Assembly: GCA_946185585.1 (NCBI GenBank)
Contig: CAMHJP010000004.1
Span: forward strand, 1 to 52,127
DNA length: 52,127 nucleotides
Reading direction: 5' to 3'
Source of the DNA: an uncultured Caryophanales bacterium
Lineage (GTDB): Bacteria; Bacillota_I; Bacilli_A; RFN20; CAG-826
Shown here: positions 1 to 52,127 of the stretch, in pieces
Position numbering within the stretch: position 1 is the stretch's first letter
Layout of the letters: each line of letters begins with the position of its first letter
Notes under the pieces: generated by a model
What the model was told of the DNA's origin: nothing
Databases searched by the model: none
Seen by the model: only the letters and a program-made list of their open reading frames with translations
Program-made: the position numbers and the translations under genes

Positions 1-45
1 GTTTATACCAATCTGAGAATTGGTTGGCCGAGGTGGATTAAATGA
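1..45 (+). CDS. 3' end of an upstream gene (partial)
   Basis: The reading frame from base 1 gives 14 residues ending in IGWPRWIK and a TGA that overlaps the rbgA start codon (ATGA). That 4-base overlap and the GAGGTGG ahead of rbgA suggest a translationally coupled upstream gene. In Bacillus the gene before rbgA is the signal peptidase gene lepB, which would fit by position. Too little protein is visible to identify it, so the product is an inference from gene order only. Confidence 0.35.
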   Translation, partial: VYTNLRIGWPRWIK

Positions 46-890
46 GTACGCAGATTCATTGGTTCCCTGGGCACATGAAGAAAGCCCAAATCGAGATTGA
101 AAAGAAAGTCAAACTTGTTGACTGTGTCATCGAACTTTTAGATGCTCGTATTCCTTTAGCAAGTCGAAATGAAACTCTTTATAAGATCACTCAAAATAAA
201 CTAAGACTTGTTGTTTTAACAAAGTCAGATTTAGCTGATCCTGAGATGACAAAAAAGTGGGCAAATTATTTCGAATCTAAGGGTTCTGCGGTGATTTTTG
301 CTGATTTAAATAAATCAAGCGACATTCAAAACATCATCAAAAACGTCGAAAAACTTGGTGAGGCCAAACAACAAAAACTCATTTCCAAAGGAATGAAACC
401 TCAACCAATTCGCGCCATGATTATCGGAATTCCAAATGTTGGAAAATCAACATTAATTAATAAACTCGCCAAACGTCATTCTGCATCTGTTCAAAATAAA
501 CCTGGTCACACCAAATCACAACAATTGATTAAGGTATCCAATCGTTTTGAATTATTAGACACTCCAGGGATTTTGCAAAACTCCTATGAAGATAAAAAAC
601 AAGCAATGCTTTTAGCATTAACTGGTTCAATTAAAAGAGAGATCCTGCCAACTGAAGAAGTTGCTGAGACTGCTTTTAACTATGTTAAAGAATTTTATTT
701 TAAGAACTTACAAGAAAGATTCGCTTATCTTGAAGAAAAAGATTCCTTTATTGATGCGTTTGCGAAAATAGCTCGTTCTAGAGGTTATTTGTCTAAGGGC
801 CTGGAAGATACAGGTAAGGCCATGGAGGTCTTCTTAAATGAGCTGAAGAACGGTCAAATTGGGCGAGTTAGTTTCGAAAGAGTTGATTGA
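42..890 (+). CDS. rbgA: Ribosome biogenesis GTPase RbgA (YlqF)
   Basis: Circularly permuted GTPase of 282 aa, the usual length for the family. G4 (TKSD, residues 60-63) comes before G1 (GIPNVGKST, 129-137), G2 (GHTKS, 155-159) and G3 (DTPG, 173-176), which is the diagnostic order for YlqF/YawG GTPases. The N-terminal INWFPGHM-like start is present as IHWFPGHM. In the family it acts late in 50S subunit assembly. The ATG overlaps the preceding stop by 4 bases and has GAGGTGG about 8 nt upstream. It is followed at once by rnhB, as in Bacillus. Confidence 0.95.
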   Translation: MSTQIHWFPGHMKKAQIEIEKKVKLVDCVIELLDARIPLASRNETLYKITQNKLRLVVLTKSDLADPEMTKKWANYFESKGSAVIFADLNKSSDIQNIIKNVEKLGEAKQQKLISKGMKPQPIRAMIIGIPNVGKSTLINKLAKRHSASVQNKPGHTKSQQLIKVSNRFELLDTPGILQNSYEDKKQAMLLALTGSIKREILPTEEVAETAFNYVKEFYFKNLQERFAYLEEKDSFIDAFAKIARSRGYLSKGLEDTGKAMEVFLNELKNGQIGRVSFERVD

Positions 891-892
891 AG

Positions 893-1525
893 ATGGGATT
901 AACTTATCAAGACCAATTTTATTCTGATAGCGTCAAACTCATTGTTGGTACGGATGAGGCTGGACGTGGCCCACTTGCTGGTCCTGTTGTTGCTGCCGCA
1001 GTAATTCTTCCTCAAGATTATAAAAACGACCGAATTAATGACTCTAAACAGCTTAGCGAAAAGCAACGTGAGGAGTTATTTTTAGAAATTAAAGAACATG
1101 CGATTGCTATTGGTGTTGGAATTGTCAGTGCCGATGAGATTGATGAAATAAATATTTATGAAGCTGCGCGTAAAGCGATGAAGCTTGCTATTAGTGATAT
1201 GAAACATGATTTTGATCTTGTTTTAACTGATTGCATGAAACTTCCTGGATTTAACGTTCCAGTTATTGATATTGTTAAAGGTGATGCCAAAGCCTTACCA
1301 ATTGCCGCCGCCTCAATCATCGCTAAGGTAACACGTGACAAAATGATGGATGAGCTCGATAAAAGATTCCCAATGTATAACTTTAAGAAAAATAAAGGTT
1401 ATGGAACGAAAGCTCATCTTGATGCTTTAAAAAAGTACGGTCCAATCGAACATATTCATCGTAAAACATTTAAACCTGTCGAAAAAATCATCCATGGAGA
1501 GATGAATTTATTTGAAGATTTTTAA
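893..1525 (+). CDS. rnhB: Ribonuclease HII
   Basis: RNase HII cleaves the RNA strand of RNA-DNA hybrids and starts removal of misincorporated ribonucleotides. The DEDD metal-binding set is visible: D-E in GTDEAGRGPLAGP (residues 21-22), D113 (LTDCM) and D131 (VKGDAKA), plus the AAASIIAKVTRD signature. Length is 210 aa, normal for the family. I chose ATG at 893, two bases after the rbgA stop. A TTG at 887 in the same frame would overlap rbgA and add two residues. GAAAGAG about 10 nt upstream fits the ATG better. Confidence 0.95.
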   Translation: MGLTYQDQFYSDSVKLIVGTDEAGRGPLAGPVVAAAVILPQDYKNDRINDSKQLSEKQREELFLEIKEHAIAIGVGIVSADEIDEINIYEAARKAMKLAISDMKHDFDLVLTDCMKLPGFNVPVIDIVKGDAKALPIAAASIIAKVTRDKMMDELDKRFPMYNFKKNKGYGTKAHLDALKKYGPIEHIHRKTFKPVEKIIHGEMNLFEDF

Positions 1526-1545
1526 TAAATAAGTGCAAATTTGAT

Positions 1546-1583
1546 AGTCCTTTTACGAATTTAGTTAGTGAAAGGATTTTTTT
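1546..1583 (+). terminator. Hairpin plus T-run directly before dprA
   Basis: AGTCCTTTTAC (1546-1556) can pair with GTGAAAGGATT (1568-1578), with two G-T pairs and an 11-nt loop. Seven T residues (1577-1583) run right up to the dprA ATG. The form is that of an intrinsic terminator for rbgA-rnhB. The 3' arm also contains the only Shine-Dalgarno-like sequence (AAAGGA) for dprA, so it may act as an attenuator or sequester the ribosome site. Confidence 0.5.
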
Positions 1584-2387
1584 ATGAAAGCAAGAAATTT
1601 ACTTATTTACCTCTCAATGTTATACAAAGGTGACTTCAATCAAATCTATGATCATCTTGTAAATAAAGAGGAACCTCCAACTGATGAAGAGATGCAAGAG
1701 ATGCTTAAAAAAGTCACATCTCCTTGCATCACGATTCTGGATGAAGACTATCCAGATTATTTAAAACAAAAGACACCTCATCCGCCTTTTGTTCTCTATT
1801 ACTATGGAGATATTTCATTAATTAAGGATGAGAATCAAAACCTGGCGTTTATTGGTTCAAGAAAATGTTCCGAATACGGACAAAATATCACTCAAGAAAT
1901 TGTTGGTGAAGTATGTAACAAATTCACAATTGTATCCGGTTTAGCGAAAGGAATTGATACATGCGCGCACGCCGCGTGCATAAATAAATTAGGAAAAACA
2001 ATTGCTGTTTTAGGAAGTGGGATTGATGTTTGTTATCCAGAATCTAACCATGATTTGTATGAAGAAATTAAAAGAACAGGGTTATTAATATCGGAATATC
2101 CGTGTGATGTTACACCTTGTGCAAAATATTTCCCAATGCGTAATCGAATCATTGTTGGATTATCGCGAGTGGTGATTATTACTGAAGCGAAAAAACACTC
2201 CGGAACCCAGATCTCAACTGCTTACGCTTTATCAACTGGAAAAGATGTTTGTTGTGTTCCTTATCCAATTCAAGAAAACTCACTTTGTAACCATCTAATT
2301 AAGCAAGGTGCATACATGATTGAGTCCGCTAAAGACTTACTTGAGGTTCTTGAATGCGATAAAGAAGGACCGATTTTTGAACTATAA
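1584..2387 (+). CDS. dprA: DNA-processing protein DprA/Smf
   Basis: DprA binds incoming single-stranded DNA and loads RecA during natural transformation. The 267-aa protein has a short helical N-terminus and the Rossmann-like DprA core. Visible signatures are FIGSRKCSEYG, VSGLAKGIDTCAH, VLGSGIDVCYP, YFPMRNRIIVGLS, and a conserved SGTQISTAYAL stretch. The C-terminal winged-helix domain of longer homologues is absent. Gene order dprA-topA-trmFO-xerC is that of Bacillus. Transformation is only suggested: no com genes are in the window. Confidence 0.93.
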   Translation: MKARNLLIYLSMLYKGDFNQIYDHLVNKEEPPTDEEMQEMLKKVTSPCITILDEDYPDYLKQKTPHPPFVLYYYGDISLIKDENQNLAFIGSRKCSEYGQNITQEIVGEVCNKFTIVSGLAKGIDTCAHAACINKLGKTIAVLGSGIDVCYPESNHDLYEEIKRTGLLISEYPCDVTPCAKYFPMRNRIIVGLSRVVIITEAKKHSGTQISTAYALSTGKDVCCVPYPIQENSLCNHLIKQGAYMIESAKDLLEVLECDKEGPIFEL

Positions 2388-2394
2388 AAATATA

Positions 2395-2417
2395 TTAAAG
2401 AAATATGTATTCTTTAA
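2395..2417 (+). other. Inverted repeat in the topA leader
   Basis: TTAAAGAA (2395-2402) is a perfect inverted repeat of TTCTTTAA (2410-2417) around a 7-nt loop, in the 50-base gap between dprA and topA. No T-run follows, so it is not a standard terminator. It could be an operator or a weak leader hairpin. Confidence 0.3.
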
Positions 2418-2437
2418 GGAAAATAGGTGTTTGACTT

Positions 2438-4558
2438 ATGCGATACAAACCAATATATTCTTATAGCGATATGAAGCTAGTTATTGTTGAATCTCCAAAC
2501 AAATGTCATACCATCCAACGTTACCTTGGTGACGAATATGTTGTCTTAGCATCTAAGGGGCATATTAGAGATCTTTCCACTAGTGGAAAGGGTGGTTATG
2601 GTGTGGATGTAAATAACGATTTTAAGGCTTCTTATGTGATTACAAAATCGAAGTATCCAACTGTGAATGAACTGAAGAATGCCGCGCGCCAAGCAGACGA
2701 AGTTCTGCTTGCTACCGACCCTGACCGTGAAGGTGAAGCTATTGCCTGGCATTTATCTCAAGTTTTAGGTCTCGATCCAAAGACAACAAAACGTCTCGAG
2801 TTCCATGAAATTACCCGTGCATCTATTAGTGAAGCAATTAAACATCCACGCACGATTGATATGAATCTTGTTAACTCCCAAGAAACACGTCGAATTATCG
2901 ACCGTATCATGGGATTTAAACTTTCTGGTTTAGTCCAGAAGAAAATCAAATCTAAATCTGCTGGCCGTGTTCAATCGGCAACTTTAAAAATGATCACCGA
3001 TCACGATAAGGAAATTGAGGAATTCGTTCCAGAAGAATACTGGAGATTAGTTGTTGAATTTAACAAAAATAACCGTAAATTCTCGGCTGAATTTGACAAA
3101 TGCGGTGAAATTAAAGAGATTCCAAATAAGGAAATAAACGACAAAATTCTTGCTAAATTAGGCAAGGAAATTGTTGTCAAAGAAATTAAGAAAAGTGTGA
3201 AGAGTGTGGAATCAAAACCAGCCTTCACAACTTCCTCTCTTCAACAAGAAGCATTCAATGTTTATCACTTCTCAACCAAGAAGACTTCCGAACTTGCTCA
3301 AGAACTCTATGAAGGTATCAACCTTGGTGATGAGCATGTTGGTTTAATCACCTACATTCGTACTGATTCAACTTATCTTTCTGATACATTTGTTGAACGT
3401 GCGACTAACTTTATTACCGAAACATTTGGAAAAGAATACGTTGGAAAACGAAAAATTGTTAAACAAGCTCAAGCACAAAACGCTCACGAAGCAATTCGTC
3501 CAACATCAAACCATCGTACTCCAGAATCAATTAAAGGCGCTTTGTTTGCCAATGCAAAATCCAAAGCGAATGATCTTTATAAAATATATAAATTAATTTA
3601 TGAAAGAACATTGGCATCCTTGATGGTTGCTAAAAAAGAATCTGTTGAGAAAGTCACCTTTGAATCTAATGGTGTTGAATTTAAGTCTGAATTTTCATCA
3701 ACCATCTTTGATGGTTATACCAAGATTTACTCTGCTGAAAAGCAGGATGATAAAGTTCCTCCAATATTTGTTGAAGGTGAAATACTTGAAATTAAAAATG
3801 TGGTTAATGAACAAAAGTTTACCCAACCTCCAGCAAAACTTAACGAAGCTAAAGTAGTTAAGCTCATGGAAGAAAAAGGTATTGGTCGTCCATCAACATA
3901 CGCTTCAACAATCGATACGCTCCTAAAGAGAAAATATATCGAATCAAAGCAAGGTCAATTCGAAACAACTGAACAAGGTAAGAAAACTTCTATTGTTTTG
4001 AATAAATACTTCCCAAGTTTGATCGATGTCAAATATACTGCTCGAATGGAATCTTATCTTGATAAGATTCAAGAAGGTGAAATTTCTCGAAGCGATGTTC
4101 TTCATAACTTTTATGATGAATTCACCAAGATTGCTGAAGAAGCGAGCAAGAAGATGTACAAAGATGAAGACGTTCCTGTTGGTCGTAAATGTCCAAAATG
4201 TGGAAGCGAATTAGTCATTAAAAAAGGTAAATTCGGAGAGTTTATCGGATGTTCTAATTTCCCAGAATGTGATTATTGCGAAAACGAAACTCAAATCGAG
4301 TACACTGGTGAGATGTGTCCAGTCTGTGGTAAACCTTTGGTTTATAGAAGAAGTAAAAAAGGCAAAAAGTTTGTTGCTTGTTCTAATTACCCACATTGTG
4401 ACTACATCAAAAACGAAAAGAAACCTCTTGAAGTAGTTGGTAAATGTCCAGAATGTGGTGGAGATCTTGTGAAGCGAACAGCTCGAGGTCGAACAATCAT
4501 CGGATGTTCCAATTATCCAAAGTGTCATCACATTGAATACATTAAAAAGGCGAAATAG
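2438..4558 (+). CDS. topA: DNA topoisomerase I
   Basis: Type IA topoisomerase that relaxes negative supercoils. The 706-aa protein has the TOPRIM domain (IVESPNK with catalytic Glu19; DPDREGEAIAWH at 94-105), the active-site Tyr306 in LITYIRTDS, and three C-terminal four-Cys zinc modules (CPKCG, CPVCG, CPECG, each followed by a GCSNFP- or CSNYP-type half) over the last 120 or so residues. The conserved family start MKLVIVESP begins at residue 12 (base 2471). I kept the ATG at 2438 because AAATAGGTG lies 8 nt upstream and nothing resembling a ribosome site precedes 2471. Confidence 0.95.
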   Translation: MRYKPIYSYSDMKLVIVESPNKCHTIQRYLGDEYVVLASKGHIRDLSTSGKGGYGVDVNNDFKASYVITKSKYPTVNELKNAARQADEVLLATDPDREGEAIAWHLSQVLGLDPKTTKRLEFHEITRASISEAIKHPRTIDMNLVNSQETRRIIDRIMGFKLSGLVQKKIKSKSAGRVQSATLKMITDHDKEIEEFVPEEYWRLVVEFNKNNRKFSAEFDKCGEIKEIPNKEINDKILAKLGKEIVVKEIKKSVKSVESKPAFTTSSLQQEAFNVYHFSTKKTSELAQELYEGINLGDEHVGLITYIRTDSTYLSDTFVERATNFITETFGKEYVGKRKIVKQAQAQNAHEAIRPTSNHRTPESIKGALFANAKSKANDLYKIYKLIYERTLASLMVAKKESVEKVTFESNGVEFKSEFSSTIFDGYTKIYSAEKQDDKVPPIFVEGEILEIKNVVNEQKFTQPPAKLNEAKVVKLMEEKGIGRPSTYASTIDTLLKRKYIESKQGQFETTEQGKKTSIVLNKYFPSLIDVKYTARMESYLDKIQEGEISRSDVLHNFYDEFTKIAEEASKKMYKDEDVPVGRKCPKCGSELVIKKGKFGEFIGCSNFPECDYCENETQIEYTGEMCPVCGKPLVYRRSKKGKKFVACSNYPHCDYIKNEKKPLEVVGKCPECGGDLVKRTARGRTIIGCSNYPKCHHIEYIKKAK

Positions 4559-4574
4559 GATTTGCCTTTTTTTT
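4544..4574 (+). terminator. Terminator at the end of topA
   Basis: AAAAAGGC (4544-4551) pairs with GCCTTTTT (4564-4571). The inner AAAT/ATTT can also pair around an AGG loop with one bulged G. A run of eight T follows the GCC. It overlaps the last topA codons. Confidence 0.7.
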
Positions 4575-4582
4575 GTTATAAT
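4574..4582 (+). promoter_or_regulatory. Extended -10 promoter of trmFO (leaderless)
   Basis: TGTTATAAT is a perfect TGnTATAAT extended -10 element. The hexamer ends 6 nt before the trmFO ATG, so +1 is predicted on the A of the start codon. No Shine-Dalgarno sequence lies upstream. It sits at the very end of the topA terminator T-run. Confidence 0.7.
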
Positions 4583-4588
4583 TATCGT

Positions 4589-5872
4589 ATGAAGAAAGTT
4601 AATGTTATCGGTGGTGGTTTAGCTGGCGCAGAAGCCTGCTACTTTTTACTTAAAAAAGGTTATGAGGTTCATCTTTTTGAAAAACGTCCAAACGAGATGA
4701 CTCCAGCTCATCATACAGGACTTTTTGGTGAACTTGTTTGTTCAAATTCTTTAAAGTCAAAACGCCTCGATAATGCCTGTGGTTTACTCAAAGAAGAGAT
4801 GTCTCATCTTGGTTCAATAATGATGGAAGCCGCTAAAGAAACTGAGGTTCCAAGCGGAAATGCGCTAAGTGTTGATCGTGACCGTTTTGCTGAGAAAATT
4901 ACCGCAATTCTTGGTTCTTTTCCAAATTTCCATGTGCATCACGAGGATGTAAAAGAGCCTAAAGATGGCATTAACATTATTGCTACTGGTCCATTAACAA
5001 GTGAAGGTTTAGCAAGCTATTTGGCCAAACAAGTTGGGCAAGACTCTTTGTTCTTTTTTGACGCGAGCGCACCGATTGTAAAAAAGGATTCAATCAACAT
5101 GGAAATTGCTTATCGAAAAGCACGTTATGACCAAGGCGACGATTCCTACATTAACTGTCCTTTTTCTGAAGAGCAATACAACAAGTTTTATGATGAATTA
5201 ACACATGCTGAATTAGCGATGATCCATGATTTTGATAAAAACTACTTCGAAGGTTGTATGCCAATCGAAGTTATGGCTAGAAGAGGGCGAGATACCCTAC
5301 GCTATGGGCCGATGAAACCTAAAGGTTTACAAATGATGGATCGTCCAAAAGCCTATGCCGTTGTTCAACTAAGACAAGATAATCAATTTGGTGATTTATA
5401 TAACATTGTTGGATTTCAAACAAACCTTACCTATCCAGAGCAAAAACGTGTTTTTAGAATGATTCCTGGATTAGAAAATGCTGAATTCGTCCGTTATGGT
5501 TTGATGCATAAAAACATGTATTTATGTTCCCCAACAATTCTTAACGACAATCTTTCAATGAAGACCAATAGTGACGTATTTCTGGCAGGACAATTAATTG
5601 GTGTCGAAGGTTACGTTGAATCAGCTGCAATGGGCATTCTTGCCGGGATTTATGCCATGGCCAAATTAGAAAATAAGAAGATTCCTGATCTTCCTTTGCA
5701 GACAATGATTGGATCTTTAAAAAACTATGTTATCCATGCAAATCCCAAAGATTTTTCACCAATGAACGCAAATTTCGGTATTTTCTATGGAGCAAATGCA
5801 TCCTCTCGAGAAGAGCTTGCTGAACGTTCTTTGAAGTTAATCGATGAGTGGAGAGAATCGATCGATGCTTGA
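4589..5872 (+). CDS. trmFO: Folate-dependent tRNA m5U54 methyltransferase TrmFO
   Basis: TrmFO uses methylenetetrahydrofolate and FAD to make m5U54 in the T-loop of tRNAs. The 427-aa protein starts with the FAD-binding motif [11 protein letters not shown] and carries [12 protein letters not shown] with Cys51, equivalent to Cys53 of the Bacillus enzyme, and [14 protein letters not shown] with the second conserved Cys. I chose ATG at 4589: the protein then begins exactly at the FAD motif and the -10 box is 6 nt away. An in-frame TTG further upstream lies inside the terminator. The stop overlaps the start of the recombinase gene. Confidence 0.95.
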
Positions 5873-6773
5873 TGAGATTAAAGACTTTTTAGAACATCTT
5901 AAATACGATCACGGATATTCGGATAAAACACTTGATTCGTATGGTCGAGATATTGAGCAGTTTTACCGAATCAATTTTAAACATGGTGTTGATATAACGG
6001 ATGTTGATGCAGGAACAATTCGTAACTATCTATCTGAACTAATGATGAATGGTGTTTCAAAAAGATCGTGCCAAAGAAAGGTTGCATCGCTTCGCCATTA
6101 TTATTCTTATTTACTAAAGAAGGGAGTTGTTAAGGAGAATCCTTTCCTTTATTTAGACTCGATTAAACAAGATAAAAATCTTCCTAGTGTTCTATATATA
6201 GAACAAATAGAAGACTTATTTAGACGAAACAAAGAAAGAACTGATCCTTTAATGCTCCGTGACCAAGCAATCATGGAAATCCTTTACGCTACTGGTGTTC
6301 GAGCTAGTGAGTTTATTGAGATTCGATTACGTGACATTGATTTTAAAAGAAGAACAATTCGAATTTTAGGTAAGGGTCGTAAAGAACGAATGGTTGTATT
6401 CTCCCAGTCATCAAAACAGACTTTAGAGAAATATTTAGAAGAATGTCGACCAAGTTTAGTGGTTCTAAATAAGTTTGAGTTTAGCAATGAATATGTCTTT
6501 CTTAACTCCCAAGGAAAGAAATTAACTGTTCGTGGTTTACAATTTATTCTTGATGATATTGAAAAGAAAATCGGAACAAATTACGGATTACATCCACATA
6601 TTTTCCGTCATTCTTTTGCAACACATTTACTTGAAGGCGGTGCAGATTTACGGGTAATTCAGGAACTTTTGGGTCATGAATCACTCAATACAACACAGAT
6701 TTATACTCATGTCACTGAGGAGCAAATGATTGACCAATTTCAACTTCATCATCCACGTGCCTTCAAAAAATAA
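5865..6773 (+). CDS. xerC: Tyrosine recombinase, XerC/CodV type
   Basis: Site-specific recombinase; XerC/XerD pairs resolve chromosome dimers at dif. The 302-aa length is typical. An N-terminal SAM-like DNA-binding domain (about 1-90) is followed by the catalytic domain with the complete set R146 (GVRASE), K170, H245-x-x-R248 ([12 protein letters not shown]), H271 (LLGHES) and Y280 (QIYTHV). Position directly after trmFO matches codV of Bacillus, so XerC rather than XerD is likely, but sequence alone does not decide it. ATG at 5865 overlaps the trmFO stop and has GGAGAG about 10 nt upstream. Confidence 0.9.
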
Positions 6774-6784
6774 TTAATTATTTA

Positions 6785-6813
6785 TTGGCAGTTAAATTAG
6801 AGAGTGTTAGAAT
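6785..6813 (+). promoter_or_regulatory. Promoter of the rpsB-tsf operon
   Basis: TTGGCA (6785-6790), a 17-nt spacer, then TAGAAT (6808-6813). The predicted start is near 6820, giving a leader of about 120 nt before rpsB. The -10 box lies in the loop of the terminator hairpin of the preceding gene. Confidence 0.65.
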
Positions 6814-6830
6814 AATCACACTCTTTTTAT
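6801..6830 (+). terminator. Terminator after the recombinase gene
   Basis: AGAGTG (6801-6806) pairs with CACTCT further on, followed by a T-rich tract. The hairpin overlaps the -10 region and start site of the rpsB promoter. Confidence 0.55.
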
Positions 6831-6852
6831 TTATAGAAAGAGTAAATACGCA

Positions 6853-6911
6853 CATCATGGATTCAACTTCCGAGTCCCTATTAACCTAGGGGGAAGTTGT
6901 TCGAAATGATG
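6853..6911 (+). promoter_or_regulatory. Structured leader of rpsB (possible S2 autoregulatory element)
   Basis: A nested stem-loop is visible. CATCAT (6853-6858) pairs with ATGATG (6906-6911), AACTTCC (6865-6871) with GGAAGTT (6892-6898), and CCCTA (6876-6880) with TAGGG (6887-6891). The internal loops are asymmetric. Ribosomal-protein operons often carry such leaders as binding sites for their own product. That S2 (or EF-Ts) binds here is an inference from position. Confidence 0.6.
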
Positions 6912-6925
6912 GAGGCTTAAAACAA

Positions 6926-6943
6926 ATGGAGGTTCTTAAATGA
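6926..6943 (+). CDS. Five-codon leader ORF (MEVLK) coupled to rpsB
   Basis: ATG at 6926 has its own GGAGG at 6911-6915 (10-nt spacing) and encodes MEVLK before a TGA that overlaps the rpsB ATG at 6940. The ribosome site of rpsB (GGAGG, 6928-6932) lies inside this mini-ORF. It may be a translated leader peptide coupled to rpsB, or simply a duplicated ribosome site. I cannot tell which from sequence alone. Confidence 0.35.
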   Translation: MEVLK

Positions 6944-8016
6944 ACGAAGAAAAGAAAGTTTCCGAAGTCGAAGAAGTAGCGGCTAAGGAAGAAAATGTCA
7001 TGGAAATGGTCATGCACGATAAAGATGCCAAGATCATCACCATGCGCAAACTACTTGAAGGTGGTGTTCACTATGGACACAACACCCGTAAATGGAACCC
7101 AAAAATGGGTAAATTCATCTACGGTGCTCGTAATGGTATTTACCTCATCGACTTAAACAAGTCTCTTGTTAAAGCCGAAGAAGCCTACCTTGCTCTTAAG
7201 AGCATTGTTGATGAAAATGGTAAAGCATTATTCGTTGGTATCAAACCACAATGCAAAGCCATCGTTGAAGAACAAGCATTACGTTCTGGTTCCTTCTACA
7301 TCACTAACCGTTGGTTAGGTGGTACACTTACAAACTTCAAAACCATCCAATCCCGTATCCGTCGCTTAAAACAATTAGAAGAAATGGAACTCGATGGAAG
7401 CTTTGAAAAGTTACCAAAGAAAGAAGTTGCTCTTCTTAAGAAGGAAAAAGAAAAACTCTCTAAGAACTTAGAAGGTATTAAAGAAATGCGTAAGCTTCCG
7501 AACGCTGTTATCGTCTGTGACCCAGCCGTTGAACACACAGCTGTTGCTGAAGCTCGTAAATTACGCATCCCAGTGTTCGGTTTAGCTGATACAACTTGCG
7601 ATCCAGATGTCTTAGACTTCCCAATCCCAGCCAACGATGACGCCACAAGATCCGTTTCCTTAATTATTGGATTACTTGCTGACGCAATTGTTGAATCTAA
7701 GGGTGGCATTACTGCTATTGCCTACACCAAAGATGAAGGCGAAGAAGCCACAATGAAAGACGCCGTTCGTCAAGCTGATAAAGAAAACGCTGAAAGAATC
7801 GCTGCCATCCGTAAAGCTCGTCAAGAAAAGCAAGAACGTATGGAAAAATACCAAGCTATGAAGAAGGCTCAACGCGAAGAAGCTGCTAAAGCAGCCGCTC
7901 AAGGTGAAGCCAAAGAAGAAGCTCCAAAAGCTGAAGAAAAGAAAGCTCCAGCTAAAAAAGCTCCAGCCAAAAAAGCTGCTCCAAAAGCAGAAGAAGCCCC
8001 AGCAGAAGGTAAATAA
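6940..8016 (+). CDS. rpsB: 30S ribosomal protein S2
   Basis: S2 of the small subunit. The core is canonical: GVHYGHNTRKWNPKM, FIYGARNGIYLIDL, NRWLGGTLTNFKT, and IPVFGLADTTCDPD. The length, 358 aa, is about 100 residues above the usual 230-260. There is a charged N-terminal extension of roughly 30 residues and a C-terminal tail after about residue 255 that is a charged helix followed by Lys/Ala/Pro/Glu-rich repeats (KKAPAKKAPAKKAAPKAEE). It has GGAGG 7 nt before the ATG and a structured leader. tsf follows after 2 bases, the standard S2/EF-Ts operon. Confidence 0.96.
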   Translation: MNEEKKVSEVEEVAAKEENVMEMVMHDKDAKIITMRKLLEGGVHYGHNTRKWNPKMGKFIYGARNGIYLIDLNKSLVKAEEAYLALKSIVDENGKALFVGIKPQCKAIVEEQALRSGSFYITNRWLGGTLTNFKTIQSRIRRLKQLEEMELDGSFEKLPKKEVALLKKEKEKLSKNLEGIKEMRKLPNAVIVCDPAVEHTAVAEARKLRIPVFGLADTTCDPDVLDFPIPANDDATRSVSLIIGLLADAIVESKGGITAIAYTKDEGEEATMKDAVRQADKENAERIAAIRKARQEKQERMEKYQAMKKAQREEAAKAAAQGEAKEEAPKAEEKKAPAKKAPAKKAAPKAEEAPAEGK

Positions 8017-8018
8017 TT

Positions 8019-8885
8019 ATGCCAAGCATGATTGAATTAATTAAAGAACTTCGTGATCGTACTGGTGCAGGCATGATGGATTGCAAGCACGCCTTAGAAG
8101 AATCCGGTGAAGATGTTGAAAAAGCCATCGACTGGTTACGTCAAAAAGGTATTGCTAAAGCCCAAGCCAAAGCATCCCGTATCGCCGCTGAAGGTTTAGC
8201 CGAAGTTCAAGTTAATGGAAACAAAGCCATTATCTGCGAAATCAACTGTGAAACAGACTTCGTTTCTAAGGGTGAAAAATTCCACGCCTTAGTGAGCGAA
8301 TCTGCTAAAGTCACATTAGAAAAGGGCTGCACTTCTTTAGAAGAAGCTAAGGAAGCAACAAAATCCTTATTCACCGATGCTACAGTTTCAATGGGTGAAA
8401 AACTTGACTATCGTCGTTTTGAAATCGTTGAAAAGAAAGCTAGTGAAGGATTTGGTTCCTACATCCACATGGGTGGTAAGATTGCAACTTTAGTTGTTCT
8501 TGATAAAGAAGATCCTGAATTTGCAAAAGGCTTAGCAATGCATATTGCTGCGAATGCTCCAAAGTATGTTGCTGAAGAAGACATTCCAGCTGACGTTATT
8601 GCTCACGAAAAACAAATTGCTTTGGAGAACATGAAAGAAGATCCAAAGATGGCTGGAAAACCAGCTCAAATGCTCGAAGGCATTGCCAATGGCAAGGTGA
8701 AGAAAATTCTTTCTGAATCTGTCTTAGGTAGCCAAGCATACTTACTTGATGGCGAAAAGAGCGTTGCTCAAGTCGCTAAAGAAAAAGGAATTAAGATTGT
8801 TAAATTCATTCGTTACTCCGTTGGTGAAGGTATCGAAAAACGTAAAGATAACTTTGCTGAAGAAGTCATGAAGGAAATTAAGTAA
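8019..8885 (+). CDS. tsf: Translation elongation factor Ts
   Basis: EF-Ts is the guanine-nucleotide exchange factor for EF-Tu. The N-terminal UBA-like domain contains LRDRTGAGMMDCKHALEE, and the exchange-core motif CETDFVSKGEKF is present. The 288-aa length is typical. It follows rpsB with a 2-base gap and is probably co-transcribed and co-regulated with it. AGAAGG lies about 11 nt before the ATG. Confidence 0.96.
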   Translation: MPSMIELIKELRDRTGAGMMDCKHALEESGEDVEKAIDWLRQKGIAKAQAKASRIAAEGLAEVQVNGNKAIICEINCETDFVSKGEKFHALVSESAKVTLEKGCTSLEEAKEATKSLFTDATVSMGEKLDYRRFEIVEKKASEGFGSYIHMGGKIATLVVLDKEDPEFAKGLAMHIAANAPKYVAEEDIPADVIAHEKQIALENMKEDPKMAGKPAQMLEGIANGKVKKILSESVLGSQAYLLDGEKSVAQVAKEKGIKIVKFIRYSVGEGIEKRKDNFAEEVMKEIK

Positions 8886-8906
8886 TTCCAAAAGGAGAGC
8901 CAAAAG

Positions 8907-9620
8907 GTGTATAAACGTATTCTTATCAAACTATCTGGCGAAGCACTCGCTGGAGACAAGAGTAATGGTATTTTAGACCCGGAGGCTCTTTTAAATATTT
9001 CCAAGGTGATTAAAGAAATTGCCCAAACCGGCACTGAAGTTTGTGTCGTGATTGGGGCTGGAAATATTTGTCGCGGTTCACTTGTTGAGAAAAGTGGAAT
9101 CGAACGTGTCACTGGTGATAAGATGGGGATGCTAGGAACAGTTATTAATTCCTTCGCATTAGCCAATACTTTACAAAATATCCAGCAAAATGCGGTTGTT
9201 TTGTCTGCTGTACCAATGGAAACGTTCACTCCAACTTTCTCCAAAGAACTCGCTGATAAGTATCTTAAAGAGAAGACTGTTGTCGTCTTTGGTGGAGGTA
9301 CTGGAAAGCCATTCTTTACAACCGATACTTGTGCTACATTACGTGCTATTGAGGTTGGTTGTGACGCAATTTTAATTGCGAAGAATGGTGTTGATGGTAT
9401 CTATAGCGATGATCCTCGCATTAACAAAGACGCTTATATGTTTAAAGAAATCACCTGCTCTGAAATCATTGCTAAAAATCTGAAAGTAATGGATTTAACA
9501 GCAGTGGAAATGCTCAAGGATCAAAACATTGATGTTCGCGTTTTTAATATGCAAAACCCGGATAATTTCCTAAAAGTTGTGCGTAAAGAAGATGTCGGAA
9601 CAACAATTAAGAGAGGATAA
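8907..9620 (+). CDS. pyrH: Uridylate kinase (UMP kinase)
   Basis: Hexameric bacterial UMP kinase of the amino-acid-kinase fold, converting UMP to UDP. The 237-aa protein has IKLSGEAL near the N-terminus, GAGNICRG (usually GGGN.WRG), GDKMGMLGTVIN, and the C-terminal KNGVDGIYSDDPR. It starts at GTG 8907 with AAAGGAGAG upstream. Gene order rpsB-tsf-pyrH-frr is near universal in Bacilli. Confidence 0.95.
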   Translation: MYKRILIKLSGEALAGDKSNGILDPEALLNISKVIKEIAQTGTEVCVVIGAGNICRGSLVEKSGIERVTGDKMGMLGTVINSFALANTLQNIQQNAVVLSAVPMETFTPTFSKELADKYLKEKTVVVFGGGTGKPFFTTDTCATLRAIEVGCDAILIAKNGVDGIYSDDPRINKDAYMFKEITCSEIIAKNLKVMDLTAVEMLKDQNIDVRVFNMQNPDNFLKVVRKEDVGTTIKRG

Positions 9621-9625
9621 AAAAC

Positions 9626-10171
9626 ATGGATGATATTACATTAGAATGTCAAAGTAGATTGCAAAAAACTGTTGAAGCTTTACGTGGAGAATTAGTTCTT
9701 ATTCGTACAGGCCGAGCAACCCCAGCAATTCTTGACCGCGTTCAATGCGATTATTATGGAGATAAAATTGCGGTAAACCAAATTTCCTCAATTACTGTTC
9801 CAGAACCACGTCAGTTACTGATTAAACCATATGATCGTAACGACATTAAATCCATTGTTGCCGGAATCGCTGCTGCTAATCTTGGTGTTAACCCAGTTAG
9901 CGAAGGTGATTGCATTCGCTTAACCTTCCCACCATTAACTGAAGACACACGTCGTGAGTTAGTGAAGAAAGCTAAAGCGACTGCTGAAAACAGCAAAGTT
10001 GCCGTTAGAAATATCCGTCGTGAATACATCGACTTTGTCAAAGAAGCCGAAGACATGACTGAGGATTATCAGAAACGAGTTCAAGACGAAATTCAAAAAG
10101 TCGTCGATGAAGCGATTCAACAGATTGATCAAATTCTAGCGGAAAAAGAGAAAGATATTCTCTCAATCTAA
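9626..10171 (+). CDS. frr: Ribosome recycling factor
   Basis: RRF splits post-termination ribosomes with EF-G. Length 181 aa (family about 185) with LVLIRTGRATPAILDRV, VPEPRQLLIKPYD and the helical C-terminus containing NIRREYID. AGAGGAT precedes the ATG. A strong terminator follows, so this ends the rpsB operon. Confidence 0.96.
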   Translation: MDDITLECQSRLQKTVEALRGELVLIRTGRATPAILDRVQCDYYGDKIAVNQISSITVPEPRQLLIKPYDRNDIKSIVAGIAAANLGVNPVSEGDCIRLTFPPLTEDTRRELVKKAKATAENSKVAVRNIRREYIDFVKEAEDMTEDYQKRVQDEIQKVVDEAIQQIDQILAEKEKDILSI

Positions 10172-10181
10172 GAAACAAAAT

Positions 10182-10206
10182 AAGGAGGGTAATTCCTCCT
10201 TTTCTT
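10182..10206 (+). terminator. Terminator of the rpsB-tsf-pyrH-frr operon
   Basis: AAGGAGG (10182-10188) pairs perfectly with CCTCCTT (10195-10201) around a 6-nt loop, followed by a T-rich tail. Confidence 0.85.
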
Positions 10207-10251
10207 TTAGAACTTTTACAATTCTTTATTTATTGTGCTTTCGTATGCGTG

Positions 10252-10257
10252 TATAAT
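10252..10257 (+). promoter_or_regulatory. -10 box of uppS (near-leaderless)
   Basis: TATAAT ends 7 nt before the uppS ATG, so the predicted transcript has a leader of about one base. No convincing Shine-Dalgarno sequence or well-spaced -35 box was seen. Confidence 0.6.
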
Positions 10258-10264
10258 GTAAGGC

Positions 10265-10999
10265 ATGAAACGCGAGATCGAGTTAAATAAACCAATTACA
10301 CACATTGCTTTCATTATGGATGGCAATGGAAGATGGGCCAATGCACGTGGTCTTCCACGCACCAAAGGTCACAAAGAAGCAATGAACAGAATCATCGAAG
10401 TTTTTGATCATTGTAAGGATTATGGAATTAAGGTTTGTTCGTTTTATGCTTTCTCCACTGAAAACTGGAAAAGACCGAAAAGTGAGATTTCTCAACTTTT
10501 TAGATATTTAGAGATTTTCTTTAAGAAAGAAATCGATCACCTCATGCGTGACGGTGTTCGTATTGTTATCTCTGGAGATATTTCTCGTCTTCCAGAAAAA
10601 ACACAAAAAACTTGTTATAAGTCGATTGAAATGACAAAAAATAACGATAAATTTGTCATGAATATTTGCTTGAACTACGGTGGAAAAGAAGAAATCACTC
10701 GAGCTGCTAGACAAATTGCCGAAGAAGTGAAAAATGGTTCTTTAAAGATTGAAGACATTAATGAACAAGTCTTCGAAAATCATCTTTATACAAAAGGTTT
10801 GCCAAATGTTGACCTTTTAGTTCGCACATCTGGTGAAGAAAGAACAAGTAACTTCTTACCATGGCAACTTGCTTATGCAGAATTTGTTTTCACTAAAGTT
10901 CATTGGCCAGACTTTAAGCGTGAAGCTTTTGTTGATTGTTTAAGAGAATATAACAATCGTAACAGACGTTTCGGAGGTTTAGATCATGGAAAAAAATAA
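10265..10999 (+). CDS. uppS: Undecaprenyl diphosphate synthase (cis-prenyltransferase)
   Basis: Makes the C55 lipid carrier for cell-envelope polymers from FPP and IPP. The 244-aa protein has the signature FIMDGNGRWANARGL with catalytic Asp19, the SFYAFSTENWKRP motif and a C-terminal DLLVRTSGEERTSNFLPWQ. It starts a new transcription unit after the frr terminator. It overlaps cdsA by 14 bases, so uppS-cdsA-dxr-rseP is a tight operon. Confidence 0.96.
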   Translation: MKREIELNKPITHIAFIMDGNGRWANARGLPRTKGHKEAMNRIIEVFDHCKDYGIKVCSFYAFSTENWKRPKSEISQLFRYLEIFFKKEIDHLMRDGVRIVISGDISRLPEKTQKTCYKSIEMTKNNDKFVMNICLNYGGKEEITRAARQIAEEVKNGSLKIEDINEQVFENHLYTKGLPNVDLLVRTSGEERTSNFLPWQLAYAEFVFTKVHWPDFKREAFVDCLREYNNRNRRFGGLDHGKK

Positions 11000-11990
11000 A
11001 CTCAGCCCTGAGCAAAAACATTCGATTAAGGTTAGAACACTAACAGGAGTAGCTTTAGTTGCTTTGCTCGTTCCAGCAATAATCTTTGGAAGCATCTATT
11101 TTGTTGCTCTTTCTGTTTTGATTGCTATCTGTTTTGCCTACGAAAGTGTTCATATTACAAACTTAAAAGGCAAAACTAGAATAGTTACATTTGTGGTGGT
11201 AATTATCTTATTAATTGCTACCTGTTACTATGTAATTTTCCGAAATTATATTGATGCCGTACGAGCACATGAACGAATTGATTTTGCAAACTTCTTCACA
11301 GTTAACTTCTCCGAATTAAAACTATCGGAAATGCTTCTTTTGACGACTGCTGCAGTTTTATTTGTCATGTGTTTCTTTAGTCGTGAATTTACGATTCGTT
11401 ACGTCTTCTATTTCTTCTCAATGATTGTTGTTTTGAGTTTAGGAATTCAAGCGTTGTTATATTTGCGATTTGCTCCATTCACAATGTTTGGGTCAAATGG
11501 AACTGTGATTACTGAAAACGGCTTTGTCTATGGACAATCATTATTGTTAATTAGCTACGTTATTGTTGGCGTTTGCGCCAATGATATTGGTGCTTTCTTT
11601 GTTGGTTTACTATTTGGAAAACACAAGATGGCTCCAGAAATTTCCCCAAAGAAAACTTGGGAAGGAGCAATTGGCGGCATCGCTATTTCTTTCGCCATCA
11701 CATTTGCTTTTGCCATGATTATGGGAGGTGTCGGTTTACCAATTCTTCCTCAACTCGATTTAAATCACTGGTATTGGGTAATGATTATTTCACTTCTCAT
11801 CCCATTCTTCGGAGATATTGGCGACTTCTTCTTCTCATCGATTAAGAGAAGTTTTGGAGTAAAAGATTTCTCCGCTATTCTTCCAGGACACGGTGGTGTT
11901 CTTGACCGCCTTGATTCCTTAATTTTTGCTAGTGGTCTCGTTAGTGGCTTACTAGTTTTTATGGAAATGATTGAAAAGTTTACAGCATGA
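10986..11990 (+). CDS. cdsA: Phosphatidate cytidylyltransferase
   Basis: Integral membrane enzyme making CDP-diacylglycerol from CTP and phosphatidate. The 334-aa protein has several hydrophobic helices, the ISPKKTWEGAIGG motif, and the C-terminal signature GDIGDFFFSSIKRSFGVKD followed by LPGHGGVLDRLDS. A loop near residues 85-120 makes it longer than the usual 260-290 aa. CGGAGG precedes the ATG inside uppS. The stop overlaps the dxr start (ATGA). Confidence 0.95.
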   Translation: MEKNKLSPEQKHSIKVRTLTGVALVALLVPAIIFGSIYFVALSVLIAICFAYESVHITNLKGKTRIVTFVVVIILLIATCYYVIFRNYIDAVRAHERIDFANFFTVNFSELKLSEMLLLTTAAVLFVMCFFSREFTIRYVFYFFSMIVVLSLGIQALLYLRFAPFTMFGSNGTVITENGFVYGQSLLLISYVIVGVCANDIGAFFVGLLFGKHKMAPEISPKKTWEGAIGGIAISFAITFAFAMIMGGVGLPILPQLDLNHWYWVMIISLLIPFFGDIGDFFFSSIKRSFGVKDFSAILPGHGGVLDRLDSLIFASGLVSGLLVFMEMIEKFTA

Positions 11991-13117
11991 AAAAAGTACT
12001 TTTGTTAGGAGCTTCAGGATCAATCGGTTCTCAGACTCTAGATATTATTAGACAATATCCAAATGAGTTTGAACTTGTTGGTTTTTCTGTTGGTAAAAAC
12101 CTAGCAAAAGCAAAAGAAATATTAAACGAATTTAAAACAGTAAAATTCGCATATATTACCAGCAAATTACCAGCAAACGAACTTAAAAACGAGTTTAAAA
12201 ATGTTTCTGTATTTTGGGGTAAATGTGGATTAAAAAGAATAATTAAAAAGACAGATTTCGATCTTTGTGTTGATGCTTTAGTTGGCTTTGTTGGATTAGA
12301 ACCAGCAATCAATGTTTTAAAGAAAAATAAGATTCTTTGCTTAGCTAACAAAGAGGCACTAGTTGCTGGAGGAACAATCATCAACAAACTTCTTGATGAG
12401 GGAAAAGGTAAACTTTATCCAATTGATTCGGAACATGTCGCGTTAGCTAAATGCTTATCTAAATGCGATATCAAGGATGTGAAGAGTCTGATTATTACAG
12501 CAAGCGGAGGAGCTCTTCGAAATGTCGAGATTTCTAAACTTGCTGAACAAACTCCAGAAGACGCCTTACGTCATCCAACATGGAAGATGGGGGCAAAAAT
12601 CACGATTGATTGTGCAACAATGATGAATAAAGGTTTTGAAATCATTGAAGCATATTATCTCTATCATTTCCCATTAAACAAGATTAGAGTCCAAATGCAC
12701 GATGAATCTTTGATTCACTCAGCAGTCGAACTTAATGATGGAACGCTTATTGTAGATTATGGAAAACCGGATATGCACGAACCAATTAAATGGGCCATGT
12801 TTGAAGGGAAAAGTGAATTTAAAGTATACACTGTTAAATCTTTAGACGAATTTAAGGATTGTCATTTCCATGAATATGACTACAAACGATATCCGTGCAC
12901 AGAGATTGCTAAACAAGCTTTGCTTGAAGGTGCTTCAAAGATGATTGCATTAAATGCCACAAATGAAACAGCCGTGTATCGATTCTTGAATCACGAGATT
13001 GGTTATTTAGATATTGCAAAATTTGTTGGTAAAAAGGTGGAGGAACAAAAACTAATTCGAAATCCATCATTATGCCAAATTAAACGTATAGATAAGAAAG
13101 CTAGGAGGGTAAATTAA
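11987..13117 (+). CDS. dxr: 1-deoxy-D-xylulose 5-phosphate reductoisomerase
   Basis: Second enzyme of the MEP isoprenoid pathway, so this organism makes IPP by the non-mevalonate route. The 376-aa protein has the NADPH motif GASGSIGSQT (8-17), NKEALVAGG, the metal/substrate motifs IDSEHVAL and TASGGALRN, and HPTWKMGAKITIDCATMMNKG. In that last motif the usual DSATMMNKG Ser is Cys. It overlaps cdsA by 4 bases and rseP by 1. Two partial copies of the ACCAGCAAA motif occur at 12158-12178. Confidence 0.95.
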   Translation: MKKVLLLGASGSIGSQTLDIIRQYPNEFELVGFSVGKNLAKAKEILNEFKTVKFAYITSKLPANELKNEFKNVSVFWGKCGLKRIIKKTDFDLCVDALVGFVGLEPAINVLKKNKILCLANKEALVAGGTIINKLLDEGKGKLYPIDSEHVALAKCLSKCDIKDVKSLIITASGGALRNVEISKLAEQTPEDALRHPTWKMGAKITIDCATMMNKGFEIIEAYYLYHFPLNKIRVQMHDESLIHSAVELNDGTLIVDYGKPDMHEPIKWAMFEGKSEFKVYTVKSLDEFKDCHFHEYDYKRYPCTEIAKQALLEGASKMIALNATNETAVYRFLNHEIGYLDIAKFVGKKVEEQKLIRNPSLCQIKRIDKKARRVN

Positions 13118-14478
13118 TGACTGCTTGGGATTGGATTGTATCAGTTATCTTATTTGTTGTTTCGTTAAGTGCCCTAATTAGCATTCACGAACTTGGACAC
13201 TTATCCATGGCTAAACTTTTTAAAGTTTATTGTTTTGAATATTCCATTGGATTTGGTCCAGCCTTATTACATAAGAAAAGAAAAGGCGGCGAGACATATT
13301 TCTCAATTCGCGCCATTCCATTTGGTGGATATGTTTCAATGTACGGCGAAGAAGGAACAGAACCTGAAGAAGGACTTAACCTTTCACAAGAAAGATCTCT
13401 TGAGGGCATTAAGAAATGGAAGAAAGCAATTGTTCTTGTAGCTGGTGTAGTTTTAAATGCGATATTAGCTTTTATTCTCATTGCTATTTCTAACTTAGCT
13501 TTCCCACGAGTTGTCACAACCAGATATGCTTCGATTAGTGAAGGTAGCACAGCAGCAACTGTCTTAAAAGATAATGACTGGATGAAGCATTATCATAAAA
13601 GCTACATTTCTTATGAATACACAAGTGAAGATAAAGTTATCCATGCTGGCCAATTTTACGTTATTGATGAAAGTACCGAAATTGATGGAGAAAAATACGT
13701 TTTGGCGTATGCTCCAAAAGGTACAAAGCATTACACCAAATTTAGTGATGGAATTTTAATTTATCCAGCAATTGCTGGTGAAAATATTGCAAAAGATCGC
13801 GGTGATGGCACCTATGAAGTAATCAACAAACCACTTTATGACGCCTACTTTAATGTCGATCAATTAATTAATAAAGATGAGCTCTATGCCGACTTCACAA
13901 AGAAGACTTATTCTGCATTTGAGAATAAGACTTTTGTGGCTCATCTTCAATTCGATCGCTATAATTCAACAACGGAAAAATATGAAACTATTAACTTTAA
14001 CCCAACCATCAAAGCTGTTCAAAGCGGTGATAAATATGTTTGGGATGACATTGGTCTTTCATTTAAAACGATGAATGACAAGAACTGGACATTTGGTGAT
14101 CGAGTTTCACAAACATTTAAAGATTATGGAAATGCTTCAATAGCAGTTTTCAAAGGTATTGGAACACTCTTTACTAGCGGAATTAAAAACATGTCTGGTA
14201 TTGTCGGTATCTTTGATATGACAGCAAACCTTTATGGTTCATATACATTTGCCACTTATTTATATTTTTGGGGTATGATTAGTGTTAACTTAGCGATCTT
14301 TAACTTGTTACCATTCCCAGGATTAGATGGTTTTGCTCTACTTGTGACAGTTATTGAAGGTATTACTAAGAAGAAAATTCCAAGCAAAGTGAAAGGCATT
14401 ATGTCTGCTGTTGGATTAGTTCTTCTCTTTGGATTAATGATTGCCATTGTGGTGCTTGATATTATCAAACTGGTGTAA
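13117..14478 (+). CDS. rseP: Site-2 intramembrane metalloprotease, RseP/RasP family
   Basis: S2P-family protease that clips membrane anchors such as anti-sigma factors and signal-peptide remnants. The 453-aa protein has HELGH (24-28) in the first helix, FGGYVSMYGEE after it, a large extracytoplasmic region (about 130-320), MSGIVGIF, and the second metal site NLLPFPGLDGFALL. The extracytoplasmic region shows no recognisable PDZ motif, unlike typical family members. It overlaps dxr by one base and is followed by polC after 4 bases. Confidence 0.9.
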   Translation: MTAWDWIVSVILFVVSLSALISIHELGHLSMAKLFKVYCFEYSIGFGPALLHKKRKGGETYFSIRAIPFGGYVSMYGEEGTEPEEGLNLSQERSLEGIKKWKKAIVLVAGVVLNAILAFILIAISNLAFPRVVTTRYASISEGSTAATVLKDNDWMKHYHKSYISYEYTSEDKVIHAGQFYVIDESTEIDGEKYVLAYAPKGTKHYTKFSDGILIYPAIAGENIAKDRGDGTYEVINKPLYDAYFNVDQLINKDELYADFTKKTYSAFENKTFVAHLQFDRYNSTTEKYETINFNPTIKAVQSGDKYVWDDIGLSFKTMNDKNWTFGDRVSQTFKDYGNASIAVFKGIGTLFTSGIKNMSGIVGIFDMTANLYGSYTFATYLYFWGMISVNLAIFNLLPFPGLDGFALLVTVIEGITKKKIPSKVKGIMSAVGLVLLFGLMIAIVVLDIIKLV

Positions 14479-14482
14479 AACG

Positions 14483-17400
14483 ATGAACGACAAGATGAAA
14501 CGATTCTTAACATCAATCGGGATTAACAATCTCGAATCTTTTGATTTGGATTTTGATCTTGTCACTCGTAATCCATTTAAACGAGAGCAAGTTGATATGC
14601 TTGTGGTGAAGGATACTCCATGGGATTACGAATATCTTGAGCAGCTTCAACATGCTTTAGAAACAGTTACTTACCCAATCGACATTAAGTTCTCTTATAA
14701 AAAGAAACCAACTGTTGAAGATGCAATTCGACTCTTCCCTGATTGGCATCGCTCACATAACCGATTTGTTTCTGAACAGGTTTTAGAAAATAAAGATGGT
14801 CAAATCCTGTTCGTTTTTAAAACAGATGAAGATTTAAAAAAGAACCGGCAAATCATGGATGATTTTAAAGAATTCTTGAAGTTTTTAAGTTATCGTTTTG
14901 ATGTTATTTCCGAAGTTCGTGAGGAAGAAAAAACAACTCCAAATGTTTCTCAAAAAGTCTTAGAAAAGATGGAAGAGAAAGCAAATGAAGTTTACGAAGA
15001 AGAAAACGCTGAACGAGGCGATGAAGAAGATGATTCCTACTATAAAAACGCCGAAATGGTTGAAGAAGAGGAAGAGGAAACGGCTTTAAAAGCATACGAA
15101 GAACAATACATCGAAGCTTTAAAAGACAATATCTCTCGTCTCAAAGACCTTGGAAAGAACACAAAGATAAACAAAACTAACAGTGATTACGATCCTCAAT
15201 CCTGGAGAGATTCCATTCCGTTTAAGAAATATACTGATTTCTCTTTAATTAAAGAGGATAGCGGAAACGTCGACATTACTGGCGAAGTTTTCGGTATCGA
15301 TAAAATCCGTACAAATTTCTTTGGTAAAGCGGTTTGCCCATGTGGTTTAGGCAATGGAACCCAAGCCATCAACATTCGTATTGTTGAAAACAAACATACA
15401 AGTGTAGAAGATATCGAGAAACTCAAAAACTCGATGTACATTCATATTAAAGGTTATGCCGAAGCTGATAAGCGTAGTGGACAAGTTTCAGTTACTGCTC
15501 GTGGCTTTGAAATTGTTCCACCTCCAGCAATGAGAAGTGATGATGAAGAACAAAAACGTGTTGAACTACATCTTCATACAAGAATGTCCGTAATGGATGG
15601 TGTCACTTCAATTACTGATTATTGTAAACTTGCTAAAGCAATGGGGCACAAAGCTGTTGCTGTCACCGACCATGGTGTTGTTCAATCATTCCCTGAAGCT
15701 CAAAATGCTCAAAAAGAAACTGGAGTCAAAATTCTATACGGTTCCGAGTTATACATGGTTAATGATGAACTTCCGTTCGCTTTAAACCCACAACCTATCC
15801 CATTAAGAAATACTGCTTATGTTGTATTCGACTTAGAAACAACAGGATTGTCTAAAGAATATGACCGTATTACTGAATTCGGCGCAATTCGTTTTGAACA
15901 TGGTAACATAGTTAAAACTGAAGACTTCTTTATTAATCCAACAATTCCAATTCCTCAAAAAGTCCAAGATAAAACACACATCACTCAAGCCATGGTGAAT
16001 AATGCTCCAAAGTTTGAAGAATGTGCTGATCGTATCATCGATTTCTTTAAAGATGCAATCATTGTTTCACATAACATTACATTTGACCTTGGCTTTATTA
16101 ACGCTTCTTTAATTCGTATGGGAAGAGAACCAATCAATCCACCAGCGATTGATACTCTTTCCTTATCCCACTACATGTTCCCAGAAGCAGGTTCTCATCG
16201 TTTGGGTTCTTTAAGCAGAAACCTTGGAATTCAATCATATAACGATGAAGAAGCTCACCGTGCTGACTACGATGCGAAGGTCTTAAATGAAGTTTGGTTA
16301 GCTATGCTAAATCGTTTAACTGAACACAATATGGATCTGAAGCATTCAGATTTAGCCGAAATTAAAACCACTGAAGCGATGCTTAAACATATTCGCCCAA
16401 GTCACATCAACTGTCTTGTCAAAGATGAAGATGGTTTTAGAGCGTTATATGAACTCGTTTCTTTATCTCATATTAAATATTTAGCTGATGTTCCAAAGAC
16501 TCCAAAAAGAGAAATCTCTCGCTTAAGAGAACACCTTTTACTTGGTTCAGCTTGTTGTAATGGTGAAGTCTTTGATGCTGCCAGAACCATGACGAAGGCT
16601 GACCTTAAAGAAGTAATGAAATTCTATGACTTTATTGAAGTTCAACCTCCAGAGAACTATCGTCACCTTGTTAATCTTGGTAGCATTGATAGCTTTGATG
16701 AAGTGAAAAAATACATTAAAGACATCGTTGAATGCGCAGATGAAATTGGTAAACCAGTCGTTGCCACAGGTGATGTTCACTATTTAAATCCAGAAGATAA
16801 AATTACTCGTGATGTTTATATTTCAGCTAAAGCTGTTGGTGGTAAACTCCATCCACTTCATATGAGAGATACATCTTTACAAGCTCCTGATCAACATTAT
16901 CGTTCAACAAAAGAAATGCTCGACGCTTTCTCTTTCCTAGGCAAAGAAAAAGCTTTTGAAATTGTCGTAACAAATACAAACAAGATCGCTGATTCCATTG
17001 GTGAATTTAATCCAATCAAAAAAGATTTGCATCCACCAATTATTGAAGAAGCCCCACAAGTTTTACGCGATACTTGCTATGCCAAAGCACATGAAATTTA
17101 TGGAGACCCTCTTCCAGAAGAAATTCAAACTCGTTTAGAAAGAGAACTATCCGGTATTATTGATAACGGATATTCTGTTACTTATTACATTGCTCATGAA
17201 ATTGTCCGTCGAGCTAATGAAGCTGGCTTCGTTGTCGGCTCACGTGGTTCTGTTGGATCCTCTTTTGCAGCGCACATGTTTGGCATTACCGAAGTTAACC
17301 CACTTCGTCCACATTACCATTGTCCAAAGTGTAAACATTTAGAATGGATTGATGATCCAAATATTCACTCTGGATACGACTTACCAGATAAAAAGTGCCC

Positions 17401-18943
17401 GATTTGCGGTGAAAAAATGGTTGGAGATGGACAAAATATTCCATTTGAAACCTTCCTTGGTTTTAATGCGGATAAGATTCCTGATATCGACTTAAACTTC
17501 CCAAGTGACTACCAGAAGATTGCCTTCAATAGTACTAAAGATATTTTCGGACCAAACAACGTCTTCCGTGCTGGAACTATTGAAACTGTTGCTGAAAAAA
17601 CTGCTTTCGGTTATGTCCGTGGATACTTTGAAGAAAGAGGAGTTGATCCAAGCACAATCCCATCTTCTTATATTGCTTATTTAGCAAGTCACGTTGCTGA
17701 TACCAAACGTACAACTGGACAACACCCTGGTGGAATTATGGTTCTTCCAAAGAGCTGTAACATTTATGATTTCACTCCAATTCAATATCCAGCTGATGAT
17801 AAAGAATCAGATTGGTTAACAACCCATCTTGACTATACTGCTCTTCATGATGCTTTACTTAAACTTGACCTTTTAGGCCACGTAGATCCACTCGCTCTAC
17901 GCTTAATGACGGAGATGACTGGTGTCAACATGAAGGATATTCCTTTAAACGATAAGAAAGTTATTTCTTTATTTACGACTGATAAAGCTCTTGAAAGAAG
18001 TGGAAACTATTTAAAGGTTAAAAATGGTGCTTCTGGTTTACCAGAATTCGGTACTGATGTTTGTCGAGACATTCTTTTAGGTGCCCAACCGAAATCATTT
18101 GCTGATCTAGTTGTTGTTGCTGGTTTAGCTCACGGTACTGACGTCTGGCAAGGTAACGCTTCCGAATTAATTAAGAATGGTACTTGTACCATTCGTGAAG
18201 TCATCGGATGTCGTGATGACATTATGACTTACCTAATTAAGAAAGGCGTCCAACCAAAGACCGCCTTTAATACTATGGAATCAGTTCGTAAAGGACGTAA
18301 GATTCCAAAAGAAGCTGAAGAAGCTCTTAGAGCTTGTAATGTTCCAGAATGGTACATTGATTCATGCAACAAGATTAAATATATGTTCCCAAAAGCTCAC
18401 GCTGTTGCTTATGTTACGATGGCCGTGCGTGTTGGTTACTTTAAACTTTATTATCCACTTGAATTCTACGCTGTGTGGTTCTCTGCTCGTTGTAAACAAT
18501 ATGACATTGAACCAATGCTTGGTGGAAAAGAAGCCATTATTCAACGTTATGATGAACTGAAAGGTCGTAAAAATAAGCACGAAAAACTATCTCCTAAGGA
18601 GACAGATATTTTAAAGATGCTTACTGTGGCGATCGAAATGACTGAACGTGGATATAAATTTGAAAAAGTTGATTTATATAAATCCAAAGCAACTGAATTC
18701 GTTGTTGATCATGAAAATAAATCTCTTATTTGTCCATTTATTGTTATTGATGGATTAGGTGAAAACGCTGCTATAAGTGTTGTTGAAGCTCGTGAGAAAG
18801 GACCATTCTCTTCTAAAGAAGACCTTCTCAAACGAACCAAACTCTCTTCAACAAACGTCGAAGATCTCAGTAAGATTGGCACCCTTGATGGAATGGGTGA
18901 TAGTGACCAAATGTCACTCTTTGAGTTTGGTTTAGATTTGTAA
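14483..18943 (+). CDS. polC: DNA polymerase III alpha subunit, PolC type
   Basis: The replicative polymerase of low-GC Gram-positives, 1486 aa. Visible in order: N-terminal domain, acidic linker (about 150-210), OB fold, PHP part 1 (ELHLHTRMSVMDG, about 360), inserted 3'-5' exonuclease (VFDLETTGLS, about 447, and ADYDAKVL later), PHP part 2, a four-Cys zinc site (CPKC and CPIC, about 947-980), and the palm motif PDIDLNFPSDYQ (about 1000). I chose ATG 14483 just after rseP; an ATG at 14495 is possible. Upstream SD signal is weak. proS, between rasP and polC in Bacillus, is missing. Confidence 0.96.
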   Translation: MNDKMKRFLTSIGINNLESFDLDFDLVTRNPFKREQVDMLVVKDTPWDYEYLEQLQHALETVTYPIDIKFSYKKKPTVEDAIRLFPDWHRSHNRFVSEQVLENKDGQILFVFKTDEDLKKNRQIMDDFKEFLKFLSYRFDVISEVREEEKTTPNVSQKVLEKMEEKANEVYEEENAERGDEEDDSYYKNAEMVEEEEEETALKAYEEQYIEALKDNISRLKDLGKNTKINKTNSDYDPQSWRDSIPFKKYTDFSLIKEDSGNVDITGEVFGIDKIRTNFFGKAVCPCGLGNGTQAINIRIVENKHTSVEDIEKLKNSMYIHIKGYAEADKRSGQVSVTARGFEIVPPPAMRSDDEEQKRVELHLHTRMSVMDGVTSITDYCKLAKAMGHKAVAVTDHGVVQSFPEAQNAQKETGVKILYGSELYMVNDELPFALNPQPIPLRNTAYVVFDLETTGLSKEYDRITEFGAIRFEHGNIVKTEDFFINPTIPIPQKVQDKTHITQAMVNNAPKFEECADRIIDFFKDAIIVSHNITFDLGFINASLIRMGREPINPPAIDTLSLSHYMFPEAGSHRLGSLSRNLGIQSYNDEEAHRADYDAKVLNEVWLAMLNRLTEHNMDLKHSDLAEIKTTEAMLKHIRPSHINCLVKDEDGFRALYELVSLSHIKYLADVPKTPKREISRLREHLLLGSACCNGEVFDAARTMTKADLKEVMKFYDFIEVQPPENYRHLVNLGSIDSFDEVKKYIKDIVECADEIGKPVVATGDVHYLNPEDKITRDVYISAKAVGGKLHPLHMRDTSLQAPDQHYRSTKEMLDAFSFLGKEKAFEIVVTNTNKIADSIGEFNPIKKDLHPPIIEEAPQVLRDTCYAKAHEIYGDPLPEEIQTRLERELSGIIDNGYSVTYYIAHEIVRRANEAGFVVGSRGSVGSSFAAHMFGITEVNPLRPHYHCPKCKHLEWIDDPNIHSGYDLPDKKCPICGEKMVGDGQNIPFETFLGFNADKIPDIDLNFPSDYQKIAFNSTKDIFGPNNVFRAGTIETVAEKTAFGYVRGYFEERGVDPSTIPSSYIAYLASHVADTKRTTGQHPGGIMVLPKSCNIYDFTPIQYPADDKESDWLTTHLDYTALHDALLKLDLLGHVDPLALRLMTEMTGVNMKDIPLNDKKVISLFTTDKALERSGNYLKVKNGASGLPEFGTDVCRDILLGAQPKSFADLVVVAGLAHGTDVWQGNASELIKNGTCTIREVIGCRDDIMTYLIKKGVQPKTAFNTMESVRKGRKIPKEAEEALRACNVPEWYIDSCNKIKYMFPKAHAVAYVTMAVRVGYFKLYYPLEFYAVWFSARCKQYDIEPMLGGKEAIIQRYDELKGRKNKHEKLSPKETDILKMLTVAIEMTERGYKFEKVDLYKSKATEFVVDHENKSLICPFIVIDGLGENAAISVVEAREKGPFSSKEDLLKRTKLSSTNVEDLSKIGTLDGMGDSDQMSLFEFGLDL

Positions 18944-18944
18944 T

Positions 18945-19020
18945 CGGGGCGTAGCACAGTTGGTAGTGCGCTTGGTTCGGGACCAAGAGGTCAGGGGTTC
19001 GATTCTCCTCGCTCCGACCA
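18945..19020 (+). tRNA. tRNA-Pro(CGG)
   Basis: Complete cloverleaf of 76 nt. Acceptor CGGGGCG pairs with CGCTCCG. The anticodon loop TTCGGGA sits on stem CTTGG/CCAAG, the T-loop is TTCGATT, and CCA is encoded. It begins one base after the polC stop, so it may be co-transcribed with polC. Confidence 0.95.
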
Positions 19021-19026
19021 TTATTT

Positions 19027-19103
19027 GCGGCCATAGCTCAACTGGATAGAGCACCTTCCTCCTAAGAAGGGGGTTGGACGTTCAACTCGTCTTGGCCGCG
19101 CCA
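19027..19103 (+). tRNA. tRNA-Arg(CCT)
   Basis: 77-nt cloverleaf. Acceptor GCGGCCA/TGGCCGC, anticodon loop CTCCTAA on stem CCTTC/GAAGG, T-arm GGACG/CGTCT, CCA encoded. It reads AGG. It is 6 nt after tRNA-Pro and ends with a terminator. Confidence 0.95.
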
Positions 19104-19107
19104 AAAT

Positions 19108-19136
19108 AAGTCTCAAAATTCTTTGAGGCTTTTACT
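19108..19136 (+). terminator. Terminator after tRNA-Arg
   Basis: AAGTCTCAAA pairs with TTTGAGGCTT (one G-T pair) around a short loop and is followed by a T-rich tail. Confidence 0.75.
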
Positions 19137-19176
19137 TTACTTTTTATTTATTAAAAGATAATATAGTTAGGCACCT

Positions 19177-19252
19177 GGGTCTGTAGCTCATCTGGGAGAG
19201 CGCCTCCATGGCATGGAGGAGGTGGCCGGTTCGAGCCCGGTCAGATCCACCA
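19177..19252 (+). tRNA. tRNA-Ala(GGC)
   Basis: 76-nt cloverleaf. Acceptor GGGTCTG/CAGATCC, anticodon loop ATGGCAT on stem CCTCC/GGAGG, T-loop TTCGAGC, CCA encoded. An AT-rich stretch with a TAATAT box lies upstream as a possible promoter. Confidence 0.95.
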
Positions 19253-19261
19253 AAATGAGTG

Positions 19262-19293
19262 AAATCACCGTAAAATGCGGTGATTTTTCTTTT
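19262..19293 (+). terminator. Terminator after tRNA-Ala
   Basis: AAATCACCG (19262-19270) pairs perfectly with CGGTGATTT (19278-19286), then TTCTTTT. Confidence 0.85.
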
Positions 19294-19310
19294 AAATTCA
19301 ATTTATATAA

Positions 19311-19338
19311 TTGAGAATCACATACTTTCAAATATAAT
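19311..19338 (+). promoter_or_regulatory. Promoter of msrA (near-leaderless)
   Basis: TTGAGA (19311-19316), 16-nt spacer, TATAAT (19333-19338). The -10 box ends 7 nt before the msrA ATG, predicting a leader of about one base. No Shine-Dalgarno sequence is present. Confidence 0.75.
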
Positions 19339-19345
19339 ACTTCTT

Positions 19346-19834
19346 ATGAAAACAATTTATATTGCTGGTGGATGTTTCTGGGGAGTTGAAAAATATTTTT
19401 CGATGGTAAAAGGTGTTCTTTCAACTGATGTTGGATACGCTAACGGAACCAAAGATTATCCAAGTTATGAAGATTTAAAACATGGTGAAGATGATGCATC
19501 TGAGACTGTGAAAATTGAATATGATGAAAATGTTCTTTCTTTAGAAAAGATTCTTGAACTCTTTTTAAGATTTGTTGATCCATACGCCTTAAACAAACAA
19601 GGAGAAGATGAAGGAATCCAATATCGTTCTGGAGTCTACTTTGTAGACATTAAGGATGAGAATAGAATTCGTGCCTACTTCGATAAATATTTAGAAAAGA
19701 ACTACAAAATTGAGATTTTACCTTTAAATAAATTCTTTTTAGCTGAAGAATATCATCAAAACTATTTGGATAAAAACCCTCATGGTTATTGTCACATTAA
19801 TTTTGGAATCTTAAAGGAAGAAGAGAAAAAATAA
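19346..19834 (+). CDS. msrA: Peptide-methionine (S)-S-oxide reductase MsrA
   Basis: Reduces methionine-S-sulfoxide in oxidised proteins. The 162-aa protein starts right at the family N-terminus, MKTIYIAGGCFWGVEKYF, with catalytic Cys10 in GCFWG. It also has the family signature YRSGVYF and the AEEYHQNYLDKNP block. No MsrB domain is fused and none lies next to it. I chose ATG 19346 because upstream in-frame sequence contains the promoter. It stands alone between the tRNA-Ala terminator and its neighbour's promoter. Confidence 0.95.
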   Translation: MKTIYIAGGCFWGVEKYFSMVKGVLSTDVGYANGTKDYPSYEDLKHGEDDASETVKIEYDENVLSLEKILELFLRFVDPYALNKQGEDEGIQYRSGVYFVDIKDENRIRAYFDKYLEKNYKIEILPLNKFFLAEEYHQNYLDKNPHGYCHINFGILKEEEKK

Positions 19835-19848
19835 GATTATTTCAATAA

Positions 19849-19878
19849 TTGAAATTGTCTTAGTGATTGAACTATAAT
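19849..19878 (+). promoter_or_regulatory. Promoter of the membrane NUDIX gene (near-leaderless)
   Basis: TTGAAA (19849-19854), 18-nt spacer, TATAAT (19873-19878), ending 7 nt before the ATG at 19886. No Shine-Dalgarno sequence. Confidence 0.7.
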
Positions 19879-19885
19879 TTGTCCT

Positions 19886-20584
19886 ATGAATCAAAAGAAA
19901 TCGAAAGTAAAAGAAAGTCCTCTCTCAAAACTCTATATTATCGCCGGTAATTGCGGCGCTGGCGTGATTGTCGCCGGTTTAGTTGCTTTATTTTTAAAAT
20001 TAAGAATGAACAGCTTAGTCAAGGATGGTAAAGAAAAACTGGCTGAACGTTTTAGTATTTTATTCTGGATTTTTATTGGTCTAGCAATTGCTGCATTTAT
20101 TGGTTTAGTAGTGTTTTTAATATTAGCTTTAATTAAACAAAAATCATCAGCAAAAACTGTAAATCAACCGAAAAATGCTGGTGAAAATAAGAAAAGAGAA
20201 GTCTTTGTTGTCGCTGGTGCAATTATTAAAGATGGTTACGTTTTTGCAGCACAACGTGGCAATAAAGGTGAAACAAAATTTAAGTGGGAATTCCCTGGCG
20301 GAAAGATTGAACCAGGAGAAACTCCACAAGAAGCACTTGTTCGCGAACTACAAGAAGAATTAAAGATTAAGGTTAAAGTTCATGAACGTATTACAAACAT
20401 CGTTGATGAGTATCCAACACAAATTCTTCATATCGATACATATCGTTGTGAACTTCTTGAAGGAACACCAACCTTAACTGAACACATCGATATGGCTTGG
20501 TCAAGCAAAGAAGAGCTTGATCAGCTCGAATTTTCTCCTGCTGATGCCCCAACATTAGCAAAAATTAAGAAACTTTATTTATAA
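19886..20584 (+). CDS. Membrane-tethered MutT-like NUDIX hydrolase
   Basis: 232 aa in two parts. The N-terminus has two hydrophobic helices (about 15-42 and 55-85). The C-terminus (about 105-232) is a NUDIX domain resembling MutT: REVFVVAGAII, an intact NUDIX box from GGKIEPGETP through RELQEEL (about 138-160), and WEFPGG before it. MutT enzymes hydrolyse 8-oxo-dGTP and are normally soluble and about 130 aa. The membrane part is the unusual feature. With basic residues just after the second helix, the NUDIX domain is probably cytoplasmic. The exact substrate cannot be assigned. Confidence 0.85.
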   Translation: MNQKKSKVKESPLSKLYIIAGNCGAGVIVAGLVALFLKLRMNSLVKDGKEKLAERFSILFWIFIGLAIAAFIGLVVFLILALIKQKSSAKTVNQPKNAGENKKREVFVVAGAIIKDGYVFAAQRGNKGETKFKWEFPGGKIEPGETPQEALVRELQEELKIKVKVHERITNIVDEYPTQILHIDTYRCELLEGTPTLTEHIDMAWSSKEELDQLEFSPADAPTLAKIKKLYL

Positions 20585-20598
20585 GAAGTAATTTAGTG

Positions 20599-20604
20599 TA
20601 TACT
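20599..20604 (+). promoter_or_regulatory. -10 box for the tRNA-Leu pair
   Basis: TATACT lies 9 nt before the 5' end of tRNA-Leu(CAG), consistent with a tRNA promoter. No clear -35 box was identified. Confidence 0.4.
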
Positions 20605-20613
20605 TTACCCAAC

Positions 20614-20695
20614 GCAGTGATGGCGGAATTGGTATACGCGTGGGTCTCAGAAGCCCATCCCGTTAGGGTTGCGAGTTCAAGTCTCGCTCACTGCA
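20614..20695 (+). tRNA. tRNA-Leu(CAG), no encoded CCA
   Basis: Class II tRNA with a long variable arm. Acceptor GCAGTGA/TCACTGC, anticodon loop CTCAGAA on TGGGT/GCCCA, T-loop TTCAAGT. After discriminator A the DNA reads CCC, not CCA. It is the only one of the ten tRNAs here without an encoded CCA. Confidence 0.93.
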
Positions 20696-20707
20696 CCCTA
20701 TAAAATT

Positions 20708-20792
20708 GCCCACGTGGTGAAATTGGTAGACGCAAAGGACTCAAAATCCTTCGGAGAAATCCATGTCGGTTCGAGTCCGACCGTGGGCACCA
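20708..20792 (+). tRNA. tRNA-Leu(CAA)
   Basis: Class II tRNA of 85 nt. Acceptor GCCCACG/CGTGGGC, anticodon loop CTCAAAA on AAGGA/TCCTT, a long variable arm, T-loop TTCGAGT, CCA encoded. It is 12 nt after tRNA-Leu(CAG). Confidence 0.95.
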
Positions 20793-20796
20793 AAAC

Positions 20797-20820
20797 GAGA
20801 TTGTTATCAATCTCTTTTTT
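20797..20820 (+). terminator. Terminator after the tRNA-Leu pair
   Basis: GAGATTG (20797-20803) pairs with CAATCTC (20808-20814) around TTAT, followed by six T. Confidence 0.85.
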
Positions 20821-20840
20821 GTTTTTTGCTAAATTTATCT

Positions 20841-20852
20841 CCAGCAATTCTC
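20841..20852 (+). repeat. CCAGCAA-motif copy (variant, intergenic)
   Basis: CCAGCAATTCTC, differing by one base from CCAGCAAATCTC found elsewhere in the window in the same orientation. Confidence 0.4.
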
Positions 20853-20882
20853 AAATTATTTTATAAATTTGAAAGAAAATGT

Positions 20883-20911
20883 TTGTCAGTTTCGTATTTT
20901 ATGAATATAAT
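20883..20911 (+). promoter_or_regulatory. Promoter of the sphingoid-base-type operon
   Basis: TTGTCA (20883-20888), 17-nt spacer, TATAAT (20906-20911). The predicted start near 20918 gives a leader of about 27 nt with GTGAGG before the ATG at 20945. Confidence 0.75.
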
Positions 20912-20944
20912 ACACGTGCTTTTTTGAAAAGTGAGGTTAGAACA

Positions 20945-22126
20945 ATGGATTTATTTTCAAAATACAATCACCCATTGCTTGAAATGGCTCGTAAAGAAGG
21001 TATCTACCCATACTTTCACGAATTACAGTCCAGACAAGCCCCAGAAGTAGTTATGGAAGGCCATCGCGTTATTATGCTTGGTTCAAATAACTATCTTGGC
21101 TTAACCGAAAATCAAAATGTTATTGATGCCGGAATCAAAGCTTTAGAAAAGTACGGTTCTGGTTGTTCCGGTTCCCGCTTCCTTAATGGAACTTTAGATT
21201 TACACAAAGAATTAGAAGGCGAAATCGCTAAATTCTTACACAAAGAAGATGCAGTGGTCTTTTCAACTGGTTTCCAATCTAACTTAGGTATTATTTCTGC
21301 CTTAGCTGGTTTTGGAGATTACATTCTTAATGACCGTGAAAACCACGCTTCCATCTATGATGCCTGTAAACTCAGCTATGCCAAAGTTTTAAGATATCGT
21401 CATAGCGACATGGAAGACTTAGAAGCCCAACTTAAAAGTATTCCTCAAACCGCTGGTATCTTAATCGTGACTGATGGTGTCTTCTCAATGAGAGGAGATA
21501 TCTGCAAGCTTCCAGAAATCTGCGCATTGGCAAAGAAATATGGTGCTCGTGTCATGGTTGACGATGCTCATAGCTTAGGTGTTTTAGGTGAAGGTGGTCG
21601 TGGTACTGCTTCCTACTTTGGTCTTGAAGACCAGGTCGATGTCATTATGAATACCTTCTCGAAGTCCTTAGCATCCATCGGTGGATGTATGGCGGCTTCA
21701 AAGAAGGTTTGTGACTACGTCCGTCACGTCTCTCGTCCATTCATTTTCTCTGCTTCATTAACTCCAGCTTCTAGCGCTTCGGCACTTCAAGCATTAAGAG
21801 AGCTTGAAGCTCGACCAGAGATGGTTACTCGTTTAAAAGAACTTGGAGACTATGCCCGTGATGCCTTCCGTAAGAGAGGCCTTCAAATCGTTGAAGCTTC
21901 AACTCCAATCGTTCCAATTTATACATACACTGCTCGTAGAACATTTATTATTGCTCAAAAACTCTTTGAAAAAGGAGTTTATGTTAATCCAGTCGTTTCT
22001 CCAGCTGCACCTGAAGGTGAATGCTTATTACGTGTTACTTTAATGGCGACACATAATGAAAAACTCATCGATGAAGCAGCGGATATTATTGCTGAAGTCG
22101 TAAATAATGAAAAAACAGAAGACTAA
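20945..22126 (+). CDS. Serine palmitoyltransferase-like alpha-oxoamine synthase
   Basis: 393-aa PLP enzyme of the alpha-oxoamine synthase family, joining an amino acid and an acyl-CoA with loss of CO2. PLP contacts are visible: His134 (ENHASIYD), Asp206 and His209 (VDDAHSLG), and Lys240 (TFSKSLASIGG). It resembles bacterial serine palmitoyltransferases more than Kbl. YPYF near the N-terminus, GSRFLNGTLDLH, VFSTGFQSNLG, FSMRGDICKLPEI and TFSKSLASIGG match the Bacteroidetes SPT pattern as I recall it, where Kbl has GTLGKA-type active-site sequence. The next gene, a reductase, overlaps by 20 bases. No tdh for threonine breakdown is nearby. ATG 20945 is preceded by GTGAGG. Alternatives: Kbl or a synthase using another amino acid. 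Confidence 0.8.
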   Translation: MDLFSKYNHPLLEMARKEGIYPYFHELQSRQAPEVVMEGHRVIMLGSNNYLGLTENQNVIDAGIKALEKYGSGCSGSRFLNGTLDLHKELEGEIAKFLHKEDAVVFSTGFQSNLGIISALAGFGDYILNDRENHASIYDACKLSYAKVLRYRHSDMEDLEAQLKSIPQTAGILIVTDGVFSMRGDICKLPEICALAKKYGARVMVDDAHSLGVLGEGGRGTASYFGLEDQVDVIMNTFSKSLASIGGCMAASKKVCDYVRHVSRPFIFSASLTPASSASALQALRELEARPEMVTRLKELGDYARDAFRKRGLQIVEASTPIVPIYTYTARRTFIIAQKLFEKGVYVNPVVSPAAPEGECLLRVTLMATHNEKLIDEAADIIAEVVNNEKTED

Positions 22127-22901
22127 GGTCATCGTTTTAACAGGTGGATCTAGTGGCATCGGTTTAGCCACAGTGAAACTTTTTGCATCTAAAGGACATG
22201 TTGTCTACGAGTTATCTCGTTCAGGCAAGTCTTTTGATGGTGTAAAGCACATTTTTTGTGATGTCACAAACGAAGATACAGTCAAAGCTGCCATTGAACA
22301 AGTTATCAGTGAACAAGGTCATATTGATGTATTAATCAATAATGCCGGTTTTGGTATTTCTGGACCAATCGAATTCACGAAGACTGAAGACGCTAAAAAA
22401 CAATTTGATGTGAACTTTTTTGGCGCATTAAATGTGGTGAAGGCTGTTGTTCCTCACATGAGAAAAGAACAACGTGGTCGAATCATCTTTGTTAGTTCAG
22501 TCGCCGCTATTTTCTCAATCCCATTCCAGAGTTTCTATAGTGCCGCTAAGGCAGCAATGAACTCATTAACACTTGCTTTAGCTAATGAACTCCGTCCATT
22601 CCATATTTCTGTTTGTGCTTTAATGCCAGGAGATGTTTCAACCGGCTTTACTGCTGCTCGAGAAAAGTCCATCGAAGGCAGTGATGTCTATACTCGTTTA
22701 GACAAGTCAGTCAAGACTATGGAACACGACGAAACACACGGAATGAGTCCTGATAAAATGGCGAAGAAATTATGTAAAATAACCAGCAAATCTCGGGTAA
22801 AACCACTTTATGTTGGTGGTGGAAAATACAAATTATTCTGTTTCTTAGCCAAGATTTTACCAACCAGATTTTTTAACTGGGTGGTCGGAAAACTTTATTA
22901 A
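22107..22901 (+). CDS. Short-chain dehydrogenase/reductase, candidate 3-ketosphinganine reductase
   Basis: 264-aa classical SDR. NAD(P)-binding TGGSSGIG (12-19), structural NNAG, catalytic Ser131 (VSS), Tyr144 and Lys148 (YSAAK). The C-terminal 60 residues are basic and hydrophobic (FLAKILPTRFFNWVVGKLY), suggesting membrane contact, as in 3-ketodihydrosphingosine reductases. The start lies inside the preceding synthase gene (20-base overlap), so the two are translated from one message. Reduction of the synthase's keto product is the natural guess. SDR substrate cannot be read from sequence, so the activity is inferred from context. Confidence 0.7.
   Translation: MKKQKTKVIVLTGGSSGIGLATVKLFASKGHVVYELSRSGKSFDGVKHIFCDVTNEDTVKAAIEQVISEQGHIDVLINNAGFGISGPIEFTKTEDAKKQFDVNFFGALNVVKAVVPHMRKEQRGRIIFVSSVAAIFSIPFQSFYSAAKAAMNSLTLALANELRPFHISVCALMPGDVSTGFTAAREKSIEGSDVYTRLDKSVKTMEHDETHGMSPDKMAKKLCKITSKSRVKPLYVGGGKYKLFCFLAKILPTRFFNWVVGKLY
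22782..22796 (+). repeat. Oriented CCAGCAAATCTCGG motif, copy in the reductase gene
   Basis: ACCAGCAAATCTCGG inside the reductase gene, read in frame ACC-AGC-AAA-TCT-CGG. Identical over 15 bases to the gltX copy at 34910, which is in another frame. Confidence 0.5.
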
Positions 22902-22961
22902 TTGATTTTTGAGCTAAAGATTTCAAAACTTATTATTGAAATGTTCTAAGGAATCATTTAA

Positions 22962-22967
22962 TATAAT
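22962..22967 (+). promoter_or_regulatory. -10 box for tRNA-Thr and tRNA-Val
   Basis: TATAAT 10 nt before the 5' end of tRNA-Thr. A TTGAAA at 22936-22941 is 20 nt upstream, a long spacer. Confidence 0.5.
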
Positions 22968-22977
22968 CACGCCCTCT

Positions 22978-23053
22978 GCCGTCATAGCTCAGCAGGTAGA
23001 GCAACTGTCTCGTAATCAGTAGGTCGATGGTTCAATTCCGTCTGACGGCACCA
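22978..23053 (+). tRNA. tRNA-Thr(CGT)
   Basis: 76-nt cloverleaf. Acceptor GCCGTCA/TGACGGC, anticodon loop CTCGTAA, T-loop TTCAATT, CCA encoded. The anticodon stem ACTGT/TCAGT has a T-T mismatch at the pair closing the loop (31:39). Confidence 0.92.
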
Positions 23054-23062
23054 AATTCCCAT

Positions 23063-23138
23063 GGATGTTTAGCTCAGCTGGGAGAGCATCTGTTTGACGT
23101 ACAGAAGGTCACAGGTTCGAGCCCTGTAGCATCCACCA
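23063..23138 (+). tRNA. tRNA-Val(GAC)
   Basis: 76-nt cloverleaf. Acceptor GGATGTT/AGCATCC, anticodon loop TTGACGT on TCTGT/ACAGA, T-loop TTCGAGC, CCA encoded. It is 9 nt after tRNA-Thr. Confidence 0.95.
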
Positions 23139-23149
23139 AAAACATAAAT

Positions 23150-23177
23150 ACTCCAGTGTTTGCTGGAGTTTTTATTT
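23150..23177 (+). terminator. Terminator after tRNA-Val
   Basis: ACTCCAG (23150-23156) pairs with CTGGAGT (23163-23169), followed by a T-rich tail. Confidence 0.85.
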
Positions 23178-23194
23178 TGCTTTTGGTGTGTGCG

Positions 23195-23203
23195 TGTTAT
23201 AAT
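23195..23203 (+). promoter_or_regulatory. Extended -10 promoter of the gene at 23233
   Basis: TGTTATAAT, a perfect extended -10 element, with a TTGCTT 15 nt upstream. The predicted start near 23210 leaves a 23-nt leader containing AAAGGTAGG before the ATG, so this unit has a normal ribosome site. Confidence 0.65.
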
Positions 23204-23232
23204 GTTAGCGCATAAAAGGTAGGTTTTTTCTT

Positions 23233-24585
23233 ATGAAAGTATTAAAAATCGTCTTAGCAATCCTCATCCCAGTTGCAGTTGTTGCTGCCGTTTTGCCACT
23301 AGTTTATCCACTAGTCTCACCTTTACCTGGTAGTGAGTTTGATTTTGGCGGAATTTTTGAAAAACTTGGTGATATCTTCAAAGATTTCTCAAAAGCAATT
23401 GAAGTATTTGGACTTGCTATTATTATCATGCTTGTCGCTCCACTTGTTGGATCGCTTTTACTTGTCCTTTGGATTGTTTTTGGAATTGTCAAAAAACGTC
23501 TCATTGGTATTTTGTTCGGATTTATCGCTGTTATTACATTAACATTTGGCGCTTTAGGCGTTTTTGTTGATGCTGTCTTTAATGCCGCTGCTGTTAGTGC
23601 GGAAATTGATAATGCCGGTTATGTGATTATGCAATACGTCGAGATCGGCGCAATTGTCTTGTTCATTGCGGCATTTGTTATCCACGTCATTATTATGTTT
23701 AAGGCCGCTAAAGCTCGTAAAGCTGCTAAGAAAGCTGCCAAAGCAAAAGAAAAGGAAGAGGTCGAAGTTAACTATGACGATCTTCCACCAGTTTTGTTTG
23801 AAAAACAATCACATCATATCGAACGTGAACCAGACGTTATTAAACATAAGGTTGACCACATTGAACGTGGTGAAAACCATGTCTTAAAAGGACACTATGT
23901 CCGTGACGATGAAATTGACGCTATTTTAGCTGCTTCAAAGTACCATTATGAAGATGAAATTCCAGAAGAAATTCTTGCTTGGTTAGATGCAAAACACGAG
24001 GCTGAAGAACAAGGAGAAACACTTCCAATGTTTGATCCAAACTTTGTTCCAAGCCACGAAGATGAAGCTATTTATACTGATGATGAACTTCGTATTATCG
24101 AAGCACTTCGTAATTGTCAACCAAAGGTTGAAGAAGAAGAACCTGTTCCTGAAAGTATTCATGCTTTCTTAAATAGCAAACCTCAAGAAGATGATGAACT
24201 TAGCGAAGAAGAACTCGAAGTTGTTCGTGCTATGAGCCATTACAATGGACCAAGCCACGAAGAAGAAGATGACGAATATGTCGACCTTCCATTCTTCCGT
24301 GAACATGAAGAACAAGAACCAGTTGAATACGTTGAGGAAATCATCCGTGTTCCTGAAGAAAAAGTTGAAGAAGAGGTTGAAGCACCAAAGGTCACTAGTG
24401 ATAAACCAGTGCACATCTCCAAGAACAAAGAAGGCAAATACCAACTAAAACAAGTTGGTGAAAAGAAGCCTTTTGCTGTCTATGATTCTGAAGAAGAAGC
24501 CATCAAATATGGTCAAGCAGTGAAACGTGTCTATGGCGTCGCTGTTCGTCTTCATGATTCCGAAGGCAAAATTAGTTCTCTTTAA
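23233..24585 (+). CDS. Membrane protein with acidic cytoplasmic region and DUF2188-like C-terminus
   Basis: 450 aa, function unknown. Four hydrophobic helices lie in the first 155 residues (about 4-30, 58-85, 92-115, 130-155), followed by an Ala/Lys-rich basic helix. A long, very acidic region (about 170-385) has repeats of the form EDEAIYTDDELRIIEAL. The last 55 residues (HISKNKEGKYQL to SEGKI) resemble the small DUF2188 domain. Basic residues after helix 4 place the tail in the cytoplasm. The gene is a single unit with its own promoter, ribosome site and terminator. A protein of the same layout is encoded at 36492. No function is claimed. Confidence 0.75.
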   Translation: MKVLKIVLAILIPVAVVAAVLPLVYPLVSPLPGSEFDFGGIFEKLGDIFKDFSKAIEVFGLAIIIMLVAPLVGSLLLVLWIVFGIVKKRLIGILFGFIAVITLTFGALGVFVDAVFNAAAVSAEIDNAGYVIMQYVEIGAIVLFIAAFVIHVIIMFKAAKARKAAKKAAKAKEKEEVEVNYDDLPPVLFEKQSHHIEREPDVIKHKVDHIERGENHVLKGHYVRDDEIDAILAASKYHYEDEIPEEILAWLDAKHEAEEQGETLPMFDPNFVPSHEDEAIYTDDELRIIEALRNCQPKVEEEEPVPESIHAFLNSKPQEDDELSEEELEVVRAMSHYNGPSHEEEDDEYVDLPFFREHEEQEPVEYVEEIIRVPEEKVEEEVEAPKVTSDKPVHISKNKEGKYQLKQVGEKKPFAVYDSEEEAIKYGQAVKRVYGVAVRLHDSEGKISSL

Positions 24586-24595
24586 TTTATAATTA

Positions 24596-24620
24596 AAAGC
24601 CTACTAGTAGTAGGCTTTTT
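24596..24620 (+). terminator. Terminator before tRNA-Gly(CCC)
   Basis: AAAGCCTAC (24596-24604) pairs perfectly with GTAGGCTTT (24610-24618), then TT. Confidence 0.85.
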
Positions 24621-24624
24621 CTAT

Positions 24625-24698
24625 GCACCTGTAGTTTAGTGGTAGAACATCAGCTTCCCAAGCTGATTGTACGGGTTCGATTCCCGCCAGGTGCTCCA
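24625..24698 (+). tRNA. tRNA-Gly(CCC)
   Basis: 74-nt cloverleaf. Acceptor GCACCTG/CAGGTGC, anticodon loop TTCCCAA on TCAGC/GCTGA, T-loop TTCGATT, discriminator T, CCA encoded. It sits only 4 nt after the preceding terminator tail, so it probably depends on read-through or an internal promoter. Confidence 0.94.
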
Positions 24699-24702
24699 AT
24701 TT

Positions 24703-24728
24703 GCAGAGTATAATTGCTCTGCTTTTTT
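24703..24728 (+). terminator. Terminator after tRNA-Gly(CCC)
   Basis: GCAGAG (24703-24708) pairs with CTCTGC (24717-24722), followed by six T. Confidence 0.75.
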
Positions 24729-24784
24729 ATTTGATATGTATCGCTATATCGTATTCAAAAAACACATTTAGAGTGTTTCTTTGA

Positions 24785-24813
24785 TTGTTTTATAAATAAA
24801 AATATTCTAAAAT
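24785..24813 (+). promoter_or_regulatory. Promoter of the clostripain-pepF operon
   Basis: TTGTTT (24785-24790), 17-nt spacer, TAAAAT (24808-24813). In the leader, CCAC...GTGG and TTCC/GGAA (about 24817-24842) can fold into a small hairpin that includes the GGTGGAAGA ribosome site. Confidence 0.6.
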
Positions 24814-24848
24814 AGTTTTCCACTCCAAAAGGGTGGAAGAAAAAAGTT

Positions 24849-27284
24849 ATGAAGAAATTGATTGCTCTAACATTATCGGCTCTGCTTCTTGCGGGATGTA
24901 CAGCTGGTACACCAAGAAGGAGACAACAACCGTCTTCAGAAATCCCTTCTACGTCTTCAACATCGGGACAAGGAGTCATTAGTGAAGTTACAGCGGTTAG
25001 TTTTAATCGTGAAGAAATCAATTTTAATTTAAACCAAGAAAATCCTTATACAGTTGAAACATTAATTGCTACTGTTAGTGGAATTGGTAACTATGACCGC
25101 ACCGTTTCTTGGGTTACATCAAATAAATCAATTGTTACCGTTGAAAACGGTGTTGTTTCTGCTGTTGGTATCGGTGAAGCAACTATTTCTGCTGTTTCCA
25201 CATCAAACGAGGAAGCTTATGCAACTTGCCGAATTAGTGTAATCAATGATGTTCCTGTCATTGAAGGCGTTGTTGTTAATCCTGCTGAACCAGTGATTGA
25301 CTTAAAAACAGAAAGCACCCTTCAATTAACAGCAACTGTTTTAGGTAAGAACTCACCTAGTCAATTAGTCAGCTGGACCTACACAGGTTACGGTTGCTTT
25401 ACTGTTGATGCAAATGGTCTTGTAACTGCAACCAAAGTAGGTAACGGAACTGTAACTGCAACATCAGCTAAAGATTCAAGCAAAAAGTACACTGTCACTG
25501 TAAGAGTCGTTAATACAACTCCAACTGTTGAAAGTGTCAAAATCATGTCCGGCTCTGAAGAAGTCTCCGGTTCCTATTCCCTTGATTTATATGAACCATT
25601 AAACCAAAAATCCGTGCAATTTACGGCTAAAGTTGTTGTTACATATGGTGCTCCAGAAACTGTAACATGGACAAGCAGCGATCCAAATAAAGTTGAAGTT
25701 AATGAGTCAACTGGATTAGTTTCGGCAAAAGCTTTAACCATTTCCCCAGTAATAATTACCGCAACTTCAACCTATGATTCTACAAAGTCTGCGAGCGTCA
25801 AAATTACCGTTAATGACTCAACTCCAAGAGTCTCTAGTATTTCGATTAGCGTTGCTGATAAAGTGAAAGAAGGAAAAACAATTACTGCGGAAGCAACTGT
25901 TTTAGGAACAGGCTTAACCCCTGCTCAAAAAGCAGTCACATGGAGTTCATCTAATCCAGCCATTGCTGAAATTAATTCATCAACCGGTGAAATTAGTGCT
26001 AAACAAGTTGGTGGGCCAGTCACAATTACTGCAACATCCGTCTTTAAAAATCCAGATGGCACATATAAGAGTGCTACAGCACAAATTAGTGTCATTGAAC
26101 CTTCCAGTCAGGATGCTTATACCATTTTACTTTATGTTTGTGGATCAAATCTTGAATCTGATAATGCTTACGCAACAACTGATTTAAAAGAAATTGTCAA
26201 TGCTGGTGCTTTGCCAGAAGGCGTAAATGTTGTTGTTGAAACTGGTGGTACAACTTCTTGGAGTTCTACTTCAAAAAACATCACAAGTGACCGAAATAGC
26301 ATCCCGAAAGCATTAACTCGTTGGACATTGAATAGTTCCGCAAAACTTGAAAAAGTTAGCGCTAATCAACAACCAAGTGATTCTAGCATGGGCGAATCAT
26401 CCACATTTGAATCATTCCTAGAATGGGGTCTTACAAACTATCCAGCTGATAAAACTGGAGTTATTCTTTGGAACCATGGCGGTGGAATGAATGGATGCTG
26501 TAATGACGATAATTATTATAGTGATGCATTAACTCCTGCCGAACTTTACCGAGCCTTACAGAAAGTTCTTGGAACTGGTTCTAGTAAAACAAAACTAGAA
26601 TGGATTGGTTATGACTGCTGTACGATGCAGGTGGCTGATATTGCTTCTATTAACGCTGATTACTTCCACTATCAAGTTGCTTCCCAAGAACTTGAAGATG
26701 GTAACGGCTGGTCGTACACCAACTGGGTCAAGAAGCTTTATCAAAGTGTTAAGGCTGGTACTGAATTAGCTACTAGTGATTTACTTAATACAATTTGTGA
26801 AGATTTTGTTGGCGCCTATGGCGATGACTATACTAATAACCAAGTTTTATCCGCGATTAAGCTTGATAATATGCCAGCATTTGTTAACGCTTTTAACGAA
26901 TTTACTGCTGACTACGATAATCAAGAGTCATTTAACAACGTTAAGAGCAAAGCTTTAAATACACTTCGCTTCTCTGAGTGGCAAGGCGCATGCTTTGGCG
27001 ATGTTGATATGCGTGGTTTACTTCTCAATTTAGGTGCTGCGGAAACATCAACAGTTGTTAGCGCTTTTGATAACTTAATTGCATCAAACGAATATTGTAA
27101 TAGTTGTAGCGATTATCAATCCAAAAAGCCATCTGGATTAAATGCTTTTGTTGCTTTTGCTCCATCTGGCTACACCATGCAAATTAGTAAATCAAATTAC
27201 AACCACACCGACTATGTCTATACTTCGAAATTTACTACTTGGTGTGACATGAACCGTAATTACGGAACATTTAGTTGGTATTAA
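24849..27284 (+). CDS. Lipoprotein protease: Ig-like (Big_2) domains plus clostripain (C11) domain
   Basis: 811-aa surface protease. A lipoprotein signal peptide ends in LLLAGC (Cys17). A short Ser/Thr/Pro linker is followed by about four bacterial Ig-like Big_2 domains (about 55-130, 135-220, 225-320, 325-415), each with the SWTSSDPN- or VTAxxxG-type pattern. The C-terminal half is a family C11 cysteine peptidase: ILLYVCGSNLE at its start, catalytic His543 in WNHGGG, and Cys591 in GYDCCTM (clostripain has FDACLM). C11 enzymes cleave after basic residues and self-process. It lies 18 nt upstream of pepF with no terminator between, suggesting joint breakdown of external peptides. Confidence 0.88.
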   Translation: MKKLIALTLSALLLAGCTAGTPRRRQQPSSEIPSTSSTSGQGVISEVTAVSFNREEINFNLNQENPYTVETLIATVSGIGNYDRTVSWVTSNKSIVTVENGVVSAVGIGEATISAVSTSNEEAYATCRISVINDVPVIEGVVVNPAEPVIDLKTESTLQLTATVLGKNSPSQLVSWTYTGYGCFTVDANGLVTATKVGNGTVTATSAKDSSKKYTVTVRVVNTTPTVESVKIMSGSEEVSGSYSLDLYEPLNQKSVQFTAKVVVTYGAPETVTWTSSDPNKVEVNESTGLVSAKALTISPVIITATSTYDSTKSASVKITVNDSTPRVSSISISVADKVKEGKTITAEATVLGTGLTPAQKAVTWSSSNPAIAEINSSTGEISAKQVGGPVTITATSVFKNPDGTYKSATAQISVIEPSSQDAYTILLYVCGSNLESDNAYATTDLKEIVNAGALPEGVNVVVETGGTTSWSSTSKNITSDRNSIPKALTRWTLNSSAKLEKVSANQQPSDSSMGESSTFESFLEWGLTNYPADKTGVILWNHGGGMNGCCNDDNYYSDALTPAELYRALQKVLGTGSSKTKLEWIGYDCCTMQVADIASINADYFHYQVASQELEDGNGWSYTNWVKKLYQSVKAGTELATSDLLNTICEDFVGAYGDDYTNNQVLSAIKLDNMPAFVNAFNEFTADYDNQESFNNVKSKALNTLRFSEWQGACFGDVDMRGLLLNLGAAETSTVVSAFDNLIASNEYCNSCSDYQSKKPSGLNAFVAFAPSGYTMQISKSNYNHTDYVYTSKFTTWCDMNRNYGTFSWY

Positions 27285-27302
27285 TAAGAAAGGATAATAG
27301 AA

Positions 27303-29021
27303 ATGGAAAAGACAATTAAATTTGAAGATATTCCTATACAAAAATTCTCATTCAAACAAATTGAGAAAAAGATGAAATCTTACATTGAACAGCTTAAAGC
27401 TGCTCCTGATTTCGAAACCGGATTTAAAGTTATAAAAGCTTATGAAAGATTTGGCTCAAAAATGGGCACAAACTTCGGAATTATTTCTGTTCGTTTTACT
27501 TTAAATACCCAAGACGAAGTCATTGCTAAATACCAAGATTTAGTTGATGAAATCTCGCCACTTATTTCTAATTTAGCAAATGAATGGAACAAAGTTCTTG
27601 TTGCTCTTCCATATCGTAAACAAATCGAAGAAAAGTATGGTTCATACTACTTCCAAATGATTGAAAACGAACTCAAATCCTTCGATGAAAAAATCATCCC
27701 TGAACTTGTTGAAATCAATAAATTAAGTTCCCAATATGACCGAGTTATGGGTTCTGCTCAAATCGAATTTAGAGGTCAAACCTATAACATCCCACAAATG
27801 GGAAAATTCTCTTCTAGTGCTGACCGCGAAACAAGAAAAGAGGCGGCTATTGCAGTGGATAAATTCTTCCAAGATCACGAACAAGAAATCGGCGATATCT
27901 ATGGAAAACTCGTCCTTTTAAGAGACAAGGCTGCTAAAAAACTTGGCTTTGAAGACTTCACTGAACTCGGCTATCTTTCATTAGGTCGTGTCGACTATAA
28001 TCCAGAAATGGTTGCTAATTACCGTAAACAAATCGCGAAGGAAGTCGTTCCAGTTGCTCAAAAGTTATACCGTGCTCAAGCAAAACGAATCGGTATTCCA
28101 TTTAATAAGATGTATAACTACGATTACAATTTGTTCTTCAAAAGCGGTAATCCAAAATTAGCTGGAGATTCCCATTATTTAGTGGAAAGCGCTGGCAAAA
28201 TGTATCACGAAATGTCACCAATTACCGGTGAATTCTGGGATTTCATGAACGAACGTCATCTTCTTGATTTAGAAGCTCGTCCAGGTAAACAACCAGGAGG
28301 TTACATGACCTTCTTTGATGAATACAAATACCCATTCATCTTCTCTAACTTCAACGGAACACCTCACGATGTCGATGTGTTAACCCATGAATTTGGTCAT
28401 GCATTACAAGGTTATTTATCCCGTAATATCAAACCAAGTGAATACCGTTCTCCAACTCTTGAATCTTGCGAAATTCATTCTATGTCAATGGAATATTTCG
28501 CTACTCCATGGATGGAACTCTTCTTTGGAAAAGATGCGGAAAAATATCGTTATTATCACTTAAGTGATTCCATCTGCTTCTTACCATATGGAATTACCAT
28601 TGATGAATTCCAACACTGGGTTTATAAGCACCCAACCGCAACCCACGAAGAAAGATGCGCTGCATTTAAAGAGATAGAATCTAGATACCTCCCACAAAAG
28701 AAGTATCCAAAGGAAATGAAAGCTGCTGGACATGGTGGATGGTGGATGAGACAATCACATATCTTCGGATCTCCTTTCTATTACATCGATTACACCCTTG
28801 CTCAAGTTTGCGCCTTCCAGTTCTATGTTGAATCAACAAAGAACAGAGAAAAAGCTTGGAAAAAGTACATCAAACTCTGCAAAATGGGCGGCAAATATCC
28901 ATTTGTTCATCTCTTAGAAAAAGCTCATCTAAGAAATCCGTTTGAGGATGGCAATGTCGCAAAAGTCATTCGCCCATTAAGAAAAATCCTCAAAGGATTT
29001 GATGAATCAAAATTTGAATAG
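27303..29021 (+). CDS. M3 family oligoendopeptidase (PepF-like)
   Basis: 572-aa zinc metallopeptidase of family M3 that hydrolyses oligopeptides in the cytoplasm. The catalytic motif HEFGH is at 362-366 (DVLTHEFGHALQGYL), with the third zinc ligand Glu in the ESCEIHSMSMEYFA stretch that follows. No signal peptide. AAAGGAT precedes the ATG. It is downstream of the secreted clostripain gene in one operon and ends with a strong terminator. The order fits a peptide-use pathway, although peptide importers are not in the window. Confidence 0.9.
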   Translation: MEKTIKFEDIPIQKFSFKQIEKKMKSYIEQLKAAPDFETGFKVIKAYERFGSKMGTNFGIISVRFTLNTQDEVIAKYQDLVDEISPLISNLANEWNKVLVALPYRKQIEEKYGSYYFQMIENELKSFDEKIIPELVEINKLSSQYDRVMGSAQIEFRGQTYNIPQMGKFSSSADRETRKEAAIAVDKFFQDHEQEIGDIYGKLVLLRDKAAKKLGFEDFTELGYLSLGRVDYNPEMVANYRKQIAKEVVPVAQKLYRAQAKRIGIPFNKMYNYDYNLFFKSGNPKLAGDSHYLVESAGKMYHEMSPITGEFWDFMNERHLLDLEARPGKQPGGYMTFFDEYKYPFIFSNFNGTPHDVDVLTHEFGHALQGYLSRNIKPSEYRSPTLESCEIHSMSMEYFATPWMELFFGKDAEKYRYYHLSDSICFLPYGITIDEFQHWVYKHPTATHEERCAAFKEIESRYLPQKKYPKEMKAAGHGGWWMRQSHIFGSPFYYIDYTLAQVCAFQFYVESTKNREKAWKKYIKLCKMGGKYPFVHLLEKAHLRNPFEDGNVAKVIRPLRKILKGFDESKFE

Positions 29022-29045
29022 GTTCCTATGGAACCTTTTCTTTTT
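29020..29045 (+). terminator. Terminator after the M3 peptidase gene
   Basis: AGGTTCC (29020-29026) pairs perfectly with GGAACCT (29030-29036) around TAT, then TTTCTTTTT. Confidence 0.87.
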
Positions 29046-29095
29046 GGTTAGTTAATTCTAATATAGTTTGCTTTATTTAAATAAATAAGTCGTGC

Positions 29096-29101
29096 TATAA
29101 T
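29096..29101 (+). promoter_or_regulatory. -10 box of the pgpA-like/cdaA operon
   Basis: TATAAT at 29096-29101 with a predicted start near 29108. The 40-nt leader ends in AAAAGGAG before the ATG at 29148. No well-spaced -35 box was seen. Confidence 0.5.
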
Positions 29102-29147
29102 ACTTTGGTTGAAAATTTTGATTAATTATAGAAAAGGAGAAAATTAA

Positions 29148-29633
29148 ATGGAAGATTACCGTACAAAATGTATTGAATTACTTGAGTCTCGTGGTGTCAC
29201 TGTTAGCGATATTGCTGATTGTGCTCGTTTCTTACAAGCCGATTACCACGTTGATCTTAAGAAAGAAGAACTTCTTGAATCGGTCATGTCTGTTCTTTCC
29301 AAACGTGAAGTTCAAAACGCCATTATGACTGGTATTGAACTTGATGTTGCCGCTGAACAAGGTTATATGAAAGACAAAGACTTAGCCTCAATCCTTACTC
29401 GTGATGAAGGCTTATATGGTGTTGATGAAGTTTTAGCTTATGGTATTTGTAACCTTTATGGTTCCATCGCCTTAACAAACTTCGGATTCATCGACAAAAA
29501 GAAATACGGCATTATTGCTAAATTAAACGAAGACGGAAAAGACACAGGCGTTGTTAACACCTTCATTGATGATATTGTTGGTGCGATTGCCGCCTCTGCT
29601 GCTAGCCGTTTCGCTCACCGTTGGGTTAAGTAA
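29148..29633 (+). CDS. Phosphatidylglycerophosphatase A-like protein (YutG family)
   Basis: 161 aa, the length of the PgpA/YutG family. It has the family's N-terminal helical region (LLESRGVTVSDIADCARFLQ), a central DEGLYGVDEVLAYGICNLYGS, TNFGFIDKKKYGIIAKLNED, and the C-terminal VNTFIDDIVGAIAASAASRF. PgpA members dephosphorylate phosphatidylglycerophosphate. The Bacillus YutG-like branch is soluble-looking, as here, and its role is less certain. AAAAGGAG precedes the ATG. The c-di-AMP cyclase gene follows after 2 bases. Confidence 0.8.
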   Translation: MEDYRTKCIELLESRGVTVSDIADCARFLQADYHVDLKKEELLESVMSVLSKREVQNAIMTGIELDVAAEQGYMKDKDLASILTRDEGLYGVDEVLAYGICNLYGSIALTNFGFIDKKKYGIIAKLNEDGKDTGVVNTFIDDIVGAIAASAASRFAHRWVK

Positions 29634-29635
29634 TT

Positions 29636-30409
29636 ATGTTTGTTGGTGGCCAATTTGTTACTAATAATGTTGCTCTCTGGATTGAGTTAGCACTTTTTGT
29701 GTTATTTCTAGGTGCTTCAATATTTATTCTTTTAAAACTTTTACGTCGAAAAGTTCCATTTATCATTTCTGTTGTTGGTTTAAGCGCGACAGTGGTGGCA
29801 TGGTTCTTTGGCTTAAGCGCACTTTGGATTGCAACGTTAATTGTTACTTGTGGTCTTGTAACAACTTTCTTGGTTATTAACCAAGGTGATCTTCGTCCTT
29901 ATGTGGCGAACACATTATCAATTAAATCAAAACGTACTGAAAAAGTTTTCGATCGTCACGCTTTATATACAAGAGTTTTTCAAGCAGTGGAGAACTTATC
30001 TAAATCTAAAATCGGTGCGATTATTACTTTTGAACGTAATACAAACTTAGATGATTTTATGAAATCTGGAACAGTTGTGAATGCACCTGTTACTCCTGAG
30101 CTTCTGCAAACCATCTTCTATCCAGGCACAAGACTTCATGATGGTGCTGTTGTTATTCGTCGCGATTTGATTGCTGCCGCTTCGGTTTATTACACTCCAA
30201 CAACCAAGCCATTAACCGGTAAGTTCGGAAGTCGCCACCGTGCCGCCATCGGTATTAGTGAAGTTTCTGACTCAGTGACAGTGGTTGTTAGTGAAGAAAC
30301 AGGCCGCATCTCTCTTGCTGTTGCCGGAGAATTAATTCATGTGACTCCAGATTCCTTTATGAGAGTCCTTGAGGATTACATGTTCGCTGAAAACGATAAG
30401 GCCGAATAA
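29636..30409 (+). CDS. cdaA: Membrane diadenylate cyclase CdaA (DacA)
   Basis: Makes c-di-AMP from two ATP, the second messenger for potassium and osmotic balance in Bacillota. The 257-aa protein has three hydrophobic helices (about 12-35, 40-60, 64-82) and a C-terminal DAC domain with DGA at 169-171 (RLHDGAVVIRRD) and RHR at 200-202 (GSRHRAAIGISE). In most Bacillota cdaA is followed by cdaR and glmM. Here the unit ends with a hairpin and neither gene is present. The PgpA-like gene upstream is an unusual partner. The start has no clear ribosome site and may rely on coupling. Confidence 0.93.
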   Translation: MFVGGQFVTNNVALWIELALFVLFLGASIFILLKLLRRKVPFIISVVGLSATVVAWFFGLSALWIATLIVTCGLVTTFLVINQGDLRPYVANTLSIKSKRTEKVFDRHALYTRVFQAVENLSKSKIGAIITFERNTNLDDFMKSGTVVNAPVTPELLQTIFYPGTRLHDGAVVIRRDLIAAASVYYTPTTKPLTGKFGSRHRAAIGISEVSDSVTVVVSEETGRISLAVAGELIHVTPDSFMRVLEDYMFAENDKAE

Positions 30410-30427
30410 AACTCAAAAAAAATATGA

Positions 30428-30454
30428 AAATATCCAGCAATTCCTGGGTATTTT
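30428..30454 (+). terminator. Terminator after cdaA
   Basis: AAAATATCCAG pairs with CTGGGTATTTT (one G-T pair) around CAATTC, then TTATTTT. The loop region CCAGCAATTCCTGG resembles the recurring CCAGCAA motif but is explained by the hairpin. Confidence 0.75.
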
Positions 30455-30484
30455 TTATTTTGTTTTAACTTGAAATTATTACTA

Positions 30485-30493
30485 TGTTATAAT
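30485..30493 (+). promoter_or_regulatory. Extended -10 promoter of the NUDIX gene (leaderless)
   Basis: TGTTATAAT, perfect extended -10. The hexamer ends 6 nt before the ATG at 30500, so +1 is predicted on the start codon. No ribosome site. Confidence 0.75.
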
Positions 30494-30499
30494 TTCGGT

Positions 30500-31108
30500 A
30501 TGAAATATCAAGAATTCTATGATTTCGTGGTAAAAGTCCACTCAATTGCAAAAATTGGATTAACGTTTTCAAAGGATCCATACGCGATTGATAACTACAA
30601 AGAACTTAACGAATTGTCTAAAGAAATGTTGGAGAAATTTTGTGATGTGAAGTTTGATCGTCCAAGCATGTTTGAACGCGATATTTATCCAACTCCATCC
30701 ATTTCTTCTCGAACAATTATTACCAACGATAAAGGTGAAATTTTGTTAGTTCGTGAAGCTAATTCTGGTTTGTGGTCAATGCCAGGAGGCTGGGCCGATT
30801 TATATGATTCACCAAGCCAAGCGGCATTTAATGAGGTTTCTCAAGAAGCCGGAATCGAACCAAAGATTGTTCGATTAGTCGCTCTCTTAGAGAGAACTCC
30901 TTTCAAATCAAGCAAAAATGTTCCAGAATATGTGATGGTTTTTGAAGGTTCAATTGACCACAAGAAGTTCCATGAACATTGTCATGAAACAACAGATGTG
31001 AAGTTTTTTCCAATGGATCAACTTCCGGAAATGTCTCGAAAGATGTCTAAGGATGAGCTTGATCGAATCTTTGAAGCTTATCGAAACGGAACAACAATTT
31101 TTGATTAG
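30500..31108 (+). CDS. NUDIX hydrolase with Nudix_N domain (ADP-ribose or nucleoside-diphosphate-X type)
   Basis: 202 aa. The N-terminal 60 residues (VHSIAKIGLTFSKDPYAIDNYKEL) match the Nudix_N helical domain. From about residue 68 there is a NUDIX domain with WSMPGGWADLYDSPSQAA and a somewhat degenerate box (NEVSQEAG in place of REvxEExG). Family members hydrolyse ADP-ribose or similar X-linked nucleoside diphosphates. I chose ATG 30500: it sits 6 nt from the -10 box and upstream in-frame sequence overlaps the promoter. deoD follows after about 60 nt. Confidence 0.85.
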   Translation: MKYQEFYDFVVKVHSIAKIGLTFSKDPYAIDNYKELNELSKEMLEKFCDVKFDRPSMFERDIYPTPSISSRTIITNDKGEILLVREANSGLWSMPGGWADLYDSPSQAAFNEVSQEAGIEPKIVRLVALLERTPFKSSKNVPEYVMVFEGSIDHKKFHEHCHETTDVKFFPMDQLPEMSRKMSKDELDRIFEAYRNGTTIFD

Positions 31109-31166
31109 ATAATGAAATCTATTAACGCATTTGATAAAATATCAAGCGAACAATAAGGAGAATTAT

Positions 31167-31883
31167 ATGGCTACACCACATAATGAGGCTAAAAAAGGCG
31201 ATATTGCAAAAGTCGTTTTAATGCCTGGTGATCCAAATCGTGCGAAATGGATTGCCGAAAACTTTTTACATGATGTGAAACTTGTTAATCAAGTTCGTGG
31301 AAACCTCTGTTTCACAGGTTACACCAAAAACGGAAAACGTGTTTCTGTTATGGCTTCTGGTATGGGACATCCATCCATTGGTATTTATTCTCATGAACTT
31401 TATGCCGAATATGATGTTGAGACAATTATTCGTGTTGGAACATGTGGATCATATCAGCCAAACATCGATTTCTTTGATGTCTTGCTTTGTGCAGGCGCAT
31501 CAACAGATTCCAACTGGATGTCACAATTTGGCTTAAACGGAACATTCTCAGCTTTAGCTGATTTCGATGTTTTATTAAAAGCAAGAGAAGTTTTACTTAA
31601 AAAGAAATATCCTCACCATATTGGTAACATTTTTGCTGCTGATGTCTTCTATGATCACGATAAGGAAATCTGGAAGAAATGGGCTGCGTTAGGTGTCATG
31701 GGTGTGGAAATGGAATCTTATGCTCTTTATGTGACCGCCAAGGAACTTGGCAAACGTGCGTTAACTATGTTAACAGTCACAGATAGCTTTGTTAAAGAAG
31801 GCCGCTTAACTGCTGAACAACGTCAAACAGGTCTATTTAACATGATTGATGTTGCTATTGAAACTGCTGAGTCATTCGCTTAA
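31167..31883 (+). CDS. deoD: Purine nucleoside phosphorylase, DeoD type
   Basis: Phosphorolysis of purine (deoxy)nucleosides to base and (deoxy)ribose-1-phosphate. The 238-aa length and motifs are typical: TPHNEAKKGDIA, VLMPGDPNRAKWIAENFL, ASGMGHPSIGIYSHEL, RVGTCGS, and GVEMESYALY for ribose binding. TVTDSF contains the catalytic Asp. AAGGAG lies 7 nt before ATG 31167, which decides that start over upstream alternatives. It is followed by two membrane-protein genes in a probable operon. Confidence 0.95.
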   Translation: MATPHNEAKKGDIAKVVLMPGDPNRAKWIAENFLHDVKLVNQVRGNLCFTGYTKNGKRVSVMASGMGHPSIGIYSHELYAEYDVETIIRVGTCGSYQPNIDFFDVLLCAGASTDSNWMSQFGLNGTFSALADFDVLLKAREVLLKKKYPHHIGNIFAADVFYDHDKEIWKKWAALGVMGVEMESYALYVTAKELGKRALTMLTVTDSFVKEGRLTAEQRQTGLFNMIDVAIETAESFA

Positions 31884-31888
31884 TTAGG

Positions 31889-32491
31889 ATGCCAGTCTTA
31901 TTTGTTGTTTTAATTGTATTACTCGGAATCGCAATAGTTTGTACTATTGCTTTTCCTTATTTATATCGAATTGTTTATCGTAAACATTATCGCGAAATCT
32001 ATGGACGAAAAGTTTATCGATTAGCAATGCGAAAGGATTATTATCTAATTAATCTACTGACCTTAAAAAGTCATGATGACACAATGCTTGTGATTGATCA
32101 TTTAATGTTTGGAAACAAGTTTATTTATGTCTTTTATGACTTCTATTCGGAAGCAGATTTATATGGCAAAAGTTCTGATAACTCCTTTTTATTAAAAGGA
32201 AAGAAAAAGAATTGCTACACTGATAATCCTGTATTATTAGCAAGACAACAATTAAAAGAACTATCATCAATTATCAATTTAGATGAATCATTGTTTGTGC
32301 CAATTGCTTTAGTCAATGATTCATGTAACATCATCAACTATGATGATAACCATTCCCTTGTTTATGTTCGTAAACTCAAAGAAGTAGTAAACTTCTATGA
32401 AAGTAAAAATGTCGATCCACTAAATCAAGAACAGATGATGTATGCGGTTCATGACATTTCATGTATCAATTTAAGAGATCGAGTCAAATGA
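31889..32491 (+). CDS. Single-pass membrane protein, possible NERD-like domain
   Basis: 200 aa, not recognised with confidence. One N-terminal helix (about 3-28) is followed by a basic stretch, so the bulk is probably cytoplasmic. The middle (DTMLVIDHLMFGNKFIYVF, then TDNPVLLARQQLKELSSII) recalls the NERD nuclease-related fold, in which a conserved strand pair is followed by NPxxQ and a helix. The typical Glu-x-Lys is not evident. It overlaps the next gene by 4 bases (ATGA), and the pair probably works together. Confidence 0.6.
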   Translation: MPVLFVVLIVLLGIAIVCTIAFPYLYRIVYRKHYREIYGRKVYRLAMRKDYYLINLLTLKSHDDTMLVIDHLMFGNKFIYVFYDFYSEADLYGKSSDNSFLLKGKKKNCYTDNPVLLARQQLKELSSIINLDESLFVPIALVNDSCNIINYDDNHSLVYVRKLKEVVNFYESKNVDPLNQEQMMYAVHDISCINLRDRVK

Positions 32492-33537
32492 TTGGAAAAG
32501 AAGCTTGGAAAGAATATAAAAAAGACTTCGGTGCTAAATCAACTTTAACAGCGATGTATGTTTTTATTCTGGCTGTTTGTTTGATTCTTAACATCTGGGC
32601 TGGATTTACAATGGTGATTACGATCCCATTTTTTGTTCTTCCATTTACCTTTGCTTACCTATCAACTCTTGCTGGATTAAAGATTTCAAAAAGTGCTCCA
32701 ATTAAGTCATTTTTTGTCTTCTATCCGCTCTATTTCCAAAGCATCTTTTTCGGTGGTTTTAAGGCATTAATCGGATTACTCAAAGCAATCCTTATTTCCG
32801 TCGTTTTTAGCACACTTTTAACCATCATTCTTTATTACACATTTTTGAGAGGACAACCAGGATTTGCGGAGATTTTGAAAGAAATTGAGCTAGCAAATGA
32901 CGTCAAATCCATGACAGTTGCAATGGATCATTTCTGGGCTTTTGAACCAGCAAATTTGACAATGAAAATTTCTTCTCTTGTCGGATCATATTTTGCTACA
33001 TATGCATTTATCCGTCATTGTCTTCTTAATAGTGAAAAATTCTATATCAATTTGATGACTAATAAACCAATGCCAATGAAAGCAGTTAGCCGACTTTACA
33101 TGGTTGCTGCTCACATGAGAAGAAAAGAATTTTATAAAGAATATTATGGAGCTGTTTGGTATGTTGCTTTATGGTTCCTTTTAACATTTGGTGGTGCAAC
33201 ATATGTGGCTGGTTTTGTGTTTAACTTTGATGCGACAAGAACCTTATTTGTTGCTTTGTTTGTTTCACTAATCTTGCTTTTACCATTTATTCCATATTAC
33301 TTTGATGTTTTAAGAATGATTTTTATTGCATCAACCGATGATTATTCAAAAGCTTTAATTCACTTAAGTGAAAAGACTCTAGATGATCTACAAAGAAGAA
33401 ACCAACTCTCCGAAGAAGATCGAAAGAAAATCGAAGAAGAAATTCAACGTAGTAAAGAAGAGCTGGATAAAATGCTTAAAGAAGCGGATGGTGGTATAAA
33501 AGAAAACCCAGAACAACCTTCTGATGATAAAAAATAA
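32488..33537 (+). CDS. Polytopic membrane protein of unknown function
   Basis: 349 aa. Hydrophobic helices can be seen at about 25-60, 75-115, 155-175, 225-250 and 255-290, after which a charged coiled-coil-like C-terminus (about 300-349, rich in Glu/Lys/Arg) extends into the cytoplasm. No enzyme motif is visible. The overall form recalls YesL/DUF624-like proteins, but I see no diagnostic match. The start overlaps the preceding stop. A terminator follows at once. A near copy of the recurring motif (ACCAGCAAAT) is at 32946. Confidence 0.65.
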   Translation: MIGKEAWKEYKKDFGAKSTLTAMYVFILAVCLILNIWAGFTMVITIPFFVLPFTFAYLSTLAGLKISKSAPIKSFFVFYPLYFQSIFFGGFKALIGLLKAILISVVFSTLLTIILYYTFLRGQPGFAEILKEIELANDVKSMTVAMDHFWAFEPANLTMKISSLVGSYFATYAFIRHCLLNSEKFYINLMTNKPMPMKAVSRLYMVAAHMRRKEFYKEYYGAVWYVALWFLLTFGGATYVAGFVFNFDATRTLFVALFVSLILLLPFIPYYFDVLRMIFIASTDDYSKALIHLSEKTLDDLQRRNQLSEEDRKKIEEEIQRSKEELDKMLKEADGGIKENPEQPSDDKK

Positions 33538-33559
33538 ACAGTGCTAAGCACTGTTTTTT
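33537..33559 (+). terminator. Terminator after the membrane-protein operon
   Basis: AACAGTGC (33537-33544) pairs perfectly with GCACTGTT (33548-33555) around TAA, then T residues. It may also serve the convergent tRNA-Gly gene, as the minus strand reads GAAAAAACAGTGC...GCACTGTTTATTTT. Confidence 0.85.
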
Positions 33560-33566
33560 CTTCATT

Positions 33567-33640
33567 TGGAGCAGATGACGGGAATCGAACCCGCATAACT
33601 ACCTTGGCAAGGTAGTGTTCTACCACTGAACTACATCTGC
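33567..33640 (-). tRNA. tRNA-Gly(GCC)
   Basis: 74-nt cloverleaf on the minus strand. Acceptor GCAGATG/CATCTGC, anticodon loop TTGCCAA on CTACC/GGTAG, T-loop TTCGATT, discriminator T, CCA encoded. It is the only tRNA on this strand and is divergent from gltX. Confidence 0.95.
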
Positions 33641-33649
33641 AATTCAGCG

Positions 33650-33684
33650 TTTATTATTATAAAGAATGATGTATAATACTTCAA
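33650..33684. promoter_or_regulatory. Overlapping divergent promoters of gltX and tRNA-Gly
   Basis: Plus strand: TTTATT (33650-33655), 16 nt, TATAAT (33672-33677), toward gltX. Minus strand: TTGAAG (33684-33679), 17 nt, TATAAT (33661-33656), toward tRNA-Gly with a start near 33649. The two cannot be occupied at once. Confidence 0.6.
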
Positions 33685-33708
33685 GACAAATATTGAGAAA
33701 CAAAAATT

Positions 33709-35373
33709 ATGGCAAACTTCGAAGTATTAGCAAACTACATATTCCCAGATATCAGCGAAAGTATCGCTGATTTAGAAAAGAAATATCCACAAAGAAATCT
33801 ACCAGAAGGAGCAGAGGTTACTCGTTTCGCTCCAAGTCCAACTGGATTCCTTCATTTAGGTTCACTTTTCACATCTTTAGTTGCTCACAAAGTCGCTAAA
33901 GATACCAAAGGTGTTTTCTATTTACGTTTAGAAGATACTGATACGAAACGTGAAATTGAAGGCAGTGGAGAAGAATTAGTTCGTCAACTCTCATTCTTTG
34001 ATGTTGCTCCAAAGGAAGGTTATCTTGGTGATAAAGATGTTGGTTCTTACGGACCATATCGTCAAAGCGAACGTGAACACATTTATCGTATTTGCATTAA
34101 AGAATTAATGCTTAAAGGTCGTGCTTACCCATGTTTCTGTTCCGCAGAACAACTCGAAGAAACCCGCGAAATTCAGGAAATGAATAAAGAAATACCAGGA
34201 TATTACGGTGATTATGCAATTTGTCGTAACATCGATCCAAGTGATGCTTTAGCTCGTATTAAAGCTGGTGAACCTTACGTTATTCGCTTCCGTTCTTTAG
34301 GAAACCATAACAATAAAGTTACATTCCATGATGAAATTCGTGGAGATATTTCTATTGCCGAAAACGATCTTGATATTGTCATTATGAAGTCAGATGGACT
34401 TCCAACATATCACTTTGCTCACGCTGTTGATGATCACTTTATGAGAACAACAACTGTTATTCGTGGTGAAGAATGGATTTCATCTGCCCCAATTCACTTG
34501 GAATTGTTCGATGCTTTAGGATTTAAGCTTCCTCGCTATGCTCACCTTCCAGTTATTATGAAACTTGATAATGGAAATAAGAGAAAACTCTCCAAACGTA
34601 AAGATCCAGAAGCTAGTGTTTCTCACTTTATCGAAGGCGGCTATCCTGCCGAAGCACTTAAAGCTTACTTAATGAGCATTGCTAACTCGAACTTTGAAGA
34701 ATGGACTGCTGAAAACAAATCGTATAACATTGATGATTTTAAATTCTCCTTCTCTAAAATGAGTCTTGATGGAGTTTTATTTGACCAAGACAAACTCGAT
34801 TTCTTCAGCAAAGAAGTGATTGCTTTATTTAGCGCTGAAGAACTCTACAATCGTCTTCTTTCCTGGTCAGAAAAATTCGATGCAAAACTTAATCAATTTT
34901 TGAAAAAATACCAGCAAATCTCGGTTAAAGCACTCAATATTGAACGTGGTGGAGAGAAGGCTAGAAAAGACTTTAGCAACTACTCTCAAGTCTACCCAAT
35001 CATTGGCTTCTTCTACCCAGAAAGATACGAGGAAATTGTTTCTAATGGATATCCATTTAATGAATCAATCGACTCTAGTGTCATTAAAGAAGTTTTATTA
35101 GATTTTGCTAAATCCAATGATTACTCCTTAGCTAACGATGTTTGGTTCTCAACCGTGAAAGAACTTGGCGCTCGTCATGGATTTGCTGAGTCAAACAAAA
35201 TCTTTAAACAAGCTCCAGATCAATACAAAGGTCACGTTGGAGATGTGGCAGAAATGATTCGTGTTGCTCTTTGTGGTGCGAAAAATTCTCCAAACCTTTA
35301 TTGTGTCCTCCAAATCTTAGGTCAGGATGAAGTAAATCGTCGTATCAATTTAGCTGTGACTAGTTTAAAATAA
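33709..35373 (+). CDS. gltX: Glutamyl-tRNA synthetase
   Basis: Class I synthetase charging tRNA-Glu. The 554-aa protein has the HIGH-type motif APSPTGFLHLGS (41-52), LEDTD, the KMSKS-type KLSKRKDPEA (about 292-300), and a C-terminal anticodon-binding region. An N-terminal extension of about 37 residues precedes the usual start, and the protein is longer than the 470-500 aa of Bacillus GltX. The leader is about 24 nt with no clear ribosome site. tRNA-Glu(CTC) follows 7 nt after the stop and probably shares the transcript. A 15-base copy of the recurring motif is at 34910. Confidence 0.93.
   Translation: MANFEVLANYIFPDISESIADLEKKYPQRNLPEGAEVTRFAPSPTGFLHLGSLFTSLVAHKVAKDTKGVFYLRLEDTDTKREIEGSGEELVRQLSFFDVAPKEGYLGDKDVGSYGPYRQSEREHIYRICIKELMLKGRAYPCFCSAEQLEETREIQEMNKEIPGYYGDYAICRNIDPSDALARIKAGEPYVIRFRSLGNHNNKVTFHDEIRGDISIAENDLDIVIMKSDGLPTYHFAHAVDDHFMRTTTVIRGEEWISSAPIHLELFDALGFKLPRYAHLPVIMKLDNGNKRKLSKRKDPEASVSHFIEGGYPAEALKAYLMSIANSNFEEWTAENKSYNIDDFKFSFSKMSLDGVLFDQDKLDFFSKEVIALFSAEELYNRLLSWSEKFDAKLNQFLKKYQQISVKALNIERGGEKARKDFSNYSQVYPIIGFFYPERYEEIVSNGYPFNESIDSSVIKEVLLDFAKSNDYSLANDVWFSTVKELGARHGFAESNKIFKQAPDQYKGHVGDVAEMIRVALCGAKNSPNLYCVLQILGQDEVNRRINLAVTSLK
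34910..34924 (+). repeat. Oriented CCAGCAAATCTCGG motif, copy in gltX
   Basis: ACCAGCAAATCTCGG, identical to the copy at 22782 but in a different reading frame (xxA-CCA... is read here as TAC-CAG-CAA-ATC-TCG). Confidence 0.5.
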
Positions 35374-35380
35374 TCACACT

Positions 35381-35455
35381 GGCCCTATGGTCAAGCGGCT
35401 AAGACGCAACCCTCTCAAGGTTGAATCGAGAGTTCGATTCTCTCTAGGGTCACCA
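35381..35455 (+). tRNA. tRNA-Glu(CTC)
   Basis: 75-nt cloverleaf. Acceptor GGCCCTA/TAGGGTC, anticodon loop CTCTCAA on CAACC/GGTTG, T-stem GAGAG/CTCTC, CCA encoded. It sits immediately downstream of the glutamyl-tRNA synthetase gene. Confidence 0.95.
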
Positions 35456-35458
35456 AAG

Positions 35459-35486
35459 AAAACAGAGCTGATGTTCTGTTTTTTCT
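35459..35486 (+). terminator. Terminator after gltX-tRNA-Glu
   Basis: AAAACAGA (35459-35466) pairs with TCTGTTTT (35475-35482), followed by TTC. Confidence 0.75.
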
Positions 35487-35491
35487 TTATC

Positions 35492-35520
35492 TTCTATATT
35501 AATTTTATATTTATTAAAAT
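35492..35520 (+). promoter_or_regulatory. Promoter of the lipid-kinase gene (near-leaderless)
   Basis: TTCTAT (35492-35497), 17-nt spacer, TAAAAT (35515-35520), ending 7 nt before the ATG at 35528. No ribosome site. Confidence 0.55.
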
Positions 35521-35527
35521 AATTACA

Positions 35528-36397
35528 ATGAAAGCGTTGTATCTATATTCGAACAAAACCGGATTACAAAGTAAATTCAAAAAACATGGAAAGATCATTA
35601 AACGTCTTTCGAAATCTTTTGAATTAGATTCACATCAAACAATTTCCGTTGATGATTTATTAGCATGCTGTCGTGATGCAAAGAAAAATGGATACGATGC
35701 AATTATTGTTTGTGGTGGTGATGGAACTTTAAAAGATGCTGTTAACGCTATTGCTCCTTTAAAGAAAGAAGAACGTCCAATTATCGGTTACATTCCAATG
35801 GGCACCGTTAATGATTCTGGTAAGTCTTTTGGAGTTAAAGGAAGCATTCGTCAAGCTCTCACGGTTATCGAAAAACAACAAGTTTATGACATTGATATTT
35901 GCAAAGCAAATAATGAGTACTGGACATTTGTTGCCGCCATTGGTCAATTCACTGATATTTCTTATATCGTACCACGTAAACAAAAAAAGATTCTTGGTCG
36001 CTTTGCCTACTACAACGTGGCAGTGAAAGAGGTATTCACTAAAAAAAGAATCAACGTTCATATCAAATGTGACCAGGGTGAATATGATTTTGAAACACCA
36101 TTTTTGATGTGTCTAAACGGAGTCAATGTTGGTGGGTTTAGAGTTAACCCACACAACTCACTTTTTGATGGAAAAATGAACATCTATATTACTCCAACAA
36201 CCATTTTTAATGGTTTAACTAACTATATCTTCCATCGTAATAAGATAACAGTGATTAATACAAAACATGCCGAAATCACCACATCAGAAACTAGTTCTTG
36301 GTGTCTTGATGGTGAGGAAGGAATGAAAGGAAACCTTGTTTTGGATGTTCTTCCAGCTCACATTCGTGTTTTTGGCCAGTTCAAAAATTTTCGATAA
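35528..36397 (+). CDS. Diacylglycerol/sphingoid lipid kinase family protein
   Basis: 289 aa of the DAGK catalytic-domain family, which includes bacterial DgkB and YegS and eukaryotic sphingosine kinases. The nucleotide motif VCGGDGTLKDA (GGDGT at 63-67), the YIPMGTVNDSGKSF block (GTxND) and the C-terminal SSWCLDGEEG (LDGE) are all present. DgkB recycles diacylglycerol to phosphatidate. The family relationship to sphingosine kinase is noteworthy beside the SPT-like operon at 20945, but DgkB is the default reading. ATG 35528 follows the promoter by 7 nt. Confidence 0.88.
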   Translation: MKALYLYSNKTGLQSKFKKHGKIIKRLSKSFELDSHQTISVDDLLACCRDAKKNGYDAIIVCGGDGTLKDAVNAIAPLKKEERPIIGYIPMGTVNDSGKSFGVKGSIRQALTVIEKQQVYDIDICKANNEYWTFVAAIGQFTDISYIVPRKQKKILGRFAYYNVAVKEVFTKKRINVHIKCDQGEYDFETPFLMCLNGVNVGGFRVNPHNSLFDGKMNIYITPTTIFNGLTNYIFHRNKITVINTKHAEITTSETSSWCLDGEEGMKGNLVLDVLPAHIRVFGQFKNFR

Positions 36398-36408
36398 ATT
36401 CAAAATTC

Positions 36409-36420
36409 CCAGCAAATCTC
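36409..36420 (+). repeat. Oriented CCAGCAAATCTC motif, intergenic copy
   Basis: CCAGCAAATCTC, 12 bases identical to the copies at 22783 and 34911, located 11 nt after the lipid-kinase stop. A weak AATT/AATT hairpin could form around it. Confidence 0.45.
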
Positions 36421-36441
36421 AATTATTTTTTAAAAATATTC

Positions 36442-36470
36442 TTTAATTTATTTTTCTATTGTTCTACAAT
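36442..36470 (+). promoter_or_regulatory. Promoter of the gene at 36492
   Basis: TTTAAT (36442-36447), 17-nt spacer, TACAAT (36465-36470). A strong GGAGG ribosome site at 36481 precedes the ATG. Confidence 0.5.
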
Positions 36471-36491
36471 ATGGACAACGGGAGGAAAATT

Positions 36492-37754
36492 ATGGAAGTT
36501 AAATCAAAAATGAAGATCATCTCTTTTGCGATTGCAGCTGCATTTTTTGTATTCGCATTGTTGTTCTTCTTCCTTGCTCCAATTTTAGTTAGCGAAGTTG
36601 CCGCAGTTTATTCTGGCGCGACAGCCTTACTTGGCGGAGCAAAAACATTATTTTCATTTGCATTTGACAGTGGCAAATACTTAGTATTCTTTATCGTCTT
36701 TGCTCTGTTTGTGATGTGCTACATTTGGTGGCTCATCGTCATTATCATCCGCAAGAAATGGAAATCATTCATTTGGTTCGGTGTTAGTTTCGTTTTGCTT
36801 TTAGCAAACGCTTTTGCACTTTGCGGATTATTAGTTACCGTTGATGGTAGTCAATCTGTTTTAAAACAAGTCTTTGCCATTGATGGTGGACTTATTGGAA
36901 AAGCCTTTGTTGCCGCTTCCTTAGCATTCTGCTTCTTTGGTGTGATGTTTACCACACTTTGCGGTTACAGCGATATCTTACAGTCGCTTGAATCTCGCGC
37001 TAATGAAAGAAGTGCTGAAGAAGACGAAATTCGCAAAATGGCTCGCGAAGAAGCTCAAGACGTCTACGATGAAAAACGTAACGCAATTCTTAAGGAGGAT
37101 ATCGATATGTCAGTTTATGATGACAAGCTCAATTTAAAACGTCATCGTGAGGATAGTAATGATGATTACTATGAAAACCTCATCAACGAATTACCAATTT
37201 TTAGAAAACGCCGTGGCGAACAACCAGTCGAAAAGAAGGTTGTTGTCGTTGAACGTGTTGTTGAAAAACCAGCTCCAGTTGCTCCACAACCAAAACCAGA
37301 GCCAAAACCAGCTCCAGCTCCAGTTGCACCAGCACCAAAAGCCGAACCATTCGAAAGAATTTCTTTCTCAGAACGTTTAGGCAAAGCCGAAAAAGAATTA
37401 AAAGAACACTATAATGAACTTAAGAGCGAAATTCTCTCTTATGGTATTAAGTCCCGTGTTTCCAATAGTGGTGATACTTTCCGTCTCCACACCAAGACTT
37501 ATGTCAAGATGGTTGTTGCCGGTAAAGCATTAAAACTCTACTTTGCACTTGATCCAAAAGATTACAAGGATAGCACCTTCCCAATCGGAGATGCTTCTAA
37601 CAAGGGTCTTTACAAAGAAATTCCACTTGTCTTCAAAGTCAAATCCGAACTTTCAGTTCGTCGTGCAAAACAATTAATTGCTGACGCTGCCGCAAAAGAT
37701 GGATTAGTCCAAGGCGAAGTTGAAGCTCATAACTGGGCCAAAGAATTAGCCTAA
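36492..37754 (+). CDS. Membrane protein with Pro-rich linker and conserved C-terminal domain
   Basis: 420 aa, function unknown. Four hydrophobic helices lie within the first 175 residues (about 8-32, 64-88, 95-118, 138-160). A charged helix rich in Glu/Arg follows, then a Pro/Ala/Lys linker (about 260-290, PKPEPKPAPAP). The C-terminal domain of about 125 residues contains LKLYFALDPKDYKDSTFP and VKSELSVRRAKQLI. I recognise this pattern as a recurring domain in Bacillota proteins but cannot name it. The layout is the same as the protein at 23233: four helices, a charged linker and a small cytoplasmic domain. GGAGGAAA decides ATG 36492. Confidence 0.75.
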   Translation: MEVKSKMKIISFAIAAAFFVFALLFFFLAPILVSEVAAVYSGATALLGGAKTLFSFAFDSGKYLVFFIVFALFVMCYIWWLIVIIIRKKWKSFIWFGVSFVLLLANAFALCGLLVTVDGSQSVLKQVFAIDGGLIGKAFVAASLAFCFFGVMFTTLCGYSDILQSLESRANERSAEEDEIRKMAREEAQDVYDEKRNAILKEDIDMSVYDDKLNLKRHREDSNDDYYENLINELPIFRKRRGEQPVEKKVVVVERVVEKPAPVAPQPKPEPKPAPAPVAPAPKAEPFERISFSERLGKAEKELKEHYNELKSEILSYGIKSRVSNSGDTFRLHTKTYVKMVVAGKALKLYFALDPKDYKDSTFPIGDASNKGLYKEIPLVFKVKSELSVRRAKQLIADAAAKDGLVQGEVEAHNWAKELA

Positions 37755-37773
37755 GCTAAATTAATTACAAACA

Positions 37774-37806
37774 AAAAGGTGAGTTGATGCTCACCTTTTC
37801 TTTTTG
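37774..37806 (+). terminator. Terminator before the surface-protein genes
   Basis: AAAAGGTGAG (37774-37783) pairs perfectly with CTCACCTTTT (37790-37799), then CTTTTTG. Confidence 0.88.
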
Positions 37807-37812
37807 TTTAAA

Positions 37813-37841
37813 TTGTAATTTAAGGCCCAATCACTCATAAT
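37813..37841 (+). promoter_or_regulatory. Promoter of the 1256-aa surface protein
   Basis: TTGTAA (37813-37818), 17-nt spacer, CATAAT (37836-37841). The hexamer ends 9 nt before the ATG, predicting a leader of about 3 nt without a ribosome site. Confidence 0.6.
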
Positions 37842-37850
37842 AGTAAAGTA

Positions 37851-40800
37851 ATGAATAAGTCCCGCTTTAGATTCGTTTATTCGTTAAGCGTACTAACTTG
37901 TGCGCTTCCGCTAGCGCTTTCTACTTCCAGCCTCTCCAAAGGAAATGCGGAAGGACTTTTTGATTATTCTGATGGAACTCATCTAGCCATTTTAAAAGCT
38001 GGCGATCTTCTTTCTAAAAGCGGGATTGAACTTGATCAATCCGAAGTAAATTATCTAAATGAAACTTCAACTAAATCACTGACTTATTCCGAATCCTTCT
38101 TGGAAGATGATGTTAAAACATCTCGCATTGGGGATAAAGAATATGTTTTTGCTCATGAGTCAACATACCTTGATAGTAATGGAAGCACCTGGACTTGGAT
38201 TCCTTTAACTGTTGAAGCAGAAACAAATGTTTCGTTTGTTAACTATGACGGACTCTATGTTGCTGAATTTGATGCTGCTACTGGTCTAGAAAAAGCGAAA
38301 ATTAATTACCAACTCGAACTTGATGTCTCTAGTCAAGTTTTTAACTCGTTTATTAATGACTCGTATGAAGCGTCATTATCTTTAGATAACACATATGAAC
38401 AATATCTTGATGATCTTGCTTACTATAACAGAAGACCAACAAGTGAACTTGAATACGATACTCAACTTGCTGAATATAACCAATACTTAGAAGACTACCA
38501 ATCCTATCTCAACAAGAAAGAAAATTATGAGACTTACTTAGTAAACAAGGCAAAATACGAGGAAGATTTAGCTAAATATAACGAATATCTACAAGCCAAA
38601 GCTCAATACGAAATCGATGTTGCTAACTATAAACAAAACCAGGAAGACTGGGCTTATTACCTCGCTAATCACGAACAAAATCTCAAAGAATACGAAGAAT
38701 TCGGCATTAAATACGAGAACTCTCGTTACCAACTTAGCGCCATGCAAGTTGCTTATGAGCAAGATACTCAACGTAGTTCATCGTTAGCGCAGTATTTACT
38801 AAGTAACACTGTTGCTTCTGTTATTGCTAGAAAGGATGAATTATCCGTTTTAGGTGTTCCAACCGATCTAGTTGATGCAGCGGATGCGGCGACAGTAAAA
38901 CTAAGAACCTGTTTTAGAGAATATAACGAACTCACCACTGATGAAGCTCGTTATTCTTACTACTACATCAACTACAACTACATCAAATCAAACACGAATA
39001 TTCTACTTCGTTCTTTAGAACGTCTTGCTCGATATGATTCCGTTAAAAACGTTGCTAAAGACCGTGGAAAACTTCCGCAATTCTATACCCTTCTTTTCCA
39101 ACTGATCTATTTTGCTAACGCTGTTTGTGATACTCCGATTTATAACTACGAAGCCTTTAACCCAGTCACGGGAAAAGGTGACATGTCTAAACCAGGAGCA
39201 CAAATCCTAGATGAAAATTTCCAAATCGAAGGATCAACTTATTTAACTTGGTTAAAAGGTTATGACTTTATCGATACAAGCAAGACTGCAACTCCATCTT
39301 CCGGAATTCTACCAACTAAACAAGTTGTATTAATTCCAGAACCTCCAACATTACCAGTTCCAGTTGAACCAACAATTGTCCAAAAACCTGTTGCTCCAGT
39401 GGAGGTCAGTGAACCAACTGCTCCAGAAGAAGTTCTTGAACCAATTCCTTATGATCCAAGCGCTGTTGCACCGGACTACCCTTCTATTTTAGAAGGAGAG
39501 ATTTATTCTGACCTTTTAGATGCTTATCGAAATGATAAAGTTCACGAGAAAGAACCTTTAACTCAATCAGTCAAGATTTCCATTGATGGAAGTCGCGAAG
39601 TTAATCTTAACCAAGATCAAGTCGTTATCTTTCGAGATTATCAAGATCATCCATCTCACTTTGTCTTCTTTAGTGGAACCGGAGTGAACTATGAATTCGA
39701 AGTTCCATTTAAACCAGGAGACGAATATTTCGTCGAATATTTCTTTGATTATTGGTCAGATAATAGTGGAAACCCAGTTGATTTACGAACGATTTCTGAA
39801 TCAATGGATCTTTACCCTGTCTTTGACACCGGCGATCGTCAACGTTATGAAATCACCTGGGTTTACCCAGATGAAACATTAACCACTAACGTTACTTCTG
39901 GAAGTCTTCCAAGCGCTCCAAAAGCGCCAAAGAAAGACGACACTGATGAACATTATTATGTCTTCGATTGCTGGTCTCCTTCTTTAGAAGAAGTCGACTC
40001 AGTTGAAACGTATACCGCTCAATTTAAAGAATACGATATCTTTGATATTACCTACGAAATTGATGGAAATCTGATTCATAAAAAAGAAAAAGAAAACTAC
40101 GAACCAAACGCTCCAAAAACATTCGAACTCGAAGATGGCACAACTTATGTGATTAATAGTTGGATGGAAGAAGGAGAGACTCTTCCAGGTCTTCACATCG
40201 TCACAAAAGAGACCACTTACCACGCAACATTCGATAAATATTACACAATCACATGGGACATTCTTGGTGAGGTTTCTAAAGAAAAATATCTCGCTGGAGA
40301 AACTGTGACCTATAAAGGAAACATTCCTGATCCAATTCGAAAAGAACAATACTATAGTGTCTTCACATTTGACCAAGCATTAGGAACGGCGACATCAAAC
40401 CGCACCATTAAAGCAACCTATGTTAATCATGCTTATCCAGAAATCTTATTAAAGATTGATGGTCAAACAATTATTCTTACTGGTCAATATTTACCAGGTG
40501 AAGAAATCGATAAACCATCTACTTATTCTAATGGTTTTTACCATTACGATATTACTGGATGGACAAAAAGTGGCACTAGTTACATCGCAACTTATACAAA
40601 AACTCCATACATTGGAGGTGGAATCTACTATAACTACGTTGGAGAAACTTTAAAAGTTGATGCGGCGCTCTCTCATTTAAATGAAGTCGATCTTTCCTAT
40701 CTTTTAACAATGATGGGTGAAGGAGACCTGAGTGTTTGTCCGCTTCGATTAATGTTTAACGATGGAGAAGTTAATTTAACTTCAACCCAAGTCAAATATT

Positions 40801-41621
40801 TGATCATGCGTCATGCAAAAACAATCGGAATTGAATTTCTTGATTTATCAAATCGTCATTATTCGATTGAGATTGTTGTCAAAGATGAAAACGGAAATGA
40901 TGTTTTAATTCCAGATTTCTATCCTGAAGTAACAATTAATAAAAATGTTGATTATCTGCATTCGCAAGTCTATCTCAACGATGAAGAAGTGAACGCCACT
41001 TTATCTGATGGATTAGTTCAATTTAGAGCACAAATTAATCTTACTTACGAAGTTATTCCGGCCTATTCTGTCTTACTTAGCGCCTCAAGTTCTGTTGAAG
41101 TTAGTCTATCAAAAAAAGGTGGTCAAGTTGGTGAGACAGTTCATATCGATTATACTGTTCAAAAAGGTTATAAACTCGAGTACATGATCGCCCGTACAAG
41201 AGGCGGAAGTGCAGTGGTAATTGACGCTCAAAACAACTTTGTGATGCCTTCCGATGATGTCATCATTAACTTTGTTTGTACAAGACTTCAATATTCACTA
41301 GAACTCTATGTTGATGATGCATTATATGCATCATATCGAGTAAACTATGGCGACACAATCACCCTTCCAACCTACATCAAAAAAGTTGGTGATGAGACCT
41401 ACGAATACCTCTTTACAGGTTGGGGAATTAATGCTGATTCAATCTCGGTGACAAGTGACACTGTTTTACGTGCCGAATTTGTCAAAGTTGAACGCGAGCA
41501 AAAGAGTGAAAGAAAGACTTCTAAAGCTGTTGAAATCGCTGGTTATGTTGCTGTTGGTGGCCTCACTGTTGGCCTAGCAGTTGGACTATTCTTTATTTTT
41601 AGAAAAATAATTAAACATTAA
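37851..41621 (+). CDS. Giant surface protein: Tyr-rich coiled coil, Pro-rich stalk, InlB-type repeats
   Basis: 1256 aa. A signal peptide (about 1-33) is followed by a mixed domain. Residues about 180-297 are a Tyr-rich helical repeat (YNxYL and YExxL every 7-14 residues), reminiscent of the helical stalks of streptococcal adhesins. A helical domain follows, then a Pro/Val-Glu linker (about 490-545). From about 570 to 920 there are roughly four Listeria-Bacteroides (InlB B-repeat) type modules, each with an ITW/ITY...W...YTAxF pattern, and another near 1140-1215. The end is one hydrophobic helix plus IIKH. There is no LPxTG. The protein is probably an adhesin. No catalytic motif is visible. 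Confidence 0.85.
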   Translation: MNKSRFRFVYSLSVLTCALPLALSTSSLSKGNAEGLFDYSDGTHLAILKAGDLLSKSGIELDQSEVNYLNETSTKSLTYSESFLEDDVKTSRIGDKEYVFAHESTYLDSNGSTWTWIPLTVEAETNVSFVNYDGLYVAEFDAATGLEKAKINYQLELDVSSQVFNSFINDSYEASLSLDNTYEQYLDDLAYYNRRPTSELEYDTQLAEYNQYLEDYQSYLNKKENYETYLVNKAKYEEDLAKYNEYLQAKAQYEIDVANYKQNQEDWAYYLANHEQNLKEYEEFGIKYENSRYQLSAMQVAYEQDTQRSSSLAQYLLSNTVASVIARKDELSVLGVPTDLVDAADAATVKLRTCFREYNELTTDEARYSYYYINYNYIKSNTNILLRSLERLARYDSVKNVAKDRGKLPQFYTLLFQLIYFANAVCDTPIYNYEAFNPVTGKGDMSKPGAQILDENFQIEGSTYLTWLKGYDFIDTSKTATPSSGILPTKQVVLIPEPPTLPVPVEPTIVQKPVAPVEVSEPTAPEEVLEPIPYDPSAVAPDYPSILEGEIYSDLLDAYRNDKVHEKEPLTQSVKISIDGSREVNLNQDQVVIFRDYQDHPSHFVFFSGTGVNYEFEVPFKPGDEYFVEYFFDYWSDNSGNPVDLRTISESMDLYPVFDTGDRQRYEITWVYPDETLTTNVTSGSLPSAPKAPKKDDTDEHYYVFDCWSPSLEEVDSVETYTAQFKEYDIFDITYEIDGNLIHKKEKENYEPNAPKTFELEDGTTYVINSWMEEGETLPGLHIVTKETTYHATFDKYYTITWDILGEVSKEKYLAGETVTYKGNIPDPIRKEQYYSVFTFDQALGTATSNRTIKATYVNHAYPEILLKIDGQTIILTGQYLPGEEIDKPSTYSNGFYHYDITGWTKSGTSYIATYTKTPYIGGGIYYNYVGETLKVDAALSHLNEVDLSYLLTMMGEGDLSVCPLRLMFNDGEVNLTSTQVKYLIMRHAKTIGIEFLDLSNRHYSIEIVVKDENGNDVLIPDFYPEVTINKNVDYLHSQVYLNDEEVNATLSDGLVQFRAQINLTYEVIPAYSVLLSASSSVEVSLSKKGGQVGETVHIDYTVQKGYKLEYMIARTRGGSAVVIDAQNNFVMPSDDVIINFVCTRLQYSLELYVDDALYASYRVNYGDTITLPTYIKKVGDETYEYLFTGWGINADSISVTSDTVLRAEFVKVEREQKSERKTSKAVEIAGYVAVGGLTVGLAVGLFFIFRKIIKH

Positions 41622-41625
41622 TTTT

Positions 41626-41656
41626 TTGTTTATTAAATTATATCTTTGTATATAAT
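41626..41656 (+). promoter_or_regulatory. Promoter of the 1405-aa surface protein (near-leaderless)
   Basis: TTGTTT (41626-41631), 19-nt spacer, TATAAT (41651-41656), ending 7 nt before the ATG at 41664. No ribosome site. The gene therefore has its own promoter and is not only read through from its neighbour. Confidence 0.6.
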
Positions 41657-41663
41657 TATAACT

Positions 41664-44600
41664 ATGAAGAAGTTTAGTATGTTTTTTAAACGAACAGTAT
41701 TTGTTGTTCTCCCTGCCCTTTTAGCGTGCAGTCTTTCAGTCGGTCACTTACACGACGTTAAACCAGTAAGTGCTGAAGGAACTACTCTTGACGAATCTGA
41801 ATATGACGTTGAGAACGAGATGTACACCATTCGTAAGACTGGTGATCACTCCCTCGAACTTTTATTCAACGCCAATCCAAGAGTATACAAAAACTTCCGT
41901 AAGAAACACTTAGATGAATTAAAAGATTCCTTAAAAGAAATTCTTAAGGATATTGTCCATACAAAAATTACTGAACTATCTGAAGTAGAAACAGACGTCG
42001 ATACCTCTTCCGTTGATGGTAAAGGCGGTCAAGAAGGCCATCCAGTTCAAGCTTACACTGGTCCAATTGAACCAGGTAACCCACAAATGGTCTATGAAGA
42101 AAACACCTATCGTACATTAAGTGTCTATCAAGAAATGATCCTTGATTACACCCAAACTGATGGTGGCGGACACGAACTTGCTCAAGTAACTGAACAAGTC
42201 GTGACTGGTTATGCTTACTACTATGTCCAAGAATACATTACTCGTAATGGATTAGAGAACACTAGCGAAATTCGTGCGAATGTCTTAAATGACTTCTGTA
42301 CCTTACTTGCTTTTAGAACTTATAGTCCATTTAACGCGACAATTAATCAAACATACGCTCAATTCCATTTCGCTGGTGAACAAATTATTTCTGATTCATT
42401 CCAAATTAATTTGAATCACATTAGTGCGATGCTTCTTCTTGTTCAAGATGATCCAACCAAAACACATGAAACAGGTGTTCGTGACTTATTAGCCACCATT
42501 GGTGGAGCAAGCGCTAAGAACGCTATTCTTGATGTTGTCAATAATGCTAGCAAAGGTGAAATCAAAAATTTCTTTGCTAACTGCCCAACAAAAGTTATTC
42601 AAGCGATCCTTCGTGAAATTGATTTTACTGGAACAGATTTAAATGACATGATGGAAAACATTGGTGTTTCTACATTCATTGAAATTGCTGGTGATATCGG
42701 TGTTGAGAAAACACGTGAAATCATTCAATACGTCAACGAATTTGATAAAACTGACTTTATTGAAAAAGTTACTGAATTAACAAAAGCCAAAGATGTTTGG
42801 AATGCGATTAAGAACATCCACATTGATGAAATTCTCATCATGAAGGAGAAAGTATTCCAATGGGATGGTATTGTTGAATTACTTGGTAAAACCGCCTCAC
42901 TTGATAAACTTCGTAACCTTGAAGATGACAAATGGAGACATAACTTCCACGTTGTTTTAGATACCGCTGTTGAAGCCGTGACGATTGATGTCAATTTCGG
43001 ATTCAAAGGCAATTGTAAATATCTTCGTAAACTTGCTGGCATCTTAGATGACCATGTGAAGATTAGCGAAGTTGATGGTCGCTATGTTGTGACTATCGAT
43101 ATGCCAAACTTCTTAGCGAACATGTATCGCTATGTGATTGAAAGCGACATCTTTAATGATGACTTAAAACATGAATTATTTGACTTAGCCTTCTCCACAG
43201 TTGAAGAAGCGTATGAACATGTTCATGCTAAGACCATCTATGATTTAGAAGAAAACGCTGCACAAATTGATTACCACAGACTTGCTGAATCAATTATTTC
43301 GGCAGATGAAATCAAAAAATTCTTCGGTATCAGTGGTTTTGTGACCCAAGAAAGAGTCGATAAATTTGTCGACCTTCTCTTTAAAGCCATTAACAAAGGT
43401 GCCGAACTTGATATTGAAAAAGTTTATGAGCTCGTTGATAAGTTCTACAAAATTCCTGATGACATGAAGGATAAGATCAACCAAATCTATGAAAAAGCTC
43501 AAAAACTTCTTAAGAAGATTGCTGATCGTAACTATAACGCTCAAGATATCCACGACTTATTAAGTGAATACACATCTGAAGAATTTAATAATCGTGTCAA
43601 CGATAAGATTGATGAATACTTAGAAAACGCGAAAGTTACTTCCTACTACAATCGTTTCCAAAGATTACTCGAAAAACTTTATGCCCATGTCCCAGAAAGA
43701 TACCGTCAAAAATCCTTAATGGATTATTATGTTGGCGATAGCGTATGGGCTGGCTCTGGTGATTTTACCTTTAACATCACCAAACTTGTTCGTAAGATTC
43801 CAAAGATTGGTCCAAAGATTGCCGATTTGCTTTCAGCATTCTTTGATAAACTTCCAGAATCTTTAAGCTTTGACTTAACATTCACTGGACACGATTTATA
43901 TCGTATTAGCTACCACGTTGGTGGTGAAGTCAAGACCGGTGCTCTTCCAATTGATGTGGAAGCTCCATTCTTTGCTAACCGTGAAACGGTTTATGAATGT
44001 GGCCAACTCCACAATATTGTTGGCTGGGCCGAACAACTTAGTGATGCTTCATACGAATATCTCTACCTCATGCCTGCTCATGACGTCGATGCATACCCAA
44101 TTTGGTTCACAACTAGTGCAGATGTGAGTAAGACTTATGATGGATTAGAATCCACCATTGAAGTGACACCAAACATTGAAATGAATCACCAATACTCATT
44201 TGTGTGGTACAAAGATGGTGTCTTATTAACTGATCAAACTGAATCATCCATCACTGTGAAAAACCACAAGGATAGCGGAACTTATTACTGTGTTGTTGAC
44301 GGAGTCAAACAAGAAGAGATTGTTGTTACAATCGACCAAGTTGTTGTTGATTTCCCAACACAAACTGAAGAAATGATTTATGATGGAATCGAACACGATT
44401 ACTACACCTCCTTTGGAGCAACTAGTGAAGATGAACTCGCATTCCATGGAACTGGTGATGTGAAAGAATCAATGCCAGGTGATTATGTCGTTGACATTGA
44501 ACTAAACGATCCAGAAAACTACGTTTGGAGTGCACCAAATGATGGTCAATATCATTGGAGTATCGGTAAACAAGTGATTATTGTTCACCAAGAAAATATC

Positions 44601-45881
44601 ATTTGGGATTACCAAGGACCATTTACTTATAATGGTCAAACTCAAGGTGTCCATCTTGTTGAATCAGAACTTCCTGCAGGTGTCCACGCTGAATACACCA
44701 ATAACGAGAAGACTGACGCTGGTACTTATAAAGCGGTAGTCCACATTGTTGCTGATAATCCAGAAACAACTGAACTTAAAGGCATTGACTTTAGTGACTT
44801 AAATTGGGAAATTGAAAAAGCAGTCATTACTATTCCAGCAGAGATGAGCCTTGTCCAGGATAAGTTTGAATACACCGGACAAGAAATCTCGGTTTCCATT
44901 AAGGAAGACCTCTTACCAGCAGAAATTACTGGTGTTAACTATAGCAAGACACGTAGTGCGACCGAAGTTGGTCAATACACTGTGAAGGTTTCATATTCAT
45001 ATGATCATACTAACTACCGTCTTGATCCAAATTACCAAAAAGAATTTAACTGGGAAATTACTTTACACCGAATTGACGTTTCTAACGTCACATGGGATTA
45101 CACCAACCCATTCACTTATGATGGCAATAGCCACAAGGTGAGCGTCATTGATGTCCCAACCGGTGTTAAAGTTGAATACACTGGTACAACCAGTGCTAAA
45201 GATCCAGGCACATACATTGCTTATGCTCGTTTATACACCTCAAGTGGAAATGAACTCATTTATAATGGTGAAATTCGTGAAACAGTCGAATTAACCTTAG
45301 TCTGGAAGATCGCCGAAGGCGCACCAGTTCCAACTCGTAGTGAATTCTACTCTGTTGAACAAAACGAAGCTGGTACATCTCTTGTCTGGGTCTCATTAAG
45401 TAGCGGCATTAAAGGTGATTACACCTTACATGCTGAAGCTACTGATGCTTCTAAATATGACTTTAGTAAGATCGTGAAGACCGGTACAGTTGATGTTGCT
45501 GTCCTTTACGACATTAATTTATTTAATGCTGATGGTTCACTAGCCCACATCAATGTTGATGCTGACGGAAAGATTATTGATCCAAACTTTAAATTTACCG
45601 TTCGTATTCTTGTTCCTGATACCTATAAGGATCATGAACTTGTCTTAGCCTATGTTAACGAGGCTGGTGAAGTTAGCCGTCTTGAAGGACAAAGAGACGG
45701 TAACTACATGGTCTTTACTACTAACCACTTATCCATTTATGGATTAGTGGAAACTCATGTTGCTGGAAGTAATCCAGCTCCATACCTCATTGTTGCTGCT
45801 GCCGCTACTTTAGCAGTTCAAGCAACAACTGCTTGGTTATTAATCGTTTTAGCAAAACGCAAAAAACGTACTGTTAAATAA
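41664..45881 (+). CDS. Giant surface protein: helical domain plus Ig/MBG-type repeats
   Basis: 1405 aa. The signal peptide ends near VSA-E (37/38). An internal LLAC could be a poor lipobox, so a lipoprotein is the alternative. Residues about 40-700 are mainly helical, with charged stretches. A Cys-poor Ig-like module (WYKDGVLL...SGTYYCVV, about 830-890) is followed by four modules of about 80 residues (890-1225). These have the MBG/YDG pattern: FTYNGQ or FTYDGN, DAGTY-type turn, and a closing W-x-I. A single C-terminal helix ends in KRKKRTVK. There is no LPxTG. It is tandem to the other surface protein and probably has an adhesion role. Confidence 0.85.
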   Translation: MKKFSMFFKRTVFVVLPALLACSLSVGHLHDVKPVSAEGTTLDESEYDVENEMYTIRKTGDHSLELLFNANPRVYKNFRKKHLDELKDSLKEILKDIVHTKITELSEVETDVDTSSVDGKGGQEGHPVQAYTGPIEPGNPQMVYEENTYRTLSVYQEMILDYTQTDGGGHELAQVTEQVVTGYAYYYVQEYITRNGLENTSEIRANVLNDFCTLLAFRTYSPFNATINQTYAQFHFAGEQIISDSFQINLNHISAMLLLVQDDPTKTHETGVRDLLATIGGASAKNAILDVVNNASKGEIKNFFANCPTKVIQAILREIDFTGTDLNDMMENIGVSTFIEIAGDIGVEKTREIIQYVNEFDKTDFIEKVTELTKAKDVWNAIKNIHIDEILIMKEKVFQWDGIVELLGKTASLDKLRNLEDDKWRHNFHVVLDTAVEAVTIDVNFGFKGNCKYLRKLAGILDDHVKISEVDGRYVVTIDMPNFLANMYRYVIESDIFNDDLKHELFDLAFSTVEEAYEHVHAKTIYDLEENAAQIDYHRLAESIISADEIKKFFGISGFVTQERVDKFVDLLFKAINKGAELDIEKVYELVDKFYKIPDDMKDKINQIYEKAQKLLKKIADRNYNAQDIHDLLSEYTSEEFNNRVNDKIDEYLENAKVTSYYNRFQRLLEKLYAHVPERYRQKSLMDYYVGDSVWAGSGDFTFNITKLVRKIPKIGPKIADLLSAFFDKLPESLSFDLTFTGHDLYRISYHVGGEVKTGALPIDVEAPFFANRETVYECGQLHNIVGWAEQLSDASYEYLYLMPAHDVDAYPIWFTTSADVSKTYDGLESTIEVTPNIEMNHQYSFVWYKDGVLLTDQTESSITVKNHKDSGTYYCVVDGVKQEEIVVTIDQVVVDFPTQTEEMIYDGIEHDYYTSFGATSEDELAFHGTGDVKESMPGDYVVDIELNDPENYVWSAPNDGQYHWSIGKQVIIVHQENIIWDYQGPFTYNGQTQGVHLVESELPAGVHAEYTNNEKTDAGTYKAVVHIVADNPETTELKGIDFSDLNWEIEKAVITIPAEMSLVQDKFEYTGQEISVSIKEDLLPAEITGVNYSKTRSATEVGQYTVKVSYSYDHTNYRLDPNYQKEFNWEITLHRIDVSNVTWDYTNPFTYDGNSHKVSVIDVPTGVKVEYTGTTSAKDPGTYIAYARLYTSSGNELIYNGEIRETVELTLVWKIAEGAPVPTRSEFYSVEQNEAGTSLVWVSLSSGIKGDYTLHAEATDASKYDFSKIVKTGTVDVAVLYDINLFNADGSLAHINVDADGKIIDPNFKFTVRILVPDTYKDHELVLAYVNEAGEVSRLEGQRDGNYMVFTTNHLSIYGLVETHVAGSNPAPYLIVAAAATLAVQATTAWLLIVLAKRKKRTVK

Positions 45882-45895
45882 TATTTAATTCCAAT

Positions 45896-46921
45896 ATGGA
45901 TCCCTTGTCGTGGCTTTATTTAGCTATCATTCTTGTATTGGTTGCTCTTAGTGGCTTCTTTTCCTCGACGGAAACAGCCTTCGCTTGCTTAAACCAATTT
46001 AAACTTCGAGTTGAAGCTGACGACGGAAATAAGAAAGCTAAACACATTTTAAAAACGCACGAAAAGTTTGAAAAAGTACTCACTGTATCCTTACTAGGAT
46101 ACAACATCTCGAGTATCGCTATTTCAACTCTCGCGGCGTTTTTCTTTTTCGATATTTTAAGAAACTCGGGATTAACTAGTACAGCCATTTCTTTAATCTC
46201 CTCAATTGTGATGGCGGTGATTGTCTACATGTTCTCTGACATGGTTCCGAAGATGATTGCTCGAGCCATGCCAAATCGAGTTGCTAAAAACAATATCTAT
46301 ATTGCGCGTTTCTTTATGATTTTATTTTATCCACTTGTGGTTGTGTTTAACGCGGCTGCACGTTTAACAAATAAAATCTTCAAAACCGGCGAACAAATGG
46401 TCATGACCGAAGAAGACTTTACCAACGTTGTTGATGAACTCGAAGAACAAGATGTTTTAAACGATGATGAATCGGATTTAATCTATGCTTCTTTAGAATT
46501 TACTGATACTTCTGTGAAAGAAGTTTTCACTCGTCGAAACAAGATTGCCTATCTTGATATTAAAAATTTAAGCGGTGAAGAAATTAAAAACAAAATCTTA
46601 ACAATTCCATTCTCTCGAATTCCGGTTTGTTATGGCTCTTTAGACAAAATTGTCGGGGTTTTGCACGTAAAATCCTATATTAAAGAATATTTAAAGAATC
46701 CAAATGTCCAAGTCAAAGATGTGGTTCAAAAGCCATATTTTGTCTCGACCAAAATTAAGATGGATGAAATGATTGATGGCTTTAAAAATCATCACACCCA
46801 CATTGCGATTGTTCGTCATGAAGGACGTGTGATTGGTTTAATCACGATGGAAGACGTTTTAGAAGAACTTGTTGGTAAAATTGCTGAACCTCGTGGAGGA
46901 AAGGAGAATGAATCGAAATGA
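45896..46921 (+). CDS. CNNM/CBS-domain membrane protein, short form
   Basis: 341 aa of the CNNM/CorC (HlyC) family, linked in other organisms to Mg2+ export or magnesium homeostasis. The N-terminal CNNM domain has three to four helices (ALSGFFSSTETAFACLN at the start is the family signature). A pair of CBS domains covers about 190-335 (KEVFTRRN to ITMEDVLEELVGKI). The C-terminal CorC_HlyC domain of about 80 residues is missing, unlike the next gene. No ribosome site is evident. It overlaps the next gene by 4 bases, so the two may form a heteromer. Confidence 0.88.
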   Translation: MDPLSWLYLAIILVLVALSGFFSSTETAFACLNQFKLRVEADDGNKKAKHILKTHEKFEKVLTVSLLGYNISSIAISTLAAFFFFDILRNSGLTSTAISLISSIVMAVIVYMFSDMVPKMIARAMPNRVAKNNIYIARFFMILFYPLVVVFNAAARLTNKIFKTGEQMVMTEEDFTNVVDELEEQDVLNDDESDLIYASLEFTDTSVKEVFTRRNKIAYLDIKNLSGEEIKNKILTIPFSRIPVCYGSLDKIVGVLHVKSYIKEYLKNPNVQVKDVVQKPYFVSTKIKMDEMIDGFKNHHTHIAIVRHEGRVIGLITMEDVLEELVGKIAEPRGGKENESK

Positions 46922-48183
46922 TTGAGCAAATCGGTTTAATTATTGCGATTATCGTTTTAGTCTTCTTTTCAGCGACATTTTCAGCATCTGATATTGTTTA
47001 TGCGACTGTTAATAAATTACGTTTAAAGAAGAAAGCCCAAAAGAAATCGAAAGCGGCAAAGATTGCACTTGGTTTTGCTGAAAACTATAACGAAACAATC
47101 TCCACAATTCTCTTTAGTAATAACTTAGTTAACATTGCTGCATCTTCTTTAGCAACCGTCTTAGCTTTATCAATTTCTGATTCGCCATTATCTACAACAA
47201 TTGCCGAAATTATTCTCCTTGTTGTTGTTCTGCTTTTTGGTGAATTATTACCAAAGGTAATCGGTCGAGCTTTCTCATACCGTTTATCTCTTGTTTTAGC
47301 CTATCCAATTTACGTTTTAAGAATTATCTTCTTCCCGATTGTTTTTGTAACATCTAATTTAGGAAAACTCATTGCCAAAATCTTTATCCGTGAAGAACAT
47401 AACGATGTTGATGAAATGAGTGATGATGAACTAGAAGAACTTGTCGAAAAAGTTGAAGAAGACGGTACCATTGATGAAGATCAATCTGAGCTAATTAAAT
47501 CTGTTTTAGATTTTAAAGATACTGAAGCACAAGAAATCATGACTCCACGAGTTGATATGTTCGCTATTCCGGTGGATGCAGATATTTATAAACTCTTGGC
47601 TGGTGATGATATCTTTATGCATTCACGTGTACCGGTCTATAAAGGCACAATTGATAACATTGTTGGTATTTTACCAACCAAACAACTTTTGAAGTCTATT
47701 TTGGCTAAAGAAAAGATTAATTTGAAATCCTTAATCATTCCAGTGAAGTTTGTTCCTGGAGCAATGGGTATTTCGGAAATCTTAAAATGGATGAAATCTC
47801 ATAAAAACCACATCGTTATTGTTAAAGATGAGTTTGGTGGAACCGATGGTTTATTAACCATGGAAGACATCTTAGAAGAACTTGTTGGCGAAATGTATGA
47901 TGAAATGGATAAGATCAAAGAACCTTATACAAAGATTTCACGTAACAAATATCTTGTTGACGCAAATATGAACATTGATGATTTCTTTGACTTATGTGGA
48001 TTAGATATTAGTGAAGATAAAGCGTATAACTCTGTTGGTGGATGGGTTTTGGATTATTTAGAAAAATTTGCTAAAATTGGTGATAAGTTTAAATATAAAA
48101 ACATTGATGTGAAAGTTGTTGATGCAACAAACTTTACTGTTGAAAAGGTTGAAGTAACAGTTCACAAAAAGAGAGACAAATAA
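46918..48183 (+). CDS. CNNM/CBS/CorC_HlyC membrane protein, full length
   Basis: 421 aa, normal for the family. CNNM helices (SATFSASDIVYATVNKLRLK signature near the start), an acidic linker, two CBS domains (EIMTPRVDMFAIP to EFGGTDGLLTMEDILEELVGE), and the C-terminal CorC_HlyC domain (KYLVDANMNIDDFFDL to VEKVEV). The motif EFGGTDGLLT is characteristic. The start overlaps the preceding stop (ATGA) and the stop overlaps the next start by one base. It probably acts in Mg2+ homeostasis together with its partner. Confidence 0.92.
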   Translation: MIEQIGLIIAIIVLVFFSATFSASDIVYATVNKLRLKKKAQKKSKAAKIALGFAENYNETISTILFSNNLVNIAASSLATVLALSISDSPLSTTIAEIILLVVVLLFGELLPKVIGRAFSYRLSLVLAYPIYVLRIIFFPIVFVTSNLGKLIAKIFIREEHNDVDEMSDDELEELVEKVEEDGTIDEDQSELIKSVLDFKDTEAQEIMTPRVDMFAIPVDADIYKLLAGDDIFMHSRVPVYKGTIDNIVGILPTKQLLKSILAKEKINLKSLIIPVKFVPGAMGISEILKWMKSHKNHIVIVKDEFGGTDGLLTMEDILEELVGEMYDEMDKIKEPYTKISRNKYLVDANMNIDDFFDLCGLDISEDKAYNSVGGWVLDYLEKFAKIGDKFKYKNIDVKVVDATNFTVEKVEVTVHKKRDK

Positions 48184-49073
48184 TGAAGTACGAAGTCTAT
48201 GTTGAGAAGAATCTTCCTTCATTAGAAGGAAAGCTTTTCCTTGTGACTGGTGCAAACTCCGGTTTAGGCTATTCGGCCTGTAAAACATTTTTAGCTAAAG
48301 GTGCAGCGGTGATTATGGCGTGCCGTAATCTAAAAAAGGCTGAGAATGCTAAGAACAAACTACTCGAATTATATCCAAACGGAAAAATCGATATCGTCCC
48401 TTTTGATCAAGCTGACAAGGCTTCAATCAATGAACTTCCTAAACATCTTGAAAAATATGAACACATCGATGCCGTAATTCTTAATGCTGGAATTTTCCAT
48501 CCAGGAAAGAATCTTTTTACAAAAGATGGTTATAGTTTAACTGTCGGAACAAACTTTATCGGCATGTATTTTGCTGTTGAAGCTTTAAAAGATCAAATTA
48601 AGGCTGGAAAGTTTAAACGTCTTGTCTTAGTTTCAAGTATTGTTTCTCATCAAGGTCGTTCCAGGCACTATGAAAAATACTTTAAGCAAGAACATCGTTC
48701 CTCATTTAAACAATATGCTGTTTCCAAAAGAATGATTCTTGAGTATGGATTATATTTATCACATGAACTTTATGGACAAGTTGAAGTGACTCTCTGTCAC
48801 CCAGGTTTAGCATCAACAAATATCGTTGGCGGTGAAGCCACAACCTTCTCCAAACGCTTCCAACACCTTGGCAAAAAGTTCATGCATAAATTTGGAAATA
48901 GTGCTGACAAATCTTCACTATGTTTAGTTGAAGCTGCGGTAAAATCACCAGCAAATCTTGGTTACTTTTATCCAAAACACTTCTTCCATATCCGTGGAAT
49001 TCCAAAAGAAAAACGACTTCATTTAAACGAGAAAAGGTATGCTCGTTTATTAAAATCGTTATCTCATCTTTGA
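48183..49073 (+). CDS. Short-chain dehydrogenase/reductase, retinol-dehydrogenase-like
   Basis: 296-aa classical SDR. TGANSGLG (22-29), NAG (LNAGIF), VSS, and Tyr178/Lys182 in YAVSK. ACRNLKKAENAK after the second strand is typical of the RDH/WWOX-like group acting on hydrophobic substrates, and suggests NADPH use. Co-transcribed with the two CNNM genes (1-base overlap), for no obvious metabolic reason. The 3' end overlaps the convergent guanylate-kinase-like gene by 15 bases. Its sequence is distinct from the reductase at 22107. The substrate is unknown. Confidence 0.82.
   Translation: MKYEVYVEKNLPSLEGKLFLVTGANSGLGYSACKTFLAKGAAVIMACRNLKKAENAKNKLLELYPNGKIDIVPFDQADKASINELPKHLEKYEHIDAVILNAGIFHPGKNLFTKDGYSLTVGTNFIGMYFAVEALKDQIKAGKFKRLVLVSSIVSHQGRSRHYEKYFKQEHRSSFKQYAVSKRMILEYGLYLSHELYGQVEVTLCHPGLASTNIVGGEATTFSKRFQHLGKKFMHKFGNSADKSSLCLVEAAVKSPANLGYFYPKHFFHIRGIPKEKRLHLNEKRYARLLKSLSHL
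48947..48961 (+). repeat. Oriented CCAGCAAATCTTGG motif, copy in the second reductase gene
   Basis: ACCAGCAAATCTTGG, one base from the copies at 22782 and 34910, preceded by a similar GTAAAATxA and read in yet another frame (CCA-GCA-AAT-CTT). Confidence 0.5.
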
Positions 49074-49592
49074 TTGATAAAATGAATAAATTTCATCGGC
49101 CACTTGGTCGATGTTTTTATTATCTGTATGAACAACTAAATGAACACCTTGAACTTTATCTAAGGAGAAGTCGTATTGATCGTTTTTTAATCGTTCTTCA
49201 ATTTTCTCTTTCTTATCTCCACGACCAACCATTCTTTCTTCTCTCTTTTTAGGATCACAGATTAATAGAACAGTGATTACTCGAGGATCATTTAGAGCTT
49301 GGAAGGCATGTAATCCATTCGGATCGAGTACGATAACTTTGTTATCATCAACTTGATCTTTCCCGCATCCATAATAATTTCCATTATATAAGGATGATTC
49401 AACAAACTTTCCTTCTTTAAGTCTTTTTTCAAACTCTTCTTTGGAAATGAAAAAATAATCCACCCCATCTTTTTCACCTTCACGCATTGCTCTGGTAGTA
49501 GTGGTGATTGCTTTTACTAATCCAAAACGTTTTTGAAGGTTAAGAGCAGTGACTGTTTTTCCACTTGCTGAAGCGCCACAAAGAATAAGCAT
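49059..49592 (-). CDS. Guanylate-kinase-like protein
   Basis: 177 aa, shorter than the usual 200-210. P-loop GASASGKT (6-13) is followed by TTTTRAMREGEKDGVDYFF and FVESSLYNGNYYGCG, the GMP-binding signatures of guanylate kinase. The LEIDVQGA-type motif is altered to VLDPNG, and the P-loop (normally GPSGVGKGT) is unusual. It may be a divergent Gmk or a paralogue with another substrate. It is the only protein gene on the minus strand and converges on the reductase gene with a 15-base overlap. The -10 box ends 6 nt before the ATG. Confidence 0.82.
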   Translation of the reverse strand: MLILCGASASGKTVTALNLQKRFGLVKAITTTTRAMREGEKDGVDYFFISKEEFEKRLKEGKFVESSLYNGNYYGCGKDQVDDNKVIVLDPNGLHAFQALNDPRVITVLLICDPKKREERMVGRGDKKEKIEERLKNDQYDFSLDKVQGVHLVVHTDNKNIDQVADEIYSFYQSKMR

Positions 49593-49598
49593 ATCTCA

Positions 49599-49628
49599 AT
49601 TATAAGTGTCCCAACGTGAAAAAAACAA
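49599..49628 (-). promoter_or_regulatory. Promoter of the guanylate-kinase-like gene (leaderless)
   Basis: On the minus strand: TTGTTT (49628-49623), 18-nt spacer, TATAAT (49604-49599). The hexamer ends 6 nt before the ATG at 49592, so +1 falls on the start codon. Confidence 0.65.
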
Positions 49629-49733
49629 AAAAATTTTTAATATAAAAATATTTTTGAAAAAAATTAGTGCAAAAAATGGTGCGATTTTGCGGATTAAGTT
49701 AATATAAGCAATTTTTTGCTGAGGGGAAAAACT

Positions 49734-50069
49734 ATGCATAAAAAACATGATTACCACATCGAAGAAACAAGAGAAATGGTCTCGATATTCAAAGACGTCC
49801 ATCTGAAATATCGTTATATCCGTAATAATCTCAAATTCTCCTCACAGGGGAAAGATGAGACATTAGCCAAGTTTAGAGACGATGTTCGTAAAATTCATGT
49901 CGCTCTCGATAGCATTAAACCACTCCAATCTTATCTTATAACGCAGTCATTTCGTGGCGATAACAAGGTTTATAACGAGTGGTGGAAGGGAATTTACAAG
50001 AAATCGACTCTTTATCGCCTACGTCATTGTGCGATTCAAGCATTCTTAAAGGAGTATCACTCATTATGA
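49734..50069 (+). CDS. Small basic protein, first gene of the Tad-like operon
   Basis: 111 aa, rich in Lys, Arg, His and Tyr, with no signal peptide and no hydrophobic helix. It looks helical. The C-terminal pattern WWKGIYKKSTLYRLRHCAIQ recalls helix-turn-helix or MG284-type small proteins of Mollicutes and phages, a weak resemblance only. GAGGGG lies 8 nt before the ATG. The stop overlaps the next start (ATGA). Its place as first gene before an exported protein and the secretion ATPase suggests a regulator or cytoplasmic accessory protein. Confidence 0.7.
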   Translation: MHKKHDYHIEETREMVSIFKDVHLKYRYIRNNLKFSSQGKDETLAKFRDDVRKIHVALDSIKPLQSYLITQSFRGDNKVYNEWWKGIYKKSTLYRLRHCAIQAFLKEYHSL

Positions 50070-51097
50070 TTAAACAAAAGCTTATTCCATTAGTATTATG
50101 CATGCTCACGTGTGGAGTTTCCTTTGGTGCGACTGAAGTACAGCGTTATCAGTTGGATTATTTTCACATTACTCCTTTTTACGCTGATAAATCCAGAAGT
50201 GTAAAAGTTCTCGCAAAACTATCAAGCAATGGTCCAGTAACAAGAAAATTAGTTAATTTTTACCTTTATAATTCGAAGTATAAAACCGGAACAAAGATCA
50301 AAAACCTTCGTCCGAATGATGAAAGTGGTCTAATTAGTGAAACATCAACCGGGACTTTAATGAGATCTGGTGAACAAAACCGAATCAAAATATTTTTTAG
50401 CGACGGTGATGGTCAGACGACAACTCACTGGTTTGACATGATTGAGGCAAATAATCCGCCTCGTTTAGTGGTTGATCAACTTCAAACAGCAACCTATGAA
50501 AGTTTTAATGTTGCATCATACACTAAAAGTAGAGGTTATTTCACGTCATCAGATAAGTATGAATTTAAAAATTGGTATGCGATAAATGAGATGAATATTT
50601 ATAACAAACTTGATGTTGGAATGTTTAGTTTTACTGAGACAATTTGTGATATTCCAATCGAGATCGAATATTACATAATTTCTATAGGAATCCCAGCAAT
50701 TTACGGTTTATTTTGTGATTTAAGGGATGACGAAATTGCTTATAACCGAGTTGAATTGAGCCTTGAATTTGTTGATGTTGGTAACCATCAATATCAACTT
50801 CAATTTAAAGATAAACTCTACGTAAATCCTTATACCTATGAAATGGCAAGAAGTCAGCTTCCAGGGTTTGTTGAAACTAAGTATCTTTATCTTCCGAAGA
50901 ATGGATTTAAAGATCTTCAAAAGCTCGATTTTACAATTTTAGGCGAAAAACTCGGAACAATGAGAATTGATTTTAGCTACTCGTTCTCCGTTGAAGCTGA
51001 ACGATCACGAATGGGAAACTGTGTTTCTTCGGAGTATTGCATTAAGACAAATGATGTCGAATTTAGTGATATTGGAAAGGAGTTAAAACATGACTAA
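50066..51097 (+). CDS. Exported protein of unknown function in the Tad-like operon
   Basis: 343 aa with a clear signal peptide (MIKQKLIPLVLCMLTCGVSFGA, cleavage near residue 22). The mature part looks beta-rich, with many Tyr and Phe, and no transmembrane anchor at the end. No known domain is recognised. AAGGAG lies 13 nt upstream and the start overlaps the preceding stop. It overlaps the next gene by 8 bases. As an exported protein translated with a CpaF-type ATPase, it may be a structural or assembly component of the apparatus. Confidence 0.75.
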   Translation: MIKQKLIPLVLCMLTCGVSFGATEVQRYQLDYFHITPFYADKSRSVKVLAKLSSNGPVTRKLVNFYLYNSKYKTGTKIKNLRPNDESGLISETSTGTLMRSGEQNRIKIFFSDGDGQTTTHWFDMIEANNPPRLVVDQLQTATYESFNVASYTKSRGYFTSSDKYEFKNWYAINEMNIYNKLDVGMFSFTETICDIPIEIEYYIISIGIPAIYGLFCDLRDDEIAYNRVELSLEFVDVGNHQYQLQFKDKLYVNPYTYEMARSQLPGFVETKYLYLPKNGFKDLQKLDFTILGEKLGTMRIDFSYSFSVEAERSRMGNCVSSEYCIKTNDVEFSDIGKELKHD

Positions 51098-51494
51098 CTG
51101 TCTTTTCTTCACTTTTGGGTTTGTTCTCTTTTTGACATTTTCATTTGGAGGAATGACGCAATCAAGTATTCATCGTTCGTTCTTAAATATGCATCGCAGT
51201 ATCCTCGAAATTAGCGTTGTTACAATTGGCGATGATGGAGAAGATGTAAAACCATATTTTAATGAACCTCAACTCGAAAAATACGTGATTGATTATCTAA
51301 AAGATAATGTTGGTAAATATTCTACAGATTATAAGGCATCAATTATTTATTTCGATGTTAGCACAAATGCAGTCAATACCACTCATCACGCCGATGGAGT
51401 TCGTATTTCTTTAACTTCAAAAATCAATATCTTTTATACCTACAAACACAGTCGTGAATTTCGGATCAATTCGAGAGGTGAAGTCAATGAATAA
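51090..51494 (+). CDS. Small membrane-anchored protein, possible pseudopilin-like component
   Basis: 134 aa. One N-terminal hydrophobic helix (about 4-22, LFFTFGFVLFLTFSFGG) is followed by an external domain of about 110 residues. This recalls TadE/TadF-type minor components, which have a single N-terminal helix, but no E5-type prepilin motif is seen, so I do not claim a pilin. Overlaps of 8 bases on both sides (with the exported protein and with the ATPase gene) imply one translated operon. Confidence 0.65.
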   Translation: MTNCLFFTFGFVLFLTFSFGGMTQSSIHRSFLNMHRSILEISVVTIGDDGEDVKPYFNEPQLEKYVIDYLKDNVGKYSTDYKASIIYFDVSTNAVNTTHHADGVRISLTSKINIFYTYKHSREFRINSRGEVNE

Positions 51495-52127
51495 AGAGCT
51501 TGTTACTTATTTAGAATCATCTTTCCTGTCACCTCTTTTAAGTGACACCGAAATTACTGATATTTCTTATAACGGAAAGGATGTTTATTATCTTCACAAC
51601 CAATTCGGAAGGAAGAAATCGAACATTGAAGTTTCAAAAGATGAGGTTGCCGTGTTTATTCGTCAAATCGCAAATTTAGCAGAGAAGCAATTTTCCTATA
51701 CTAACCCATCAATTGATGTTTCTGAAGGTAAATACCGTATCAACGCAATTCACCAGTCAATTGTTCGTGTCGAAAACGAAAAATCAATCTCATTTTCTAT
51801 TCGTATTGCATCGCCAAATAATCGCATTTTAACCAGCAAATCCTTTATGAATTCAAAAATGAAGGCCTTTTTATTAGATTGTTTAAAGAAACAAAAATCT
51901 ATTGTTATTGGAGGACCAACTGGATCGGGAAAAACTGAACTTCAGAAATACTTATTAACCTCATTAGAGGATAACAGCAGGGTAATTGTTATTGATAACG
52001 TCCAAGAATTAGAGTTCATTCGTTCTAATCCAAATTTAGATATAACATCGTGGGAAGCAAATGAAAACCACCTCAATTCCTCAATAAATGACCTAATTCG
52101 CCAGGCTTTAAGATCAAATCCAGATTG
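51487..52127 (+). CDS. CpaF/TadA-type secretion ATPase (partial, runs off the window)
   Basis: 213 codons without a stop to the end of the window. A N-terminal domain (SDTEITDISYNGKDVYYLH, as in CpaF/VirB11 NTDs) precedes the Walker A motif GGPTGSGKT (142-150), then VIDNVQELEF (Asp-box-like), and the VirB11/CpaF signature LIRQALRSNPD at the end. CpaF/TadA hexamers power Flp pilus assembly or related secretion. ATG 51487 is preceded by GAGAGGTGA and overlaps the previous gene. Walker B and the His box lie beyond the window. A near copy of the recurring motif is at 51832. Confidence 0.88.
   Translation, partial: MNKELVTYLESSFLSPLLSDTEITDISYNGKDVYYLHNQFGRKKSNIEVSKDEVAVFIRQIANLAEKQFSYTNPSIDVSEGKYRINAIHQSIVRVENEKSISFSIRIASPNNRILTSKSFMNSKMKAFLLDCLKKQKSIVIGGPTGSGKTELQKYLLTSLEDNSRVIVIDNVQELEFIRSNPNLDITSWEANENHLNSSINDLIRQALRSNPD
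51832..51842 (+). repeat. Oriented ACCAGCAAATC motif, copy in the ATPase gene
   Basis: ACCAGCAAATC, matching the first 11 bases of the 15-base form, on the plus strand. Confidence 0.35.

Follow-up and report, generated by a model that had tools for sequence, protein, structure and literature searches.

Operon organization and contig junction

Four co-directional genes lie at the end of the window, the whole 52,127-nucleotide stretch that was analysed (Table 1). The original prediction described them as tightly overlapping, and inspection of the sequence confirmed the open reading frames, their sizes and the overlaps of 4 bases (o1/o2), 8 bases (o2/o3) and 8 bases (o3/cpaF), with purine-rich stretches located 5' of the starts. 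The cpaF-type gene is still open at the window end, which is also the end of its contig (G000:C4) in a source genome of 689 kb in 43 contigs with 72% completeness. A second contig of 4672 bases (G000:C35) begins with the same 55 bases that end G000:C4 and continues cpaF in frame. The same junction is unbroken in relatives (L006, L009, L010 and others), and the possibility that the contig end hides some other gene arrangement was ruled out by the 55-base overlap together with the uninterrupted operon in relatives. Together with the genes that follow on the second contig, the four window genes make up an operon of eight, of which they form the opening half. On G000:C35, the region 3' of o8 holds an acyl carrier protein gene and then two tRNA-like sequences, the latter read by eye.

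Table 1. Coordinates and products of the genes in the operon
Gene	Position in window	Strand	Product	Location or basis
o1	49734..50069	+	111-aa basic protein, MG284/MPN403 family	NF045770 match, alignment A10, hhalign
o2	50066..51097	+	343-aa exported protein, two predicted Ig-like beta-sandwich domains	structure model
o3	51090..51494	+	134 aa, N-terminal helix 2-32 then alpha/beta head	structure model
cpaF-type ATPase	51487..52127	+	314 aa total	first 213 codons in window; rest on G000:C35 (L003:56-362)
TadB-like			232-aa putative platform protein	G000:C35, after ATPase gene
TadC-like			222-aa putative platform protein	G000:C35, after TadB-like gene
o7			113 aa, weakly TadF-like	G000:C35, after TadC-like gene
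o8			67 aa, pilin-like	G000:C35, after o7

Reading beyond the junction supported the proposal that these genes start a divergent Tad/CpaF-type apparatus, with platform-like, TadF-like and pilin-like genes lying downstream. The tadB/tadC, pilin and prepilin peptidase genes looked for there were found in part: two platform-like proteins, a TadF-like protein and a small pilin-like protein (45–73 aa among its homologs) are encoded, and the operon itself contains no prepilin peptidase gene.

ATPase and putative platform proteins

The ATPase matched T2SSE (PF00437) over the Pfam cut-off in both halves, and its best NCBIfam match was the TadA family TIGR03819 (E=5.6e-22), far under the curated cut-off. 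The catalytic GKT, E, R and H residues were invariant in 19 homologs sharing 41–98% identity. In a tree of 35 sequences, 19 from this order fell into one clade (100/97, with long-branch warnings within), and four canonical Tad CpaF proteins of the class formed a separate clade (100/100). A profile search of the PDB placed archaeal GspE-2 (2oap, 6.5e-29) and VirB11 (1g6o, 2.6e-27) above CpaF (8rkd, 7.6e-19). The two tandem genes after the ATPase tentatively resemble a TadB/TadC-like platform, the TadC-like protein matching T2SSF in 6 of 26 members and the TadB-like protein in 1 of 26, both weakly (best E 1.1e-4 and 6.3e-5, respectively).

The three genes preceding the ATPase

None of the profiles assigned o1, o2 or o3 to any known Tad family, consistent with the original prediction that these proteins are unlike standard Tad components. 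Its further suggestion that the first genes are lineage-specific fails for o1, whose NF045770 family was detected in 102 of the 395 sampled class genomes. The Pfam scan gave no family for o2, and o3 showed no shared family and no TadE/TadF among 34 members.

The o1 protein aligned with NF045770 (MG284/MPN403) at E=4.2e-8 and 33.0 bits, under the curated 37.3 cut-off, which two same-genus relatives (G018 and G021) exceed. Its conserved C-terminus reads L..II.N.F....WW..YYS.STYYR.R..A...F (alignment A10), and hhalign comparison of the o1 family with mycoplasma MG284-type proteins gave a probability of 98.9 (E 2e-17). It is probably a small DNA-binding regulator.

The model of o2 reached a middling pLDDT of 69.8 and placed the two beta-sandwich domains at roughly residues 26–130 and 163–312, with a conserved C..S.YC motif in a low-confidence tail. 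Fold searches returned Ig, transglutaminase and filamin-like domains (best Z 6.1), which is a common, generic arrangement; o2 might serve in adhesion or tip display. The o3 model was obtained at pLDDT 88.1. A fold search found no hit with E<=0.001, and a second aligner ranked pantothenate synthetase domains best (Z 6.8), with pseudopilins at Z 4.6, tied with unrelated enzymes. The protein is unrecognised and, because its modelled topology is pilin-like, may be regarded as a candidate leaderless minor pilin.

N-termini of the pilin-like proteins

TadF (PF16964) was matched at E<=0.1 by 8 of 32 o7 members (best 2.4e-4) and TadE by one; the copy of the source genome has a sub-threshold TadF match in Pfam (E=6.4e-4). 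Most o7 proteins start with M-[SAG]-x-K and run straight into the helix, and Asp23 is invariant in the 32 members. The start of o8 follows M-[SGA]-E-x-[KN]-[GA] in 46 of 46 aligned rows, with Gly6 in 45 and Lys5 in 45 (one Ala6, one Asn5) ahead of divergent bodies. No Glu occurs at mature position 5, no Pfam Flp match was found among 36 members, and the sole Pfam match was archaeal Pilin_N in two of the 36 (best E 0.068). A small second residue, as in o7 and o8, would permit Met removal.

A simple hydropathy scan, run after short or wrongly started copies had been removed by length limits, had the helix beginning at residue 1 in 37 of 41 o3 and 32 of 35 o7 proteins, and at residues 1–4 in all 39 o8 proteins. 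In contrast, the helix of eight canonical Tad pilins from the class began at 11–30, behind leaders of 10–30 residues ending in G|Q. Other Bacilli loci with a short CpaF encode pilin-like proteins with very short starts, some carrying Gly at position 6 or 7, so reduced leaders may extend beyond this order.

Conservation of the cassette

Searching public genomes with the ATPase fragment recovered 15 named loci, all labelled as uncultured Bacilli, Bacillales, Erysipelotrichaceae, Firmicutes or bacterium, the closest matches being Bacillales bacterium UBA4365 (99%) and Bacilli bacterium RGIG3288 (98%). Homologs of o2 occurred in 20 of 24 same-genus genomes, and homologs in other loci extended down to about 14–20% identity. 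Distinct loci numbered 39 (11 named records and 28 other genomes, with three repeats of named genomes left out), one of which (L157) comes from a different family within the order. Order and strand of the recognised genes were identical in all 39, and the complete set of eight was recognised in 33, with o1 unrecognised in three, o2 in three and o8 in one; median intergenic gaps ranged from -11 to +14 bases. The neighbourhood survey thus recovered all four window genes in the same order, and because relatives keep this order, the four-gene arrangement is more than chance. By hand counts based on our own motif patterns, 31 of the 39 loci have an acyl carrier protein gene downstream, and 27 carry a divergent guanylate kinase-like gene upstream.

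Absence of a detectable prepilin peptidase

Of 124 genomes in the family, 114, spanning 25 of 29 genera, matched the ATPase profile, and four yielded Peptidase_A24. Every genome with A24 also carries the ATPase, leaving 110 of the 114 ATPase genomes without detectable A24; within the genus, A24 was found in 1 of 24. Restricting the set to genomes with completeness of 90% or more and contamination of 5% or less gave 4/119 for A24 and 109/119 for the ATPase. Twelve of 14 named controls and 162 of the 395 class genomes were positive for the A24 profile, and a partial match in G357 fell under the cut-off. Three A24 loci were opened and read by eye (G425 was left out): PilC-like genes accompany the peptidase in two (L072 and L093) and an FTLVE-type pilin gene in the third (L094), which by this reading belong to a different pilus system.

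A second, Bacilli-specific A24 profile, built from eight A24 proteins of the class, gave three strong matches in the 124 family genomes. Weak matches in G415, G418, G447, G476, G438 and G461 were rejected, being read by eye as S-component-, MgtC-, permease- or HAD-like; two others (G427 and G463) were left out of this reading. At E<=10 across the 24 genus genomes, Pfam A24 returned only a separate pilus cluster, a stop-containing frame and two permease-like false hits (G017 and G001), which were rejected.

When genomes with a strong ATPase match (E<=1e-40) were counted by hand, A24 was present in 55 of 58 outside the order versus 2 of 44 inside (Fisher p 1.5e-22, nominal as the genomes are related). 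Since some of the peptidases outside the order sit in canonical Tad loci, this comparison demonstrates detectability only, and A24 co-occurrence there was rejected as proof that the enzyme cuts short-CpaF pilins.

Sister families and mycoplasma-type loci

Two sister families of the same order (f2 and f3, nine genomes) showed no ATPase match at E<=1e-10 and no A24. Six of their loci hold o1, genes resembling o2 and o3, a single gene for a 255–371-aa membrane protein, and o7; o8 was not recognised in these six. With sister sequences excluded from the target profiles, hhalign gave 97% for o2, 93% for o3 and 97% for o7 versus 0.1–5% for reversed controls, the o7 proteins having originally been found using the family profile. 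The membrane protein reached 31% against TadC (reversed control 0.3%), did not rise above the reversed control against TadB, and matched Pfam T2SSF in 0 of 6. These loci indicate that an ATPase-less form of the cassette exists. In a further family (f4, represented by L157), the full ATPase form is present and o2 was not recognised.

Carriers of NF045770 include the family f18, which we take as mycoplasmas; its genomes measure 0.7–1.0 Mb, and most have TGA codons inside the matched frame. Twenty o1 loci were read, 19 in f18 and one in f25; in most of them the gene after o1 encodes a protein of ~240–400 aa and the one after that a protein of ~140–230 aa with an N-terminal helix. NCBIfam names these two MHO_1580 (NF045960; three genomes scanned) and MHO_1590 (NF045957; two scanned), and acyl carrier protein comes next in 14 of the 20 by motif. 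MG284–MG287 are neighbours in M. genitalium. These loci resemble the present operon in the o1 family, gene order, size classes, the N-terminal helix of the third protein and the downstream acyl carrier protein; unlike it, they show no ATPase, platform or pilin genes afterwards. Profile comparisons of MG285-type proteins with o2 (probability 0.2) and of MG286-type proteins with o3 (1.2) were no better than unrelated comparisons. The shared order, size and acyl carrier protein neighbour make common descent of MHO_1580/MHO_1590 with o2/o3 a lead. The best local alignments of each of the two pairs fall in the matching region. The loci examined in the families f16 and f21 carry o1 with no cassette around it. 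Literature located on MG284–286/MPN403–405 concerned unrelated uses only.

Comparison with known type IV filament systems

The operon shares with Tad/Flp (type IVc) systems a CpaF/TadA-type ATPase, a paired TadB/TadC-like platform, a putative TadF-like minor pilin and a small pilin-like protein, all in one compact operon. It differs in that TadV, TadZ/CpaE and RcpC/CpaB were not seen within it, o8 lacks Glu5, o3 and o7 lack a leader, o1 and the exported o2 are extra, and the ATPase forms a clade apart from the class's canonical Tad CpaF proteins. In the same bacterial class, canonical loci for this type of machine (L181, L182 and L184) carry TadV, CpaB/RcpC- and CpaE-like genes and a 450-aa CpaF (names other than A24 and CpaF assigned by eye), and their pilins have G|QxxxE leaders, unlike o3, o7 and o8. 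Bulleidia extructa also has a canonical Tad locus with tadV (PMC12786226).

By Denise et al. (2019, PMC6668835), the prepilin peptidase is counted among the ancestral components of type IV filaments, and MSH-type pili are described as missing their own peptidase, which another system in the genome supplies. The present locus likewise lacks a peptidase gene, whereas nearly all genomes here are without a detectable one. A single phylum, Nanoarchaeota, is noted by Berry and Pelicic (PMC4471445) to have prepilins with no peptidase detected, so peptidase absence has a precedent in Archaea. The operon was not described in the literature covered on peptidase-less or leaderless pilins and on Tad pili in these groups, a coverage that most subscription papers lie outside.

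A proposed minimal Tad-type machine and its alternatives

The evidence favours, with some confidence, a reading in which the operon of these small-genome gut Bacilli encodes a minimal, divergent filament machine of Tad type (type IVc) that does without an A24 peptidase. A CpaF-type ATPase with its catalytic motifs in place would act as a hexamer to drive the putative TadB/TadC-like platform, which would draw the small, pilin-like protein o8 from the membrane, with o3 and o7 capping it in the role of minor pilins. The exported o2 with its two Ig-like domains could be displayed at the tip or surface for adhesion, probably the function of the operon, and o1 would regulate the operon. An A24 prepilin peptidase went undetected in nearly all genomes of the family, and the machine would work without one. 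This absence is most simply explained if o3 and o7, with hydrophobic helices from their first residues, are synthesised already pre-trimmed, a consequence that we infer from their N-termini. As o8 retains a six-residue start, it would be either leaderless, with this segment part of the mature pilin, or cut by another peptidase. In its length and its final Gly, the conserved start of o8 matches a class III leader, which speaks against the leaderless reading and points to a cleaved prepilin.

A Tad machine whose o8 continues to be cleaved behind the conserved Lys-Gly by a non-A24 or highly diverged peptidase encoded elsewhere is somewhat unlikely and still deserves weight. The near-invariance of Lys5 and Gly6 despite divergent bodies argues for it, as does a 2023 review (PMC10191384), which states that prepilins need processing before assembly and that their leaders as a rule end in Gly or Ala. 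Nevertheless, neither the Pfam nor the Bacilli profile revealed an A24 enzyme for this role, o3 and o7 have no leader to remove, and the single Ala6 and Asn5 depart from the would-be site.

The ranking of GspE-2 and VirB11 over CpaF in the PDB search would suit a different machine, in which ATPase and platform would secrete proteins or transfer DNA by VirB11- or GspE-like translocation instead of building a filament. A related short CpaF with TadB/C-like genes also stands beside VirB4/PrgI-like genes in L185 (names by eye). Translocation is nonetheless improbable: no VirB4/VirD4-like, secretin or coupling gene was seen by eye among the operon genes, and three small proteins with an N-terminal helix, one of them with TadF matches, are encoded in almost all loci.

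The two sister families with o1, o2, o3 and o7 and no ATPase could mark the end point of a decay toward which the operon is heading as a remnant, yet the invariant catalytic residues of the ATPase and the eight-gene order maintained across sampled genera make this very improbable. That the organisms possess a peptidase lost through incomplete metagenome assembly, as the 72% completeness of the source genome might suggest, is scarcely credible in view of the A24 and ATPase counts in the most complete genomes, the difference between strong-CpaF genomes outside and inside the order, and the single-contig genome G261, whose ATPase without A24 already speaks against it.

The minimal Tad-type machine can be extended into a broader proposition, rather doubtful when all its parts are taken jointly. 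A gut Bacilli lineage would build Tad-type filaments from genetically pre-trimmed pilins and would have dispensed with the peptidase, o1–o3 and o7 would survive in sister families as a membrane module with no ATPase, and the o1-o2-o3 core would be ancestral to mycoplasma MG284–MG286, which adjoin the acyl carrier protein gene. New here are the family-wide lack of A24 together with leaderless minor-pilin-like proteins, the ATPase-less sister form and the MG284-family first gene.

Implications

Leader cleavage by a dedicated peptidase is held to be required (PMC10191384) and ancestral (PMC6668835) for type IV filaments in two reviews. If the proposed reading is true, this lineage would possess a motor, a platform and pilins with no peptidase, so that the leader's role could be tested directly, and it would be a natural example of a minimal Tad machine. 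Uncharacterised mycoplasma genes could also be approached through the shared o1 family and the reduced cassettes of the sister families, which provide a lead on them.

Gene neighbourhoods in relatives

The ATPase-less cassette of the sister family f2 adjoins mutM/coaE-like and polA-like genes in three loci (L159, L160 and L163), which there replace guanylate kinase and acyl carrier protein, as read by eye. MG284-family proteins, the family to which o1 belongs, were seen by eye in the absence of any Tad genes in loci of two further families of the class, f16 and f21 (among L042–L071), in some of which a ptsI-like gene adjoins the MG284-family gene. A few members of the window's family have, in addition, a distinct gene cluster of the classical type IV pilus or competence kind that includes an A24 prepilin peptidase, as in L072 (genome G002, contig C12), L093 and L094. 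Elsewhere in the window, a large surface-type protein is followed by two CBS/CNNM-like membrane proteins, both recognised by eye.

Short-CpaF loci in other Bacilli

Short-CpaF Tad-like loci of other Bacilli are listed below. The pilin-like proteins of the f13, f21 and f16 loci start with M-[KR]-x-x-x-G or have no leader, and the A24 peptidase was not detected in three f13 genomes (G105, G339 and G365) carrying a short-CpaF-type ATPase.

Positions and loci of the features discussed
Feature	Locus	Positions	Family	Remarks
Surface-type protein, 1411 aa	window	41646-45881		repeated beta-domains of the YDG kind; C-terminal membrane anchor; by eye
Short-CpaF Tad-like loci	L170, L174, L175, L177		f13	
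Short-CpaF Tad-like loci	L171, L179		f21	
Short-CpaF Tad-like locus	L173		f16	
Short CpaF with TadB/TadC-like genes	L185 (G028:C17)	5190-13500		gene names by eye

In L185, two small, leaderless-looking membrane proteins accompany the short CpaF and TadB/TadC-like genes, and VirB4-, PrgI- and VirB6-like genes, likewise named by eye, adjoin this set. This arrangement suggests that the short CpaF and its accompanying genes form a Tad-like module within a conjugative element.
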